From positions 1 through 64,000 of the forward strand of contig CAMDOZ010000002.1 of the NCBI GenBank assembly GCA_945903705.1: a stretch of 64,000 nt of DNA. The letters are read 5' to 3'. Shown here piece after piece: positions 1 to 64,000 of this stretch. Each line of letters opens with the position of its first letter. Position 1 is the stretch's first letter. Both the position numbers and the translations under genes were made by a program. Source of the DNA: Fidelibacterota bacterium (GTDB lineage Bacteria > Pseudomonadota > Alphaproteobacteria > Rhodospirillales > Rhodospirillaceae). The notes beneath the pieces are model-generated. The model ran no database searches. It saw nothing but the letters and a program-made list of their open reading frames with translations, and had not been told where the DNA came from.

Positions 1-642
1 AACGGCGACGCCACGCCCGGAACGGTCGAGATCACGATCTCGGACGGAAACACGGGCCAGCCCCTCGCCACGTGGACCAGCAGCACCATCGCGCCTTTCG
101 CCATGAAGCAGGTGGGCATGCGCGACATCGAAAGCCAGGTGACGCTGCCGGAGACCAAGCCGAACTTCTATTCGCTGTCGATCCGGCCCACGTTCACCGG
201 CTACTTCCAGCATGCCATGTGGGAGCCGTATATGAGGACGCTCACGAACCTCACCTCCTGCGACACGGGGGCGTCGGCTCAGGCCGGGATCGTCATGGGC
301 GTTCACACCACGCGCATCGAGGGCTATCCAAGTTCGGTCGTCGTCCACAACACGAGCACAAGCCCCGCAAACTTTTCCTTGGGCATCTACGATGCGCGCA
401 ACGGCGCGATGCTGGGGACCTATCAAACAGGCCAGATCCCGGCGAACGGACAGAGAGTGGTGAGTGCCGCGACCCTTCAGTCGAATTCCTTCCCGTCGTT
501 TCAGCCGGTCGAGGGTGACCAGTCTCACTACGTGGTGAAGCCGCTCAGCAGCGCGTTCACAGGGTACCTTCAGCACTACGTGCACAACGAGTCCGTCGAC
601 ACCATCGCGGACATCACGGCGCTTTGCAGATTGGCACCCTAA
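1..642 (+). CDS. Repeat-containing protein of unknown function (5' partial)
   Basis: The reading frame is open from the first base of the window and ends in TAA at 642, so only the last 213 residues are visible and the true start lies outside. I do not recognise a family. The visible part contains two similar modules: each has a beta-rich stretch with an Asn-Gly or Arg-Asn-Gly turn (D-G-N-T-G-Q and D-A-R-N-G-A), then a segment ending in FTGYFQH or FTGYLQH, and each closes with a cysteine (LTNLTSC and ITALC). This suggests tandem extracellular beta-sandwich repeats of roughly 100 residues, which is inference. It converges on folA with a 7-base gap. Confidence 0.6.
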   Translation, partial: NGDATPGTVEITISDGNTGQPLATWTSSTIAPFAMKQVGMRDIESQVTLPETKPNFYSLSIRPTFTGYFQHAMWEPYMRTLTNLTSCDTGASAQAGIVMGVHTTRIEGYPSSVVVHNTSTSPANFSLGIYDARNGAMLGTYQTGQIPANGQRVVSAATLQSNSFPSFQPVEGDQSHYVVKPLSSAFTGYLQHYVHNESVDTIADITALCRLAP

Positions 643-649
643 AGGATCG

Positions 650-1195
650 TCAGGCCGTGCGCTCGAGCGTCACGAAGCTGTAATCCGGTCCGCCGGGGGA
701 TTCCGCGGCGTGGCGCTCGCGGGACGCCTCGCGCCACCCAAGCGCAAGGTCGAGGTCGAACACGGCGTCGCCCTGAAAACTGCCGTGGACTTCGGTGAGA
801 TAGATCACGTGCGCTTCAGGCATGAGCACCTGGAACAGTTCGCCGCCACCGATAATGCTGATCTCGTCTACACCGGTCCGGTGAGCATCCTCATAGGCAA
901 GCGCCAGCGCGGTCGGAATATCGTGCACGACCTGCACACCCGGCTGCTGCCAGGCGGTATCGCGCGTCACCACGATGTTGGTGCGCCGGGGCAGCGGCTT
1001 GCCGATGGAGTCATAGGTCTTGCGGCCCATCACGACGGGCTTGCCCAGCGTGAGGCGCTTGAAGTGCTGGAGATCGGCCGAAATGTGCCAGGGCAATTTG
1101 CCGTCCCGGCCGATGACGCCGTTCTCCGACCGCGCCACGACGAAGGCAATTCGCACGGGGCCGCGGGCGCTCGCGGGATTGTTATCAGCGTTCAT
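650..1195 (-). CDS. folA: Dihydrofolate reductase
   Basis: Reduces 7,8-dihydrofolate to tetrahydrofolate with NADPH in the cytoplasm and so regenerates the cofactor consumed by thymidylate synthase, encoded nearby at 1761-2555. The 181-residue product has the family signature near the N terminus: GVIGRDGKLPWH, then the catalytic acidic residue Asp41 in SADLQHFKR, then VVMGRKTYDSIG for NADPH binding and the IIGGGELF loop. An N-terminal extension of about 14 residues precedes the first beta strand (VRIAFVVA). Both folate genes are on the minus strand but are separated by an oppositely oriented small gene, so they are not an operon. Confidence 0.96.
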   Translation of the reverse strand: MNADNNPASARGPVRIAFVVARSENGVIGRDGKLPWHISADLQHFKRLTLGKPVVMGRKTYDSIGKPLPRRTNIVVTRDTAWQQPGVQVVHDIPTALALAYEDAHRTGVDEISIIGGGELFQVLMPEAHVIYLTEVHGSFQGDAVFDLDLALGWREASRERHAAESPGGPDYSFVTLERTA

Positions 1196-1409
1196 CGGAA
1201 TGTCGCCGTTCGCCCATATCTTCGACGCAATTTCGCGGTGAAATCATTCTCGATCGGGCCCAGTAAGCGTTTGAAAGGTCCGGAAAATATGCACACTGGT
1301 TGCAAACTGCATGTTGCTATAGTTATCGGCGCCGCTAGGATATACCAGTTGGGCGCTCAAACCTAAAAGTGCTGTCCTAAATCCACGGTCGCAGGGAGGA
1401 AATCCTCAA

Positions 1410-1700
1410 ATGAAACGAGTCTTTACGCTGAGCGGCGCTGTTGCCGCGGTTATGACGCTGTCCATCGGTGGCGCTTTCGCCGCCGAATCCAAGTGCGGAG
1501 CGGTTCCGACGCTGCCGGACCTTCCCGCGGACGGCACGGCCGTCGTCAGCAAGGAAATGGACGCGGTTGCCGAAGGCTTCGACGACTATCAATCCAAGTA
1601 TGTCGAATTCAGCAAGTGCACGAACGCGGAATTCAACGAGCTGCAGAAGCGGTTTGAAACGCTGCTCGACCAATACGCTTCCAAAGGCAAGAAGAAATAA
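1410..1700 (+). CDS. Small secreted (periplasmic) protein, function unknown
   Basis: A 96-residue protein with a clear Sec signal peptide: MKR start, hydrophobic core to about residue 24, and an AFA-AES cleavage site. The mature part is about 70 residues with two cysteines (SKCGAV and FSKCTN) that could form one disulfide, a helical, charged C-terminal half and a GKGKK-like lysine tail. A good ribosome-binding site (GGGAGGA) precedes the ATG and a strong intrinsic terminator follows the stop, so it is a stand-alone transcription unit. No family recognised. The 214-base gap upstream (1196-1409) holds its promoter region; I see no further gene there. Confidence 0.8.
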   Translation: MKRVFTLSGAVAAVMTLSIGGAFAAESKCGAVPTLPDLPADGTAVVSKEMDAVAEGFDDYQSKYVEFSKCTNAEFNELQKRFETLLDQYASKGKKK

Positions 1701-1727
1701 GTCCGCCACTAACGGACGTAACGATAG

Positions 1728-1756
1728 GCGGGCCCAAGCGGCCCGCTTATTTTTTG
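1728..1756 (+). terminator. Intrinsic terminator after the small secreted protein
   Basis: Seven-base GC-only arms GCGGGCC (1728-1734) and GGCCCGC (1740-1746) with loop CAAGC are followed by TTATTTTTTG. It stops the plus-strand gene ending at 1700 just before the convergent thyA. There is no T run in the other direction, so it should act mainly on the plus strand. Confidence 0.9.
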
Positions 1757-1760
1757 TCCC

Positions 1761-2555
1761 CTACACCGCCACTTTGGCGGCGATGTGCGGGTGGGGATTG
1801 TAATTCGTGAGCGCGAAATCCTCGTAGCGGAACGAGAAGATATCCTTAGCCGCCGGACTAAGGGTCATCGTCGGCAGCGGGCGTGGCGCGCGGGTGAGCT
1901 GAATGTGCGCCTGCTCGATGTGGTTCGAATAAAGGTGCGCGTCGCCCAGGGTATGGACGAAGTCGCCGGGCTTAAGGCCCGTCACCTGCGCGATCATCAT
2001 GGTCAAGAGCGCGTACGAGGCGACGTTATAGGGCACACCCAGGAAGATATCCCCGCTGCGCTGATAGAGCTGACAGGAGAGCCGGCCCTCGGCGACATAG
2101 AACTGGAAGAGCGTATGGCACGGCGGCAGGGCCATCTCACTTAGCTCGGCCGGGTTCCAGGCGCTGACGATGTGGCGCCGGCTGTCAGGGTTTTTCCGGA
2201 TGGAATCGACGACCGTCGCGATTTGATCGATCGACCCACCGCCGGCCGTGGGCCACGTCCGCCACTGCCGGCCGTAGACGGGCCCCAGGTCGCCGTTTTC
2301 GTCGGCCCACTCGTCCCAGATCGAAACACCGTTCTCCTTCAGATAAGCGACATTGGTGTCGCCCTTCAGCAGCCACAGGAGCTCGAAGATGATCGATTTG
2401 GTGTGCAGCTTCTTGGTCGTCAGCAACGGGAAGCCCGCCGCGAGATCGAAGCGCATCTGGTGACCGAAAACGCTCAAGGTCCCGGTGCCGGTACGGTCGG
2501 ATTTCTTCACACCGGTGGTAAGGACGTGGTCGAGAAGGTCGAGATATTGCTGCAT
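1761..2555 (-). CDS. thyA: Thymidylate synthase
   Basis: Methylates dUMP to dTMP with 5,10-methylenetetrahydrofolate, producing dihydrofolate that FolA recycles. I start it at the ATG ending at 2555 ([12 protein letters not shown]), which gives 264 residues, the same length as the E. coli enzyme; a longer in-frame extension to 2678 has no homologous character and runs towards the tmRNA region. Visible hallmarks are [15 protein letters not shown] (Arg of the phosphate site), the catalytic Cys146 in [21 protein letters not shown], and the C-terminal KVAV. Complete and intact. Confidence 0.97.
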
Positions 2556-2674
2556 GCGCCTTCTTATACAACCACCACCCTTAGCCGGGTAGTGGCCCGC
2601 GTAACACGCGAAATTGTGTTTAGGGGCGCGTGGGTAGCAAATTAACCGCCGGCGTCCTATATTGATGACGCCGC

Positions 2675-3060
2675 GCAAGCGGCTATGGCGCTAAACCTGC
2701 TGTGGCATAGGCGTAGCGGACCCGGGGGCAGTACCCGGCGCCTCCACCATTTTCCGCCGGACGAAAGTTCGGCGTCCATGGGGGCGAAACAGGCTCGACG
2801 TGCGCAGTAAAGACAGTAGCTGTTCCCGGCATGGTTCCGCCGTTATCGGGCCATATCTAAAAGTGCCAACGACAACGTTGCACTCGTTGAGGACGTCCGC
2901 CTCGCTGCCTAACGGTAGCTAAGGTTTATACGTCCAAAGCGCGGTTCGGGGGGCACCGGGCAACAGAAGCCCCCCACTTTCTCCGGACCACGCGAGTCTT
3001 TCGTCGTTTGCGGTGCGACGAAGTCGCGAGTCGTGTGCGGTTTAAGGATTGAACCGCACC
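2675..3060 (+). ncRNA. ssrA: Two-piece (circularly permuted) tmRNA
   Basis: Rescues stalled ribosomes and tags the nascent chain for proteolysis. The acceptor half comes first: T-arm CCGGG-GGCAGTA-CCCGG and CGCCTCCACCA ending at 2749. A spacer follows, then the coding half starts with GGGGGCG at 2780, and GGGGGCG pairs with CGCCTCC to rebuild the acceptor stem. ACAGTAG (2813-2819) can pair with CTGCTGT (2697-2703) as helix P2. The tag frame at 2865-2912 reads ANDNVALVEDVRLAA then TAA. Pseudoknot-like GC stems follow (GGGGGGC/GCCCCCC at about 2948-2976) and a hairpin at 3035-3059. This permuted layout is known from alphaproteobacteria. The outer ends are estimates; the spacer is presumably removed. 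Confidence 0.93.
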
Positions 3061-3115
3061 CGCTACCAAAATACGCTAAGTCGAGCTTCAAACTTTCCAC
3101 GAGCGGCACGCGAGA

Positions 3116-3703
3116 ATGGAAGTCACCTCTCTGAGCTATGAGCGCATGGTCGAAGATGCCTTGCGCGGGGTGCTGCGTCAGGCGCTGAAGATCACGGAAG
3201 CGCAAGGATTACCCGGCGCCCATCATTTTTATATTACGTTCGACACCACGCACCCCGGCCTCAAGATTGCGCCGAGCCTGAAGGCGCTGCATCCCAACGA
3301 GATGACCATCGTGCTCCAGCACCAGTTCTGGGACCTGGTGGTCGGCGATGAGCGGTTCGAGATTACCTTGAGTTTCTCGGGCGTTAGCCAGCGCTTGTCC
3401 GTTCCGTTCTCAGCCGTAACGGCCTTCGCCGATCCGCATGCCAAGTTCGGCTTGCAGTTCCACGTGGAGTTCGAAGAGCGCTCAGAGGATGAAGACGATG
3501 ACGCGGGCGATCCGCCGCTCGACGACGAAGCGCCCGCCGACACCGCGCAAGTAGATTCGATCCAGGTGACGCAACAGCTCAAGAACGCCCGCAAAGGCGC
3601 CGCCGCCCGCCCGCCGCTGAAGACCGTAAAGGCGGAGAGCGAAACGGAGGAGCCGGAGGCGGCCGGCAAGATTGTCACGTTGGATGCCTTTCGTAAGAAG
3701 TAG
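3116..3703 (+). CDS. sspB: SspB, adaptor delivering ssrA-tagged proteins to ClpXP
   Basis: The 195-residue alpha-type stringent starvation protein B binds the SsrA tag and tethers tagged substrates to ClpX. The N-terminal folded domain runs to about residue 120 (helix YERMVEDALRGVLRQAL, strands HHFYITFDT, MTIVLQHQFWDL, RLSVPF). Then comes a long acidic linker (EDEDDDAGDPP and similar), and the last residues, IVTLDAFRKK, fit the short ClpX-docking tail expected for SspB. Placement directly downstream of the tmRNA gene puts tag and tag-recognition adaptor side by side. It is probably co-regulated with nothing downstream: 64 bases separate it from the fumarase. Confidence 0.92.
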   Translation: MEVTSLSYERMVEDALRGVLRQALKITEAQGLPGAHHFYITFDTTHPGLKIAPSLKALHPNEMTIVLQHQFWDLVVGDERFEITLSFSGVSQRLSVPFSAVTAFADPHAKFGLQFHVEFEERSEDEDDDAGDPPLDDEAPADTAQVDSIQVTQQLKNARKGAAARPPLKTVKAESETEEPEAAGKIVTLDAFRKK

Positions 3704-3767
3704 ATGAAGCGCCCAGCTTCCGGTTCCAGCAGCGCCATCGCTCTTTTAATTTTTATCCCAAACGGAC

Positions 3768-5384
3768 ATGACCATGGTTGACGCCGCTTTCGCCGATATC
3801 TTTCCCCTTGCCCACGACGAGACGGAGTATCGCAAACTTGCGATCGAAGGTGTCGGCGTGGACAAATTCCGCGGCAAGGACATCACGGTCATCTCCGCGT
3901 CGGCGATCACGAAACTGACCGCGGAAGCGTTCCGCGACGTCTCGCATCTCCTGCGCCCCGCTCACCTCAAGCAACTTCGCACCATCCTTGACGACAAGGA
4001 GGCCTCCGACAACGACCGCTTCGTCGCCCTCGAGCTGATGAAGAACGCCAACATCTCCGCCGGCGGCATTCTTCCCATGTGCCAGGACACCGGTACTGCG
4101 ATCATCATGGGCAAGAAAGGCCAGAATGTGTGGGTGGAAGGCGACGACGCGCTCGCGATCTCCGAGGGCGTGGCCGAAGCCTACCAAAAGCTCAATCTGC
4201 GCTATTCGCAGATGACGCCGACGTCGCTGTTCGAGGAAAAGAACACCGGCAACAATCTGCCGGCCCAGCTCGACCTATTTTCCGTGCCGGGCGACGCCTA
4301 CAAGTTCATGTTCATGGCCAAGGGCGGCGGCTCGGCCAACAAGAGCTACCTCTTCCAGAAGACGAAAGCCGTCCTCAATCCCGCGGGCCTCAAGAAATTC
4401 CTGGAGCAAGAGGTCGCCCACATTGGCACGTCCGCCTGCCCGCCCTACCACCTTGCCATCGTCATCGGCGGCACGTCGGCGGAGATGACGCTGAAGACCG
4501 TCAAGCTCGCCTCGGCGCACTACCTCGACGGTCTGCCAACCAAAGGCGGCCAGCACGGTCAGGCTTTCCGCGACCTCGCCATGGAGCAGGAAGTGCTGGA
4601 GATGACCCGCATGCTCGGCATCGGCGCTCAGTTCGGCGGCAAATATTTTTGCCACGACGTACGCGTCATCCGCCTGCCGCGCCACGGCGCCTCCTGCCCC
4701 GTCGGTATCGGCGTCTCCTGCTCGGCGGACCGCCAGGTGCTTGGCAAGATCACACGGGACGGCGTCTATCTCGAGCAGCTCGAGGCGAATCCGGCGCAGT
4801 ACCTGCCGGAGATCAGAACCGAGAAACTCTCCGATAAGGTGGTCAAGATCGATCTCAATCGCCCCATGAGCGAAATCCGCCAGCTCTTGAGCCAGTACCC
4901 CATCAAGACCCGCGTCAGTCTCTCGGGCCCGATGGTTGTTGCGCGCGATATCGCGCACGCGAAACTCAAGGAGCGCATCGACAGCGGCCAGGGTCTGCCC
5001 GACTACTTCAAGCGGCACCCGGTGTACTACGCCGGACCCGCGAAGACGCCGAAAGGCTATGCCTCGGGCGCCTTCGGTCCGACCACGGCCGGACGCATGG
5101 ATTCATATGTCGACGAACTTCAAGCCCATGGCGGTTCCATGATCATGCTGGCCAAGGGCAACCGCTCGAAAGCCGTGACCGAAGCCTGCAAGAAGCACGG
5201 CGGCTTCTATCTCGGCTCCATCGGCGGGGCGGCGGCAATGCTCGCGGAAAAATCCATCAAGAAGGTGGAAGTGGTCGAATATGCCGAGCTGGGCATGGAA
5301 GCCATCTGGAAGATCGAAGTGGAAGACTTCCCGGCGTTCATCGTGGTCGACGACAAGGGCAACGACTTCTTCGCGCAGCTGTAA
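3768..5384 (+). CDS. fumA: Fumarate hydratase, class I (iron-sulfur)
   Basis: Interconverts fumarate and L-malate in the TCA cycle using an oxygen-sensitive [4Fe-4S] cluster. The 538-residue single chain carries both the alpha and beta regions. The three cluster cysteines fall at Cys105 (PMCQDTGTA), Cys224 (GTSACPPYH) and Cys318 (GIGVSCSAD), the same numbers as in E. coli FumA. Other family blocks are [24 protein letters not shown] and the C-terminal [14 protein letters not shown] and [16 protein letters not shown]. Two nearby ATG codons exist (3768 and 3774); the choice changes two residues. A class II enzyme (fumC) lies 2.7 kb downstream. Confidence 0.95.
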
Positions 5385-5411
5385 CCGGAGACCTGCATAG
5401 GAGCATTCTCC

Positions 5412-6866
5412 ATGTCGCGTCACGATCCAGACGGCTCACGCCTTCCCATCAAGATCGACACGACGACCAACGGAGAATTTGCGCCTTATCCCCTCGATCC
5501 TGTCGCCAAAGCGGCGAACAAGGCCGCGCACGAGAAGGTGAGCGCGGCTGCGCGTAAGCTCGGCATAGGACGGCGCGCCTACCTCGTCACCACCTGCGGA
5601 GCCGCGGCGACCCTGGCCGCCATGAACGAGACCTTTGCGCAGGCGGGCAAGACGGGCGGCGCTTTCGAAATCCCCGACGAAGCCGCGTTCGAAATCTCGG
5701 CGGCCGACAGCGTCGTCGCCGGCGACGAATTCATTTTTGACGTCCAACTGCATCACGTGAATCCGAAGGGCACGTGGCGCAAAGGCGGCGCGGATCGCGG
5801 GTTCCTGGGGTTTGCGCAAAACCAGGCGGCCTGCAGCGCCAGCGATCAGATCGACTGTCTGAGCGGCGAAAACATGTTGCGCGAAGTGTTCATGGACAGC
5901 GACACCACGGCGGCGGTGCTGTCTTCGGTGCCGTCTGCGCCCGACAATCCGCTGCTCGTCCACGAGGCCGCCGAGACCCGCGCCCTTGCTGCGCAACTGC
6001 AAGGCTCTCCCCGCCTTCTCATTCACGGGCTATGCCATCCGAATTTCCCCGGCCACGTCGAAGGCATGGACGAGGTCCTGAAGACCTACAAGATCGCCGG
6101 CTGGAAGACCTACACCCAATGGGGACCCGACGGGAAAGGCTTCTGGCTCGACGACGAGGCCACGGGTATCCGCATGATCGAGAAAGCGCGCGCCCAGGGC
6201 GTGAAGATCATCTGCGTACACAAAGGGCTGCCCCTCGGCCAACAGTCGTATGAATTTTCCACGTGCCGCGACATCGGCATCGTCGCAGCGAAATATCCCG
6301 ACATGAACTTCCTGGTTTATCACTCGGGGTACGAGCCGTCGCACAAGGAAGGCCCCTACAATGGATTCCGCCAAAAAGGCGTCGACTCTCTCATTCACTC
6401 CCTGCGCGAAAACGGCATCAAGCCGGGCGGCAACGTCTACGCCGAACTCGGCAGCACGTGGCGCGCCGTGATGCGCGATCCGGATCAGGCCGCGCACCTC
6501 CTGGGCAAACTCATGCTCGCGGTCGGCGAAGACAACGTGCTCTGGGGCACGGACTCCATCTGGTACGGCAGCCCGCAGGATCAAATTCAGGCGTTCCGCA
6601 CGTTCCAGATCTCGGGGCTCTTCCAGAATAAGTTCGGCTACCCGGAACTTACGCCCGAACGAAAGCGAAAGATCCTCGGCCTGTCGGGCGCAAAGGTGTA
6701 CGGCCTCTCGCCGGCCGACCTGAAAAAGAAAGCGGAGATCGACACCTGGGGTAAGGCGCGTGCGGCCTACCTGCCCGACGCCGACCCCAGCTTCCTCACC
6801 TACGGTCCGAAAACCAGGCGCGAGTTCTTTGCCCTTCTCAAGGCCAATGGCGGCGCGCCGGCCTAA
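5412..6866 (+). CDS. Amidohydrolase-family protein with Tat-like signal
   Basis: A 484-residue protein whose C-terminal two thirds looks like a metal-dependent amidohydrolase (TIM barrel): FDVQLHHVNPKG near residue 110, LLIHGLCHPN, KIICVHKGLP, NFLVYHSGYEP, VYAELGS and the late Asp motif LWGTDSIWYGSP before a helical tail. The substrate is not evident. The N terminus is odd: about 50 polar residues precede a twin-arginine-like segment (GIGRRAYLVT, Arg54-Arg55), a hydrophobic stretch and AQAG, which resembles a Tat signal with an unusually long n-region. It follows the class I fumarase by 27 bases and may be cotranscribed with it. Confidence 0.8.
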   Translation: MSRHDPDGSRLPIKIDTTTNGEFAPYPLDPVAKAANKAAHEKVSAAARKLGIGRRAYLVTTCGAAATLAAMNETFAQAGKTGGAFEIPDEAAFEISAADSVVAGDEFIFDVQLHHVNPKGTWRKGGADRGFLGFAQNQAACSASDQIDCLSGENMLREVFMDSDTTAAVLSSVPSAPDNPLLVHEAAETRALAAQLQGSPRLLIHGLCHPNFPGHVEGMDEVLKTYKIAGWKTYTQWGPDGKGFWLDDEATGIRMIEKARAQGVKIICVHKGLPLGQQSYEFSTCRDIGIVAAKYPDMNFLVYHSGYEPSHKEGPYNGFRQKGVDSLIHSLRENGIKPGGNVYAELGSTWRAVMRDPDQAAHLLGKLMLAVGEDNVLWGTDSIWYGSPQDQIQAFRTFQISGLFQNKFGYPELTPERKRKILGLSGAKVYGLSPADLKKKAEIDTWGKARAAYLPDADPSFLTYGPKTRREFFALLKANGGAPA

Positions 6867-6904
6867 CAGCGGAACCCTTCCGGGGCCGGGGCGTTCCTGC
6901 TGCT

Positions 6905-7438
6905 ATGCGCGAAGCCGCCCTTGTTGGAATTCTTGGCATCCTTCTGCCGGCGTGGATCATGTTCGGCCTCGCCGACTGGTATCTCCACCGACGCTCCGAT
7001 ATCGCCCACACCTCAGGCTGGCGTGAATCCGTTCTCCATCTTTTCTTGACCGGACAGGCGGGCTTCGCCGTCCTGCTCGCCCTTTTCTTCGACGTCTCGA
7101 CTCTTGTCGCCTTCATTCTGATCGTCGCCTACCTCGGCCACGAACTGACGACCGGCGCCGACGTTACCTGGGCGACGCCCCGGCGGAACGTGATTGCCCA
7201 CGAGCAGCGCGTACATGACTATTTGACCGCCATTCCTTTTGCGGCCCTGTTCGCGACCATCGTGATCCATCCGGCGGCGTGGCAGTGGCTCGCCGATGAT
7301 AGCGCACCGGATTGGGGCCTCCGCCTGCGGGAAAACCTTCCGCCGACCTGGTATCTGGCCCTGTTTCTGCTCGGCTCTTCGGTCAATGCGCTGGCCTATC
7401 TCGAGGAGTTTGTCCGCTGCTGGAAAGCACGGGTATAG
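6905..7438 (+). CDS. Integral membrane protein with conserved-looking histidines
   Basis: A 177-residue protein with about four or five membrane segments: residues 5-25 (VGILGILLPAWIMFGLADW), two in 45-80, one near 107-125 and one near 150-170. Histidine and acidic residues recur near membrane edges (DWYLHRRSDIAH, GHELTTGADV, RRNVIAHEQRVHDYL, VIHPAAW), a pattern that could bind metal, but I cannot assign a family. It lies 38 bases after the amidohydrolase and 9 bases before the alpha/beta hydrolase, so it is probably part of the same transcript. Confidence 0.7.
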   Translation: MREAALVGILGILLPAWIMFGLADWYLHRRSDIAHTSGWRESVLHLFLTGQAGFAVLLALFFDVSTLVAFILIVAYLGHELTTGADVTWATPRRNVIAHEQRVHDYLTAIPFAALFATIVIHPAAWQWLADDSAPDWGLRLRENLPPTWYLALFLLGSSVNALAYLEEFVRCWKARV

Positions 7439-7447
7439 TCCGAGCCG

Positions 7448-8065
7448 ATGGTTCACCTTCTCACCGACGGTCCGAAGTCCGCGAAGCTCACGATCGCTCT
7501 GGCGCACGGCGCGGGCGCGCCGATGGACACGCCGTTCATGACCTTCTTCGCCGAAGGTCTCGCTAAGGCGGGCTACAGGTGCATGCGCTTCGAATTCCCT
7601 TACATGGCGGCGCGGCGCAAGAGCGGTACGCGCAAGCCGCCCGACCGGCAACCGGTCTTGCTCGAGACCTGGCGTTCGGTGATCGCGGATATCGGCGCCG
7701 ACCGCCTCGTCATCGGCGGAAAGTCCATGGGCGGACGCATGGCGAGCCTTATCGCCGACGAGGCAAACGTCTGCGGCCTCATCTGCCTCGGCTACCCCTT
7801 TTATGGCGCCGGGCGGAAAGACAAGCCCCGTATCGAACATCTTCTGACGCTGAAGACGCGCACCCTGATCTGCCAGGGCGAGCGCGATCCCATGGGCGAT
7901 CGCCCAAGCATTTCCGCGCTGAAGCTGCCTCGTTCCCTCAAGGTCCATTGGCTGCCTGACGGCGACCACGACCTGAAACCCCGGCGCGCCTCGGGGCGCA
8001 CCCATGACGAAAACCTGACGGATGCCCTTGACGCGGCGCTCGCCTTCCTCGCAGCTTTGGCCTGA
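7448..8065 (+). CDS. Alpha/beta hydrolase, KANL3/Tex30-like (dienelactone hydrolase fold)
   Basis: A 205-residue single-domain hydrolase. The N terminus has the oxyanion region AHGAGAPMDTPFM, the nucleophile elbow is GKSMGG with Ser93, then an acidic residue in ICQGERDPMGD and a histidine in PDGDHDLKP complete the expected triad. This short form, with the SMGGRMAS elbow and LGYPFYG segment, matches bacterial proteins related to the Tex30/KANL3 group; the substrate is unknown. The gene is squeezed between the membrane protein (9 bases) and fumC (10 bases), so it is likely cotranscribed with them. Confidence 0.85.
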   Translation: MVHLLTDGPKSAKLTIALAHGAGAPMDTPFMTFFAEGLAKAGYRCMRFEFPYMAARRKSGTRKPPDRQPVLLETWRSVIADIGADRLVIGGKSMGGRMASLIADEANVCGLICLGYPFYGAGRKDKPRIEHLLTLKTRTLICQGERDPMGDRPSISALKLPRSLKVHWLPDGDHDLKPRRASGRTHDENLTDALDAALAFLAALA

Positions 8066-8075
8066 GAGGTAAGAG

Positions 8076-9467
8076 ATGGGCACACGCAAGGAAACGGACA
8101 GTCTGGGCGCGGCCGAGGTTCCGGCTGAGCATTACTGGGGCGCGCAGACCCAGCGCAGCATCGAGAACTTCAAGATCGGCGGCGAGCGCATGCCGATCCC
8201 GGTGGTCCGCGCCTTCGGTTTGCAGAAGCAGGCGTCCGCCCTTGCCAATAAGGCACTCGGCGAACTTCCGGCGGATTTGGCCGACGTGATCGCCGCGGCC
8301 GCCGCCGAAGTCGCGGCCGGCAAGCTCGACGATGAATTCCCGCTGGTGGTCTGGCAGACCGGCTCGGGCACGCAGACCAATATGAACGCCAACGAAGTGA
8401 TCGCGGGGCGCGCCAACGAGTTGCTCGGCAAGGGCCGCGGCGGAAAATCGCCCATCCATCCGAACGACCACGTCAATCGCTGTCAATCTTCGAACGACAG
8501 CTTCCCGGCGGTGATGCACATCGCCACCGCGCGTGAAGTCGTGGGCCGGTTGATCCCTGTGCTCGAGCGGCTTCAGGATTCGCTCGAGAACCGGGCGGAT
8601 GCTTTCGCGTCCATCATCAAGATCGGCCGGACTCACCTGCAGGATGCGACACCGCTTTCGCTGGGTCAGGAATTTTCCGGTTATGCCGCGCAAGTCGGCT
8701 TCGGCGTCGATCGCCTGAAAGCCGTTCTGCCGCGCCTCTATCGTGTCGCGCAAGGCGGCACGGCCGTCGGTACCGGGCTCAATGCGAAGAAAGGCTTTGC
8801 GGAGAAATTCTGCACCGAGCTGCGCGGCCTTACGGATCTTCCGTTCTACCCGGCCGCCAACTTCTTCGAGGCCATGGGGTCGCACGACACCATGGTGGAA
8901 TGCTCGGGCGCGCTGAATACGATTGCCGTCTCTCTGATGAAGATCGCCAACGATGTGCGCCTGCTCGCCTCGGGCCCGCGTTCGGGCCTTGGCGAGTTGA
9001 CCTTGCCGGCGAACGAACCGGGCTCCTCTATTATGCCGGGCAAGGTCAATCCGACGCAGGCGGAAGCGCTCACCATGGTCTGCGCACAAGTGATGGGCAA
9101 CAACACCGCCGTTGCGGTGGCGGGATCTCACGGACATCTCGAGCTCAATGTCTTCAAGCCGGTCATCGTCCACAACGTGCTGCAATCCATCCGGCTGCTG
9201 GCCGACGCGGCCGAGAGCTTCAACCTCAATTGCGTGCGCGGCCTGAAAGCCGACAAAGCCGCCATCGCCCGCCACCTCGAAAACTCCCTGATGCTCGTAA
9301 CGGCCCTTGCGCCGCACATTGGGTATGACAAGGCGGCGGAGATCGCCAAGAAAGCGCACGCCGACGGCACCACGTTGAAGCAAGCCGCACTTGCGACCGG
9401 ATATGTCAGCGCGAGCGACTTCGACGCCTGGGTGAAACCCGGCGACATGATCGGTCCTCATGATTAA
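8076..9467 (+). CDS. fumC: Fumarate hydratase, class II
   Basis: Iron-independent, oxygen-stable fumarase of the aspartase/fumarase superfamily that hydrates fumarate to L-malate as a homotetramer. The 463-residue protein is full length. Signatures in order: [21 protein letters not shown] at the start, [53 protein letters not shown], and the mobile catalytic loop [16 protein letters not shown]. Its last 8 bases overlap the start of a ribbon-helix-helix gene. With the class I enzyme encoded at 3768-5384, the cell has a stable and a cluster-dependent fumarase from one locus. Confidence 0.97.
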
Positions 9468-9666
9468 GAAGCGCTCGGTCGATATCGCCGGGCATCGCAC
9501 CAGTGTGTCCCTCGAAGCACCGTTCTGGGACGCCCTCGCGGAAATCGCCACGCGGCGCAAGGTTTCCGTCAATCAACTTATCGCGGAGATCGACAAAGAG
9601 CGTGTGGGAAACCTCTCCAGCGCGCTGCGCGTGTTTGTCCTGCGCGACGCGCAATCTAGCCTTTAG
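9460..9666 (+). CDS. Ribbon-helix-helix domain protein
   Basis: A 68-residue protein that reads as one RHH module: a beta strand ([18 protein letters not shown]), helix A ([11 protein letters not shown]), the turn VSVNQL and helix B ([21 protein letters not shown]). Such short proteins (the RHH_4-like group) are common beside metabolic genes in alphaproteobacteria and are presumed DNA-binding regulators; the target is unknown. The ATG overlaps the end of fumC by 8 bases, suggesting translational coupling, and the 3' end overlaps the convergent AsmA-like gene by 11 bases. Confidence 0.82.
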
Positions 9667-12600
9667 GAGGCGGAAGCAGGCGGATCGTTGGGCGATCCAT
9701 CGCGCCCCTGATCGAGATCGGCAACGGGTCCTCGCCGGCTTTGCGCGGGACGAGTGTCCCCGACACATCCACCTGACGGCGCGGAAGATTGAGGCTGCCC
9801 GCGAAGCTTCCGATGTGACTGCGCGAGCTAACCTCGGCGCTTTCCAGTTTGATGAGGCCGTCGGTTGCAACCAAACGCGTTTGAAACGTGATCGGCGCCG
9901 GTTTGCCCGGCGTGCCGACGTCGAGCTGCGCGGCGGCGTTCAGTGGACCCAGCAACCCCGCGGAAAGCCCGGTGCCGGTTTCCGAGGCCGCGACGTTGAG
10001 GGTGGCGGTACCCGTCAGAGCGCTCGCAAATCCGGCAGCCGACGTTCCCCGCGTGGAGAAGCCGACCACGATATCGGCCGTGCCGCTGGACTTGAGGTTG
10101 GTGCGCCCGCCATTCAGCGCCGCGACCAGGGCACGGAAATCCGCGCGCTGGACGGTGAGTTGTCCCTGCAGGGCCGGCTCGGGCGTCGCCACGAGGCGAA
10201 GGCTGAGCTGACCCGGCGCGCCAAAGACATTGCCTTGCCAGTCCGCGAGTTCCGCCGCGTCGTCGGCCACGACAATGCGCGCCGAAAAATCCTGAAGCGC
10301 CACGCCGCGCGCCGTGAAGGAGGGACCCCCAACCGCGATCTCTCCGCTCCATCCCTTGAGGAACGACCAGGTCACTTCGTCTTGGGACCACGGCGACGGT
10401 GACGTTGCGGGCGCGGCTGCAGGTTTGGCGCCGACTCCCGCCGGGCGCGCGGGCGCAGCTTCGTTCGGCGGGAGGAGGCGATCGAGATCCAAGAGAATGT
10501 CGGTCAGGCTCGCGGTCACCTGTGTACGAGCGTCGATCCTCGTGATGTCCGCCATGCCGGCGATGCGATCCTTTCCGACGGTAAGGCGCGCCTCGGTGAC
10601 GGTTGTTTTTCCGGACTCTTGCGCAACACGAGCCTGCAAAGCGAGTGCGCCGGGATCGCGCATGTTCGCCGGCCAAGAATAGGGTGTTGCGCGCATCAGC
10701 TCGGAGAAGCGCGGATGATTGGCCTCGATCTGACCGTTGAACCGCGGGTCCTTATCAAGCTCCATGATCTGACCCGTGGCGCGCGCCGTAAGCCCGGCCG
10801 CTTTGAGCGTGGCCGTGACGTCGGCCTGCACGGCGCCGCCGTTCAGGGTTCCCGTGAGCGAGGCCGCGCCGAGAGACTTGAGCGCGGGATCGAGATCGAC
10901 ACCGACAAGAGCGGCCAGGCGCGCTATGTCCTCACCCGCGAGATCGAATTGAAGGCCGTTGAATTGCAGCGCCGTGCCGAAGCCGCTGATGGAGCCGCTG
11001 GCCCACGCGGTCGTGCCGGCGATCTTCTCGAACGACGCAGTACGAATTTCGAGCGTGCCGTCCTTAAGCCCGAGATCCAAACCGACGCGCCCGCCAGGAA
11101 GGCCGCCGACCGTGACGCCGTCCAGCTCCACGTGCACTTCCGCGTCGAAACCGGCAAGGCCCGCGAACGCGGTTCCCGATGGTGTAACGCCGTAGACTTC
11201 GGGCGGCTTGGCCACGGACGGTGACGCTGCGACCGGCTCCAGAGAGGCAGGCTCCCGGCTCTGGCCGCGATAACTATCGAAGTTGACGTTCTCGACGCGC
11301 AGATCGACCCCGAAGAAGGGTCGGGCCCGCGGCGCGTAAGAAAGGCGCCCGCCGATGCGCGCGGTATCGAGCGCCCCTTCGATGGCGTTCATCTCGAGAA
11401 AATTCAAGGACCCCTGCAGTGCACCTTGGAACGAAGCGCTGCTGAGGCGCCCGGGCGGAACGCCGGCGACATCGGCGCCGAGCCACGAGAAAAATCCGCG
11501 CGCATCGAAGGTCTGCAGGCTGACGATGCCGTCCACGGCCGGAGACGGTTGCGCGAGAGCCACGACCCCAAAGCCCTGGAGCCGCGTCGTGCCCGGAAGC
11601 GTCACGGAGGCGTCGGAAATCGTCAGCTCGCCGGCGGCCAGCGTGGCCGTCACGCTGCCGTCGCGCAAACCCTGATTCCGGTACGACAAGGCCGGAAAGC
11701 GCAAGGCAATGTCTGCGGTCAACGCGTCGAGAACCCGCTTCTCCGCCACAGACGCAGCCGTCGGCGGCGCTGCGGGTTGCGGCGCTGGAGTCGCAACCGC
11801 CGTGGGCGGTCGATGCCAATCCTCGAGCGCGAAGGGTGCAAAGTCGAGACGCAGGGTGAGTTGCGGAGATTTTTCACGCCGCCACTCCAGAGCGCCCTTC
11901 GCGGCCGTGCCGCCGGCGTCGAGGGTCAGGGCGCCGAGCGTGACGCCGGTTGCATCGGCTGACGCCTTTGCGCTGAGTGCAATCGCACGCGAGAGCGCCG
12001 GGGTCTCGCCGAGAGGGAGGCCGAGCGTCGCGAGCAGCGCGGCCCCGCGCTCGCCCTTCAAGCTGACGTCACCATCGAAGGATCGCTTGACGAGCGAAAC
12101 GCGGCCGCTGACAGAAAATACCGTCTGGGCCGCGGGCACGCGCGCCGAAACGGAGACGGCGCGAACGCCGTCCCCTCCGCGCGCACCAAGCCGCGCTTCG
12201 AGACTCATCGGTTCATCGTTGAGCTGAAGATCACCGACGACGCGGAAGCGATCGCGGCCATCTTCGGAGAGTTCGAGATCCATCCCTTGCAGGCGGATGA
12301 GGGTAGCGCCGCTGCGGTCGCGCAAGGTCAGATCGCCACCGTTGAGTTCGACGCGGTCGATATCGACGTTCACCGCCGGAGGCGCGGGCGCTGGCGGTGC
12401 GCCCACAACGGCAGCGGGCGTCTCGGACCATGGCAGATCGATGGTGATCGCGCCGTTGGCGTCATCGAGGCGGAGATCACGGAAGTAGAGGTCGCCTTTC
12501 AAGAGCGGCAGAAACCCGAGCCACGCCTTCACCCCGCCGATGGTCACGGTTTCGGCGCCGCCGCCGACGCGCACGCGGCCTGCCTCGAGCGCGGGGCGCG

Positions 12601-12796
12601 GCACTAGAACGAAGGTCACATTGCCTTCGATGGCGACAGGCCGGCCGATGGCCGACGAAAGTTGTCGCGCAAAGGTATCGCGATAGGGAGTCCAATCGAT
12701 GAACCCGGGCGCGACGATCAGGGCAACGAGTAGAGCGACAACACCCGCGGCGGCAAAAAGGCCGCGGCGGTAAAGAGGCGGAAGCCCGGAGATCAG
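9656..12796 (-). CDS. AsmA-like inner-membrane-anchored protein (probable CTG start)
   Basis: A 1046-residue protein of the AsmA group, large periplasmic proteins anchored by one N-terminal helix and linked to envelope lipid homeostasis. From the CTG at 12796 it reads ISGLPPLYRRGLF, then a membrane helix (AAAGVVALLVALIVA), then PGFIDWTPYRDTFARQLS and the AIGRPVAIEG segment typical of AsmA N termini. The first conventional start in this frame is a GTG at 12619, which would delete the helix. CTG overlaps the stop of the upstream dehydrogenase as CTGA, in the position where coupled genes have ATGA. The C-terminal third (LNVAASETGTGLSAGLLGPL and onwards) is the conserved AsmA C-terminal region. 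An in-frame TAA upstream of 12796 excludes a much longer start. Confidence 0.85.
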   Translation of the reverse strand: MISGLPPLYRRGLFAAAGVVALLVALIVAPGFIDWTPYRDTFARQLSSAIGRPVAIEGNVTFVLVPRPALEAGRVRVGGGAETVTIGGVKAWLGFLPLLKGDLYFRDLRLDDANGAITIDLPWSETPAAVVGAPPAPAPPAVNVDIDRVELNGGDLTLRDRSGATLIRLQGMDLELSEDGRDRFRVVGDLQLNDEPMSLEARLGARGGDGVRAVSVSARVPAAQTVFSVSGRVSLVKRSFDGDVSLKGERGAALLATLGLPLGETPALSRAIALSAKASADATGVTLGALTLDAGGTAAKGALEWRREKSPQLTLRLDFAPFALEDWHRPPTAVATPAPQPAAPPTAASVAEKRVLDALTADIALRFPALSYRNQGLRDGSVTATLAAGELTISDASVTLPGTTRLQGFGVVALAQPSPAVDGIVSLQTFDARGFFSWLGADVAGVPPGRLSSASFQGALQGSLNFLEMNAIEGALDTARIGGRLSYAPRARPFFGVDLRVENVNFDSYRGQSREPASLEPVAASPSVAKPPEVYGVTPSGTAFAGLAGFDAEVHVELDGVTVGGLPGGRVGLDLGLKDGTLEIRTASFEKIAGTTAWASGSISGFGTALQFNGLQFDLAGEDIARLAALVGVDLDPALKSLGAASLTGTLNGGAVQADVTATLKAAGLTARATGQIMELDKDPRFNGQIEANHPRFSELMRATPYSWPANMRDPGALALQARVAQESGKTTVTEARLTVGKDRIAGMADITRIDARTQVTASLTDILLDLDRLLPPNEAAPARPAGVGAKPAAAPATSPSPWSQDEVTWSFLKGWSGEIAVGGPSFTARGVALQDFSARIVVADDAAELADWQGNVFGAPGQLSLRLVATPEPALQGQLTVQRADFRALVAALNGGRTNLKSSGTADIVVGFSTRGTSAAGFASALTGTATLNVAASETGTGLSAGLLGPLNAAAQLDVGTPGKPAPITFQTRLVATDGLIKLESAEVSSRSHIGSFAGSLNLPRRQVDVSGTLVPRKAGEDPLPISIRGAMDRPTIRLLPPPKG

Positions 12797-14583
12797 AACG
12801 CCGCCTCCGGCAGCGTCATCATCGTCTTGCTGCCGGCGCGGATGACCGCGTCGAGTCCGACGGTTTGCGGCAGCACCCGCTTAATGAAATAGCGGCCCAC
12901 TTCAATCTTGGTGTCGTAGAAGCCGTCGCCGTTCGCATTCTTCTTTTTGGCGATGGCGGTATCGAGCATGCGGACCCAGATCCAAGCGAAAGCGGTGAGT
13001 GCGAACAGCCGCAGATAGTCGACGGCGGCGGCGCCGCGTGCGTTCGGGTCGGCGGCCGATTCTTCGATCATCCACAGGGTCACCGACTTGAGTCGCGCGA
13101 CCGCGTCCTTGAGCGGTCCGATGAACTCGCCCATGTCGTTGCGCCCTTCGAGGCTCTTGATCGTTGCTTCCACTTCAGAGAGCCAACCCTTGAACAAGCG
13201 CCCCTGCTCGATGCCGAGCTTGCGGCCCACCAAGTCGAGCGCCTGGATGGCGTTGGTGCCTTCGTAGATCTGCGAAATACGAACGTCGCGAACGAGTTGC
13301 TCCATGCCATGCTCGCGGATGTAGCCGTGGCCGCCGAACACCTGGAGGCAGGTGTTGGTGATCTCCGATCCGAAATCGGTGCCGGCCGCTTTGACAATGG
13401 GTGTCATCAAGCCTGCCATATCGTCGGCGTGCTGGCGCGTCTTTGCATCGGTGTGTTTGTGCGCGATATCGACCATGAGGTGCGTCCACACGGCGAGCGC
13501 CCGCTCCGCCTCGATGATGGCGCGGCTGAACATCAGCCGGTTGCGGATGTCGGGGTGCACGATGATGGGATCGGCGGCCTTGTCGGGACGCGCCGGGCCG
13601 TCAGCCGCGCGGCCCTGAATCCGATCGCGCGCATAGGCCGCAGCGCTTTGATAAGCGGTCTCCGCCTGGCTGATGCCCTGGCTGCCGACGAACAGGCGCT
13701 CCTTGTTCATCATCACAAACATGCCGGCGAGCCCCTTGTGAGGCTGGCCGATCAACCACCCTTTGGCACCATCGAAGTTCATGACGCAAGTGACGGAGCC
13801 CTTGAGGCCCATCTTGTGTTCGATGGAACCGGCGGCGACGGAATTGCGGGCGCCCGGCGAACCGTCATCTTTGGGCAGGAACTTCGGCACCACAAACATG
13901 GAAATGCCGCGGCTTCCTTCCGGCGCGTCCGGAAGTCGCGCAAGAACAAGGTGCACATGGTTCTCGACCATGTCGTGTTCGCCGGCGGAGATGAAGATCT
14001 TCGTGCCGGTGACGCTGTAGCTGCCGTCACCGTTGGGGACGGCCTTGGTGCGCAAGAGACCGAGATCGGAGCCGGCGTGCGCTTCGGTGAGGTTCATAGC
14101 ACCCTGCCATGCACCACTCACGAGTTTTGGAAGATATGTCTTCTTCTGCTCCGGCGTGCCCAGCGCCGCTATCGCAAGGATTGTTCCTTGTGTAAGGCCG
14201 GGATAAAGGCCCATCGACATGTTGGCCGAGCCGACCATCTCGCTGACGAGATAGTCGAGCGTCTCCGGGAGGCCTTGCCCGCCAAACTCCGGACTTGCGG
14301 TCAGGCCGCACCAGCCGCCTTCAGCATACTGTTTGTAGGCTTCCTTGAATCCCGGCGGTGTGGTGACAACGCCGTCCTTGAAGGTGCAGCCCACTTCGTC
14401 GCCGGCGCGATTGATGGGGAAGAGCACGCCCTCGCACAGCTTGGCGCACTCGTCGAGCACCGCGTCCATAAGATCGGCGGTCGCGTCACCGAAGTCCGGC
14501 AGCGCCGTCAGCGTGTCGGCGGCTTCGAGCACCTCGTGAAGCACAAAGCGCATGTCGCGCAGTGGAGCGGCATAGGTCGTCAT
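12793..14583 (-). CDS. Acyl-CoA dehydrogenase, long form with C-terminal domain (DmdC-like)
   Basis: FAD-dependent dehydrogenase of acyl-CoA thioesters. The start chosen is MTTYAAPLRDMRF (ATG ending at 14583), giving 596 residues, the usual length of this subgroup; the longer frame to 14667 adds non-homologous sequence. Blocks visible: LFPINRAGDEVG, AEGGWCGLTASPEFGGQGLP, MNLTEAHAGSDLGLLRTKA (flavin/substrate), GSVTCVMNFDGAKGWLIG, QVFGGHGYIREHGMEQLVRD and YEGTNAIQALDLVGRKL, whose Glu is the likely catalytic base. A C-terminal helical domain follows. The long four-domain form includes 3-methylmercaptopropionyl-CoA dehydrogenases, but substrate cannot be read from sequence. Upstream of and overlapping the AsmA-like gene. 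Confidence 0.93.
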   Translation of the reverse strand: MTTYAAPLRDMRFVLHEVLEAADTLTALPDFGDATADLMDAVLDECAKLCEGVLFPINRAGDEVGCTFKDGVVTTPPGFKEAYKQYAEGGWCGLTASPEFGGQGLPETLDYLVSEMVGSANMSMGLYPGLTQGTILAIAALGTPEQKKTYLPKLVSGAWQGAMNLTEAHAGSDLGLLRTKAVPNGDGSYSVTGTKIFISAGEHDMVENHVHLVLARLPDAPEGSRGISMFVVPKFLPKDDGSPGARNSVAAGSIEHKMGLKGSVTCVMNFDGAKGWLIGQPHKGLAGMFVMMNKERLFVGSQGISQAETAYQSAAAYARDRIQGRAADGPARPDKAADPIIVHPDIRNRLMFSRAIIEAERALAVWTHLMVDIAHKHTDAKTRQHADDMAGLMTPIVKAAGTDFGSEITNTCLQVFGGHGYIREHGMEQLVRDVRISQIYEGTNAIQALDLVGRKLGIEQGRLFKGWLSEVEATIKSLEGRNDMGEFIGPLKDAVARLKSVTLWMIEESAADPNARGAAAVDYLRLFALTAFAWIWVRMLDTAIAKKKNANGDGFYDTKIEVGRYFIKRVLPQTVGLDAVIRAGSKTMMTLPEAAF

Positions 14584-14740
14584 TGAACCCCCGAAGTGAC
14601 GGCCAAGGAGACGAGGTTTTCGCGCGGACGTTGTCGGCTCCCGGGCGAAATCTCGCGCGAGACACAAAAATACCCCAAATACGCAGGTTTTTTAATACGC
14701 TAATTCGGAGCCAATCCGAGGCCCGGCGCGTTGTGAGGGT

Positions 14741-15679
14741 ATGAATTACATAGCACCCCACGCCGAAGGTGCCTTGAATGCCCGTTTTGGGAACGCCAAA
14801 GCGGGTGCACGCAGCGTCGGCGCTTCGCGCGCCGAACACGGCGGTTATCTCGCGCGCATAAGGGAATTCCCCGTCCTTAGCGAGCGCGAAGAACAGCGCT
14901 TGATCCATCACTGGTACGTGAAAGGTGACCGCGCCGCTTATGACGCTCTGATCGGCAGCCACCTGCGATTGGTGCCGAAAATCGCGCAGAAGTACATCGG
15001 CTACGGCGTGCCGGTGGCCGACCTCATCGGCGAAGGAAACGTCGGTCTCCTGCAATCTGCCGAGCGTTTCGATCCCGAAAAGGGCTTCCGATTCTCCACA
15101 TATGCGCGTTGGTGGATCAAGGCGGCGATGCTGAACTACGTGCTGCAGACATGGTCGCTGATCAAGGTCGGAAATGGCGCTGCGAAGAAGCGCCTGTTCT
15201 TCAACCTGCGCCGCGCGAAACAGAATTTGCAGGCCGACGGCGACCGCTATCTCAACGATAAGAATATCGAGGCGCTCGCGAAGCACTTCCAGGTGAGCCG
15301 CGACGATCTCGTCGCCATGGATCAGCGCATGACCGCCGTCGACGTCTCACTCCACCAGCCGGTGCCCGGCAGCGAAGGTTTGACCTTCGGTGACGTCATC
15401 GCCGACACGTCGCTCGATGCCGAACAGATCCTCGCCGGCGAGGATGAGCAGAATTGGCATGTCGAAATTCTGAACGACGCTCTCTCACGCCTCGACCGGC
15501 GCGAAAAGGACATCGTCACGCAGCGCTACCTGTCCGAAGAACCGACGACTCTCTCCACGATCGCGGACGCTTACGGGCTCACGGCGGAACGCGTGCGGCA
15601 GATCGAAGCCAAGGCCATCGGCAAGCTGCGCCGCTATATAGGTCCGCGCGCGCGCTACGAGGCGTACGGACACGCTTGA
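14741..15679 (+). CDS. rpoH: RNA polymerase sigma factor RpoH (sigma-32, heat shock)
   Basis: Directs RNA polymerase to heat-shock promoters. The 312-residue protein has region 2 (LIGEGNVGLLQSAERFDPEKGFR followed by STYARWWIKAAM), the RpoH box just after it (AAKKRLFFNLRRAKQNL), and a region 4 helix-turn-helix (TTLSTIADAYGLTAERVRQIEAKAIGKLRRYI). A leader of about 30 residues precedes region 1.2. It is transcribed divergently from the acyl-CoA dehydrogenase; the 157-base gap holds its promoter and a GAGGGT ribosome-binding site directly before the ATG. It is likely one of several RpoH paralogs, as is common in Hyphomicrobiales, but others are outside the window. Confidence 0.95.
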   Translation: MNYIAPHAEGALNARFGNAKAGARSVGASRAEHGGYLARIREFPVLSEREEQRLIHHWYVKGDRAAYDALIGSHLRLVPKIAQKYIGYGVPVADLIGEGNVGLLQSAERFDPEKGFRFSTYARWWIKAAMLNYVLQTWSLIKVGNGAAKKRLFFNLRRAKQNLQADGDRYLNDKNIEALAKHFQVSRDDLVAMDQRMTAVDVSLHQPVPGSEGLTFGDVIADTSLDAEQILAGEDEQNWHVEILNDALSRLDRREKDIVTQRYLSEEPTTLSTIADAYGLTAERVRQIEAKAIGKLRRYIGPRARYEAYGHA

Positions 15680-15687
15680 GATCTTCT

Positions 15688-15779
15688 GTCATCGCCCGGT
15701 TTATCCGGGCGATCCACCGTGCAACACTCGCGGTACTAGCGGATGAGAAATGGATGCCCCGCCTTCGCGGGGCATGACA
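15688..15779. repeat. Dispersed palindromic repeat (GTCATCGCCCGG type)
   Basis: Two perfect hairpins bound the element. The left one is ATCGCCCGG (15691-15699), loop TTTAT, CCGGGCGAT (15705-15713). The right one is ATGCCCCGC (15754-15762), loop CTTC, GCGGGGCAT (15767-15775). The outer sequences TGTCAT and ATGACA are mutually inverted. Elements with this outline are scattered between genes in many alphaproteobacteria. It fills the gap after rpoH and its right end contains the ATG chosen for the amidase gene. Confidence 0.75.
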
Positions 15780-16529
15780 ATAGTGATTAAATTAACCGAG
15801 CGCCCTTCACCTAACTTCAATGCCCGCCGGCCGGGCACCGGCATGCGCTTTGTGGTGATTCACTATACGGGAATGAAGACGGTCGACGAGGCGCTGCGCC
15901 GCCTATGCGATCCAGCCGCGAAGGTCAGCGCTCACTATCTGGTCGACGAAGACGGGACGGCGTTTCGCCTCGTGTCCGAAGACCAGCGCGCCTGGCACGC
16001 TGGCGTCTCGTACTGGCGCGGCGAGCGCGATCTCAACGGCGCGTCCGTCGGTATCGAGCTCGCCAATCCCGGGCACGATTGGGGATACCGGCCGTTCCCG
16101 AAAGCCCAGATCGCCGCATTGAAGGATCTGCTGGGCGAAATCGGCGCGCGCCATCGCATTCCCGCGGACGGTTTCCTCGGACACTCCGATATCGCGCCCA
16201 GCCGCAAGATCGACCCCGGCGAACTCTTCCCTTGGCAGGATCTCGCGAAGGATGGATTCGGTTTGTGGCCGGAGGAAACGACGCCCCTGCCCGGGCGCGC
16301 CGATCTCACGGCTGCGTTCCGTCGCCTTTCGGAAATCGGGTACGCGGTTCCTACGACCATGGAGGAAGGCAGCGACATCCTGAACGCGGAGGCCGCCGCA
16401 ACCGATGTCATCAAGACGTTCCAGCGGCGCTATCTGCCGGAGCAGGTCGACGGACGTCTCGACGCCGTCACCGCGTCGCGCATTGCCGCCGTTGCCGTGG
16501 CCCATGCGGTGGCAAGACCGACCGTCTGA
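15774..16529 (+). CDS. N-acetylmuramoyl-L-alanine amidase (AmpD/AmiD type)
   Basis: Zinc amidase cleaving the bond between N-acetylmuramic acid and the stem peptide. The 251-residue protein starts with an Amidase_2 domain: zinc ligand His30 in VVIHYTGM, SAHYLVDEDG, HAGVSYW, NGASVGIELAN and the second zinc-site block GHSDIAPSRKIDPGELFPW. Residues from about 190 form a peptidoglycan-binding helical domain (IKTFQRRYLPEQVDGRLD, a PG_binding_1 pattern). No signal peptide is visible, so it may be a cytoplasmic recycling enzyme. The ATG lies in the right arm of the preceding repeat; a GTG at 15783 is an alternative that removes three residues. Confidence 0.92.
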   Translation: MTIVIKLTERPSPNFNARRPGTGMRFVVIHYTGMKTVDEALRRLCDPAAKVSAHYLVDEDGTAFRLVSEDQRAWHAGVSYWRGERDLNGASVGIELANPGHDWGYRPFPKAQIAALKDLLGEIGARHRIPADGFLGHSDIAPSRKIDPGELFPWQDLAKDGFGLWPEETTPLPGRADLTAAFRRLSEIGYAVPTTMEEGSDILNAEAAATDVIKTFQRRYLPEQVDGRLDAVTASRIAAVAVAHAVARPTV

Positions 16530-16567
16530 ACCTTGACCCGGCCCCTCCAAGGGACCATTTTGGCCCC

Positions 16568-16962
16568 GCGCCAGATGGCCGGACGACCGCTCTGTCACAG
16601 GAGAGGAAAGTCCGGGCTCCACGGAAGCAAGGTGCCGGGTAACGCCCGGCGGGGGCGACCCCAGGGAAAGTGCCACAGAAAACAAACCGCCAGGCTTGCC
16701 TGGTAAGGGTGAAAAGGTGCGGTAAGAGCGCACCGCGCGGGCGGTAACGTCCGCGGCAGGGCAAACCCCACCTGGAGCAAGACCAAATAGGGACGGCCGT
16801 CCAGGGAGTTCGCTCCGCTGGAAGATGCGTTTCCGCATCGTCGTCCGGGTCGGTCGCGTGAGGTGCGCAGCGATGCGCATCCCAGAGGAATGGTCGTCCC
16901 TCGGCGGCGCCCTTTACGGGGCGTGCGCGAGGACAGAACCCGGCTTACAGGCCATCTGGCGC
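16568..16962 (+). ncRNA. rnpB: RNase P RNA (bacterial type A)
   Basis: Catalytic RNA that matures the 5' ends of tRNAs. The 5' strand GCGCCAGATGGCC (16568-16580) pairs exactly with GGCCATCTGGCGC (16950-16962). Conserved region I, GAGGAAAGTCCGGGCTCC, is at 16603-16620 and the closing universal block ACAGAACCCGGCTTACA at 16933-16949. Between them are the AAAGTGCCACAGAAA and GGTAAGGGTGAAAAGG blocks of the catalytic core. A short T run (ATTTTTCTTCC) right after the helix may end transcription. It lies upstream of mraZ, a neighbourhood seen in Hyphomicrobiales. Confidence 0.97.
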
Positions 16963-17158
16963 ATTTTTCTTCCTCCTTGATCGACATCCCCAAAACACCT
17001 CGGCCCCGGCGCCGTTAGGCCTCGCGCGGGAGGAACTTGTGTCCACCCACGGCCAATTTGCGCAATTTTATTTCGCCTGCACGACAGCCTTTCGCGCGTG
17101 GATAGGGCCGGAACGGACACAGAACATCCCCTGATTTCCCAAGGACTTACAGGCCTAT

Positions 17159-17192
17159 CCCATTGACACCCATGAAATCCCATGAGATACCA
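17159..17192 (-). promoter_or_regulatory. Array of four MraZ-box-like repeats
   Basis: Read on the plus strand, four consecutive 10-mers start with CCCAT or ACCAT: CCCATTGACA (17159), CCCATGAAAT (17169), CCCATGAGAT (17179) and ACCATTAAGG (17189). On the minus strand this is TGGG repeated at exactly 10-base intervals. In E. coli, MraZ binds TGGGN repeats spaced by five bases in front of its own gene, so these are the likely autoregulatory operators of the dcw cluster. The orientation is opposite to that of mraZ. Spacing and copies are seen directly; the binding role is inferred. Confidence 0.8.
17163..17191 (+). promoter_or_regulatory. Likely sigma-70 promoter of the dcw cluster
   Basis: A perfect -35 hexamer TTGACA (17163-17168) is followed after 17 bases by GATACC (17186-17191), a moderate -10 match. 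It lies inside the MraZ-box array, so bound MraZ would cover the polymerase site. This predicts a leader of about 97 bases before mraZ. The rest of 16963-17295 contains no gene I can support. Confidence 0.55.
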
Positions 17193-17295
17193 TTAAGGTC
17201 CAGGTTTAGGCATCGCCGACGCCCAATGTTTTCAATGGGTTGGGAGGTAAGCCTGCATCGGGACAAGGGGAACGAGCAGGACGGGCAGCTCGACG

Positions 17296-17733
17296 ATGAC
17301 TGCGTTCTTTGGGACGTACACCAACAAGATCGACAGCAAGGGACGGCTTTCCGTCCCTGCGCCGTTTCGCGCCGTCATCCAGGCGCGTGGCCGCACGTCC
17401 GTCGCGATCCATCCGTCCCTCTTCGAGCCCTGCCTGGAAGGCGCCGGCTATGACCGGTTCGAAAAGCTTCTGTCGGGCGTCGCCGACGGCTTCGTCTCGA
17501 CCGCCGGCGACGAAGCGGCCGAGCTGATCATGGAAGACTTGCGTGAACTCCCGTTCGACGGCGAAGGGCGCATCGTCCTTCCGGCCGAATTCATCGCCAA
17601 AGCTTCGCTGAAGGACCAAGCGTCCTTCGTGGGCCGCGGCTGGAAATTCCAAATCTGGGAACCTGCCGCCCTTACCGTCCTGCGCCAGGAAAAGCTGCGC
17701 CGCGTGGCCGCCAACCTCAAGGGTGGGACGTAA
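17296..17733 (+). CDS. mraZ: MraZ, transcriptional regulator of the dcw cluster
   Basis: A 145-residue DNA-binding protein made of two AbrB-like half-domains. Each has the DXXXR signature: IDSKGRLSVPAPFR near residue 12 and FDGEGRIVLPAEFI near residue 88. It forms ring-shaped oligomers in known cases and represses the dcw operon by binding repeats before its own gene; matching repeats are present at 17159-17192. It is first in the cluster and its TAA shares one base with the ATG of rsmH (TAATG). Confidence 0.96.
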   Translation: MTAFFGTYTNKIDSKGRLSVPAPFRAVIQARGRTSVAIHPSLFEPCLEGAGYDRFEKLLSGVADGFVSTAGDEAAELIMEDLRELPFDGEGRIVLPAEFIAKASLKDQASFVGRGWKFQIWEPAALTVLRQEKLRRVAANLKGGT

Positions 17734-18731
17734 TGACGACTTCCCACGAGTGGGACCCATCTGCCGACCCTGAACATATTCCGGTGCTGCTCGGAGAAGT
17801 CGTCGCTGCCCTCTCGCCTAAAGACGGCGGCACTTATGTAGATGGTACGTTCGGCGCGGGGGGTTATACCGTCGCCCTGCTCGAAGCGGCCCACTGCACC
17901 GTGTGGGCCATCGACCGCGATCCGGCAGCGCAAGGCCGCAGCGAAGCCCTGTCCCGCAAATATCCCCAGCGCTTGCACTTCGTGCCGGGCCGCTTCGGCG
18001 ATATGGCCGACCTTCTGGCCGAGCGCGGGGTGACGCAGGTGGACGGGGTCGCCCTCGATATCGGCGTCAGCTCCATGCAGATCGAAGACCGGGCCCGCGG
18101 CTTCTCGTTCCTGCGCGACGGCCCTCTGGACATGCGCATGGAACAGAACGGCCGGAGTGCGGCCGACATCGTCAATTCCTGGTCCGAGAAAGAACTCGCC
18201 GACACCATTTTCAACTACGGCGAAGAGCGTCATGCCCGCCGCGTCGCGCGTGCGATCGTCGCGGCGCGGGTCGAGCGGCCGTTTTCGCGCACGCTTCACC
18301 TGGCCGACGTCATCCGCGCCGAAGTGCGCCGGTCCAACGACGGCATCGATCCCGCCACCCGCACCTTCCAAGCCTTGCGCATCGTGGTGAACGACGAACT
18401 CGGTGAGCTCGAGCGGGGGTTACGCGCCGCCGAGCGGATGCTGCGCCCCGGCGGCGTGCTCGCGGTCGTCTCCTTCCACTCCCTGGAAGACCGCATCGTC
18501 AAAACCTTTCTGAAGTCCCGTTCCGACGTCGCGAGCCGCCCGTCCCGTCACACGCCCGCCAGCCTTGGCGCGGTTCCGGTCACGGCGACCTTCACCGCCA
18601 TCTCGCGCCGACCCGTCACCCCGTCGGATCGCGAACTCACCGGCAATCCGCGGGCGCGCTCGGCGCGCCTGCGCGTTGCCGAACGCACAAGTGCGCCGCC
18701 GCTCGCATCAGTGGCCGGAGGCCGCGCATGA
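17733..18731 (+). CDS. rsmH: 16S rRNA (cytosine-1402 N4)-methyltransferase
   Basis: Adds the N4-methyl group to C1402 of 16S rRNA with S-adenosylmethionine. The 332-residue protein has HIPVLLGEVVAAL at the start, the SAM motif VDGTFGAGGYT, AIDRDP, the family block VDGVALDIGVSSMQ with RGFSF, and the C-terminal FQALRIVVNDELGELE and SFHSLEDRIVK. The C terminus is rich in Arg and Pro. It overlaps mraZ by one base and ftsL by four (ATGA), consistent with translational coupling. Confidence 0.97.
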   Translation: MTTSHEWDPSADPEHIPVLLGEVVAALSPKDGGTYVDGTFGAGGYTVALLEAAHCTVWAIDRDPAAQGRSEALSRKYPQRLHFVPGRFGDMADLLAERGVTQVDGVALDIGVSSMQIEDRARGFSFLRDGPLDMRMEQNGRSAADIVNSWSEKELADTIFNYGEERHARRVARAIVAARVERPFSRTLHLADVIRAEVRRSNDGIDPATRTFQALRIVVNDELGELERGLRAAERMLRPGGVLAVVSFHSLEDRIVKTFLKSRSDVASRPSRHTPASLGAVPVTATFTAISRRPVTPSDRELTGNPRARSARLRVAERTSAPPLASVAGGRA

Positions 18732-19210
18732 GGCCGGTAACACTCATGTGGATTCCGCTGGCCGTTGCGGTCGGAGTCTCCATGTTCCTGCTCAAGTACA
18801 AAGTGCAGGCTTTAGAGGACGTGCTGGTCGCTAAACAGGCGCAGGTCGTACGCGACCGCGGCGCGATCCGGGTGCTCGAGGCCGAGTGGACCTATCTGAA
18901 CGACCCTGAGCGCCTGCGCCAGCTCAGCGGCGAATATCTCGGCTTCGGTCCGCCCGCGGTCATCAACATTGCCCACATCAGCGCGCTGCCGCTGCGCGGC
19001 GCCGCCGACGCAGCACCCGAAAGCGCGCCCGCCAAGCACAATCCTTTGGAAAACCTTACGCCTCAATTCCAAACCGAATTGCGGTCGCCGCCCGCGGCGC
19101 CCGCTCCCCGAAACCCCAGCGTCGTGTCGGTAGCTCTTGCCCGTCTGCAGCGCTTACTAGTTCCGACCGCCGCTGGGGCGACCTCATCTTCACCTGAGCG
19201 CCGCCAGTGA
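18728..19210 (+). CDS. ftsL: Cell division protein FtsL
   Basis: A 160-residue bitopic membrane protein of the FtsQLB divisome subcomplex. A short cytoplasmic start (MRPVTL) leads into one membrane helix (residues 7-22, WIPLAVAVGVSMFLLKY), then a periplasmic coiled coil (VQALEDVLVAKQAQVVRDRGAIRVLEAEW region) ending in the LNDPERLRQLSGEYLGF block typical of alphaproteobacterial FtsL. A Pro/Ala-rich tail of about 70 residues follows. Sequence divergence is normal for this family; position between rsmH and ftsI supports the call. ATGA overlap with rsmH. Confidence 0.9.
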   Translation: MRPVTLMWIPLAVAVGVSMFLLKYKVQALEDVLVAKQAQVVRDRGAIRVLEAEWTYLNDPERLRQLSGEYLGFGPPAVINIAHISALPLRGAADAAPESAPAKHNPLENLTPQFQTELRSPPAAPAPRNPSVVSVALARLQRLLVPTAAGATSSSPERRQ

Positions 19211-21096
19211 TCACCCGCCCGAAGAAACACCGTCCGTTTCTGTATCCCGGCGAGGAAGTCCGCCCCGCCGGTCAGGGCAAGCTGCGCCTCCACGGCATGA
19301 CCATGCATGCCATCGAAACCGGCCGTATGCGTCTGTTTGTGACGGCTGGATTGTTCGCGCTAGCGTTCTCGGCGATCGGTTTCCGTCTCGTGGACTTGAT
19401 GCTGGTCAGCGGTGGGCCGTCGGCGCGCATTGCCCGCACGGCGACTGCGCCGGTGCCGCTTGCAAGCCGCGCAGACATCATCGACCGCAACGGCGTCATC
19501 GTCGCGACCAACCTCCCCACGGTGAATCTCTTCGCCGACGCACAGAAGGTTCCCGACGCGCGTGCCGCCACCGGGAAGCTTCTCAAAATTCTGCCGGAGC
19601 TGAAATTTGACGACGTTCTGCGCCGCCTCAGCTCAGGCCAGCGATTCATCTATCTCGCTCGCCACCTGACGCCCCAGCGGCAGCAGGAGGTCAACGACAT
19701 CGGGATCCCAGGGTTCGGTTTCGAAGCCGCGCAGCGGCGCATTTATCCGCACGGCTCCCTGTTCTCGCATATCGTCGGCGCGACGGACGCGGACAACATC
19801 GGTGTGGCCGGCGTCGAGCGCACATTCAACGACTCGCTGACCGGAAAGCCGGAACCCTTGCGCCTTTCGCTCGACGTGCGCGTTCAGCACGTGGTGCGCG
19901 AGACTCTCGCCGCGTCCATTGCCCGTTACCGCGCGGTGGCCGGAAGTGCCGTGGTCATGGACGTTCGAAACGGCGAAATCGTTTCGCTCGTTTCGCTGCC
20001 GGACTTCGACCCCAAGGCCATGGGCACGGCTTCGACCGACGCGCGCTTCAACCGCGCGACCCTCGGCGTTTATGAAATGGGTTCGACCTTCAAGCTCTTC
20101 ACCGCCGCCATGGCGCTCGAAGAAGGAACCGCCGATCTCTCGTCCACCTACGACGCCAGCCAACCCATCAAGATCGGCCGGTATTCCATCGACGACTTCC
20201 ACGGCCTCAATCGCGTCGTCACGGTGCCCGAGATTCTGATCCACTCTTCGAACATCGGCGCCGCAAAGATGGCTCTGGCCGCTGGGACCGACGTGCAGCG
20301 GGCCTACATGAAGAAGCTGGGCCTCATGTCGCCCTTGCGCCTCGAGCTCCCCGAAGTCGGCACACCGCAATATCCGCAAACCTGGCGCGAGATCAACACC
20401 ATTACGGTCGCTTACGGCCATGGCATTTCTGTGACGCCGGTGCACGTGGTCAGCGGCGTTAGTGCACTTGTGAATGGCGGAACGCTTTTTGCGCCGACAC
20501 TTATTCATCGCGAGACAGCGCCGGACGGCGAGAAGGTTCTTTCGGAAAAGACCTCGCAGGCGATGCGCGCGCTGATGCGCCTCATCGTGGTCGACGGGTC
20601 CGGCCGTCAGGCCGACGCGCCCGGCTATCTGGTCGGCGGCAAAACCGGTACGCCGGAGAAGATTACATATCGCGGCGGCTACAATCAGTCTTCGCTGCAC
20701 ACCTCATTCGTGGCCGCCTTCCCTATCGACGCCCCGCGCTACGTGATCCTGGTCATGCTCGACGAACCGAAAGGCACACGCGAGACCGCGATGTACGCCA
20801 CAGCCGGCTGGAACTCGGCGCCTACCGTCAGCCGCATCGTCAGCCAGATCGGCCCGATGCTCGGCGTCTATCCGATGGGCCACGCCGACAGCTTCGAACC
20901 GCTCGCCTCACTGCTGCCGCTTTATAGCGGTAACAGCAATGAGTATGCCGCGCCGGTCGTGAAAGCCGTGGACACCCGCTCCGCGCCACCGGCGCCGCTC
21001 AAAACGGCGCAGCCGATCAACACCACGCCTGAAGATTCCATCGGCGCGCTGATCGAAAGCGCGCCGCTGACGGAGGGCGCCGGTGCGACTGAGTGA
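19207..21096 (+). CDS. ftsI: Peptidoglycan D,D-transpeptidase FtsI (PBP3)
   Basis: Septal class B penicillin-binding protein that crosslinks peptidoglycan at the division site. The 629-residue chain has a cytoplasmic N terminus of about 35 residues, one membrane helix (LFVTAGLFALAFSAIGF), a pedestal domain (RADIIDRNGVIVATNL) and a transpeptidase domain with the three active-site motifs: STFK with Ser293, SSN at 347-349 and KTGT at 479-482. A Pro/Ala-rich tail follows. It begins four bases before the ftsL stop and ends inside murE (14-base overlap). Confidence 0.97.
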   Translation: MITRPKKHRPFLYPGEEVRPAGQGKLRLHGMTMHAIETGRMRLFVTAGLFALAFSAIGFRLVDLMLVSGGPSARIARTATAPVPLASRADIIDRNGVIVATNLPTVNLFADAQKVPDARAATGKLLKILPELKFDDVLRRLSSGQRFIYLARHLTPQRQQEVNDIGIPGFGFEAAQRRIYPHGSLFSHIVGATDADNIGVAGVERTFNDSLTGKPEPLRLSLDVRVQHVVRETLAASIARYRAVAGSAVVMDVRNGEIVSLVSLPDFDPKAMGTASTDARFNRATLGVYEMGSTFKLFTAAMALEEGTADLSSTYDASQPIKIGRYSIDDFHGLNRVVTVPEILIHSSNIGAAKMALAAGTDVQRAYMKKLGLMSPLRLELPEVGTPQYPQTWREINTITVAYGHGISVTPVHVVSGVSALVNGGTLFAPTLIHRETAPDGEKVLSEKTSQAMRALMRLIVVDGSGRQADAPGYLVGGKTGTPEKITYRGGYNQSSLHTSFVAAFPIDAPRYVILVMLDEPKGTRETAMYATAGWNSAPTVSRIVSQIGPMLGVYPMGHADSFEPLASLLPLYSGNSNEYAAPVVKAVDTRSAPPAPLKTAQPINTTPEDSIGALIESAPLTEGAGATE

Positions 21097-22576
21097 ACTG
21101 CTTGAGGAACTAGGGATGGATGCCCGCGCGTTGAAGGATCTGGATATCACGGGGCTGACCGCGGACTCTCGCGCTGTGCGGCCGGGCTATCTGTTCGCCG
21201 CGCTGCCGGGTTCCAAGATGGATGGCCGCAGCTACATCGGCGATGCGGTGAAGCGCGGTGCCTGCGCCGTGCTCGCTCCTCCCGGAACCGAACTCGGCAA
21301 TGCCATGTACGTCGAGGGGGCCGATGCCAAAGGAAACCACGTCCGCCTGATCACCGACAGCAATCCGCGCCGCCGCTTCGCGTTGATGGCCGCGCGTTTC
21401 TTCGCTGCCCAGCCCGACATTGTCGCCGCGGTCACCGGCACCAACGGCAAGACCTCGACCGCGCATTTCACGCAACAGCTTTGGACCCACCTTGGCTACA
21501 AGGCGGGGTATCTCGGCACCTTGGGCGCTTCCGCGCCCAGTATTCGCATCGAAGGGAGCCTTACGACTCCCGACCCTGTCGTCCTGCACGGACTTCTCGC
21601 CGAGATGGCAAAGCAAGGGGTCACCCACGCCGCCATCGAGGCCTCGAGTCACGGGCTGCATCAATTCCGCGTCGACGGAATCAAGATTGCGATCGCGGGT
21701 TTCACCACCTTCACCCGTGATCATCTCGACTATCACGGCTCCATGGCCGCCTACCTCGCCGCCAAGCTACGCTTGTTTTCAGATGTGATGATCGCGGGCG
21801 GCATCGCCGTTCTGAACGCCGATACACCGGAATTCCATGCGTTCGAATCAACGTGCCGTATGCGCGGCCATCGCGTCATCAGCTACGGCAAGCAAGGCGA
21901 GACGCTGCGCCTGACCGGCATAACCGTTGAAGGCGACGCGCAGGTCCTCGACCTCCTCGCGCTCGACAAGGACTATCGCGTCCGCCTGCCGCTCGCCGGT
22001 TCGTTCCAAGTCGGGAACGCGCTGTGCGCCCTCGGCTTCGTGCTGGCCGCGGGCGCCGACCCTGATCGCGCCATCGCCGCCCTGGAATGCCTCACGGGTG
22101 TGCCCGGCCGCATGCAGCGCGTCGGATTTCACGCGAGCGGCGCGCCGGTCTATGTCGACTACGCGCACACGCCCGATGCTTTGGAAACCGCCCTCCTCGC
22201 GCTTAAGCCGCACGCCGCGCGCAATCTGGTTGTGGTCTTCGGCTGCGGCGGCGACCGCGACCGCGGCAAGCGCCGCATGATGGGCGAGATCGCGCAGCGT
22301 CTCGCGAACGATGTCTATGTCACCGACGACAACCCGCGCACCGAGGAGGCGAGCCAGATTCGCGCAGAAGTGATGCAAGGCTCGCCGAACGCAAGGAATA
22401 TCGGCAACCGCTCCGAAGCCATCGCCCTGGCAGTGAACGGCCTCAAGCCGGGTGATGTGCTCCTGCTCGCCGGCAAAGGCCACGAGACCGGTCAGATCGT
22501 CGGCACGACCGTCATTCACTTCAGCGACGTCGAAGAAGCGCAGCGCGCCCTCGGCCTGGGGGGAGCGACGTCATGA
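21083..22576 (+). CDS. murE: UDP-MurNAc-tripeptide synthetase
   Basis: ATP-dependent ligase adding meso-diaminopimelate to UDP-MurNAc-L-Ala-D-Glu in the cytoplasm. A GTG start (21083) is preceded by GGAGGG. The 497-residue protein shows the ligase P-loop AVTGTNGKTST, the acceptor-binding EASSHGLHQFRV, FTRDHLDYHG with the Mg-binding residues, and VYVDYAHTPDALE. DNPRTEEASQI matches the DNPR motif that selects meso-diaminopimelate over lysine, as expected in a Gram-negative. Overlaps ftsI by 14 bases and murF by four. Confidence 0.97.
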   Translation: MRLSELLEELGMDARALKDLDITGLTADSRAVRPGYLFAALPGSKMDGRSYIGDAVKRGACAVLAPPGTELGNAMYVEGADAKGNHVRLITDSNPRRRFALMAARFFAAQPDIVAAVTGTNGKTSTAHFTQQLWTHLGYKAGYLGTLGASAPSIRIEGSLTTPDPVVLHGLLAEMAKQGVTHAAIEASSHGLHQFRVDGIKIAIAGFTTFTRDHLDYHGSMAAYLAAKLRLFSDVMIAGGIAVLNADTPEFHAFESTCRMRGHRVISYGKQGETLRLTGITVEGDAQVLDLLALDKDYRVRLPLAGSFQVGNALCALGFVLAAGADPDRAIAALECLTGVPGRMQRVGFHASGAPVYVDYAHTPDALETALLALKPHAARNLVVVFGCGGDRDRGKRRMMGEIAQRLANDVYVTDDNPRTEEASQIRAEVMQGSPNARNIGNRSEAIALAVNGLKPGDVLLLAGKGHETGQIVGTTVIHFSDVEEAQRALGLGGATS

Positions 22577-24006
22577 GTGCCTTGTGGACGGCGAAAGACG
22601 TCGCTGCAGCTACCGGCAGCACGTCGAAGGGTTCGTGGACGGCGAGCGGCGTATCGATCGATAGCCGTAGCGTCGCGAAGGACGACTTGTTTGTGGCCCT
22701 GCAGGGCCCGAATTTCGACGGGCACGATTACGTCGTTCAGGCGCTGGAAAAAGGCGCCGCTGCCGCGCTTGTTCATCGCGCGATCAAGGACTCCGACAGT
22801 TACCATGATCGCCTGATAGTGGTTAAGGATACGTTTCTCGCGCTACAGGATTTGGCGAAAGCCGCGCGGGCCCGTACCAGCGCTCGTATCATCGCTGTGA
22901 CGGGTAGTGTCGGGAAGACCGGCACCAAGGAAGCCCTCAAGCTCGGGCTTTCCGTGCAAGGAAAGACCCACGCCAGCGAAGGCAATCTCAACAATCATTG
23001 GGGCGTGCCGTTATCACTGGCCCGCATGCCGGCCGACACCAAGTTCGGCGTGTTCGAGCTCGGCATGAACCACGCCGGCGAAATTGCGCCGCTCTCGAAG
23101 TTTGTGCGCCCGCACGCGGCCATCATCACGACGGTGGAAGCGGCTCACCTCGAGTTCTTCAACTCTGTCTCCGAGATCGCCGACGAGAAAGCCGCGATCA
23201 TGGCGGGCCTCGAGCCCGGCGGCGCCGTGATCCTGCCGCGCGACAATCCGCACTATGCGCGCCTTACCGCCGCCGCCAAGGCATACAAGTGCGAGAACGT
23301 CATCAGCTTCGGCACGGGCGGTGCGGCTCCGGCGAGTCTGGTCGCCTGGTCGCTGACGCCCGACGGCACCCAGGTGGCCGCCGAGTTCGACGGCCGGCGC
23401 ATTACCTATGACATGATCGTCAGCGGGCGCCATTGGGCGCTGAACAGCGTCGCCGCCCTCGCGGCCGTGAAGTCCATCGGCGCGGACTATCATCTTGCCG
23501 CCGGCGCGCTCGCCAAACTTGCAGCGCCGATTGGCCGCGGTGCGCGGACGCGCGTCGCCGTCGATGGCGGCGCGATCATGGTGATCGACGAAAGCTACAA
23601 CGCAAGCCCGGCCGCCGTCCGCGTTCTGGCCGAGACGCTCGCGCAAATGCACCAACCCGTCGGCGGCACCCGCGGCGGGCGCCTGATCATGGTCCTGGGC
23701 GACATGCTCGAGCTCGGCACGGCGGCGCAGGCGCTGCACGCCGATCTCGCGGAGAGTTTGAAGCTCGCCGACATCCATCTGGTTTTTACCGCGGGCACAT
23801 TGACGAAACATCTCCAGGACGCCCTGCCGCGCCAGATGCGCGGCGGCCACGCGCCCGATTCAAAAGCGCTCGTGCCGCTGGTGCTCAATGCCGTGCGCGC
23901 GGGCGATGTCGTCGCCATCAAGGGTTCGCACAGCAGCCACATGGATGTGGTCGTGGCCGCCTTGCGCGCGCTCAAGCCCACACCCAAAGCCGCCAACGGG
24001 AACTAG
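22573..24006 (+). CDS. murF: UDP-MurNAc-tripeptide:D-Ala-D-Ala ligase
   Basis: Completes the pentapeptide by adding D-Ala-D-Ala to UDP-MurNAc-tripeptide. The 477-residue protein carries [18 protein letters not shown] near the N terminus, the P-loop [15 protein letters not shown], the asparagine-rich [19 protein letters not shown] segment, [15 protein letters not shown], and the C-terminal [14 protein letters not shown] and LGDMLELG blocks. The ATG overlaps the murE stop (ATGA); four bases separate it from mraY. Confidence 0.97.
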
Positions 24007-24010
24007 AATC

Positions 24011-25093
24011 ATGTTCTATCTTCTGTCCCAGCTCTCCGCCGACTTTCCCGCGTTCAACGTCTTTCGTTACCTGACGTTCCGCACCGGCGGGGCGGTGATC
24101 ACGGCGCTCCTAGTCGCTTTCGTGTTCGGCCCGGCGATCATCCGCTGGCTGAAGCGGCAACAGGGCTACGGCCAGCCGATCCGTACCGACGGCCCCCAGA
24201 GTCACCTGATCAAGCAAGGCACGCCGACCATGGGCGGCGCGATGATGCTGCTCGGGATCACGATCGCCACCCTGCTGTGGGCCGACCTCTCCAACCGCTA
24301 TGTGTGGGCCGTCATGAGCGTGACGCTCGGCTATGGCCTCATCGGGTTTCTCGACGACTACCGCAAAGTCACCAAGCGCTCCTCCGCCGGCGTCGCGGGC
24401 AAGTCGAAGCTCATCCTCGAGATCCTCCTTGCCGGCGCGGCCGCCTATTGGATTACGACCATCGCAGCGCCCGATCTTTCCGGAAACCTCACGGTGCCGT
24501 TCTTCAAGGACGTGCTGCTCGACCTAGGCATCATGTACGTTCCCTTCGCGATATTCGTGATTGTCGGCGCCGCCAACTCCGTGAACCTCACCGATGGTCT
24601 TGATGGCCTTGCTATCGTTCCGGTCATGATCGCCGCGGGCGTCTTCGTGGTGATCTCCTACCTCATCGGGAACATCGTCTTTGCGAATTACCTGCAGGTC
24701 CACTACGTGGTCGGTGCCGGTGAGCTCGCGGTGTTCTGCGGCGCCATCGTCGGGGCCGGTCTCGGCTTTCTCTGGTTCAACGCGCCGCCGGCCATGGTGT
24801 TCATGGGCGACACCGGATCGCTCGCCCTCGGCGGAGCGCTCGGTTCCGTCGCGGTGGTGACGAAGCATGAAATCGTGCTCGCCATCGTCGGCGGCCTGTT
24901 CGTGCTCGAGACGGTGTCGGTCATCGTCCAGGTCGCGTCCTTCAAGCTCACGGGCAAGCGCGTCTTCCGCATGGCGCCGCTCCACCATCACTATGAAGAA
25001 AAAGGCTGGGCTGAGCCCACCATCGTCATCCGGTTCTGGATCATCGCCGTAATCCTCGCCGTCGCCGGCCTCGCGACGTTGAAGTTGAGGTGA
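24011..25093 (+). CDS. mraY: Phospho-MurNAc-pentapeptide transferase (lipid I synthase)
   Basis: Integral membrane enzyme transferring phospho-MurNAc-pentapeptide to undecaprenyl phosphate. Start [13 protein letters not shown] gives 360 residues, the standard length, with about ten membrane helices. Catalytic-site blocks: [21 protein letters not shown] with the Asp pair, [27 protein letters not shown] and [12 protein letters not shown] with the histidine cluster. The nucleotide-sugar intermediates are made by the Mur ligases encoded on both sides. Confidence 0.97.
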
Positions 25094-25098
25094 TGCGA

Positions 25099-26490
25099 AT
25101 GGTTCCCACCCCTCGTTATGCAGGTGAGCGCGTGCTGGTGATGGGCCTCGGCAAGTCCGGGCTGTCCGCGGCCGCGTCCTTGCGTGCGAGCGGCGCTGAA
25201 GTGCAGGTGTGGGACGACAAGCCCGCGCAAGTGCAGGAAGGCGCTGCGCGCGGGTTCAGCGCGTTTGACGGCGCTAAAATGAATCTCGAGGGCATGCGCG
25301 CCGTCGTATGGAGTCCGGGCATCCCGCACACGCTGCCCAAGGCCCATCCTCTGGCGACCCGCGCCCGCGCTGCCGGCGTGACGCTTACCTGCGATGTCGA
25401 TCTCCTGGTCGAGGCGCAAACCGACGCCACGGTCGTCGGCATCACCGGCACCAACGGGAAGTCCACGACTACGGCGCTCACCGCCCATGTCTTCAAGAAC
25501 GCCGGGCGCAAGACCGCCGTCGGCGGCAATATCGGCATCCCGGCGCTCGAGCTCGAGCCGCTCGGCCTTGGCGGCACCTACGTGCTCGAGCTTTCGTCCT
25601 ATCAATTGGAGCTGATGCCGCACCTTCATTGCGACACGGCCGTGCTGCTCAACATCACGCCCGACCATCTCGACCGCCACGGCGGCCTTGAGGGGTATAT
25701 CGCGGCGAAGCGCCGCATCTTCTCCTATCAACGCCACCCGCGCACCGCGATCGTCGGCATCGACGATCCGCATTGCGCCGCCTTGTGCCGCGCCTTGCGC
25801 GACGACGGCCTGCATACGGTCATCCCTGTTTCAGTGCAGGGGCCGGCGCCCGGCGGCTTCCATGTCGCGAACGGCGTTCTCATCGACGCGACCGGTTCGC
25901 GTCCGGCGGAAATCGTCGACCTCAAGACCATTGCCCGCTTGCCCGGCGCCCACAATTGGCAAAACGCCGCCGCTGTCGCCGCTGTCGCCCATACCCATGG
26001 ACTGTCGCAGGCCCAGCTCGTGGCAGGCTTGCGGACATTCCCGGGCCTCAAGCACCGGCAAGAGCTCGTCGGAACGGTCGCGAACGTCTCGTTCATCAAC
26101 GATAGCAAGGCGACCAATGCGGACGCCGCCGAAAAGGCGCTGCTCTGCTACGACAACATTTATTGGATCGCCGGCGGCGTCGCCAAAGAAGGCGGTATCG
26201 CGCCCCTCGCGCCTCTTTTTCCGCGCATCCGTCATGCGTTCCTGATCGGCGAAGCCGCCGACACGTTCGCCGACACGCTCGAAGGCAAGGTTCCCTACGC
26301 CCTTTACGAAGATATGGAATCGGCCATCGAAGAGGCCGGTGAGATGGCGCTCAAGAACAAGCTGCCGGGCGCGACGGTCCTCTTGTCGCCGGCCTGCGCC
26401 TCCTTCGACATGTTCAAGAGCTTTGAAGAACGCGGCGACCGCTTCCGCGACGAAGTGCGCGAGCTGTGGCCGGAGGCCGTAGCGCAATGA
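25099..26490 (+). CDS. murD: UDP-MurNAc-L-Ala:D-Glu ligase
   Basis: Adds D-glutamate to UDP-MurNAc-L-Ala. I chose the ATG at 25099 (MVPTPRYAGERVLVMGLGKSG) because a GAGG sequence lies eight bases before it and homologs begin at this position; GTG at 25090 and ATG at 25093, overlapping the mraY stop, are in frame and add two or three residues. The 463-residue chain has the N-terminal Rossmann motif VMGLGKSGLSAA, P-loop GITGTNGKSTTTAL, GGNIGIPAL, LELSSYQLE, NITPDHLDRHG and the C-terminal NDSKATNADAAEKAL and LLSPACASFDMFKSFEERG. Confidence 0.96.
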   Translation: MVPTPRYAGERVLVMGLGKSGLSAAASLRASGAEVQVWDDKPAQVQEGAARGFSAFDGAKMNLEGMRAVVWSPGIPHTLPKAHPLATRARAAGVTLTCDVDLLVEAQTDATVVGITGTNGKSTTTALTAHVFKNAGRKTAVGGNIGIPALELEPLGLGGTYVLELSSYQLELMPHLHCDTAVLLNITPDHLDRHGGLEGYIAAKRRIFSYQRHPRTAIVGIDDPHCAALCRALRDDGLHTVIPVSVQGPAPGGFHVANGVLIDATGSRPAEIVDLKTIARLPGAHNWQNAAAVAAVAHTHGLSQAQLVAGLRTFPGLKHRQELVGTVANVSFINDSKATNADAAEKALLCYDNIYWIAGGVAKEGGIAPLAPLFPRIRHAFLIGEAADTFADTLEGKVPYALYEDMESAIEEAGEMALKNKLPGATVLLSPACASFDMFKSFEERGDRFRDEVRELWPEAVAQ

Positions 26491-27620
26491 CGGCCCGCAC
26501 GATCACCCGTCTTGATACGAGCACCGTCGGCCGCTGGTGGTGGACGGTCGACAAGTGGATGCTGGCCGCGACCGCGCTCCTGATCGCTATCGGCATTCTC
26601 CTCAATCTTGCCGCCGGTCCTCCCGCGGCCGAACGCATCGGCGCTGCGACGTTCCATTTCGTGCGCAAGCAGATGGTGTTTCTGCCGCTGGCGCTCTTCG
26701 TGATGTTTGCGATCTCGCTGCTCGCGCCGGTGAACGTACGCCGGTTTGCCGTGCTCGGTTTCCTGGTGGCGGGAGTCCTGACGCTGCTGACGCTCATCGT
26801 CGGCGACGACATCAACGGCGCGCGCCGGTGGCTCTCCATCGGCCCTCTGCACTTCGGCCAGCCGTCCGAGTTCGCCAAACCCTTTTTCGCGGTCGTGTCT
26901 GCCTGGATGTTCGCCGAGCACAAGATGCGCGAAGACTTCCCCGGCAACGCCATCGCCGTCGGCCTCCTGTTCGGGGTCGTCGCCGTGCTCCTGAGTCAAC
27001 CCGACATCGGAATGACCCTGGTCGTCTCCGCCGTGTGGTGTGCTCAGTTCTTCATCGCCGGCTTGCCGATCTTCTGGGTCATCCTGATCGCGATCATCGG
27101 CCTCGGCGCGCTGGTCGGCGCTTATTTCGCCTTCGATCACGTGGCGAGCCGCGTGGATCGCTTCATCGATCCCTCCAGCGGCGACACCTATCAGGTCACA
27201 CAGGCCATGCGCGCCTTCCAGCAAGGCGGGCTGTTCGGCCGCGGTCCCGGCGAAGGCCGCGTCAAGGAAGCGCTGCCGGACGCCCACACGGATTTCATCT
27301 TCGCGGTCGCGGGCGAAGAGTTCGGCGTATTCCTCTGCCTCGTCATCGTCGCACTGTTCGCGTTCATCGTTATCCGCGCCCTGACCAAGGTGATGCGCGA
27401 AGAGAACCTTTTCGTGCTGCTCGCCGTCGGCGGTCTTGCGGTGCAGTTCGGCCTTCAGGCGATGATCAATATGGCATCCAGCCTCCAGATGATGCCCACG
27501 AAGGGCATGACGCTCCCGTTCATCTCCTACGGCGGCTCGTCGCTGGTTGCCCTTGGTGTTGCGACCGGGATGATCCTTGCGCTCACGCGCCGCCGCCGCG
27601 ATCTGGAAGGCCGCCAATGA
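26487..27620 (+). CDS. ftsW: Septal peptidoglycan polymerase FtsW (SEDS family)
   Basis: Polytopic glycosyltransferase that polymerises lipid II at the septum together with FtsI. The ATG at 26487 overlaps the murD stop as ATGA and gives 377 residues; an in-frame GTG at 26466 would add seven. About ten membrane helices are visible. SEDS signatures include DDINGARRWLSIGPLHFGQPSEFAK, VLLSQPDIGMTLV, FGRGPGEGRVKEALPDAHTDFIFAVAGEEFG and MPTKGMTLPFISYGGSS. The last block with its Gly-Gly-Ser is a hallmark of the family. Overlaps murG by four bases. Confidence 0.96.
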   Translation: MTARTITRLDTSTVGRWWWTVDKWMLAATALLIAIGILLNLAAGPPAAERIGAATFHFVRKQMVFLPLALFVMFAISLLAPVNVRRFAVLGFLVAGVLTLLTLIVGDDINGARRWLSIGPLHFGQPSEFAKPFFAVVSAWMFAEHKMREDFPGNAIAVGLLFGVVAVLLSQPDIGMTLVVSAVWCAQFFIAGLPIFWVILIAIIGLGALVGAYFAFDHVASRVDRFIDPSSGDTYQVTQAMRAFQQGGLFGRGPGEGRVKEALPDAHTDFIFAVAGEEFGVFLCLVIVALFAFIVIRALTKVMREENLFVLLAVGGLAVQFGLQAMINMASSLQMMPTKGMTLPFISYGGSSLVALGVATGMILALTRRRRDLEGRQ

Positions 27621-28807
27621 GCAAGCGCACACCGCCCCTGGTCGTGCTTGCCGCCGGCGGAACCGGCGGCCACGTCTTCCCGGCCGAGGCGCTCGCGCAG
27701 GAGCTGATCGCCCGCGGCCACCGCCTCGCGCTCGTCACCGACAAGCGCGGCGCCGCCTACGGCGGTACGCTCGGCAGCATCGAGACCCATCACATCACCG
27801 CGGGCAGCCTGGCGGGCCAGGGCTTCCTCGGCCGCGTCAAAGGTCTTGTGAACATGGGCCGCGGCGTCCTCCAGGCGAAGTCCCTCCTCGCCCAGATGAA
27901 GCCCGAAGCTGTGGTCGGTTTCGGCGGCTATGCAGCGGCCCCGACCATGGTCGCGGCCCTGCAACTGAATATCCCCACCGTGATCCATGAGCAAAACGCC
28001 GTCCTCGGCCTCGCCAACCGCCTGCTGGCGGAGAAGGTCGACCGCGTCTGCACGTCGTTTGAGCTTGCGAAGAAAATCCCCAAAGAGGCGGAGATCATCC
28101 GCACCGGCATGCCGGTCCGCTCCGCGATCATTGCTACCGGCTATACGCCCTATCGCGCGCCCGGCGCCGACGGCTCGATCCGCCTCCTTGTTCTCGGCGG
28201 GAGCCAGGGTGCGCGCGTGTTCAGCGACGTGATCCCGGCGGCTGTGAAGCTTCTTCCCCTTGAGCTGCGCCGGCGCATGGAAATCTCGCAACAGAGCCGC
28301 CCGGAAGATCTCGACCGCGCGCACCAGGCCTACGTGGGCGCCGAAGCGCATGTGCAGCTCCGCCACTTCTTCGACAACGTGCCTGAGCTGCTTTCGAATG
28401 CACACCTTTTGATTTCGCGCTCCGGCGCCTCGACGGTCGCCGAAGTCAGCGCGGCGGGCCGGCCATCGCTTCTGGTGCCGTATCCCTTCGCCGCCGACGA
28501 TCATCAGACCTTCAACGCGCGCGCGCTCGAAGCGGCCGGCGGCGGCTGGATGATGCCGCAGACCAAGTTCACGCCGGAATCGCTCGCCGAACAGCTCGTG
28601 CGCCTCTTGACCCAACCGCAGCTCCTCGCCGACGGCGCTCAAAAGGCCGCTGCCTTCGCCATTCCCGACGCCGCCAACCGGCTCGCGAATGTGGTGGCCG
28701 CCGTGCTGCAGGGCGAGAACGGCGATCGGGTCAAGGCCGCTCCGGCCGCCGCGTCCAACACCGCTTCGTCCATCCCGACACAGAATATGAAAAGGGGAGC
28801 CGCTTAG
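27617..28807 (+). CDS. murG: UDP-GlcNAc:lipid I N-acetylglucosaminyltransferase
   Basis: Peripheral membrane GT-B enzyme that converts lipid I to lipid II on the inner face of the membrane. The ATG at 27617 overlaps the ftsW stop (ATGA) and gives 396 residues. Motifs: AAGGTGGHVFPAEALAQEL (G-loop 1), GFGGYAAAPTMVAA, PTVIHEQNAVLGLANRLL, GGSQGARVFSD (G-loop 3) and the donor-binding SGASTVAEVSAAGRPSLLVP and PFAADDHQTFNA. The C terminus carries an Ala-rich extension of about 30 residues. Confidence 0.97.
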   Translation: MSKRTPPLVVLAAGGTGGHVFPAEALAQELIARGHRLALVTDKRGAAYGGTLGSIETHHITAGSLAGQGFLGRVKGLVNMGRGVLQAKSLLAQMKPEAVVGFGGYAAAPTMVAALQLNIPTVIHEQNAVLGLANRLLAEKVDRVCTSFELAKKIPKEAEIIRTGMPVRSAIIATGYTPYRAPGADGSIRLLVLGGSQGARVFSDVIPAAVKLLPLELRRRMEISQQSRPEDLDRAHQAYVGAEAHVQLRHFFDNVPELLSNAHLLISRSGASTVAEVSAAGRPSLLVPYPFAADDHQTFNARALEAAGGGWMMPQTKFTPESLAEQLVRLLTQPQLLADGAQKAAAFAIPDAANRLANVVAAVLQGENGDRVKAAPAAASNTASSIPTQNMKRGAA

Positions 28808-30226
28808 ATGCAGTCCATGCCGCTCGATATCGGCATCATTCATTTCGTAGGCATCGGCGGCATCGGCATGTCGGGCATCGCGGAGGTCATGCATAACCTC
28901 GGCTATCAGGTGCAAGGCACCGATATCGCCCAGAATGCCAACGTCGACCGCCTGCGCGGGCTCGGTGTGCGCATCGAAGTCGGCCACCGCGCCGAGAATC
29001 TCGGCGAGGCGCGTGTCATCGTGACGTCGTCGGCGGTGAAACCCGACAATCCGGAAGTTGTCGCCGCCCGCAAGGCGATGCTGCCCATCGTGCGCCGCGC
29101 GGAGATGCTGGCCGAGCTCATGCGCCTCAAGTGGTCGGTGGCGGTTGGCGGCACGCACGGCAAGACCACGACGACGTCCCTCGTCGCTACGGTGCTCGAC
29201 GCCGCCGGCCTCGATCCCACCGTCATCAACGGCGGCATCATCAACGCCTACGGCACCAATGCGCGCCGCGGTGAGGGCGATTGGATGGTGGTGGAAGCCG
29301 ACGAGTCCGACGGCACCTTCACGCGCCTTCCCGCGACTATCGCCGTGGTCACCAACATCGATCCCGAGCACCTCGATTTCTACAAAGAGTTCTCGAAGGT
29401 CAAAGAAGCCTTCCGCACCTTCGTCGAATCCATTCCGTTCTACGGCTTCGCCGTGCTGTGCATCGATCATCCGGAAGTGCAGGCGCTGCTGCCGCAGCTC
29501 ACCGACCGCAAGATCATCAGCTACGGACTCAGCCCGCTGGCCCAGGTGCGAGGCCTGAATCTCGTACTCGATGCGACCGGCGTTCGCTTTGACGCCGCGC
29601 TCGGTGAACGCGTCACCGGCGGCGAGCGAGTGATCAAAGACATCCGTCTGACCATGTTCGGCCAGCACAATGTTCTGAACGCGCTGGCCGCGGTCTCCGT
29701 CGCCGCCGAGATGGGGATCGCCGACGATGTCATCCGCGAAGGCCTCGCGCGCTTCAAGGGCGTGAAACGCCGCTTCACCCGCGTCGGCGAAACAGGCGGG
29801 ATCACGGTCATCGACGATTACGGCCATCACCCGGTGGAGATCGCCGCGGTGCTCAAGGCGGCGCGCCAGGCCACCCAGGGGCGTGTCATCGCCGTTGTGC
29901 AGCCGCATCGCTTCAGCCGCCTTCAGTCGCTGTTCGCGGAGTTTTGCCAGTGCTTCAACGACGCCGACCATGTGGTCGTCGCCGACGTCTATCCCGCCGG
30001 CGAACAGCCGATCCCGGGCGTGGACCGCGACGCGCTGATCAACGGCCTTCATGCCCACGGCCATAAGGCCGTCACCGCGCTCATTTCGCCCAAGCACCTT
30101 GCAGCGGTCATCGACGACATCGCCAAGCCAGGCGATATCGTCGTGTGCCTCGGCGCCGGCAATATCACCGCCTGGGCGCACGCTCTGCCGAACGATCTCG
30201 CCGCGATCCAGCGGGGCAAAGCATGA
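28808..30226 (+). CDS. murC: UDP-MurNAc:L-alanine ligase
   Basis: First Mur ligase, adding L-Ala to UDP-MurNAc. The ATG follows the murG stop directly and has a GGGGAG ribosome-binding site eight bases upstream, within the end of murG. The 472-residue protein has [17 protein letters not shown], the P-loop [62 protein letters not shown] and [12 protein letters not shown]. Overlaps murB by four bases. Confidence 0.97.
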
Positions 30227-31179
30227 TGGCTGCGCGGCGCATCCGCACCGATCTCGCCGAACGTCTGCCCCGCGTCCGCGGCCGGTACGACGTGATGGCC
30301 GATCTCGGCCGCATGACATGGTTCCGTGTCGGCGGCCCGGCGGAAGTGCTGTTCGCGCCCGCGGATACCGAAGATCTCGCCCACTTCCTCAAGGGCAAGC
30401 CCGAGGATGTGCCCCTTTCCGTCGTCGGCCTCGGCTCCAACATGCTGGTGCGCGACGGCGGCGTGCCCGGCGTCGTCATTCATTTGGGCAAGGCGTTCTG
30501 CGGTATCGTCACGGACGGCCTGAAAATTCGCTGCGGCGCAGGCGCGGTGGATGCCAGCGTCGCCACCGCGTCGCGCGACGCCTCGATCACCGGTCTCGAA
30601 TTCCTGACGGGCATTCCCGGCACCATCGGCGGGGGCTTACGCATGAACGCGGGCGCCTACGGCGCCGAGATCAAGGACGTGTTTGTGAGCGCGACCGCCC
30701 TCGACGCCAAGGGCGAGGTTCACCAGCTCGACGCCGCCGCCATGGGATTCTCGTACCGCCACAGCGACGTCGCAGAAAATTGGATTTTCACCGGGGCCGA
30801 GCTGCAAGGCACGCCCGGCAACCAGGACGCCATCACCGCGCGCATCCGCGAAATCCGCGCCGAGCGCGAACAGTCACAGCCGACGCAGGCCCGCACCGGT
30901 GGGTCGACCTTCGCTAATCCGCCCGGCTCCAAGGCCTGGGCGCTGGTGGATGCCGCCGGCTGCCGCGGTCTTGTGCGCGGCGGTGCGCAGATCTCCCACA
31001 AGCATGCGAACTTCCTGATCAACACCGGCACCGCCACCGCCGCCGACCTCGAAGGCCTCGGCGAAGAAGTGCGCAAGCGGGTGAAGGATCACTCGGGCGT
31101 CGAACTCGTGTGGGAAGTGCGTCGTATTGGTGTCGCCGCCGACGATCCGGCCGCTCTCCTGCGGGGGGCGCGCCAATGA
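30223..31179 (+). CDS. murB: UDP-N-acetylenolpyruvoylglucosamine reductase
   Basis: FAD/NADPH enzyme reducing enolpyruvyl-UDP-GlcNAc to UDP-MurNAc, the precursor for MurC. The ATG at 30223 overlaps the murC stop (ATGA), and gives 318 residues. Flavin-binding and catalytic blocks: [60 protein letters not shown], and [12 protein letters not shown], whose Ser is the proton donor, then [17 protein letters not shown] and the Glu in [10 protein letters not shown]. Length and lack of an insertion fit the type II short enzyme. Overlaps ddl by four bases. Confidence 0.96.
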
Positions 31180-32099
31180 AGCGCCCGTCGGTGATTAAAC
31201 GCGTCGCTGTGCTGTGCGGCGGCTTCTCCAAGGAGCGCGAGGTTTCCCTCGTTTCCGGCGGAGGAGCCGAACGTGCGCTCCGCGGCAAGGGTCTCGACGT
31301 CACCAAGATCGACGTACCGCGCGACATGGCGTCGCTTGTCGGCCAGATCAATGCCGCGAAGCCCGACGCCGTGTTCAACGCCCTTCATGGCCGCTACGGC
31401 GAAGACGGTTGTATCCAGGGTCTCTTGGACATGATGGCCCTGCCCTACACCAATTCGGGGCGCCTCGCCTCCGCCGTCGCCATGGATAAGCCCGCAGCCA
31501 AACGCATGTTCGCAGCGGCCGGCATCCCCGTGGCCGAGGAAAAGATCGTCACAATCGCTGAAGCCGAGGCGGGCGACGTGATGGACCGGCCCTATGTTCT
31601 GAAGCCCGTGGATGAAGGTTCGAGCGTCGGCGTGAAGATCGTGCGTAAGGGCGACAATCATCCGCCCCTGGACGATTTGGGACTGGGGCCCGACGACTTC
31701 ATCATGGCCGAGCGGTTCATTCCGGGGCGCGAGTTCACCGTCGCCGTCATGGGCGACCGGCCGCTCGCGGTGACCGAGATTACGACCGAGCGCGACTTCT
31801 ACGATTACGAAGCCAAATACGCCAAGGGCGGTTCGCAACATGCGCTTCCGGCCGACCTGCCGCGCGCGCAGTACCAGCAGGCGATGGCCTACTCGCTGCT
31901 CGCTCACCAAGTGCTCGGCTGCCGCGGCGTCTCGCGCGCCGACATGCGCCTCGAGGGCGATACCTTCTACATGCTCGAAGTGAATACGCAGCCGGGCCTG
32001 ACGCCGACGTCGCTTGTGCCCGAGCAGGCCGCCTACATCGGCATGCCGTTCGAAGATCTCATGTACTGGATGGTGGAGCACGCCCAATGCGACGCCTGA
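31176..32099 (+). CDS. ddl: D-alanine--D-alanine ligase
   Basis: ATP-grasp enzyme joining two D-alanines for use by MurF. The 307-residue protein begins [25 protein letters not shown] (serine and glutamate of the first D-Ala site), then ALHGRYGEDGCIQGLLDMM, SAVAMDKPAAKRMFAAAGIP, VLKPVDEGSSVGVKIV, GREFTVAVMGDRPLAVTEI and the Mg-binding EVNTQPGLTPTSLVPEQA. Position between murB and ftsQ is the standard alphaproteobacterial order. ATGA overlap with murB; its 3' end overlaps ftsQ by 13 bases. Confidence 0.97.
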   Translation: MKRPSVIKRVAVLCGGFSKEREVSLVSGGGAERALRGKGLDVTKIDVPRDMASLVGQINAAKPDAVFNALHGRYGEDGCIQGLLDMMALPYTNSGRLASAVAMDKPAAKRMFAAAGIPVAEEKIVTIAEAEAGDVMDRPYVLKPVDEGSSVGVKIVRKGDNHPPLDDLGLGPDDFIMAERFIPGREFTVAVMGDRPLAVTEITTERDFYDYEAKYAKGGSQHALPADLPRAQYQQAMAYSLLAHQVLGCRGVSRADMRLEGDTFYMLEVNTQPGLTPTSLVPEQAAYIGMPFEDLMYWMVEHAQCDA

Positions 32100-32908
32100 T
32101 ATTCCACCTCGTCGCCGTTGCCGTCTGCGTGGGGGCCCTTGCCGCCGCGGTCAAGTTCACGCCGGTGGCGCAGATCTCGGCGAGCGTCATGGAGTCCGCC
32201 GACGACGCTTTCATCGATATCAGCGCTGGCCTCGGTTTCCGCCTGGACGCGCTCACTGTCGAGGGCCGCACCATGACCGCGAGCGTGGATCTCCTCGGCG
32301 CATTGGACGCCGAGCGGGGCACACCGATCGCCGCCATCGACGTCGCTAAGGCGCGGAGCAAGGTCGAAGCGCTGCCCTGGGTGAAAAGTGCAAAGATCGA
32401 GCGCCGCCTGCCCGGCACGATCCACATGGTGCTCGAAGAACGCGTGCCCTACGCGCTGTGGCAGCGGGGCGAGCGCTATACGTTGGTGGACCACGAAGGC
32501 CATTTGATCGTCGATGTGCCGGAGTCCGATAGCCGCCTGCCGCTCATCGTCGGGACCGATGCCCCGGCCGCCGCCGCAGCGCTGTTCGAGACCTTGAAAA
32601 AGGAACCGGAGCTCGCGCGCCGCGTCCAGGCCGCCGTACGGGTCGGCGCGCGGCGATGGAATATTCATCTCGACGCTTATGAAGACGGAATTTCGGTGCG
32701 TCTGCCGGAAGAGAACATGGACGAGGCCTGGTCGCGCCTCGCCACGCTCGAACGCGATCACAAGATCCTGGAGCGCGATCTCGAGTTCATCGATCTCAGG
32801 TTGGAAGATCAATTGGTCGTGCGGTTGCGCAAGGGCGAGAACGAGAAGACTCCCGCCGAGGCCGGCACCGCAAAGCCGCCGGTCGTCCCAGTTAAACAAA
32901 GCCTTTGA
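32087..32908 (+). CDS. ftsQ: Cell division protein FtsQ
   Basis: Bitopic divisome protein that recruits FtsL/FtsB. The 273-residue chain has only three residues before its membrane helix (IFHLVAVAVCVGALAAAV), a POTRA domain (VEGRTMTASVDLLGALD to MVLEERVPYALW) and the FtsQ beta domain (YTLVDHEGHLIVDV, ALFETLKKEP and onwards). The cytoplasmic N terminus is much shorter than in many alphaproteobacterial FtsQ proteins, so an upstream start inside ddl is possible but unsupported. 24 bases separate it from ftsA. Confidence 0.88.
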   Translation: MRRLIFHLVAVAVCVGALAAAVKFTPVAQISASVMESADDAFIDISAGLGFRLDALTVEGRTMTASVDLLGALDAERGTPIAAIDVAKARSKVEALPWVKSAKIERRLPGTIHMVLEERVPYALWQRGERYTLVDHEGHLIVDVPESDSRLPLIVGTDAPAAAAALFETLKKEPELARRVQAAVRVGARRWNIHLDAYEDGISVRLPEENMDEAWSRLATLERDHKILERDLEFIDLRLEDQLVVRLRKGENEKTPAEAGTAKPPVVPVKQSL

Positions 32909-32932
32909 GCGGGAAGGCAAAGGGGAAAGAAC

Positions 32933-34204
32933 ATGTTCGGTAAGGGCACATTGACGGGAGCGGGTGCACTCGCGCCCCACAGTACTTTCGCCGCGCTGGA
33001 TGTCGGCACGACGAAGATCGCGTGCTTCATCGGTCAGATGGGAGAAGGCGAGCTGCACATCATCGGCTCGGGCCATCATCGGGCGCGCGGCATGCGCGGC
33101 GGCCAGGTGACAAATCTCGACGAAGCGGAAGCGTCCGTGCGCGCCGCCGTCGACGCCGCAGAGCAGATGGCCAACAGCCGGGTCGACAAGGTGTTCGTGA
33201 ACGTCTCCTGTGGTGCACCGCAGTCCACGCGCGTGGATGTCGAGCTCGCGGTGGCAGGCCACCAGATCCGCGACACCGACGTGCGCCGCGTGCTGGAGCA
33301 CGGCAGCGCCCAGTACGATCCGATCGAGCGCGAACTGATCCACTGCATCCCGACCGGCTACTCCATCGACGGCGGCAACGGCATCATCGACCCGCGCGGC
33401 ATGTACGGCGGCAAGCTCGGAGTGAATATCCACCTCGTCACCGCCGCGGTCGGCCCGTCCCGGAACCTCTCCTCCGTTATCGAGCGCTGCGACCTCGACA
33501 TGGAAGACCGCGTGGTCTCTCCCTACGCCTCGGGACTTGCCTGTCTCGTCGACGACGAAAAGGATCTCGGCGTCACCGTCATCGACATGGGCGGCGGCAC
33601 GACATCCATCGCCGTCTTCATGGAAAGCCAAGTGGTCTACGTCGAGACGATCCCTGTGGGTGGTATGCACGTAACCGCGGATATCGCCAAAGGCTTGTCT
33701 ACCCCTGTCGCCCGCGCCGAGCGCCTGAAGACGGTCTACGGGTCCGTCATGCAGACCCCCGGCGACAACCGTGAACTGTTGAAGGTGCCCCTCGTCGGCG
33801 AAGAAGACGAGGAGAGCGCCAACGAAATTCCGAAATCTCTGCTCGTACAGATCGTCCAGGCGCGCATCGAAGAGACGCTCGAACTCGTGCGCTCTCATCT
33901 GGAAGCGTCCGGCTTCGCGAAGAAGGCCGGCCGGCGCGTGGTTCTGACGGGCGGCGCGAGCCAGCTCGAAGGTGTGCGCGATCTCGCCGAGCTGATCCTC
34001 GACAAGCAGGTTCGTCTGGGACGTCCGCGGATGATCCGCGGACTACCGGACTCCATGTCGGGCCCTGCGTTCGCAACCGGCGTTGGGTTGCTGCGCTACG
34101 GCCTGCGTGAACACGTCGCGAGACCCGACTATGCGGCTATGGACGCCGCCAAAAACAAGGGCAGCTTCGGCCGGATCGGCCATTGGCTGCGGGAGAATTT
34201 CTAG
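32933..34204 (+). CDS. ftsA: Cell division protein FtsA
   Basis: Actin-like ATPase that tethers FtsZ filaments to the membrane. The 423-residue protein has a phosphate-1 motif AALDVGTTKIACFIG near residue 22, VNVSCGAPQST and the 1C domain, the phosphate-2 motif VIDMGGGTTSIAVF, an adenosine motif VVLTGGASQLEGV and the C-terminal amphipathic helix FGRIGHWLRENF that inserts into the membrane. Its stop codon overlaps the left edge of a palindromic repeat at 34203-34253. Confidence 0.97.
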   Translation: MFGKGTLTGAGALAPHSTFAALDVGTTKIACFIGQMGEGELHIIGSGHHRARGMRGGQVTNLDEAEASVRAAVDAAEQMANSRVDKVFVNVSCGAPQSTRVDVELAVAGHQIRDTDVRRVLEHGSAQYDPIERELIHCIPTGYSIDGGNGIIDPRGMYGGKLGVNIHLVTAAVGPSRNLSSVIERCDLDMEDRVVSPYASGLACLVDDEKDLGVTVIDMGGGTTSIAVFMESQVVYVETIPVGGMHVTADIAKGLSTPVARAERLKTVYGSVMQTPGDNRELLKVPLVGEEDEESANEIPKSLLVQIVQARIEETLELVRSHLEASGFAKKAGRRVVLTGGASQLEGVRDLAELILDKQVRLGRPRMIRGLPDSMSGPAFATGVGLLRYGLREHVARPDYAAMDAAKNKGSFGRIGHWLRENF

Positions 34205-34253
34205 GCGTGATCCGGAAAAGTGGACTTTCCGGTTTTCCGAAAAGATCACGCCT
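34203..34253. repeat. Palindromic repeat (GGCGTGATCCGGAAAAGTGG type)
   Basis: Outer arms AGGCGTGATC (34203-34212) and GATCACGCCT (34244-34253) are perfect 10-base complements. Inside, CCGGAAA and TTTCCGG form a second hairpin around AGTGGAC. I recognise this as a type of intergenic element, with the core CCGGAAAAGTGG, that recurs in Hyphomicrobiales genomes. It starts within the last two bases of the ftsA stop. The following A run (CCTAAAAAAA) gives no plus-strand T tail. The remainder of 34254-34401 is leader sequence ahead of ftsZ. Confidence 0.8.
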
Positions 34254-34401
34254 AAAAAAATGAGAGAGGACAGGTAACGAAGCAACGGCGGCTGGCGCAA
34301 GTTGAACCGGTCGACGAGCGCTAAGTCGAACAAGAAAAAGAAACCAAGACGAACAAACTAACCCGTTGCAACGAACAAAATGACATTTGGAGGCTGCAAA
34401 A

Positions 34402-36177
34402 ATGACCATCAACATCAGCGTACCTAAGACGACGATAGAGGCGCAGCTCAAGCCGCGCATCAGCGTCATCGGCGTGGGCGGCGCCGGCGGAAATGCCGTC
34501 AACAACATGATCCAGAGCGCCATGGAAGGCTGCGATTTCATCGTCGCCAACACCGACGCTCAGGCTCTGGCTTCGTCCCGTACCGATCGGCGCATCCAAC
34601 TCGGCCGCGACACGACACAAGGCTTGGGCGCAGGCGCCCAGCCGCTGGTCGGCCGCGACGCCGCCGAGGAAGCGGTTGAAGTGATCGCCCGCGAGCTCGA
34701 CGGCTCGCACATGGCGTTCATCACGGCCGGAATGGGCGGCGGCACGGGAACGGGCGCTGCGCCCGTGATCGCGCGCATCGCACGCGAAATGGGCGTTCTG
34801 ACCGTCGGCGTGGTGACCAAGCCTTTCCACTTCGAAGGGGTGCACCGTATGCGCCTTGCCGAAGCGGGCATTGAAGACCTGGCCGCCGTCGTCGACACAC
34901 TCATCATCATCCCGAACCAGAACCTGTTCCGCGTCGCCAACGAGAAGACGACCTTCGCCGATGCCTTCAAGATGGCGGACGACGTGCTTCATGGCGGCGT
35001 ACGAAGCGTGACCGACCTCATGATGATGCCGGGCATGATCAACCTCGACTTCGCCGACGTCCGTACCGTGATGAAGGAAATGGGCCGGGCGATGATGGGT
35101 ACCGGTGAGGCCAGCGGCGAGCGCCGTGCGCTCGACGCGGCCGAAGCGGCCATCGCCAACCCGCTCCTGGAAGACACGTCGATGAGAGGCGCCAAGGGCG
35201 TGCTCATCAACATCACCGGCGGGTCGGACATCACGCTGTTCGAAGTCGACGAAGCCGCGAACAGAATCCGCGATGAAGTGGAAAGCGATGCCCACATCAT
35301 CTTCGGTTCGTGCTTCAGCGAAGCGATGGAGGGCAAGATCCGCGTCTCGGTGGTGGCCACGGGTATTGAATCGGCCGCGGGCGTCCAGCCTCGCCCGATC
35401 AACGTGCGGGCCGAAACGCGCGCGACAGCGAGACGCATGCCGGAAATCCGTACGTCGGCGGCCGCGGTCGCCCGCGTACCGGTCACCCCGGTGGCGGCGG
35501 CTCCAGTCCAGGCGGCAGCCCCTGCTCCGGTGCCGGCGCCGATGCAGGCTTCGTTCGCAGGCTTCGGCGGTCCAACCCTCGCGCCGGCCACCGGCACGAT
35601 GGACCTTCAGGCTGAAGAACAGGCTCTGATGGAAATGGCCGCGGCGGTCCGTGCCGAGCTCCAAGCTGCCGCACCGGCGCCTGAAGCGCGGCCCGAGCCC
35701 GTCATGGCCGCGCCCATGTCGTTCCAGGCGGCGGCTCCGGCCCCGATCGCCTCGCAAGCCGCGGCGGTCGCTGAAGCTGTGGCAAGGGCCCCGGCGGCGG
35801 CTCCGCCGCGTATGACGATCGCACCCAGAGACGTGTTCATTCCGAGGGCGGCCGTGGAACCGCGGCTGGACTTCCGGATGGACGCTGCGACCGAAAACGC
35901 GGCCGTGATGCCGATGGCAGCTGCCGCCCCGGCGCCGGTCGAAGCCGCGGCTCCTGCGCCGGCGGCGCCGAAGCAGGAAGGCGGCCGTGTCAGCTTGTTC
36001 GGCCGTTACCGCAGCCTGACCTCGCGTCCGAAGGTCGAAGAGGTCAAGGCGCCCGAGCCACAAGCCAAGGCGCCGGCGGGGATTAACATCTCGGTCGGCC
36101 CCATGGACCGCCCGATTTCGTCTCACGACGAGGATGAGCTGGAAATCCCGGCTTTCCTGCGCCGCCAGGCGAACTAA
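34402..36177 (+). CDS. ftsZ: Cell division protein FtsZ
   Basis: Tubulin-like GTPase forming the Z ring. The ATG at 34402 has GGAGG nine bases before it; an in-frame TTG at 34387 overlaps that ribosome-binding site. The 591-residue chain has a GTPase core to about residue 320 ([10 protein letters not shown], tubulin signature GGGTGTG at 112-118, [25 protein letters not shown]), then a very long Ala/Pro-rich linker of about 240 residues, then the conserved C-terminal peptide [13 protein letters not shown] that binds FtsA and other partners. Last gene of the dcw cluster, followed by a terminator; the 197-base gap before it may hold a separate promoter. Confidence 0.97.
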
Positions 36178-36209
36178 AGCCTAAAGCGACTAAAGCCACC
36201 AATGTCGGG

Positions 36210-36244
36210 AGGCCCGCATCTTGCGATGCGGGCCTTTCGCTTTT
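36210..36244 (+). terminator. Intrinsic terminator after ftsZ
   Basis: Arms AGGCCCGCAT (36210-36219) and ATGCGGGCCT (36226-36235) with loop CTTGCG, then TTCGCTTTT. It marks the end of the dcw transcript before the enoyl-CoA hydratase gene. Confidence 0.88.
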
Positions 36245-36281
36245 AAAGAAGGGCCATCTTCACCCCCTTATGGAGGGCAGC

Positions 36282-37061
36282 ATGGCCACCTATGAAAACA
36301 TCCTGGTCGAAACGCGTGGCGGCGTGGGGCTCATCACGCTCAATCGCCCGAAGGCGCTGAATGCCCTGAACTCCGACCTGATCCGCGATCTCGCCGCGGC
36401 CATCGATGCCTTCGAGGCCGATCCGAGCGTCCTCTGCATGGTCCTGACAGGCAGCGAGAAGGCCTTCGCCGCCGGCGCCGACATCAAAGAAATGTCCGTG
36501 CGCGAGTTCCCCGACACCTATACGACCGACTACATGGCGGGCCCCTGGGAGCGCGCCTCGACCTGCCGGAAGCCGATCATTGCCGCGGTCGCGGGCTACG
36601 CGCTCGGCGGTGGATGCGAACTCGCCATGCAGTGCGACATGATCTATGCCGCGGACAATGCGAAGTTCGGCCAGCCCGAAGTCAATCTCGGCACCATCCC
36701 CGGAATCGGCGGGAGTCAGCGCCTCACGCGCGCCGTCGGCAAGGCGAAGGCGATGGACATGATCCTGACGGCCCGGAATATGGACGCCCAGGAGGCCGAG
36801 CGTTCGGGCCTGGTGGCCCGCGTCATCCCGCTCGCCAATCTCATGGAAGAGACGATGAAGGCCGCGGAGAAGATCGCGAGCCTTTCGCTGCCGGCGATCC
36901 TGATGGCCAAGGAGGCCGTGAACCGGTCCTTCGAACTCACCTTGGCGGAAGGGGTACGGTTCGAACGCCGCCTGTTCCAGTCGACCTTTGGCATTGCCGA
37001 CCGCAAAGAGGGCATGATGGCCTTCGCGGAAAAGCGTAAACCCGGGTTCGTCCACAAGTAA
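36282..37061 (+). CDS. Enoyl-CoA hydratase (crotonase family)
   Basis: Hydrates 2-trans-enoyl-CoA in fatty-acid or aromatic degradation. The ATG at 36282 (MATYENILVETRGGVGLITLNRP) has GGAGGG six bases upstream; an ATG at 36270 adds four residues and overlaps that site. The 259-residue protein has the oxyanion-hole block GSEKAFAAGADIKEM and the catalytic block CELAMQCDMIYA...KFGQPEVNLGTIPG, including the second glutamate region of true hydratases. It interrupts the usual ftsZ-lpxC adjacency and is flanked by a terminator upstream and a 277-base gap downstream, so it is an independent unit. Confidence 0.94.
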   Translation: MATYENILVETRGGVGLITLNRPKALNALNSDLIRDLAAAIDAFEADPSVLCMVLTGSEKAFAAGADIKEMSVREFPDTYTTDYMAGPWERASTCRKPIIAAVAGYALGGGCELAMQCDMIYAADNAKFGQPEVNLGTIPGIGGSQRLTRAVGKAKAMDMILTARNMDAQEAERSGLVARVIPLANLMEETMKAAEKIASLSLPAILMAKEAVNRSFELTLAEGVRFERRLFQSTFGIADRKEGMMAFAEKRKPGFVHK

Positions 37062-37338
37062 GGGATGCTCGCGGTTTGCTAGTAGAATCAGGTGGATTCG
37101 CGTTTTTGCCGGCGCAGGCAGTGGTTGTGGTTCTCGGTGCGAGCCAATATGGAAAGGCGGTATTTTTCGAAAAAACCGGCCAAAATGTTGTCTTTCCACC
37201 CTTTTTTTGCTTGTAAAAAAGGAACAAACCCATGAAATATCGGTTGTAGGTGAGGTCTCGGGGGTTTGCTACCGAACCATGGCGTTGGCCACGGGTGGAG
37301 ATGTGCTTGTGGCGATGCTTAAGAACAATCGGTGAAGT
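37062..37338. other. Intergenic region upstream of lpxC with AT-rich hairpin
   Basis: No gene seen in these 277 bases. Two GANTC sites (GAATC at 37086, GATTC at 37093), the motif methylated by CcrM in alphaproteobacteria, sit a few bases apart near the left end. A palindrome TTTTTCGAAAAA lies near 37163-37174, and CCTTTTTT (37200-37207) can pair with AAAAAAGG (37215-37222). The AT-rich hairpin could terminate the hydratase transcript or be part of lpxC control; there is no direct evidence for either. Confidence 0.4.
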
Positions 37339-38361
37339 ATGACCTTTGACTCGAGTACCTCGGATGCCATAGGCGTCCACACGACGACCACGACTTCCTT
37401 CGACGACCGCAAGCCGGTCTTTCAAAAGACCCTCAAAACCTCCATCGGATGCACCGGGATCGGGCTGCACACGGGCGTCCGTGTCGCCATGAAGCTTCAT
37501 CCCGCCCCGCCGAACACCGGCATCGTCTTCCGCCGCGTGGATCTCGTCGGCGGTGGCGCCACCATCAAGGCCAGCTGGGCTCAGGTGGTGGACTCTAGAA
37601 TGTGCACGGTGCTGGCCGACGAGAACGGCATTAGCGTCGCCACTGTCGAACACCTGATGTCGGCCCTCTACGGGCTCGAGGTGGACAACGTCGTGGTAGA
37701 GCTGAACGGCCCGGAAGTTCCGGCCATGGACGGCAGCGCCGCCCCCTTCATTTTCCTGATGGAATGCGCCGGCTTCGTCGAGCAGGACGCGCCGCGCCGC
37801 GCAATGCGCATTCTCAAGCAGCACTCTTATGTGAACGGCGACAAGATGGTCGCCCTTGGCCCCTGGCATGAAGGCCTCCGGGTCGACTTCCATATCGACT
37901 TCCGCGCGCAGGCGATCGGCCGTCAGAGCTGTTCTTTCGTCGTCTGCACCGACATTTTCAAGGAAGAGTTGAGCCGCGCCCGTACGTTCGGCCTGCTGTC
38001 CGACGTCACGGCCCTGCGCGAAGCGGGCCTGGCCCGCGGCGGCAGCCTCTCCAATGCCATTGTCGTGGACGGCAACCGTATCTTGAACGAGGACGGTCTT
38101 CGCCATGATGACGAGTTCGTCCGCCACAAGGCTTTGGACGCCGTAGGCGACCTCTATCTCACCGGTTTTCCCATTGTCGGCCACTTTATCGGCCGGTGCT
38201 CCAGCCACGCCGATACGGCGCGCCTGATGCACCAAGTCTATGCCGATCCGACCTGCTGGGAGATGGTGGACCTGTGGCAGCGGCCGGCGGCTGATACCGC
38301 CTCCTGGATGAATAAGGTCCGGACGGCCGTGTCCGAGCGGCGCTCCGCCGTCGTCGGTTAA
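37339..38361 (+). CDS. lpxC: UDP-3-O-acyl-N-acetylglucosamine deacetylase
   Basis: Zinc deacetylase for the committed step of lipid A synthesis. The 340-residue protein has a variable Ser/Thr-rich start of about 30 residues, then QKTLKTSIGCTGIGLHTG, ATVEHLMSALYGLEVDN with the first zinc His, the GPEVPAMDGSAAPF loop, RARTFGLLSDV, and EFVRHKALDAVGDLYL with the zinc His/Asp pair, followed by IGRCSSHADTARLM with the catalytic His. Next to bamD as in many Hyphomicrobiales, with a strong hairpin between them. Confidence 0.97.
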   Translation: MTFDSSTSDAIGVHTTTTTSFDDRKPVFQKTLKTSIGCTGIGLHTGVRVAMKLHPAPPNTGIVFRRVDLVGGGATIKASWAQVVDSRMCTVLADENGISVATVEHLMSALYGLEVDNVVVELNGPEVPAMDGSAAPFIFLMECAGFVEQDAPRRAMRILKQHSYVNGDKMVALGPWHEGLRVDFHIDFRAQAIGRQSCSFVVCTDIFKEELSRARTFGLLSDVTALREAGLARGGSLSNAIVVDGNRILNEDGLRHDDEFVRHKALDAVGDLYLTGFPIVGHFIGRCSSHADTARLMHQVYADPTCWEMVDLWQRPAADTASWMNKVRTAVSERRSAVVG

Positions 38362-38383
38362 GGATATCAAGCCTTTATAAGAT

Positions 38384-38418
38384 GGGCCGCGGCGTGACAC
38401 GCCGCGGCCCTCTGCTTA
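38384..38418 (+). terminator. GC hairpin after lpxC
   Basis: Perfect 11-base arms GGGCCGCGGCG (38384-38394) and CGCCGCGGCCC (38400-38410) with loop TGACA, followed by TCTGCTTA. The T content after the stem is modest, so it may attenuate rather than fully stop transcription into bamD. Confidence 0.65.
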
Positions 38419-38483
38419 TACTGCGTCCCAATCGTGGTCCTTGAGGACCGCCGCCCTCCGACCGCTTGGAGTTTTTTGGGTCT

Positions 38484-39287
38484 ATGCTGAAGTTACAGCG
38501 TGTTTTTGCTGCCTCCGCCCTGATGTTGACTGCCGTCCTGTTGTCCGGATGCGGCGACAAGGAACTCGCCTACCGCGAACAGTCGGTCTACGAGATCTAT
38601 AGCCAGGCCGTGGTCCATCTCGAGAACGGCCGCTTCGAGCAGGCGGCGCTGTTTTTCGACGAGGTCGAGCGTCAACATCCGTATTCGGTGTGGGCGACCA
38701 AGGCCAAGCTCATGTCGGCCTACAGCTACTATCACGATGGCAAGTACGACGAGTCCGTCACGCGCCTCGATCGCTTCATCCAGGTCCATCCCGGCAATCG
38801 CGATATCGCTTACGCCTATTATCTGAAGTCGGTGTGCTTCTACGAACAGATCGCCGACGTGCGCCGCGACCAGGAGTACACCGTCAAGGCGCTCGATGCC
38901 CTTCAGGACGTCGTCACCCGCTTCCCGGCAACGCCCTACGGCCGCGATGCGCGCCTCAAGCTGGATCTCACGCGCGACCATCTCGCCGGCAAGGAAATAA
39001 TGATCGGCCGGTTCTATGAGAACAACCGCCACTTCCTCGCCGCCATCAACCGCTTCAGAAACGTCGTCAACACCTACAGCACGACGTCGCATGTGCCCGA
39101 GGCTCTCTATCGCCTGACGGAATCTTTCACGGCGCTGGGCCTCAAGGAAGAAGCCCAGAAGAGCGCGGCCGTTCTCGGCTACAATTTCCCGAACGACCAA
39201 TGGTATCAGGACGCCTATGCCCTGATGGGTGGAGGCGCGACGGTGATCGTGCGCGATCAGGCGGCCGAAACTCCGGTCCAGCCGTAA
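38484..39287 (+). CDS. bamD: Outer membrane assembly lipoprotein BamD
   Basis: Essential lipoprotein of the BAM complex that inserts beta-barrel proteins in the outer membrane. The ATG at 38484 yields 267 residues with a lipoprotein signal (MLKLQRVFAASALMLTAV then the lipobox LLSGC, lipidated Cys23). The mature part is a TPR-like solenoid: YEIYSQAVVHLENGRFEQA, FFDEVERQHPYSVWATKA, YSYYHDGKYDESV, RFIQVHPGNRDIAYAYYLKS, RFPATPYGRDARLKLD, HFLAAINRFRNVV and VPEALYRLTESFTALG. An in-frame TTG at 38466 would put six residues before the signal and is unlikely. Confidence 0.96.
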   Translation: MLKLQRVFAASALMLTAVLLSGCGDKELAYREQSVYEIYSQAVVHLENGRFEQAALFFDEVERQHPYSVWATKAKLMSAYSYYHDGKYDESVTRLDRFIQVHPGNRDIAYAYYLKSVCFYEQIADVRRDQEYTVKALDALQDVVTRFPATPYGRDARLKLDLTRDHLAGKEIMIGRFYENNRHFLAAINRFRNVVNTYSTTSHVPEALYRLTESFTALGLKEEAQKSAAVLGYNFPNDQWYQDAYALMGGGATVIVRDQAAETPVQP

Positions 39288-39357
39288 GGGCTCTTCAGCG
39301 GGGGCGGCTGAGGACTGATGCGGATGTGGGAATCTCCGGACGTAGCCCACCCACAGC

Positions 39358-39482
39358 TGTCATCCTCGGGCTTGTCCCGAGGATCCAGGGTTGAGAAACT
39401 GGATCGATGCGGAAAGATGGCTGGCCGCTGCAGCGTACGGAGCTCAGTAACCCTGGGCCCTCGGAACAAGTCCGAGGGCGAC
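39358..39482. repeat. Dispersed palindromic repeat (CATCCTCGGGCTTGTCCCGAGG type)
   Basis: The left hairpin is ATCCTCGGG (39362-39370), loop CTTGT, CCCGAGGAT (39376-39384), followed by CCAGGG. The right one is CCCTCGGA (39458-39465), loop ACAAG, TCCGAGGG (39471-39478). The loops CTTGT and ACAAG are complementary and CCAGGGTT has an inverse AACCCTGG near 39449, so the whole element is a long imperfect palindrome. A second copy of the same family lies at 43877-44095. It fills most of the bamD-recN gap. Confidence 0.8.
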
Positions 39483-39499
39483 GTTCGTAGTTGGGTGGA

Positions 39500-43260
<3,761 letters not shown>

Positions 43261-43310
43261 GTTAAACTTCGCGCGGCTGGGACTAAAATCGCACATCTCA
43301 GGAGCAGCTC

Positions 43311-43859
43311 ATGGCCGCGAAGAAAAAAGCCCGCACAAAACGTCCTCCCGCCCCCCGCAAGCCCGCCACGCGAAACGGCAAGGCGAAGAAGGTCGATCCC
43401 ATTCCCAAGGGAATGCATACGCTCACACCCGCCCTCGCCGTGAAGGACGCGAACGCAGCGCTCAAGTTCTATAAGGAGGCATTTGGGGCGAAAGAGCTCT
43501 ATCGCCTTTCGGAACCGGGCGGAAAAATCGGGCATGCCGAGATGATGATCGGCGACTCTTTGATCATGCTCGGAGAAGAGTATCCCGATATGAAGCTGTT
43601 CGCCGCCGATCACTACGGCGGCTCGCCGATCCGCCTGAATATCGCGGTCAAGAATGTCGATAAGGCCTTCGAGCGCGCCGTCGCCGCCGGGGCTGAAGTC
43701 GCACGGCCGGTGGAAAACCAGTTCTACGGATGGCGCAGCGGGATCGTGAAGGATCCCCTCGGCTATCACTGGTTCATCAGCTCGCAGATCGAAGAAGTTT
43801 CGCCGAAGCAGATGCAGAAGCGCTGGGACAAGATGATGAGTGAGGCGAGGCCGGCGTAA
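43311..43859 (+). CDS. VOC family protein (PhnB/glyoxalase-like)
   Basis: A 182-residue protein with a Lys/Arg/Pro-rich N-terminal tail of about 32 residues and a single vicinal-oxygen-chelate domain: LTPALAVKDANAALKFYKEAFGAKEL, GKIGHAEMMIGDSLIMLGEEY, RLNIAVKNVDKAFERAVAAGAEV and KDPLGYHWFISSQIEE. The pattern is that of PhnB-like VOC proteins of unknown substrate. The basic tail, AAKKKARTKRPPAPRKPA, resembles nucleic-acid-binding tails and is not usual for the fold. GGAGC precedes the start. Confidence 0.86.
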   Translation: MAAKKKARTKRPPAPRKPATRNGKAKKVDPIPKGMHTLTPALAVKDANAALKFYKEAFGAKELYRLSEPGGKIGHAEMMIGDSLIMLGEEYPDMKLFAADHYGGSPIRLNIAVKNVDKAFERAVAAGAEVARPVENQFYGWRSGIVKDPLGYHWFISSQIEEVSPKQMQKRWDKMMSEARPA

Positions 43860-43876
43860 CGATTTCTGTTTTCTGG

Positions 43877-44095
43877 TCATCCTGGGGCTTGTCCCCAGGA
43901 TCCAGGGTGTTCAAGCGCCTTTCCCTGCCGCAGACTCTTGGCTCGCGGCATAGACCGGGCCAAGCAATCCTGGCGCGCTTGCAGTCTCGCTTTCTGACAA
44001 AGGCGCGTATCCCAAAACAAGCTGTGCGGCCTTCCGCGCGGATCGCGCCTCACCTTCGCCCTGCGGGCTTCGGCTCGGCTTGTCCGGAATGACGA
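43877..44095. repeat. Dispersed palindromic repeat, second copy of the CTTGTCC family
   Basis: The left hairpin is ATCCTGGGG (43879-43887), loop CTTGT, CCCCAGGAT (43893-43901) followed by CCAGGG, the same frame as at 39362 but with four compensated base changes. The right boundary is the GGCTTGTCCGGAATGACGAG block near 44076-44095, whose ATGAC is the inverse of the left GTCAT. The interior of about 170 bases shows no supported gene. It occupies the gap between the convergent VOC and SDR genes. Confidence 0.65.
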
Positions 44096-44099
44096 GATT

Positions 44100-44999
44100 T
44101 TATAAATACGCCTTCGTCAGGTCCTCGGAGACTTTCCACAGCCTCTCGGCCATGGCGTCATCGGTCATGTGCGGCCCGGTCACGGATTCCCGGTTGTCGG
44201 CGAAGTATTTGCCGGTGACGCTTTTCACGTCGGGATGAGCGGCGAGGTAGCACATGGTCGAGGCGCCGGTGGGGATGTCCTTCATCTGCCGCTTCAGAAC
44301 GTGATCCACCAGGACGCGCAGCGGCAGCGGAATGTTGTGGAAGATGTTGGTGTAGACGCGGCCCGGGTGGAGCGAGTTCGCGGTCGTGCCGCTGCCGGCG
44401 AGGCGCCGCGCGAGGCTGCGCGTAAAAAGGTGGTTGGCGAGCTTGGTCTGACCATACTGCTTCATGAAGAAGTAGCCGCGCGCGGCCGAGAGATTGTCGA
44501 ACTCGATCCCGGCCGCCGGGGCGCGTTTATGGGCGTTTGAACTCACGATCACGATGCGCCCGCCCGGCGCGACGGCGGGAACCAGGCGATTCACCAGCAC
44601 GAAGGTGGCAAGGTGATTCACCACGAAGGTCTTCTCGATGCCGTCGATGGTCTCGCGGCGCCACTTGCCGACGATGCCCGCATTGGCGATGACGATGTCG
44701 AGCGGCACGCCCAGCGCGCGGATCGCGTCGGCGCAGGCGGCCACCTCGCTCAGCTTCTCCTGATTGCAGCCGAAGGGCGTGATCAGGTCCTTGCGCACAC
44801 CGGTCAGTCCGGCGATGGCAGCGGCGGCTTTTTCCTTGGTCCGGCCGGTTACGAGCAAGCGCGCACCGCGTAAGGCGAGCACACGCATGGTCTCGAGACC
44901 GATACCGGCGGTGACGCCGGTGACCAGAGCGGTCTTTCCGCTGAGGTCGATCCCGGCCGTCACCTGCTCGGCGGTCGCGAAGGCGTCGAACGTCGGCAT
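44100..44999 (-). CDS. Short-chain dehydrogenase/reductase (retinol-dehydrogenase-like)
   Basis: NAD(P)-dependent oxidoreductase of the SDR superfamily, 299 residues. The cofactor motif is VTGVTAGIGLETMRVLALRG, then a basic LLVTGRTKEKA that favours NADPH, the structural IVIANAGIVG, KTFVVNHLATFVLVNRLVP and the catalytic Ser-Tyr-Lys set: IVSSNAHK, then YGQTKLANHLF. The layout with LHPGRVYTNIF and a long C-terminal part resembles the WWOX/retinol dehydrogenase-like group. The substrate is unknown. It is followed by no partner; the pirin gene is 21 bases upstream on the same strand. Confidence 0.92.
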   Translation of the reverse strand: MPTFDAFATAEQVTAGIDLSGKTALVTGVTAGIGLETMRVLALRGARLLVTGRTKEKAAAAIAGLTGVRKDLITPFGCNQEKLSEVAACADAIRALGVPLDIVIANAGIVGKWRRETIDGIEKTFVVNHLATFVLVNRLVPAVAPGGRIVIVSSNAHKRAPAAGIEFDNLSAARGYFFMKQYGQTKLANHLFTRSLARRLAGSGTTANSLHPGRVYTNIFHNIPLPLRVLVDHVLKRQMKDIPTGASTMCYLAAHPDVKSVTGKYFADNRESVTGPHMTDDAMAERLWKVSEDLTKAYL

Positions 45000-45020
45000 G
45001 CTCCCCCAGAGTCCCGGTAG

Positions 45021-45890
45021 CTAGCTTGCCATGCGCCCGAACTTGCCGGCATTGAAGTCTGCCATGGCCTGTGCGATCTCTTCGCGGCTGTTCATCACGA
45101 ACGGACCGTAGCCCACCACGGGCTCATCGATCGGCTCGCCCGAGAGGAGCAACACCGTCGCATCGGACTTTGCCTCGATCGTGACGTCGGCCCCTGCCCG
45201 GTCGAACAGAACGAACTGTGCCCCCGTCGCCTTCGTCGTCCCATCCACGACGATGTCGCCGTTCAGAACAACGAGCGCCAGGGTATGGCCCTCCGGAGCG
45301 GGGAATGTCGTCATATGTCCTGCCCCCATTCGGATGTCCCACACATCGACATGTGTCGCCGTCCGCGCCGGACCTTTGTGACCGTGGAAACTGCCCGCGA
45401 TCACCCGCGCCGTGCCCGCACCGTCGCCAAGGTCCACCTGCGGGATGTCCTTGTTTAGGAGCGTCTGGTAGCCGGGCGGGCCCATCTTGGCTTTCGCCGG
45501 CAGGTTCACCCAAAGCTGCACCATTTCGAGCGTGCCGCCGTTCAAGGTGAACTCGTCCGAGTGGAATTCCTCATGGACGAGGCCGGAAGCCGCCGTCATC
45601 CACTGGACATCGCCCGGGCCGATCAAGCCGCCGGCGCCCGTGGAATCCCGGTGGGCGACGCCGCCCTGGTAAACGATGGTCACCGTCTCAAAGCCGCGGT
45701 GCGGATGTTCGCCCACGCCGCGCCGGCGCATGGACGGCTCGAACTTGGCCGGGCCTGCATAGTCCAGAAGCAGGAACGGGGTCAGATCTCTGTTGTGCGA
45801 GCCGTTGTATGAGAACAGCGACCGCACCGGGAAGCCGTCGCCCACCCAATGGCCGGGAGGGGCGCTGTGGACGCCAAGGATTTTCTTCAT
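45021..45890 (-). CDS. Pirin-family protein (double cupin)
   Basis: A 289-residue bicupin. The N-terminal cupin has the pirin signature MRRRGVGEHPHRGFETVTIVYQGGVAHRDS with the metal-binding His pair and later His/Glu (GLVHEEFHSDEF), then LQLWVNLPAKAKMGPPGYQ-like WVNLPAKAKMGPPGYQ. The C-terminal cupin (HVDVWDIRMGAGHMTTFPAPEGH onwards) is degenerate in metal residues, as usual. Some pirins have quercetinase or regulatory activity; nothing in the sequence selects between them. It lies upstream of the SDR gene on the same strand and probably shares its transcript. Confidence 0.93.
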   Translation of the reverse strand: MKKILGVHSAPPGHWVGDGFPVRSLFSYNGSHNRDLTPFLLLDYAGPAKFEPSMRRRGVGEHPHRGFETVTIVYQGGVAHRDSTGAGGLIGPGDVQWMTAASGLVHEEFHSDEFTLNGGTLEMVQLWVNLPAKAKMGPPGYQTLLNKDIPQVDLGDGAGTARVIAGSFHGHKGPARTATHVDVWDIRMGAGHMTTFPAPEGHTLALVVLNGDIVVDGTTKATGAQFVLFDRAGADVTIEAKSDATVLLLSGEPIDEPVVGYGPFVMNSREEIAQAMADFNAGKFGRMAS

Positions 45891-46088
45891 GTCTGTCTCC
45901 GGAACGCCTTATGGCCGTTCTTATGAGTGATTTCTGATGCGTCACAGATAGGAAGCCCAGGACCGACGCGCAATTGTCATGGGAATTTCATGCAGCCATT
46001 GGCTGTGGGGTCGCAGGCTACCTCTATTGTGGATCGCGATCGCTAATTAGTTTCGATTAAGAACTACTCACTCGACCGCCGGTCAGAA

Positions 46089-47861
46089 ATGAAAATTCTT
46101 CATAAGCTGCCGCACCGGATCAATATGGTCTGGGTGCTGATGCTTATTCCGTTAACGGCAGTGACGCTGTTCTCGGCGGCTCTGCTCGTCCGGTTGCCGG
46201 AATTCACGCGCTCGTTCACCACCTATTGGGACTTCCACAAGCAGTCGGACGTCCTGAGCCGTGCCCTGGTGCGCGCCCGCAACGCCTAGGTGCTCCTGGA
46301 CGAAAGCTCGAACCCCGAGCACCTCACGGTGTTTGACGCGAGCCTCGACGAAGTCCGCGGCAGCCTCGATGTATTCATCGACAACAACCTGTTTGCGCCG
46401 CTGGCGACTGAGGCGATCGCCGTGGAGGCCAGCGCCGCCGCCTATGCCGGGGCCGGCGCCGACGCCAGCGCCGCCATCGCCCGGGTGGTTTCGAATGACC
46501 TGCAAAGCAGCGTCAATCTTCTAAGAGGCGACCTGCAGATCGCCCTCGATCCGCCGTTTATCGAAACAGCTAACCGCATCTGGGACATCGCCCAGGTCTT
46601 CAGCTGCCATTCGCGCCTCGAGGCCTCCCGCGAGTTCCGCGACCGGATCGAGTTCCTGCGCCAGCGCATCGATGGCTTGCCTCTCGCCGTCGAGGCGAAA
46701 ATCGGCATTCACAGCAACGTCAATAACGTGCGCGGGCAGTTCGCCGCTCTCCTGCTCGCCTGCCAGGACCTCGAGCGGGCCCGGGTCGAGGCGGAAGCCG
46801 CTTACGCCAACGTCAACAGCGGCCTCTCTGCGTTTGTGGAGAAGCTCGACGCCCAGATTCTTGCCTCCATCGACGCTTATATCGCCGCGGAGACCAAGGT
46901 CCTCACCGTTTTGTCCGCGATCGTGCTTGTCATCTTCCTGCTCGGTTTCGCGGCGACCCTCGTGTTCTCGACGCGGTTCGGCCGCCAGCTCAACGCCATC
47001 ACCCGCGCCATCCGCACGATCGCAACCGGTCAGCGCAACACGGAGGTTCCTTTCCTGAAGTCCACCGATGAGTTTGGCGAGCTCGCCAAACACGTCGAGC
47101 AGTTTCGCGCCAATGCCATCAAGCTCGACGACGCGGTCGTGGAAGCACGCACCGCCAACGAGGCCAAAAGCCATTTCCTGGCAGCAGTCAGCCATGAGCT
47201 GCGCACGCCCTTGAACGCGATCCTCGGTTTCTCCGAGGTCATCCGTGACGGCCACTTTGGCCCGCTGCCGCCCAGGTATAGCGTCTACGCACGCGACATC
47301 TACTCCAGCGGCGAGACTCTGCTCGATCAGATCTCGCAGATCCTCGACCTTTCCAAGGTGGAACTGGGCCGCCATGACATCACGTCGGTGGACAACGATC
47401 TTATGAGTGTCGTGCACATCGCGCTGCGCCGGCTCGAACGCAAGATTCAGACGAAGAACGTGCACGTACACTGGCGCTCGTATCAATCGGCCAGCGTCCT
47501 CTTCGATCGGAGCCATCTCCTTCAGGTCGTCACCAACATTCTCGACAATGCGGTCAAATACAATGTGCCGGGCGGCGATATCCTGATCACCATTAACGCC
47601 GTCGACGGCCGCGTCGCGCTTGTCATCGCCGACACGGGCATCGGAATGGATACCGAAGAAGTCAAACGCGCCCACGAACCCTTCGTGCAGTTCGCAGCGA
47701 CGGCGGACTCCCTGCAAGGGGTGGGACTGGGCCTGTCCATCGTTTCGCGGCTCATGGAGGCCAACGGCGGCGAGTTGAAGATCGCCAGCAGCAAGCACGT
47801 TGGAACCGAGGTCACGGTCCTCCTCAAGCCGGGCGAAGTCGACGCGCGGTGCGTGGCATGA
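46089..47861 (+). pseudogene. Sensor histidine kinase interrupted by an in-frame TAG
   Basis: One frame runs from the ATG at 46089 to the TGA at 47861 with a single TAG at 46287-46289 (codon 67). The first part holds membrane helix 1 (MVWVLMLIPLTAVTLFSAALLV) and the start of a periplasmic domain. Translation could restart at the GTG at 46290 to give 523 residues with the rest of a helical sensor domain, helix 2 (VLTVLSAIVLVIFLLGF), HAMP, HisKA (AVSHELRTPLNAILGFSEV, His369 in full numbering), and HATPase motifs NILDNAVKYN, DTGIGMD and GVGLGLSIV. The kinase core is intact, so decay, if real, is recent. Its stop overlaps the binding-protein gene (ATGA). Confidence 0.85.
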
Positions 47862-48910
47862 GCGCCGTATTCTGCCGCGTTGCCGCACTCTGCTTCATGC
47901 TCGTCACCGTCGCCGGCGAGGCGGCGTGGGCGGCCGACGTCAGTATCGTGGGCTCCTCCACGGTCTATCCCTTCATGCGCCATGTCGCGACCATCTTCGG
48001 CCGACGCGCCAAAGTGCAGGTCGCTCTGGAGCCTACGGGCACCGAAACCGGGTTCGACTACTTCTGCGCCGGCAGCGCCGACTATCTTCCGGATATCAAT
48101 AACGCGTCCTTTGCTATGACGCTCCAGCAGTTCCGCAACTGCCAACGCAACGGCGTGCGCGACATCCTGGCCTTCTCCATCGGTTATGATGGGATCGTAG
48201 TGTTCAGCGACGCCGCCAGCCCGCTGAGCGAGCTCTCGCTGGAAGGCATCTACCGCACCGTCGCGGCGGAGGTTCCAACGCAAGGGGCGCTCACCGCCAA
48301 TCCCGCCAAGAGCTGGGCCGAGATCGACCGGCGCCTGCCGGGCGAGGCCATCCGCGTCCTCGGGCCGCCGCCCACCTCGGGCACGCGCGCCTTCCTGGAG
48401 CAAGAGGTGCTCAAAGTCGTATGCGAACGCCTCCTGGGCCGGCCGGTCAACGGCCTGGCGATGGACCGGCGGTGCCGCAGCGTGCGCAAAGACGGCCTCT
48501 ATGTCGACGTCAGCGAGGACGACCAGTTCCTCATCGACGCCGTGGCGCAGGCTCACAACAATGTCGGCCTGGTCGGCTACGGCCAGTTCCAGCTGGCCGG
48601 GAACCGCGTCAAAGCCCTTGCCATTGATGGCGTGCAGCCGACGGTCGACGCTATAGCCTCCGGCCGTTATCCGCTGTCCCGGCCCCTGTTCGTTTACGTG
48701 AAACTGACGAGCCTCAAGCGCCAGCCGGTCATCGCGGAGCTCATCGCCCTGCTGTTGAGCGACGAGATGATGGCCCCCGCAGGCGAGCTTTCGAAGATCG
48801 GCTTGATCTTGCCGTCACCGGAGATTCGCACCCAGAACCGCGACCGCCTTACGACACAGGAGAAACTGACCTGCCCCTCGTCCTTCTGCGCGATGACCGC
48901 GGACCGATAA
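47858..48910 (+). CDS. PstS-like phosphate-type substrate-binding protein
   Basis: A 350-residue periplasmic protein with a Sec signal (VAALCFMLVTVAGEAAWAAD). The mature start VSIVGSSTVYPFMRHVATIF matches the anion-binding loop of PstS proteins (GSST), followed by EPTGTETGFDYFCAGSADYLPDINNAS and PPTSGTRAFLEQEVL, whose SGTR contacts phosphate in PstS. Four cysteines in the mature chain may form disulfides. The ATG at 47858 overlaps the kinase stop. No PstCAB transporter follows, so the protein more likely serves sensing with the kinase than uptake; this is inference. Confidence 0.88.
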   Translation: MSAVFCRVAALCFMLVTVAGEAAWAADVSIVGSSTVYPFMRHVATIFGRRAKVQVALEPTGTETGFDYFCAGSADYLPDINNASFAMTLQQFRNCQRNGVRDILAFSIGYDGIVVFSDAASPLSELSLEGIYRTVAAEVPTQGALTANPAKSWAEIDRRLPGEAIRVLGPPPTSGTRAFLEQEVLKVVCERLLGRPVNGLAMDRRCRSVRKDGLYVDVSEDDQFLIDAVAQAHNNVGLVGYGQFQLAGNRVKALAIDGVQPTVDAIASGRYPLSRPLFVYVKLTSLKRQPVIAELIALLLSDEMMAPAGELSKIGLILPSPEIRTQNRDRLTTQEKLTCPSSFCAMTADR

Positions 48911-49001
48911 CGCAGGAATTCTTTCCTTGATCTGTGACAAAGCGAGTCCGGGGCTCTAGTATCCCCCGGCAAGGGTCGTTGATCGGAAGGGGTTTCCGGC
49001 C

Positions 49002-49760
49002 ATGGACTCAATATCCTGGGCGCCGCGATTTACGTGGGAAGAGCGGTTCAAGTACGGCTTAGTTCCCGCGCGGCTCTATCTCTGGCGGCTGTTGCGTAAG
49101 CACTGGCGCAAGGGCGAGCCCGAACTGCGCCTGTTGCCGGAGATTGTCCCCAAGGGACGAACCGCCATCGACGTGGGCGCCAATAAGGGCGTCTATACCC
49201 ATTACCTGAGCCGCCTCGTCCCGCACGTGCATGCGTTCGAGCCCAATCCGAAAATGCATGCGCTGCTCACCCGTACGCTTCCCACGAACGCCACGGCCTA
49301 CACCTGCGCCCTTTCCGACCGGAACGGCGCGACGGCTGAACTGATCGTGCCCATCTATGGAGGCGTCTTTTCCAACGTCGGCGCATCCTTGAACCCGCGC
49401 ATGAAGGGCCGGCAGCACGGCTCGGTCACGGTCGAGACGCGCACCCTCGATTCCTTCAACTTCACGAATGTGGGGTTTCTGAAGATCGACGTTGAAGGCT
49501 TCGAGAAGGCCGTGCTGCGCGGCGCGACGGCGCTGATCGCCCGCGAGCGGCCCGTCATTCTGGTGGAAATGGAAGAGGGTCACACCGGGGAGCCGATCGA
49601 GGCCTCGCACGCCTTCATGACCCAGTTCGACATGGAGGGATTCTTCGTGCGCGCGGGCAAACTGTTGCCCCTCTCCGCTTTCGACGCCGAGCGCGATCAC
49701 CGGCAGAAAGTGCGCCAGCCGGGTTACGTGAATAATTTTATCTTTAAACCGCGGCCGTAG
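49002..49760 (+). CDS. FkbM-family methyltransferase
   Basis: A 252-residue S-adenosylmethionine-dependent O-methyltransferase. Motif I is TAIDVGANKGVYTHYLSRLV, then HAFEPNPKMHALL, and the FkbM block TRTLDSFNFTNVGFLKIDVEGFEKAVLRGATALI, followed by RPVILVEMEEGH. Members often methylate sugars in surface polysaccharides or natural products, but the target here is unknown. It converges on the aminopeptidase gene with a 17-base overlap. It is not linked to the surface-carbohydrate gene at 56011. Confidence 0.92.
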   Translation: MDSISWAPRFTWEERFKYGLVPARLYLWRLLRKHWRKGEPELRLLPEIVPKGRTAIDVGANKGVYTHYLSRLVPHVHAFEPNPKMHALLTRTLPTNATAYTCALSDRNGATAELIVPIYGGVFSNVGASLNPRMKGRQHGSVTVETRTLDSFNFTNVGFLKIDVEGFEKAVLRGATALIARERPVILVEMEEGHTGEPIEASHAFMTQFDMEGFFVRAGKLLPLSAFDAERDHRQKVRQPGYVNNFIFKPRP

Positions 49761-51582
49761 CGCCGGCGAGCCACGCCCGCGTCTTCTCGTCCACCAGCGG
49801 CGACAAGGTCTCGCGCACCCGCGCGTGATAGCCGTTCAGCCAGGCTTTCTCCGTCGCATCCAGGAGCGACGGCTCGATCATCTTGAGATCGATGGGTGCG
49901 AGGGTCAGTGTCTCGAATTCGAGTAACGGCTTTTCCGCGCCCTCCGGTTTGGCGGCTTCGCGCACCGCTACCAAATTCTCGATGCGGATGCCGTATTCGC
50001 CCGTCTTGTAGTAGCCGGGCTCGTTCGAGACCACCATGCCCGGCTCGAGGGCGACCGTGTTGCCCACCTTGCTGATGCGTTGCGGGCCTTCGTGCACGCC
50101 GAGGAACGTGCCGACGCCGTGGCCGGTGCCGTGATCGTAGTCGAGGCCTTCTTGCCAGAGGGCATGGCGCGCGAGCGCATCCAACTGGCTGCCGGTCGTA
50201 CCCTTCACGAAGCGGGCGCGGCCGAGGGCGATGTGCCCCTTGAGCACCAAGGTGAACCGGCGCTTCTGCTCGGGTGTGGCCTTCCCGATGGCGATGGTGC
50301 GCGTGACGTCGGTCGTGCCATCGAGATACTGGCCGCCGGAATCCACCAACAGCACCATGTCGGCTTCGATGCGCGCCGCCGTCTTCGGTGACGCGCGATA
50401 GTGCACGATGGCGCCGTTGGCGCCGGCGCCGCAGATAGTGGCAAAGCTCGGCGAACGGAAGAGATTGCTCTCGGCGCGGAAGGCTTCCAGGCGGTCGGCG
50501 GCCGAAACCTCATTGAGCGTACCGCGGGGCCCTTCCGTATCGAGCCAAGCTAGGAACCGCGTAAGCGCGGCGCCGTCGCGCACATGGGCGTCGCGCACAC
50601 CCTGCAACTCGGCGGGATGCTTGGGCGCCTTGAGCGCCATGCAGGGATCGCCGCCAATCTTGGGCTCCTTCCTGGCGGCGGTGACGATGTCGGAAATCCA
50701 GCGCGAGGCGTATTCCCGGTCGAGGCCGATGGTGGCGACCTCCGCCGGCAAGGCCTTCAGCGCCGCCGCGAGTCCGTCGTAGGGCGCCAGCGTCACGGCG
50801 GGTGCATCTTTCGTCAGGTGCCCGCGCACGTTTTCGGTGACTTTGGCCGGATCCATAAACAAGGTCGCCCGCCCGTCGGCGAACAGCAGCGCATAACCAT
50901 AGACCTGCGGCGTGAACTCGCCGTCGGCGCCGCGGATGTTGAAGAGCCAGGCAATCGCATCGAGGGCCGAGATCACGAAGGCGTCGGTGCCGTCCGCCGC
51001 GAGGACCTTGGCGGCGAGTGTGCGCTTTTCGGCGGACGAGCGGCCCGCGAATTTTTCCGGGTAGACTTCCGCCGGCGCTTTCGGGCGCGGCGGCTGATCC
51101 GTCCATATAGCGTCGATGAGATTGTCGGCGAGCGGGGCGAGGCTCGCGCGCGCCTTGGTGACGGACTCCTCGAACCTTGCGAGACCACCCGAGGTATGGA
51201 GCTTTGGATCGAAGCCCACCTTCATGCCGGGCTTCAGAACTTCGCCAAGCCAAGCCGGGGGCGGCTCGTCGATGAGATGGCGATAGATATAAAGCGTCCC
51301 ATCCACCTGGTCGCGCACCTGCAAGGTGTAGCGGCCATCGATGAAGATCGCGGCCTGGTCGGCCATCACGATCGCCATCCCGGCGGAGCCCGAAAAGTCT
51401 GTGAGCCACTTGAGGCGCTCGGCGTAGGGCGCGGGGTATTCGCTGCGATGCTCGTCGCCGTGGGGAATGAGGTAGGCGTCTACCCTTGCGGCGGCCATGG
51501 CCTTGCGCAGGGCGGAAAGGCGGGTTTTCGCGCCGGTCTCGACGGTGCGGGTGGATTGGCTATCGAGAGGTGCTGCGGTCAT
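49744..51582 (-). CDS. pepP: Xaa-Pro aminopeptidase (aminopeptidase P)
   Basis: Metallopeptidase removing the N-terminal residue before proline. The 612-residue three-domain form has two creatinase-like N domains (LRKAMAAARVDAYLIPHGDEHRSEYPAPYAERLKWLTDFSGSAG region) and a pita-bread C-terminal domain. Metal ligands are visible in LLVDSGGQYLDGTTDVTRTIAIG (two Asp), DYDHGTGHGVGTFLGVHEGP (His), VVSNEPGYYKTGEYGIRIENL (Glu) with the last Glu in RIEN. This long form resembles eukaryotic XPNPEP1 more than E. coli PepP. No signal peptide, so cytoplasmic. Confidence 0.93.
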   Translation of the reverse strand: MTAAPLDSQSTRTVETGAKTRLSALRKAMAAARVDAYLIPHGDEHRSEYPAPYAERLKWLTDFSGSAGMAIVMADQAAIFIDGRYTLQVRDQVDGTLYIYRHLIDEPPPAWLGEVLKPGMKVGFDPKLHTSGGLARFEESVTKARASLAPLADNLIDAIWTDQPPRPKAPAEVYPEKFAGRSSAEKRTLAAKVLAADGTDAFVISALDAIAWLFNIRGADGEFTPQVYGYALLFADGRATLFMDPAKVTENVRGHLTKDAPAVTLAPYDGLAAALKALPAEVATIGLDREYASRWISDIVTAARKEPKIGGDPCMALKAPKHPAELQGVRDAHVRDGAALTRFLAWLDTEGPRGTLNEVSAADRLEAFRAESNLFRSPSFATICGAGANGAIVHYRASPKTAARIEADMVLLVDSGGQYLDGTTDVTRTIAIGKATPEQKRRFTLVLKGHIALGRARFVKGTTGSQLDALARHALWQEGLDYDHGTGHGVGTFLGVHEGPQRISKVGNTVALEPGMVVSNEPGYYKTGEYGIRIENLVAVREAAKPEGAEKPLLEFETLTLAPIDLKMIEPSLLDATEKAWLNGYHARVRETLSPLVDEKTRAWLAGATAAV

Positions 51583-51885
51583 AAGTCGAACGTAATGGGA
51601 CCGCAGGTGGGTTTCAACGCGAGCGCGGAGTCGCCCTTGGATTTCAGCCGGCGGACAATCGGCGCGGCCGGCGTTGCGCGCGCCGGAGTGCCGATCGCGA
51701 CCGAAATAGACCCAAGTTATCCACAGGCAGCGTATTGAATCTTCACAGGTTTTCTTGCCCCGTCACGCAACGCTACAGGGCGCTACAAACTGGTACAGGA
51801 TGTTAAGGGACTACTCATAATTGCCGACCTAGCGTCATCGGGCGTGGCGAATGGCCACGTGATTTTTGGGTGGAGAACCTTCCCG
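51583..51885. other. Divergent intergenic region with a consensus DnaA box
   Basis: These 303 bases separate the divergent aminopeptidase and di-heme genes and contain no gene I can support. A perfect DnaA box TTATCCACA is at 51717-51725, followed by a near repeat series GCTACAGGGC, GCTACAAACT, GGTACAGGAT around 51770-51800. The short GGTGGAGAACC before 51886 is the likely ribosome-binding site of the di-heme gene. A single DnaA box is not evidence for an origin. Confidence 0.45.
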
Positions 51886-53274
51886 ATGCCCCAACGCGCG
51901 TCTCTCATCGTCCTCGTCGCGGCCCTGCTCTCGTCCACCGCGGCGCTCGCTCAGAACGGCCCCCCTCGCCCCCCACAGCCGAACAACCCGCCGAACACTA
52001 ACAACACCGCCGCCGTCGATCCCGGACCGCGCGGCGGTTTCGGCGACGCGGGCAGCCCTTTTCAAACCCTCGAGACCGACGAATGGAATTTCTTCGCAGC
52101 GGCGCGCGAGGCGTTCGCGGAAGTGACGAGCGTCTCCGGGCGGCTGTTCGGCGAGGACGGCGTCGGCCTCGGTCCGCGTTTCAATCACAATAGCTGCGCG
52201 GGCTGTCATGCCCATCCTGCCGTCGGAGGAACGAGCCCCGCACGCAATCCGCAGGTCGCCGTCGCGACCCTCAACGGCGCGCGCAATACGGTTCCCGCCT
52301 TCATCCGGCCGAACGGCCCGGTGCGGATCGCCCGCTTCGTGCGCAATGCCGACGGAACGCCCGACGGCGGCGTCCACGCGCTGTTCGTCATCGCGGGCCG
52401 AACCGACGCGCCCGGCTGCCAGATCACGCAGCCGGATTTCACGGCCGCCGAAGCCCAGAACAATGTCGAGTTCCGGATACCGACACCGCTCTTCGGCCTC
52501 GGCCTGGTCGAGAATACGCCGGACGCCAACTTGCGCGCAGCCTTCAACGCGAATGCGGCCCCGAAGTCTTCGCTGGGCGTTTCGGGCCACTTCAATCTCA
52601 GTCCGAACGACGGCTCCATCCTGCGCTTCGGCTGGAAGTCTCAGAACAAGTCGCTGATGATCTTTTCGGGCGAGGCCTACAATGTCGAACAAGGCGTCAC
52701 CAACGAGCTGTTCCCCAACGAGCGCGAGGACAACGCTGCCTGCCAGTTCAACGCCGGTCCCGAAGACGACATCGGCACGGGGCCCGTTGCAAATACTTTG
52801 AGCACGGCATCGGCGCACGCTTCGGACTCGGCGAACTTCACAATGTTCATGCGCCTGCTCGCGCCGCCGACGCCGGTGGTCTCGGCCGCCGCCCAGCGGG
52901 GCGAGCACGTGTTCAACCGCGTCGGTTGCCAGAGCTGCCACGTGGCACAGCAGACGACAGGCCGCTCGAACAATCCGGCCCTCGACCGCGTCACCTACCG
53001 GCCCTACAGCGACTTCGCGCTCCACGACATGGGCCAGAGGCTGAACGACCGGATCCGTCAGGGCGATGCGGCCGGCCCCGATTGGCGGACCGCGCCGTTG
53101 TGGGGCCTCGGGCAGCGCCTGTTCTTCCTCCACGATGGCCGCACGTCGGACCTGGTCACGGCGATCACCGCTCATGCGAGCCAGGGCTCGGAGGCGAATA
53201 CGGTCGTCGGCCAGTTCAATCAGCTCTCGGCGCAGGATACGGCCGACCTCCTGGCTTTCTTGCGATCGCTCTAG
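51886..53274 (+). CDS. Di-heme cytochrome c oxidoreductase (DHOR family)
   Basis: A 462-residue exported protein with a Sec signal (SLIVLVAALLSSTAALAQNG) and a Pro/Asn-rich spacer. Two CxxCH heme sites are seen: CAGCH near residue 105 (NHNSCAGCHAHP) and CQSCH near residue 347 (FNRVGCQSCHVAQ). The architecture, with TPLWGLGQRLFFLHDGRTSDLVTAI at the C terminus and LLAFLRSL as the last helix, fits the di-heme oxidoreductase (DHOR) family related to MauG/cytochrome c peroxidases. ATG at 51886 is chosen for the signal peptide and ribosome-binding site; a GTG at 51844 would precede it. The partner oxidase is not nearby. Confidence 0.87.
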   Translation: MPQRASLIVLVAALLSSTAALAQNGPPRPPQPNNPPNTNNTAAVDPGPRGGFGDAGSPFQTLETDEWNFFAAAREAFAEVTSVSGRLFGEDGVGLGPRFNHNSCAGCHAHPAVGGTSPARNPQVAVATLNGARNTVPAFIRPNGPVRIARFVRNADGTPDGGVHALFVIAGRTDAPGCQITQPDFTAAEAQNNVEFRIPTPLFGLGLVENTPDANLRAAFNANAAPKSSLGVSGHFNLSPNDGSILRFGWKSQNKSLMIFSGEAYNVEQGVTNELFPNEREDNAACQFNAGPEDDIGTGPVANTLSTASAHASDSANFTMFMRLLAPPTPVVSAAAQRGEHVFNRVGCQSCHVAQQTTGRSNNPALDRVTYRPYSDFALHDMGQRLNDRIRQGDAAGPDWRTAPLWGLGQRLFFLHDGRTSDLVTAITAHASQGSEANTVVGQFNQLSAQDTADLLAFLRSL

Positions 53275-53426
53275 AAAGAGCCGATCCAGCAGCGGCCGGT
53301 CGGGCGTCCCCCGCCTTACCGGCCGTTTAGCTCCCAATTCGCTTTAAGCAGCCCCTCCAGAGCGGCTAAGCTGCCCTCCTTAAGAAACAAAGGGCCCGGC
53401 TGCCTTTAGGGTCTAGGGAGGGACAC

Positions 53427-54536
53427 ATGACATCACATTCACGCCTTTTTGGGCTTTCGCTCGCGGTGCTGGTTGCCGCCACGCCAGCCCTCGCCCAGCA
53501 GAAGGGCGGCCTCGACGAGACCGGCCCCTATGCCGCCGTTCCCAGCTGGTACAAGCCGCCCATCAACGGCTGGGATCAACCCGTGATCGCCGTCGTCGTC
53601 GACAATCCGAACCGCATCATCATCGGCGCGGGCGATCAGTCGGTGACCCAGCCCAACGCGCCGATCATCGATATGGACGGAACGGTGCGCAAGGAACGCA
53701 GCACGACCTCGACGAAAAAACCCGAAGAAAAGACCCACGTCCATCAGCTCATGGTGCTGGATGGCACCGGCAAGACCATCGAAAGCTGGTCGCAGTGGGA
53801 TTCTCGCATCGACCAGCCGCACAGCATCTACATCAGCCCCTACGATCCCCAACGCCACGTGTGGGTCGTCAACCGCATGGGCCACGAACTTATCAAGTTC
53901 AGCAACGACGGTAAGAAGATCGTTCAAGTGCTGGGCGAGCGCGGCGTGCAGCGCTCCGACAAGACACACTTTGCGCAGCCCGCGGGCATGGCGTTCCTGC
54001 CCGACGGCTCGTTCCTCGTCGCCGACGGCTACGTCAACTCGCGCATCGTGCGTTTCGACAGGAACGGAAAGTATGTAAACGAATGGGGCACCAAAGGCTC
54101 CGGTCCGGGACAGTTCGACCTGGTGCATGCGGTGACCATCGATCCGCAGGGGCGCATCTATGCCGCCGATCGCAGAAACAACCGCGTGCAGGTGTTCGAT
54201 AAGGACGGGAAGTTCGTCGAAGAGTGGCCGAATGTCCGCAGCGTCACCAAGCTGATCGTCACCAACGACAATGGGATCTACTTGGCGTCGGCAGACGGCA
54301 ACAACCGCATGGCGAAGTTCGATCTGAACGGCAAGCTCCTCACCACGTGGGGCATTACCGGCAGCCTGCCCGGCCGGTTCGACAATCCGCACCAGTTCGC
54401 CGTGGACGTACAGGGCAATCTGTTCATCGCCGACGCGTGGAACAATCGCCTGCAGAAGTTCACGCCGAGCCCGAACGCCGACAAGTCGCGCCTCATGACC
54501 ACTGAATACGTGTTCCCAAAGGCCGGCGCGAAGTAG
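53427..54536 (+). CDS. NHL-repeat beta-propeller protein (exported)
   Basis: A 369-residue protein with a signal peptide (LFGLSLAVLVAATPALAQ) and a six-bladed NHL propeller. Repeated blade blocks are DQPHSIYISPYDPQRHVWVVNRMGHELIKFS, HFAQPAGMAFLPDGSFLVADGYVNSRIVRFD, QFDLVHAVTIDPQGRIYAADRRNNRVQVFD and RFDNPHQFAVDVQGNLFIADAWNNRLQKF. It resembles peptidylamidoglycolate-lyase-like NHL proteins, but activity cannot be claimed. It follows the di-heme gene by 152 bases and is closed by a terminator. Confidence 0.9.
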   Translation: MTSHSRLFGLSLAVLVAATPALAQQKGGLDETGPYAAVPSWYKPPINGWDQPVIAVVVDNPNRIIIGAGDQSVTQPNAPIIDMDGTVRKERSTTSTKKPEEKTHVHQLMVLDGTGKTIESWSQWDSRIDQPHSIYISPYDPQRHVWVVNRMGHELIKFSNDGKKIVQVLGERGVQRSDKTHFAQPAGMAFLPDGSFLVADGYVNSRIVRFDRNGKYVNEWGTKGSGPGQFDLVHAVTIDPQGRIYAADRRNNRVQVFDKDGKFVEEWPNVRSVTKLIVTNDNGIYLASADGNNRMAKFDLNGKLLTTWGITGSLPGRFDNPHQFAVDVQGNLFIADAWNNRLQKFTPSPNADKSRLMTTEYVFPKAGAK

Positions 54537-54561
54537 ACTTTGTGAATGAGCTAACGAAGCG

Positions 54562-54592
54562 AAGGCGGCTCAGAAATGAGCCGCCTTTCTTC
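54562..54592 (+). terminator. Intrinsic terminator after the NHL gene
   Basis: Perfect 10-base arms AAGGCGGCTC (54562-54571) and GAGCCGCCTT (54578-54587) around loop AGAAAT, followed by TCTTCT. An ATG within the loop (54576) is in frame with the next gene but is unlikely to be used for that reason. Confidence 0.85.
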
Positions 54593-54605
54593 TGAGACAA
54601 GAGTC

Positions 54606-54809
54606 ATGACACCGGCACTCGAAATCGTTCTTGGACTTTTCTTCATGGCGGGCGGCGGCTTCGTCGTCGTCCAGGGCCTGCGCGCGCGCAAGGTCAACCC
54701 CGCGCCGTGGCCGAAATTCTTTCTGGTCGCATTCGTGATCCACGCCGCGATCTTGACGCTGGGCGCCGGCCTGATTGCGAAGGGCCTCTACGCCATGAGC
54801 GGTGCGTGA
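54606..54809 (+). CDS. Small membrane protein, function unknown
   Basis: A 67-residue protein with two membrane helices: residues 3-25 (ALEIVLGLFFMAGGGFVVVQGL) and about 37-60 (FFLVAFVIHAAILTLGAGLIA), joined by a basic loop (RARKVNPAPWPK). No family recognised. The start at 54606 is preferred because the in-frame ATG at 54576 lies inside a terminator hairpin. It sits five bases before the MFS transporter gene and is probably in its operon. Confidence 0.65.
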   Translation: MTPALEIVLGLFFMAGGGFVVVQGLRARKVNPAPWPKFFLVAFVIHAAILTLGAGLIAKGLYAMSGA

Positions 54810-54814
54810 CGGCA

Positions 54815-56002
54815 ATGCTTAGCAATCCCATGCACCGCCAGGTTCTCCTGCTGGCGACGGCTCAGGCGCTGTTTCAATCCACCGCCGTTCTGGTGGTCAC
54901 CATCGGCGGCCTAGCCGGCAGCCAGGTCTCCTCCCCGGCCCTCGCCACGGCGCCGCTCGGCGCCATGTTCCTCGGCAATGCCCTTGTGACCGTTCCTGCG
55001 TCCCTCTGGATGGCCCGCGTCGGGCGGCGCACCGGCTTTATCGCCGGTGCGGCCCTGGGGACACTGGGCGGCCTCGCGGGAGCGGCCGGCGTCGCCACCA
55101 GCTCGTTGCTCCTTCTCTGCCTGGGGACGATGCTGCTCGGGGCTTATCAGGCCTTCGCGCTTTACTACCGCTTCGCCGCATCGGAAGTGGCCGACGACGC
55201 GTTTCGGCCGCGCGCGATCTCTTTCGTGCTGACGGGGGGAATTGTGGCGGCGTTCCTGGGCCCGGCACTGGCCCGCTGGGGTGAACCCCTGGTCACGCCG
55301 CAATACACAGGCTCGTTCCTGCTCGTGGCCGCCGTTTCGCTGATCGCGACCCTTCTTCTCTTCAATTTGCGCGCGCCGCCGCCGCCGGCCGCGGCCTCCA
55401 CTGAAAAACAACGCCCGCTGCTCGAGATCATCAAACAACCGGCCTACCTGGTTGCGCTGTTCGGGGCGGCGACCGGGCAAGGCGTGATGGTGCTGGCGAT
55501 GACCGCCTCGCCGCTCGCCATCGTCGCCCACCACCACACGCTGGCTGATGCTTCGCAGGCCATACAGTTCCACGTGCTCGGGATGTTCCTGCCGTCCTTC
55601 TTCACCGGCGCGCTGATCGCGCGCTTCGGAATCCTGCGGGTGATGTTCGCCGGCGTCGGGCTCTTGAGCCTCCATGTCGTCCTCGCTCTGAGCGGCACCG
55701 CGGTCCCCTATTTCATCTCAGCGCTCACGTTTCTGGGAATCGGCTGGAACTTCCTCTTCATCGGCGGAACGACCCTGCTCACCCAGACCTACACGCAGGC
55801 CGAGCGCGGGCGCGCGCAGGCCGTGAACGACTTGACGGTGGTGGTGACCGGGCTTCTTTCGTCGGCGAGCTCCGGAGTGCTGCTTGCGCTCTTCGGCTGG
55901 CAAAAAATGAACGTCATGCTCCTGCCGTGGCTGGCCCTCGCCGCCGCGGCGCTGGTCTGGTTCGCCCGGCGCCGGTCTTCGGCCGCCGCACAGTCCGCTT
56001 AG
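54815..56002 (+). CDS. MFS transporter
   Basis: A 395-residue major facilitator with about twelve membrane helices. The first half has the family loop motif after helix 2 (LWMARVGRRTGFIAGAALG, a version of GxLaDrxGrrxxl) and a second-half counterpart GALIARFGILRVMFAGVGLL. TLLTQTYTQAERGRAQAVND is conserved in this branch. A histidine cluster (VAHHHTLADASQ) sits in the loop after helix 7. The substrate is not inferable. An ATG at 54830 is an alternative start. Its stop is eight bases before the surface-carbohydrate gene. Confidence 0.9.
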   Translation: MLSNPMHRQVLLLATAQALFQSTAVLVVTIGGLAGSQVSSPALATAPLGAMFLGNALVTVPASLWMARVGRRTGFIAGAALGTLGGLAGAAGVATSSLLLLCLGTMLLGAYQAFALYYRFAASEVADDAFRPRAISFVLTGGIVAAFLGPALARWGEPLVTPQYTGSFLLVAAVSLIATLLLFNLRAPPPPAAASTEKQRPLLEIIKQPAYLVALFGAATGQGVMVLAMTASPLAIVAHHHTLADASQAIQFHVLGMFLPSFFTGALIARFGILRVMFAGVGLLSLHVVLALSGTAVPYFISALTFLGIGWNFLFIGGTTLLTQTYTQAERGRAQAVNDLTVVVTGLLSSASSGVLLALFGWQKMNVMLLPWLALAAAALVWFARRRSSAAAQSA

Positions 56003-56010
56003 GAGAGGTG

Positions 56011-57252
56011 GTGGAACCGATCGTCTACCTGACATGCGAGATCAAGGGCCGCGATCTCGACTCCCGGGCGCTCATCGCTGCGCACCTCGTCAAGCGCGGC
56101 TACACGGCCCTGCTCGGCCAGTATTGGAACCTCAAGGATAGCGCCCCCACGGCGCCACGCGGATGTTACCTGTTCAAGACGGCCAACCAAATTCAGGCCG
56201 ACGGGATGTCCGCCTGCAAGATGTACGGCCACGACGTCGTGGCCTCGGACGAGGAATCCCTTTCCGCCTCCGAAGCCGTTGCCGCGGAGTTGACCGTTCC
56301 GGCGACGTTCGACTACTGCGACCTTTATCTCGCGCTGACGCCCGCCCATGAGCGCGCCGTCCACAAGGCCATCCCCGCGTCGAAAGGCCGCGTGCGCGTG
56401 ACGGGCACGGCGCGCGCCGACATCTTGCGGGCGACCCGCTTCGACCGCCCGCACGCGGCGCCCTACGTTCTGTTCAACACGTCGTTCGGCTGGCTCAATA
56501 GTGTCTGGGGAAGCGTGATCCACGCCATCAACAACTATAGCCGGGGGTCGCAGCGCGACCTGGAGACACCGGAGGATCAGGCGCTCATTCGCTCACGCGT
56601 GGATTACGAGACGGCCGCGTTGAGAGAAACCCGCGCCCTGCTCGACTGGTTCATCGCACGCGCGGACATGGACATCATCCTTCGTCCGCATCCGAACGAA
56701 AACGTGTCGTGGTGGCGCAAGCACTATGGCCGCGCAGGTCGCCTTCACATCGTGGAAAACACGGACCCCTATCCCTGGACCCAGCACGCGGCGCTCTTGA
56801 TCCACAGCGATTCCACGACGGGGGTCGAGGCGACCGTCATGGGCGTTCCTTGCCTCAATCTCAGCCCGCACGACGCATGGGCGCGCCGCCTGATCCTGCG
56901 CGACATCAACTACAGCGTCGCGGCGGCCGGGGAGGCTTTCGGGGCCATCGAGAGTTTTCTCGACCGGGGCGAAGGCCCCATCGCCGAGGCGCGCAGCAAT
57001 GACCCCTTCCCCAGGGACTGCGCGGCGGCGAGCGCCGCCGCCATCGCATCGCTGCTGCCGCCGCCGCGGCCCATGACCGCCTTCCCTTGGGCGCTCACGC
57101 CCCGCACGGACATCCATAAGAAGAAGTTTACGGTCAGCGCGGACGAATTTGCCGAAAGCCTTGGCCGCGCCCTCAAGATGGCGGGCTGTGAGGATTACGC
57201 AATCGAACCGCTGGTGGACTCGGTTGTAAAAGTCAGGCCGCGCACGGCCTGA
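56011..57252 (+). CDS. Surface carbohydrate biosynthesis protein
   Basis: A 413-residue protein. AGGAG at 56001-56005 sets the start at the GTG 56011 (a GTG three bases earlier is also possible). Recognisable parts are VYLTCEIKGRDLDSRALIAAHLVKRG at the N terminus, DYCDLYLALTPAHERAV, VRVTGTARADIL, then the C-terminal domain with LFNTSFGWLN, IILRPHPNENVSWWRKHY and ALLIHSDSTTGVEATVMGVPCLNLSP. This is the GT-B-like layout of proteins annotated as surface carbohydrate biosynthesis proteins and of CDP-glycerol glycerophosphotransferase-like enzymes. The product is unknown. It may be coupled to the MFS gene. Confidence 0.82.
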   Translation: MEPIVYLTCEIKGRDLDSRALIAAHLVKRGYTALLGQYWNLKDSAPTAPRGCYLFKTANQIQADGMSACKMYGHDVVASDEESLSASEAVAAELTVPATFDYCDLYLALTPAHERAVHKAIPASKGRVRVTGTARADILRATRFDRPHAAPYVLFNTSFGWLNSVWGSVIHAINNYSRGSQRDLETPEDQALIRSRVDYETAALRETRALLDWFIARADMDIILRPHPNENVSWWRKHYGRAGRLHIVENTDPYPWTQHAALLIHSDSTTGVEATVMGVPCLNLSPHDAWARRLILRDINYSVAAAGEAFGAIESFLDRGEGPIAEARSNDPFPRDCAAASAAAIASLLPPPRPMTAFPWALTPRTDIHKKKFTVSADEFAESLGRALKMAGCEDYAIEPLVDSVVKVRPRTA

Positions 57253-57255
57253 CGT

Positions 57256-57663
57256 TCATCTCACGTCGAATTCCGGATCGACCGGGACCTGCAGCGCGGT
57301 GACGAGATGATTGGTCTGACCCGCGAGGCCGATGATCGATACCAGCTCCCGGTGCTGGGCATCGGTCATCCCCTTGGCCCGCGCCGCCGCCGTGTGGGAA
57401 TGGATGCAGTAGGAGCAGCCGTTGGCGGTCGAGACCGCGATATAGATCAGCTCCCGCGTCAGCGGATCGAGCGCACCGGGTGTCCCCATGATGGTCTTGA
57501 CCTGGGTCCAGATGCGCGAAAGCTGGGCGGGGTCGTGGGCCAGGGCCCGCCAGAAATTATTGATGAAGTCGGATTTACGGGTGGCGCGGATATCGTCAAA
57601 AACCGTTTTGACGGCGGGGATGCCCTCCGCTTCGCGGTCGGTCATCATCTTAACGGTCGCCAT
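57256..57663 (-). CDS. Carboxymuconolactone decarboxylase-like (AhpD-type) protein
   Basis: A 135-residue all-helical protein of the AhpD-like superfamily. The redox signature is CSYCIHSH (CxxC with following His), preceded by LTRELIYIAVSTANG, and the C-terminal half has TDAQHRELVSIIGLAGQTNHLVTAL. Such proteins reduce peroxiredoxins or act as peroxidases; no partner is encoded beside it. It converges on the surface-carbohydrate gene and diverges from the DUF3750 gene by 72 bases. A related gene lies at 63483-64000. Confidence 0.9.
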   Translation of the reverse strand: MATVKMMTDREAEGIPAVKTVFDDIRATRKSDFINNFWRALAHDPAQLSRIWTQVKTIMGTPGALDPLTRELIYIAVSTANGCSYCIHSHTAAARAKGMTDAQHRELVSIIGLAGQTNHLVTALQVPVDPEFDVR

Positions 57664-57735
57664 GGCTCACCCTCCGACGCTTGTGACAAATACGTTACCA
57701 TGCCGCCCTGGAAGAATGGCGGGCGCAATGATTTA

Positions 57736-58563
57736 ATGGCGGGCATGTCCAAGGTTCTTTCCAGATTTGTGGCCGGCGTTTTCCTCCTCGCCCTGATGTT
57801 GGCCGCCATACCTCTCGCGCGCATCGTCGGGGTCCAGGCGCAGGATTGGCGCACCGCCAGCCGCGAGCCGGTGGGCTGGGCGCCACACCCCTCGGACTAC
57901 GAAGACGCCGTCGTGCAGGTCTATGCGGCGCCCGCCGTGCGCTGGCGCGGCAAGTTCGCCGATCACACCTGGATCGCCATCAAGCCCAAGGGCGCGGCGT
58001 ACTACACCCGCTATGAGGTGATGGGCTTCTACCTGCGCCGGAACTCCTCGGCCGTTCGTGTGACGGAAACACCGACCCCGGACCAGCGCTGGTATGGGTC
58101 GGAGCCAAAGCTCCTGCAAGATTTGCGCGGCGCCGAAGCGGAAAAGATCGTCGCCGCCGTGCCCGCGGCCGTCGACTCTTATCCCTACCCCAACACCTAC
58201 GTGGTCTGGCCGGGTCCCAACAGCAACACTTTCATCGCTCACATCGCTCGCGAGATCCCTGACCTCCGCCTGACGATGCCGGGCAACGCCATCGGTAAGG
58301 ACTTCACCGGCTGGAAGTTCATCACCACATCGCCGAGCGGCACGGGCCTGCAGGTTTCTTTGGGCGGCGCGCTCGGTGTGATACTGGCGGCGGACGAAGG
58401 CCTCGAGATCAATATCCTCGGGCTCGTCATCGGCGCCAATCCGCGGACCATGTCCTTGACGCTGCCGAGCGTCGGGCGCTTCCCCGGCCAAGCTGATTGG
58501 ACCAACGGCCTGCATCAAGTGAAGGCGACCGGCGATCTCGCCGCCGATATGCAGACGCCCTGA
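57736..58563 (+). CDS. DUF3750-family protein
   Basis: A 275-residue protein with an N-terminal membrane helix (RFVAGVFLLALMLAAIPLARIVGV) that is likely a signal anchor or signal peptide. Then come a segment with VQVYAAPAVRWRGKFADHTWIAIKPKGAAYYTRYEVMGF and PNTYVVWPGPNSNTFIAHIAREIPDLRLTMPGNAIGKDF, which fit my memory of DUF3750. The His in HTWIAIKP and FIAHIARE could act in catalysis, but function is unknown. ATG at 57736 is assumed; 57745 and 57700 are in-frame alternatives. Confidence 0.78.
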   Translation: MAGMSKVLSRFVAGVFLLALMLAAIPLARIVGVQAQDWRTASREPVGWAPHPSDYEDAVVQVYAAPAVRWRGKFADHTWIAIKPKGAAYYTRYEVMGFYLRRNSSAVRVTETPTPDQRWYGSEPKLLQDLRGAEAEKIVAAVPAAVDSYPYPNTYVVWPGPNSNTFIAHIAREIPDLRLTMPGNAIGKDFTGWKFITTSPSGTGLQVSLGGALGVILAADEGLEINILGLVIGANPRTMSLTLPSVGRFPGQADWTNGLHQVKATGDLAADMQTP

Positions 58564-58576
58564 CCGTCCTGCGCAT

Positions 58577-59512
58577 TTGATCGCTGTCACAAAAATCCGC
58601 GCGCTCACGCTCGACGCTCCGACCGCGCCGGGACGACCCGCCTATGTCAGCGCCGCGAGCGGTCTCGTCAGCCATGGCCCGTTCCTCTACGTGATCGCCG
58701 ATGACGAACATCATCTCGGGATTTTTCGGCGCGATGATCCAGCTCCGGGGACTCATGTCCGTCTGGTCGAGGGCGACCTTCCGCACGACCATAAGGCGCG
58801 CAAGACGGCGAAACCCGACTTCGAAGCTTTGACGTTCCTTCCGCCGTTCGAGGGCTATCCGCACGGCGCTCTTTTGGCCGCAGGATCGGGTTCGAAAGCC
58901 AACCGCCGCCAGGGAGCGCTATTGGGCGTTGGCGCCGACGGAGCGGTTCAAAGTGAACCCCGCGTTGCCGACCTCGGACTCTTGATGACACCGCTCGAGG
59001 CGGAGTTCGGCAAGATCAATATCGAGGGGCTGGTCATTGCCGGCGATGAACTTCGCGTTCTTCAGCGGGGCAACAAGGGTCATAGACGAAATGCAGTGGC
59101 GCGGTTCGCGCTGACGCCGTTCCTGGAGAACCTCGTGCGGGCTGGAGCGAACCCGCTCTCGCCGCTTTCCATTGCGGACTACGACCTCGGCGACATCAAA
59201 GGCGTTCCACTCACCTTTACCGATGCCGCCATGCTGCCGAACGGCGAGATGGTCTTCGCTGCGGTCGGCGAGGATACGGAGGATTCCTACGCCGACGGCC
59301 CCTGTGCCGGTACGGCCATCGGCCTCATCGGGGCAGACGGAGCGCTCCGGTGGACCGAGCCCGTAGCCGAAACCTGCAAGGTCGAAGGCGTCGGCGCCCG
59401 CCTCGACGGCGACACGCTGAATCTTCTCCTGGTCACGGACGCGGACGATATCGCCGTCCCGGCGGCCCTGTACGCGGCTGAGATCAACCGCCGAAGTGGA
59501 CAATCGCCTTAG
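58577..59512 (+). CDS. Conserved hypothetical protein (DUF6929-like beta-propeller)
   Basis: A 311-residue protein with a TTG start that follows the DUF3750 stop by 13 bases. It has repeated beta-strand blocks: SGLVSHGPFLYVIADDEHHLGIFRRDD, KPDFEALTFLPPFEGYPHGALLAAGSGS, RRQGALLGVGADGAV, INIEGLVIAGDELRVLQRGNKGHRRNAV and FTDAAMLPNGEMVFAAVGEDTEDSYADG, suggesting a beta-propeller. It resembles proteins I recall as DUF6929, moderately sure. No signal peptide. The last 29 bases overlap the convergent GNAT-like gene. Confidence 0.75.
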   Translation: MIAVTKIRALTLDAPTAPGRPAYVSAASGLVSHGPFLYVIADDEHHLGIFRRDDPAPGTHVRLVEGDLPHDHKARKTAKPDFEALTFLPPFEGYPHGALLAAGSGSKANRRQGALLGVGADGAVQSEPRVADLGLLMTPLEAEFGKINIEGLVIAGDELRVLQRGNKGHRRNAVARFALTPFLENLVRAGANPLSPLSIADYDLGDIKGVPLTFTDAAMLPNGEMVFAAVGEDTEDSYADGPCAGTAIGLIGADGALRWTEPVAETCKVEGVGARLDGDTLNLLLVTDADDIAVPAALYAAEINRRSGQSP

Positions 59513-60557
59513 GCACCAGGCGGTCCAGAGGTTCTTCCGAGGCTTTCAGCATCGCGTGAAGCGTTCGGCCCAGCATCGTCGCCCGGGTGGGGATGATGAT
59601 CATATATTCGATCGCAAGGCTGGCCCCGCGCAGTTTCTTGTAGTGCCCCGCCCCGGCGCCGAAGTTGACCACCGCCTTGCGTTCGCGACCGATCTCGAGC
59701 GCGAGCGCGAAGATCTGCCGGTAGAGGCCCGCTTTTTTGTCCGCATCGGTGCGGTAGCCGATGAGCGGCACGGAGACAAAGTCGCCGTGATCGCGAAGGG
59801 CGACAAAAGCCTGAAGTTCACCGTCCGCTTTCAGGCCGAAGAATTCCGCACCCCGCGTGTGATGCACATCGGCAAAGAAGTGCGCCGTGAGCTGCGGATT
59901 GCGGCTGCCGTGACGGCCGATATACACGGAGGTGTATTGAGCGTGCGCCGCCGCGAGGTCCGCTGGCGAAAATGCGTCGTGGCCGATGCGAACCAGCTTG
60001 GCCTTGCGCAGCAGGGCCTGATCCCGTTCGGCGTTGATCTTGTCGGGAAGCTCTCCGGCAGTGAGATCGAACGCATAGCTGACGCGGCTCGGCAGCGAGA
60101 TGCCGCCCGCGAGCGCGGCACAGGCTTTGACGGCCTCGCGTCCTGCGACAATGCCGCGGGCGACGACAACCCGCTCCGGCCAGCGGGCGGCGGCAGCCGC
60201 CAGGGCGCCTGAAAGACCATGAAGCTGGGTCGCCCCGATAGGTGAAACGGACAGGAGCGCGTTATTGACGATCGCTGCTTTGTCCGCCCCTGCGAACAGG
60301 GCCGCTTTTTCGGCGAGGCCGAGGGTAAACCGCAAGACGCGGCCAGCCGCCGTTGTGGCCGACGTCGTTTCGTCCTTCGGCGTGCCGATCAGGGCGGAGA
60401 CAAGCGACGTCAGCCAGGTCGCCTGGGACCCCTGATCCGCGTCGCCCAGCGTAACCGGCCAGCGTTTGCCGGCGGACGTTAGGATTTCCAGCCGGGCCCG
60501 GCCGTTTCCGATCCATGACGCGACGTCGCCGCCTTCAGGCGGCCAACTCATAGACAT
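59484..60557 (-). CDS. GNAT-like (FemAB-type) acyltransferase encoded with btaA
   Basis: A 357-residue protein whose last third looks like a GNAT fold: AQYTSVYIGRHGSRNPQLTAHFF, TRGAEFFGLKADGELQAFVALRD (beta hairpin), LYRQIFALALEIGRERKAVVNFGAGAGHYKKLRGA, in which FGAG...YKKLRG resembles the Acetyltransf_6/FemAB end motif, and AIEYMIIIPTRATMLGRTL. The first part, Ala-rich, is unlike known proteins to me. The ATG overlaps the btaA end by 23 bases (a second ATG at 60551 by 17). BtaB, the usual partner of BtaA, is a SAM methyltransferase; no SAM motif is visible here. Confidence 0.68.
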   Translation of the reverse strand: MSMSWPPEGGDVASWIGNGRARLEILTSAGKRWPVTLGDADQGSQATWLTSLVSALIGTPKDETTSATTAAGRVLRFTLGLAEKAALFAGADKAAIVNNALLSVSPIGATQLHGLSGALAAAAARWPERVVVARGIVAGREAVKACAALAGGISLPSRVSYAFDLTAGELPDKINAERDQALLRKAKLVRIGHDAFSPADLAAAHAQYTSVYIGRHGSRNPQLTAHFFADVHHTRGAEFFGLKADGELQAFVALRDHGDFVSVPLIGYRTDADKKAGLYRQIFALALEIGRERKAVVNFGAGAGHYKKLRGASLAIEYMIIIPTRATMLGRTLHAMLKASEEPLDRLVPKAIVHFGG

Positions 60558-61752
60558 GGAAATTCCCGTAAATACCGGAACGGTCGCGTGCATGCAGGGT
60601 GTCCGATAGCGCATCAAGACGGCGCCAGCCTGACCAGGCGCCCGACTGCAGGTAAGGCGTGAACGGCGGCAGGGTGCCGGCCGTGCGGAAGACCACGCGT
60701 GATCCCGGGCGCGCCGTACGGCCGATTTGACTCCAGAGAGCGGTGAGCGAGCGTTCGTCCATCCAATCCTGGGCGTCGAGGAGAACGTAGCGGTCGAAGG
60801 ACCCGGCTTCCTGACGCGCAAGGAACCCCGTCACGGACTCATGCACCAGGTGAAGCTGGCGGGCGCGCGTGCGCATCGCTTCGAAGTTTTCCCGTGCGAG
60901 GTAGGGCGGTAGGGCGCGGCCTTCCGCGGCCGGCGCATAGCCGTGGCTGAAAGCTTGCCACAGAAAATAGTTCTCGCTGGACTTGGCGGCGCCGGCGAGC
61001 CGTTCCGTGCGGTCGGCGAGCACGCTGGCCATGCGGTCGGGACGACCGTCGCAGAGGAGCTCGAACTGCCGCGGTGGAATGCCGAGAAGGAACAAGGGGT
61101 GCCGCAGCGAGAAGAACATCGAAAGGAGCCGCCCTTCGAACACCGGCCGCAAATGCTTACGCGCCCAGGCGCGCTGTGCATCGGCATCATCCAGAGTGAG
61201 CGCGTCCTCGAGTCGCACGCCGTGAGCGCGCGCGAGAATGCGGGAAATGGAAATGGCCGTGCCCAGCAGGCCCTTCTTGAAGAAACCCGAGACGAAATCT
61301 TCATAGCGGGCGCGGCGGCCCGCCTCCCAGTAGGCCTTGAGATCTTCCGGCAGTTTCCGTGCGATCTTATCGAGATAGAGCGCGCGGTTGCGCTCGCCGG
61401 ACGCAGCAACGAACAGGGACCGGATGTCGGCGTAGCTATCCACGGCGCCGAAAGCCGCGCGCTTGAGGCCGGCGAGGGAAAGGTGGGCGAAGTTGAGATC
61501 GATGGCCGTCACGTCCACGTCGGGGGCGGCCGTGAGATAGGAGAGCGCATTGCATCCCGCGGAACAGATGGTCGCGACCCGGTGACCCGGTGCGAGCTCC
61601 ATGGCGGCGATGTCGACTTCGGGGTCTTCCCAGATCTGGGTGTAGACCAGCCGGTCGAAACTCTTGGCAAAACTCTTGTCGCTGCGGCTTAAGGGAAGGT
61701 CGGCGCTTTGGACGGCGTCTCGGATAAGAACGGCGCTCGCTTGTTCTGACAT
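60535..61752 (-). CDS. btaA: BtaA-like S-adenosylmethionine:diacylglycerol 3-amino-3-carboxypropyltransferase
   Basis: Transfers the 3-amino-3-carboxypropyl group of S-adenosylmethionine to diacylglycerol, the first step of betaine-lipid (DGTS) synthesis. The 405-residue protein has the family block VYTQIWEDPEVD (37-48), the SAM loop ATICSAGCNALSYL (60-73), VTAIDLNFAHLSL, FVSGFFKKGLLGTAISISR and SFDRYVLLDAQDWMD. Start is the ATG at 61752 (MSEQASAVL); ATG 61770 adds six residues. Upstream and divergent is the degP gene; downstream, overlapping, is a GNAT-like gene rather than btaB. Confidence 0.88.
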   Translation of the reverse strand: MSEQASAVLIRDAVQSADLPLSRSDKSFAKSFDRLVYTQIWEDPEVDIAAMELAPGHRVATICSAGCNALSYLTAAPDVDVTAIDLNFAHLSLAGLKRAAFGAVDSYADIRSLFVAASGERNRALYLDKIARKLPEDLKAYWEAGRRARYEDFVSGFFKKGLLGTAISISRILARAHGVRLEDALTLDDADAQRAWARKHLRPVFEGRLLSMFFSLRHPLFLLGIPPRQFELLCDGRPDRMASVLADRTERLAGAAKSSENYFLWQAFSHGYAPAAEGRALPPYLARENFEAMRTRARQLHLVHESVTGFLARQEAGSFDRYVLLDAQDWMDERSLTALWSQIGRTARPGSRVVFRTAGTLPPFTPYLQSGAWSGWRRLDALSDTLHARDRSGIYGNFHVYELAA

Positions 61753-61873
61753 TTTTGTGGAAATCCGCATGCTTAAGGGGGACGCGACAAACGCCACAAG
61801 ATGAGCGCGCGCCGTGACGGAGGCGTGACGCTTCTGTGAAGCGTTCAACAAATTGTTGCTGTCGCGATGAGCT

Positions 61874-61891
61874 CCCACGAGGCCTCGTGGG
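61874..61891. promoter_or_regulatory. Perfect 18-bp palindrome between btaA and degP
   Basis: CCCACGAGGCCTCGTGGG at 61874-61891 is a perfect palindrome in the 293-base divergent region. The half-site CCCACGA recurs at 61914-61920, and CAACAA-A-TTGTTG, a second palindrome, lies at 61847-61859. Either could be an operator for the divergent genes. No regulator is identifiable. I see no additional gene in 61753-62045. Confidence 0.45.
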
Positions 61892-62045
61892 CCGAATCCC
61901 GACGCTGCAAGCGCCCACGACTCGGAACTCATTGATTTGATTGCGGGTTTTTTATTTGAAGGTAGACTGCGATTCTATCCGCCCCGCCTTGACCGGCGGA
62001 ATCCGCACCTTACATCGCAGCCCAAAGAATCAGCCGAGAACGTCC

Positions 62046-63470
62046 ATGGCCCGCGCCCGTACCATCGTCGCTACAGTCCTCGCCCTCGCGGCATTTGGCG
62101 GCACCGTTATCCTCCTGCGCGACGGCGACATCTCGCTCCCGACCTCATCGGTACAGGCGCCGCTCACGACAGCCCCCGGGACATTGCCCGCAAGCCCGAC
62201 CGGAGCCCTCCCTGCCTTCACGGACGTCTCCGACCTCGTCGAGCGCGTGACGCCGGCGGTGGTGAACATCCAAGTAAAATCCGAGGCTGTGCAGGCAAAC
62301 CTTCCGGAGATCTTCCAGGATCCCCGGTTCCGGAAGTTCTTCGGGGTTCCCGACCAACTTCCGCGCCAGGAGCGCGCCTCAACAGGGTCCGGCGTGGTGG
62401 TGGATGCGGCGCAGGGTTATGTCCTCACCAATTTTCACGTGGTCAACGAAGCGACGGATATCGCCGTCACTCTCAAGGACCGTCGCACCCTCACCGCGAC
62501 CGTCGTCGGCAAGGATCAGGCTACCGACCTCGCGCTATTGAAAATCGACGCCCAAAACCTGACCGCTCTTCCCGTCGGGGATATGTCGGATACGCGCGTG
62601 GGCGACTACGTGCTCGCCATCGGCAATCCCTTCGGCTTGGGGCAAACCGTCACCAGCGGCATCGTCTCGGCCATGGGACGCGCGGGCTTCATCGAACAGG
62701 GCTACGAGGATTTCATTCAGACCGACGCCGCCATCAATCCCGGCAACTCCGGCGGCGCTCTTGTCAATTTAAAGGGCGAACTCATCGGCATTCCAACAGT
62801 CATCATCGGACCGGGTGCGAACATCGGCATCGGTTTCGCCGTTCCGACGACGATCGCGCGCAATGTGATGGATCAGATCATCCAGTTCGGCGAAGTGAGC
62901 CGTGGACGTATTGGCGTGGCGGTTCGGGACGTCACCGCCGAGGTCGCGCAGAACCTGGGCCTTACCGTCAACCACGGCGCGCTGGTCAGCAGCGTCGAGT
63001 CCGACGCGCCCGCCGACAAAGCCGGCATCAGGGCCGGCGACGTGGTGGTCGCGCTCAACGATGTCGACCTCGACGGATCGGCGAGTCTGCGGAACCGGGT
63101 GGGCCTTGTGAAACCCGGCGACAAGGTGAAACTCACCATCGTGCGCGACGGCGAGCGCCGGGATATCGATGTAACCGTCGAGAAGGCCAGCGCCGTGCAG
63201 CAGGCGGCCGCGGCGCCGGAACCCACCACGCCCAGCCGGCTATCGGGCGCCGTGCTCGAGAACACCAGCAGCGGCGTGCGCATCCGCGATGTCGAGGAAA
63301 ATTCGCCGGCCGCCGCGGTGGGCCTGCAGGACGGCGACCTTATCAGCGCTGTCAATCGCACACCCGTGCGCACCGGCGCGGAACTCGAGGCCGCGCTCAA
63401 AACGTCGAAGGCTCAATCTGTGCTGTTCCTAGAGCGCGACGATCGTCAGATGGTGCTGGTCGTTCCGTAA
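62046..63470 (+). CDS. Periplasmic serine protease of the DegP/HtrA (Do) family
   Basis: ATP-independent protease/chaperone for envelope quality control. From the ATG at 62046 the 474-residue protein has a signal peptide or anchor (ARTIVATVLALAAFGGTVILL), a trypsin-like domain with the triad His131 (LTNFHVV), Asp161 (ATDLALL) and Ser235 (NPGNSGGAL), and two PDZ domains (RIGVAVRDVTAEVAQNLGL and onwards; LSGAVLENTSSGVRIRDVEENSPAAAVGL and onwards). The oxyanion block IGNPFGLGQTVTSGIVSAMGR is typical. It is not beside hflKC, so it is likely one of several paralogs. DegP or DegQ cannot be separated here. Confidence 0.93.
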   Translation: MARARTIVATVLALAAFGGTVILLRDGDISLPTSSVQAPLTTAPGTLPASPTGALPAFTDVSDLVERVTPAVVNIQVKSEAVQANLPEIFQDPRFRKFFGVPDQLPRQERASTGSGVVVDAAQGYVLTNFHVVNEATDIAVTLKDRRTLTATVVGKDQATDLALLKIDAQNLTALPVGDMSDTRVGDYVLAIGNPFGLGQTVTSGIVSAMGRAGFIEQGYEDFIQTDAAINPGNSGGALVNLKGELIGIPTVIIGPGANIGIGFAVPTTIARNVMDQIIQFGEVSRGRIGVAVRDVTAEVAQNLGLTVNHGALVSSVESDAPADKAGIRAGDVVVALNDVDLDGSASLRNRVGLVKPGDKVKLTIVRDGERRDIDVTVEKASAVQQAAAAPEPTTPSRLSGAVLENTSSGVRIRDVEENSPAAAVGLQDGDLISAVNRTPVRTGAELEAALKTSKAQSVLFLERDDRQMVLVVP

Positions 63471-63482
63471 GCGGGACGCCGG

Positions 63483-64000
63483 TTAAAACGCGCTGAACAT
63501 TTCATCGGGCTCCATGGCGGTAGCGTCGGCGATGATGTTCGCATAGACGGCAAGTCCGGCCATCGCGATCAGTTCGACAATCTCGGCTTCCTTGAGGCCG
63601 TGCTGGCGCAGCCCCGCATAGTCGGCTGGCCCGACGCTTTGCGGTTCGAGCGCGCATTTCATCGAGAAGAGGATCATGTCGCGCAATTGTATGTCCGGCA
63701 TCGCCGTTACATCGCGCACGATATGTTCGATGGTGCCGGTTTCCACGCCCAGCATCCGGCAGCAGGCGATATGCGCCGCTTCGCAATAGCGGCATTGCCG
63801 TTCCTTCGAAATGGCAACGAAGATGAGTTCCTTTTTCCAGCGCGGGATCGCGCCGGTGACCAGGATGTTCCGCACGAGATCCCAGGTTCCCCGCGCCACA
63901 GTGGGCGAGTGACCTTGGGTCATGATGAAATTGGGCGGCGCCGGAAACGACATCCGGCGATAGAATTCGTCGTAAACTTGATTGGCCTCGCGTGACGCTT
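63483..64000 (-). CDS. Carboxymuconolactone decarboxylase-family protein (5' partial)
   Basis: The frame stays open to the last base of the window, reading ASREANQVYDEFYRR before the first in-frame Met at 63953, so the true N terminus lies outside. The visible 172 residues have the AhpD-like core: LVTGAIPRWKKELIFVAISKERQCRYCEAAHIACCRMLGV, with the redox pair CRYC, then YAGLRQHGLKEAEIVELIAMAGLAVYANIIADAT. It is distantly like the protein at 57256-57663. It converges on degP with a 12-base gap. Confidence 0.88.
   Translation of the reverse strand, partial: ASREANQVYDEFYRRMSFPAPPNFIMTQGHSPTVARGTWDLVRNILVTGAIPRWKKELIFVAISKERQCRYCEAAHIACCRMLGVETGTIEHIVRDVTAMPDIQLRDMILFSMKCALEPQSVGPADYAGLRQHGLKEAEIVELIAMAGLAVYANIIADATAMEPDEMFSAF

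Follow-up and report, generated by a model that had tools for sequence, protein, structure and literature searches.

A btaA-like gene overlapping a GNAT gene: a possible two-gene operon for a non-betaine homoserine lipid

The window, the whole stretch of 64,000 nucleotides that was analysed, contains two overlapping genes at 59484-61752, at the positions given in an earlier note on this DNA. The features of the locus are the following:

59484..60551, minus strand: GNAT gene, Acetyltransf_6, of two-domain length (355 aa from the ATG at 60551; PF13480, E 7.1e-8)
60535..60551, minus strand: overlap of the two genes, 17 bases, of equal length in the related loci L002, L003 and L111
60535..61752, minus strand: btaA-like gene, DUF3419 (405 aa, ATG to TGA; PF11899, E 4.5e-88)
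61814..61831, minus strand: two GTCA half-sites, 11 bases apart, that form a Pho-box-like direct repeat some 60 bases upstream of where btaA starts

The btaA-like gene is the only DUF3419 gene in the genome and its product is a whole-protein member of the family, covering positions 4-384 of the 385 of PF11899 in the Pfam profile search. The motifs from which it had been recognised as BtaA-like, YTQIWEDPEVD and ICSAGCNALSYL, are both present. DUF3419/BtaA is taken here to be the SAM:diacylglycerol 3-amino-3-carboxypropyl transferase, and descriptions of BtaA place it at the start of the route to a single product, the betaine lipid DGTS. The 32 residues invariant across BtaA types 1 and 2 (alignment of 24 type-1 and 3 type-2 BtaB-linked rows) are all kept in the window, L002 and L003, as are 79 of the 89 columns that at least 23 of the 24 BtaB-linked type-1 rows share. 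Since this core is fully conserved, the first step would be the ordinary one, the transfer of the 3-amino-3-carboxypropyl group of SAM onto diacylglycerol to give diacylglyceryl-homoserine (DGHS).

The second gene scored 33.2 bits with PF13480 (curated cut-off 22), and both families proposed for a Pfam search in the earlier note were therefore matched. Searches of Pfam and NCBIfam to E 1 gave no methyltransferase family, in agreement with the description of this protein as GNAT-like and lacking a SAM motif. It is a full-length homologue of GNATs linked to ATP-grasp or DUF3419 genes and keeps each of the 31 columns that 90% or more of 26 rows have in common. K306 and R309 are conserved in 26 of these rows and E316 in 25; no described member of this family was found, and no relative was found in viral contigs. 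Acetyltransf_6 members use both acyl-thioester and aminoacyl-tRNA chemistries. The acetyl-CoA loop motif of GNATs is Q/RxxGxG/A; the window protein reads KKAGLY at this place and the motif is not intact.

The two genes form a real pair, as had been claimed. Both are under purifying selection: among the window, L002 and L003, dN/dS is 0.08-0.09 in btaA and 0.11-0.16 in the GNAT gene, synonymous sites being near saturation. These ratios and the conserved overlap rule out chance overlapping open frames. An assembly artefact was discarded as well, because the pair is enclosed in a 67.6-kb contig, has the same gene order around it as L002 over about 11 kb and recurs in other assemblies. The overlap had been given as 17-23 bases: the 17 bases are kept in the three related loci and also in L081, an annotated DUF3419-GNAT pair of a Rhizobium plasmid, but the in-frame ATG six bases upstream of 60551, which would give 23, is missing from L111.

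The pair with the same overlap was identified in four genomes, the window and three relatives, one of them in an unrelated neighbourhood, whereas at least 15 of the searched genomes of the genus lack the GNAT gene. In the comparison of 20 kb between genome G1264 and the window, btaA and the GNAT gene alone match. Genome G709, which carries L002, contains a complete second btaAB pair besides the btaA-GNAT pair, so the GNAT is not everywhere a substitute for BtaB.

The neighbour expected for btaA is BtaB: in random draws, the neighbourhood analysis proposed earlier, 36 of 37 other DUF3419 genes have it next to them. At the window locus no match to the BtaB model was found and the neighbour of btaA is the GNAT gene. 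The genome search, also proposed earlier, returned no BtaB-grade protein: the best match (L043) is PmtA-like and reaches 62.9 bits, whereas BtaB proteins of the common kind next to btaA score 233-340 and those of a second type 86-99. The earlier claim that a GNAT stands in place of BtaB is supported by the window genome; the genome of L002, with its btaAB pair, speaks against a simple replacement. DGHS might instead be methylated by an enzyme encoded elsewhere, the PmtA-like N-methyltransferase or a BtaB gene missed in an assembly that is 93% complete and in 240 contigs, while the GNAT acts on a protein or another target. The second btaAB pair of the L002 genome would fit such an arrangement. 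The low score of the best candidate speaks against it, as do the travelling of btaA and GNAT as a unit in G1264 and the best match of only 33.4 bits in G710, also short of BtaB grade (its twin G1267 is only 71% complete), and this explanation is considered quite improbable.

The GNAT family adjoins an ATP-grasp gene (25) or a DUF3419 gene (11) at all 36 loci of three surveys, some of which may come from the same or close strains. Neither partner is present in the 1.5 kb covered for two GNAT relatives (G264 and G663), of which G663 contains an ordinary btaAB elsewhere. That the family is more often paired with ATP-grasp, and that DUF3419 takes the place of ATP-grasp in some plasmid clusters, was not foreseen in the earlier note. 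These clusters, found in Rhizobium, Shinella, Roseateles, Paraburkholderia and Paenibacillus, are formed by a KASIII, an OleD-like reductase, an MBL hydrolase, an F390 synthetase-related gene and the GNAT with ATP-grasp or DUF3419. Among the papers listed, none has a title that deals with them. The genes upstream of the GNATs in Deinococcus were tried as DUF3419 and rejected, being ATP-grasp by BLAST to other clusters; their Pfam ATP-grasp matches are below the cut-offs.

The proposed reading is that the window pair is a two-gene operon for a non-betaine homoserine lipid, in which BtaA makes DGHS and the GNAT amidates its amine; its chemistry is deduced from the genes and it is put at somewhat short of an even chance. 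In the second step the free alpha-amine of DGHS would be turned into an amide by the GNAT, as suggested by the coupling of the genes and by the swap between ATP-grasp and DUF3419 partners, both of which can leave a free alpha-amine. The group added would most likely be a fatty acyl, supplied by acyl-ACP or acyl-CoA. The resulting lipid would be N-acylated and anionic and have three chains; in chemical terms it would be an N-acyl-homoserine bound through its oxygen to diacylglycerol. The closest known arrangement is the btaAB locus for DGTS of Rhodobacter sphaeroides and Sinorhizobium meliloti, which likewise has the BtaA core residues and a compact two-gene unit headed by btaA; its second gene is the methyltransferase BtaB, whereas that of the window is a GNAT and the product should lack trimethylation. 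Among the papers listed, in searches thin on subscription papers, none has a title on btaA with a GNAT.

The proposed bond, a fatty amide on the alpha-amine of a membrane-lipid amino acid, is shared with the N-acyltransferases OlsB, GluB and GlsB. According to the available text of PMC11631085 these enzymes share PF13444, a family with no match in the window GNAT (Pfam, E up to 1); the latter belongs to PF13480, and its substrate would be an amino acid that diacylglycerol already carries.

An AF2 model of the window GNAT, built from 3 rows, has a mean pLDDT of 48 and fair confidence only at about residues 160-300, and this part is a GNAT fold. Among the first 23 Foldseek matches, 21 are FemX, streptothricin-type aminoacyl-tRNA peptide synthases or MprF/LPG-synthase domains. 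FemX and MprF/LPG synthase, tandem GNATs with aminoacyl-tRNA donors, resemble the window protein in two-domain length and in the core fold of the C-terminal half, but among PDB chains no sequence-level match to them turned up, the GNAT profile hitting no chain with E of 1 or less. The GNAT may be an aminoacyl-tRNA-dependent transferase that aminoacylates the DGHS amine, which would give an aminoacyl-homoserine lipid; the altered acetyl-CoA loop fits this as well. In VIA-align the fair-confidence part aligned to FemX with Z 14.1 (156 residues, rmsd 3.3), but acetyl-CoA enzymes such as VipF, at Z 14.0 (143 residues, rmsd 3.4), are tied with it. Given this tie, the poor remainder of the model and the two chemistries of Acetyltransf_6, aminoacylation is regarded as unlikely. 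As donor, a fatty acyl thioester is favoured over aminoacyl-tRNA. The earlier note had named a fold other than acyltransferase as an argument against its reading, and had DGHS N-acylated or otherwise modified. The pair is confirmed and the fair-confidence part of the model has a GNAT fold, but with FemX (aminoacyl-tRNA), MprF (aminoacyl lipid) and acetyl-CoA enzymes as the closest folds, N-acylation becomes one of at least two possible chemistries.

The plasmid clusters share with the window a homologous full-length GNAT and, in some, a DUF3419 gene directly upstream, but have four more adjoining genes where the window pair is alone. They suggest another use of the pair: the acceptor of BtaA could be something other than diacylglycerol, with the GNAT completing a small molecule, as the rhizobial plasmid pair may do. 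The window DUF3419 group is on a long branch (1.69 and 1.38 in two trees), which counts in favour of this use. However, the plasmid DUF3419 proteins keep just 15 of the 32 BtaA-invariant residues, unlike the window protein; the F390 synthetase-related gene was not found in the window genome, and the Pho-box-like repeat would suit a membrane lipid. For the window a small-molecule product is accordingly held to be quite unlikely. By the same residue count the plasmid pairs need not make DGHS and are weak support for the lipid reading.

In trees with groups fixed ahead of the AU tests and long branches flagged throughout, forcing the DUF3419-paired GNATs into one clade was rejected (p 0.0004, 26 rows, including 9 of 11 GNATs linked to DUF3419 and 15 of 25 linked to ATP-grasp), also after removal of the two partnerless rows (p 0.004, 24 rows). 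The same constraint on the GNAT-paired DUF3419 proteins was rejected too (p 0.007, 29 rows, including 14 of the 24 type-1 BtaA). A single origin of all DUF3419-GNAT pairs is thus disfavoured, and because the one-clade constraint fails for both proteins the pairing is suggested to have arisen twice. The label count on the DUF3419 tree needs two changes with all rows counted; leaving out five rows of other kinds, the count is compatible with a single origin.

More broadly, the family may be an amide-forming module acting on alpha-amines installed by its partner, mostly ATP-grasp, with DUF3419 recruited at least twice. With a true BtaA as the partner in the window lineage, the product there would be a new class of membrane lipid, O-diacylglyceryl-N-acyl (or N-aminoacyl) homoserine, possibly phosphate-controlled; this wider proposal is tentative and rather doubtful. 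A btaA feeding a GNAT would add another phosphorus-free lipid, with a negative head instead of a zwitterionic one and a head group that may be previously undescribed, and btaA by itself would at times be a misleading sign of DGTS potential. That a single GNAT family is repeatedly paired with partners of two unrelated kinds, each able to supply an amine, also points to an unexplored amide-forming family in rhizobial plasmid clusters.

The repeat upstream of btaA is, suggestively only, a putative Pho box, and expression of the pair under phosphate starvation is possible. Some btaAB loci carry a similar repeat upstream. Its position is conserved in L002 and L003, and the exact pattern YGTCAN6YGTCA is absent upstream of the L111 btaA. 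In the window this pattern occurs twice against 0.48 expected, two or more being reached in 11 of 100 shuffles. The best Pho site was matched in 2 of 100 shuffles for the window and L002 and in 12 of 100 for L003; of 39 other BtaA loci scanned, 10 have a best site that no more than 2 of 100 shuffles matched.

The pair comprises btaA and a second gene encoding a GNAT protein. The features of this region are:

59484-60551, minus strand, GNAT gene (second gene): 355 aa; Acetyltransf_6 (PF13480), E 7.1e-8, above the curated cut-off
60535-61752, minus strand, btaA: 405 aa; DUF3419 across the full length, E 4.5e-88
61814-61831, about 60 bases upstream of btaA, putative Pho-box-like repeat: two GTCA half-sites 11 bases apart

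The earlier note had described a btaA joined to a GNAT-like gene instead of btaB, and the family search recovered this arrangement as DUF3419 plus Acetyltransf_6, with neither protein reaching an NCBIfam cut-off. The two genes overlap by 17 bases in the window, in the related loci L002 and L003 and in L111, the pair locus of a relative in the window genus. Purifying selection acts on both, with dN/dS of 0.08-0.09 for btaA and 0.11-0.16 for the GNAT gene. Type-1 (common, BtaB-linked) BtaA proteins agree at 89 columns in 23 or more of 24 rows, and the window, L002 and L003 keep 79 of these; they also keep all 32 columns invariant across type 1 and the divergent type 2, so the window protein looks like a working BtaA.

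According to PMC3972451, BtaA forms diacylglyceryl-homoserine (DGHS) by moving the 3-amino-3-carboxypropyl group from SAM onto diacylglycerol, and BtaB then adds three methyl groups to DGHS. DUF3419 genes were surveyed in genome draws at three levels of the window's taxonomy, class (289 genomes), order (60) and family (59), the window genome being inside each count. Matches above the family cut-off were kept, apart from the one in the window itself and two short matches from small genomes (G068 and G188). This left 37 genes, one of them (L073) cut by a contig end, with five of the six family-draw genes coming from a single genus. A BtaB homologue lies directly downstream in 36 of the 37, unlike in the window, the lone exception being L031, which has a UbiA-like gene. 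BtaB also adjoins four further DUF3419 genes whose genomes were not chosen through these draws: those of G390, G496 and G663, and the second one of G709, the L002 genome. A profile built on 14 of the surveyed BtaB proteins scores the common type at 233-340 bits (proteins outside the profile up to 334) and a second, divergent type at 86-99 bits, against a best match of 62.9 bits in the window genome, which measures 3.4 Mb, is 93% complete and has a single DUF3419 gene. The top NCBIfam match of that protein is the phospholipid N-methyltransferase PmtA model, under the model's cut-off. No BtaB was found next to the window btaA, and no protein of BtaB-grade score in the genome search.

The search for related loci identified the pair in two records, L002 ('Proteobacteria bacterium isolate RHODO3') and L003 (a bin labelled Marinimicrobia), with GNAT identities of 84% and 79%. 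Across the order the GNAT family was identified in 10 of 317 genomes: four with the pair (the window and three further members of its genus, two of them carrying sequences identical to L002 and L003) and six where an ATP-grasp gene adjoins the GNAT gene. The fourth carrier, G1264, shares 63% and 59% identity with the window genes, and among its open frames across 20 kb only the pair matches the 64-kb window. Judged from sequence, the pair is a unit. It is patchy in the genus, since at least 15 other genus genomes lack a GNAT match and all six genus members within the family draw lack DUF3419. The L003 locus is about 80% identical to the window, and its label (Candidatus Marinimicrobia) looks wrong because G1267, a genome of identical sequence, is assigned to the genus of the window. 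A protease-like gene (62030-63470), divergent from btaA and DegP-like by eye only, is common to L002 and was not found in the 20 kb of G1264.

Distant relatives of the GNAT were identified on plasmids in 12 records, and all 12 neighbourhoods were examined: an ATP-grasp gene is nearby in eight and DUF3419 is directly upstream in four. The clusters of Rhizobium, Shinella, Roseateles, Paraburkholderia and Paenibacillus contain a ketosynthase III, an OleD-like reductase, an MBL-fold hydrolase, an F390-synthetase-related adenylating enzyme and the GNAT, the sixth member being DUF3419 or else ATP-grasp, the latter frequently accompanied by a Rieske protein; of this set, two Deinococcus plasmids carry only ATP-grasp and GNAT. 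The DUF3419 form is seen, in the gene order just listed, in Rhizobium plasmid pMK-2 (L081:2274-8612, DUF3419 preceding GNAT), with similar clusters at L080, L082 and L084 and ATP-grasp replacing DUF3419 in sister clusters; DUF3419-GNAT is further present in L088, L093 and L095. These plasmid clusters may make a non-lipid product. Each of the seven plasmid-type DUF3419 rows keeps 15 of the 32 residues invariant in BtaA. The F390-synthetase-related profile has no match in the window genome. In a draw from the family of G390 the GNAT was identified in 14 of 374 genomes, partnered by ATP-grasp in 11 and DUF3419 in 3. The three surveys give 36 GNAT loci, of which 25 have an ATP-grasp partner and 11 a DUF3419 partner; identical or close strains may recur among the plasmid and genome rows. 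Neither partner occurs within 1.5 kb each side of the relatives in G264 and G663, the latter carrying ordinary btaAB on a different contig from its GNAT (L060:1417-2571); a 20-bit partial match in G070 was left uncounted.

The DUF3419 tree (29 proteins) puts the window group with type-1 BtaA (96/94), and a starred branch (100/97) separates it from plasmid DUF3419. The 26-GNAT tree does not unite the DUF3419-linked rows. Two separate DUF3419 lineages were likely coupled to the GNAT family; this is short of certain because long branches were flagged in every tree. Single-clade arrangements were rejected both for all GNAT-paired DUF3419 (AU p 0.007, 29 rows) and for the DUF3419-linked GNATs (p 0.0004 with 26 rows, p 0.004 with 24).

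ATP-grasp ligases share no relationship with aminocarboxypropyl transferases, yet each can leave a free alpha-amine on its product. A GNAT capping such amines would account for the partner swap. In the favoured reading, BtaA would form DGHS and the GNAT would then form an amide at its free amine. The preferred donor is a fatty acyl group, since amino acid lipids are known to arise by fatty amide formation on amino acids (review PMC11631085), whereas their known N-acyltransferases belong to PF13444 and the window GNAT to PF13480. The main rival donor is an aminoacyl-tRNA, as in FemX or MprF. The AlphaFold2 model of the GNAT (3-row alignment, mean pLDDT 48) is fair only at about residues 160-300, where the acyltransferase fold anticipated for the second protein is predicted. 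The top Foldseek matches are FemX, streptothricin-type aminoacyl-tRNA peptide synthases and MprF domains; VIA-align gives a tie, with Z 14.1 for FemX (156 residues, rmsd 3.3) and Z 14.0 for VipF, an acetyl-CoA enzyme (143 residues, rmsd 3.4). The predicted GNAT fold thus fits aminoacyl-tRNA and acetyl-CoA donor enzymes alike. No earlier report of the btaA-GNAT pairing was found: among the open-access papers searched none names both BtaA and GNAT, the four naming DUF3419 are all on eukaryotes as judged by title, and the pairing is in no title among the matches listed for diacylglyceryl-homoserine and related terms.

Against the idea that the GNAT takes the place of BtaB, the L002 genome also contains a complete type-2 btaAB pair (L063:191-2160), so the GNAT pair would be an addition there, unless the contig is misbinned. 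The upstream repeat sits in a well-conserved block common to the window, L002 and L003 and is only suggestive of PhoB control: the 16-base pattern occurs twice in the window against 0.48 expected (at least two in 11 of 100 shuffles), and the exact pattern is absent upstream of L111. Among ordinary btaA loci, L015, L075 and L076 show a clearer repeat about as far upstream, and many others have none above background. A third DUF3419 context, with UbiA-like prenyltransferase genes nearby, was identified in a Roseinatronobacter plasmid (L085:523-8507, also with PEP/pyruvate-binding and AMP-binding genes) and in L031:1468-3606, and both DUF3419 proteins branch far from BtaA.
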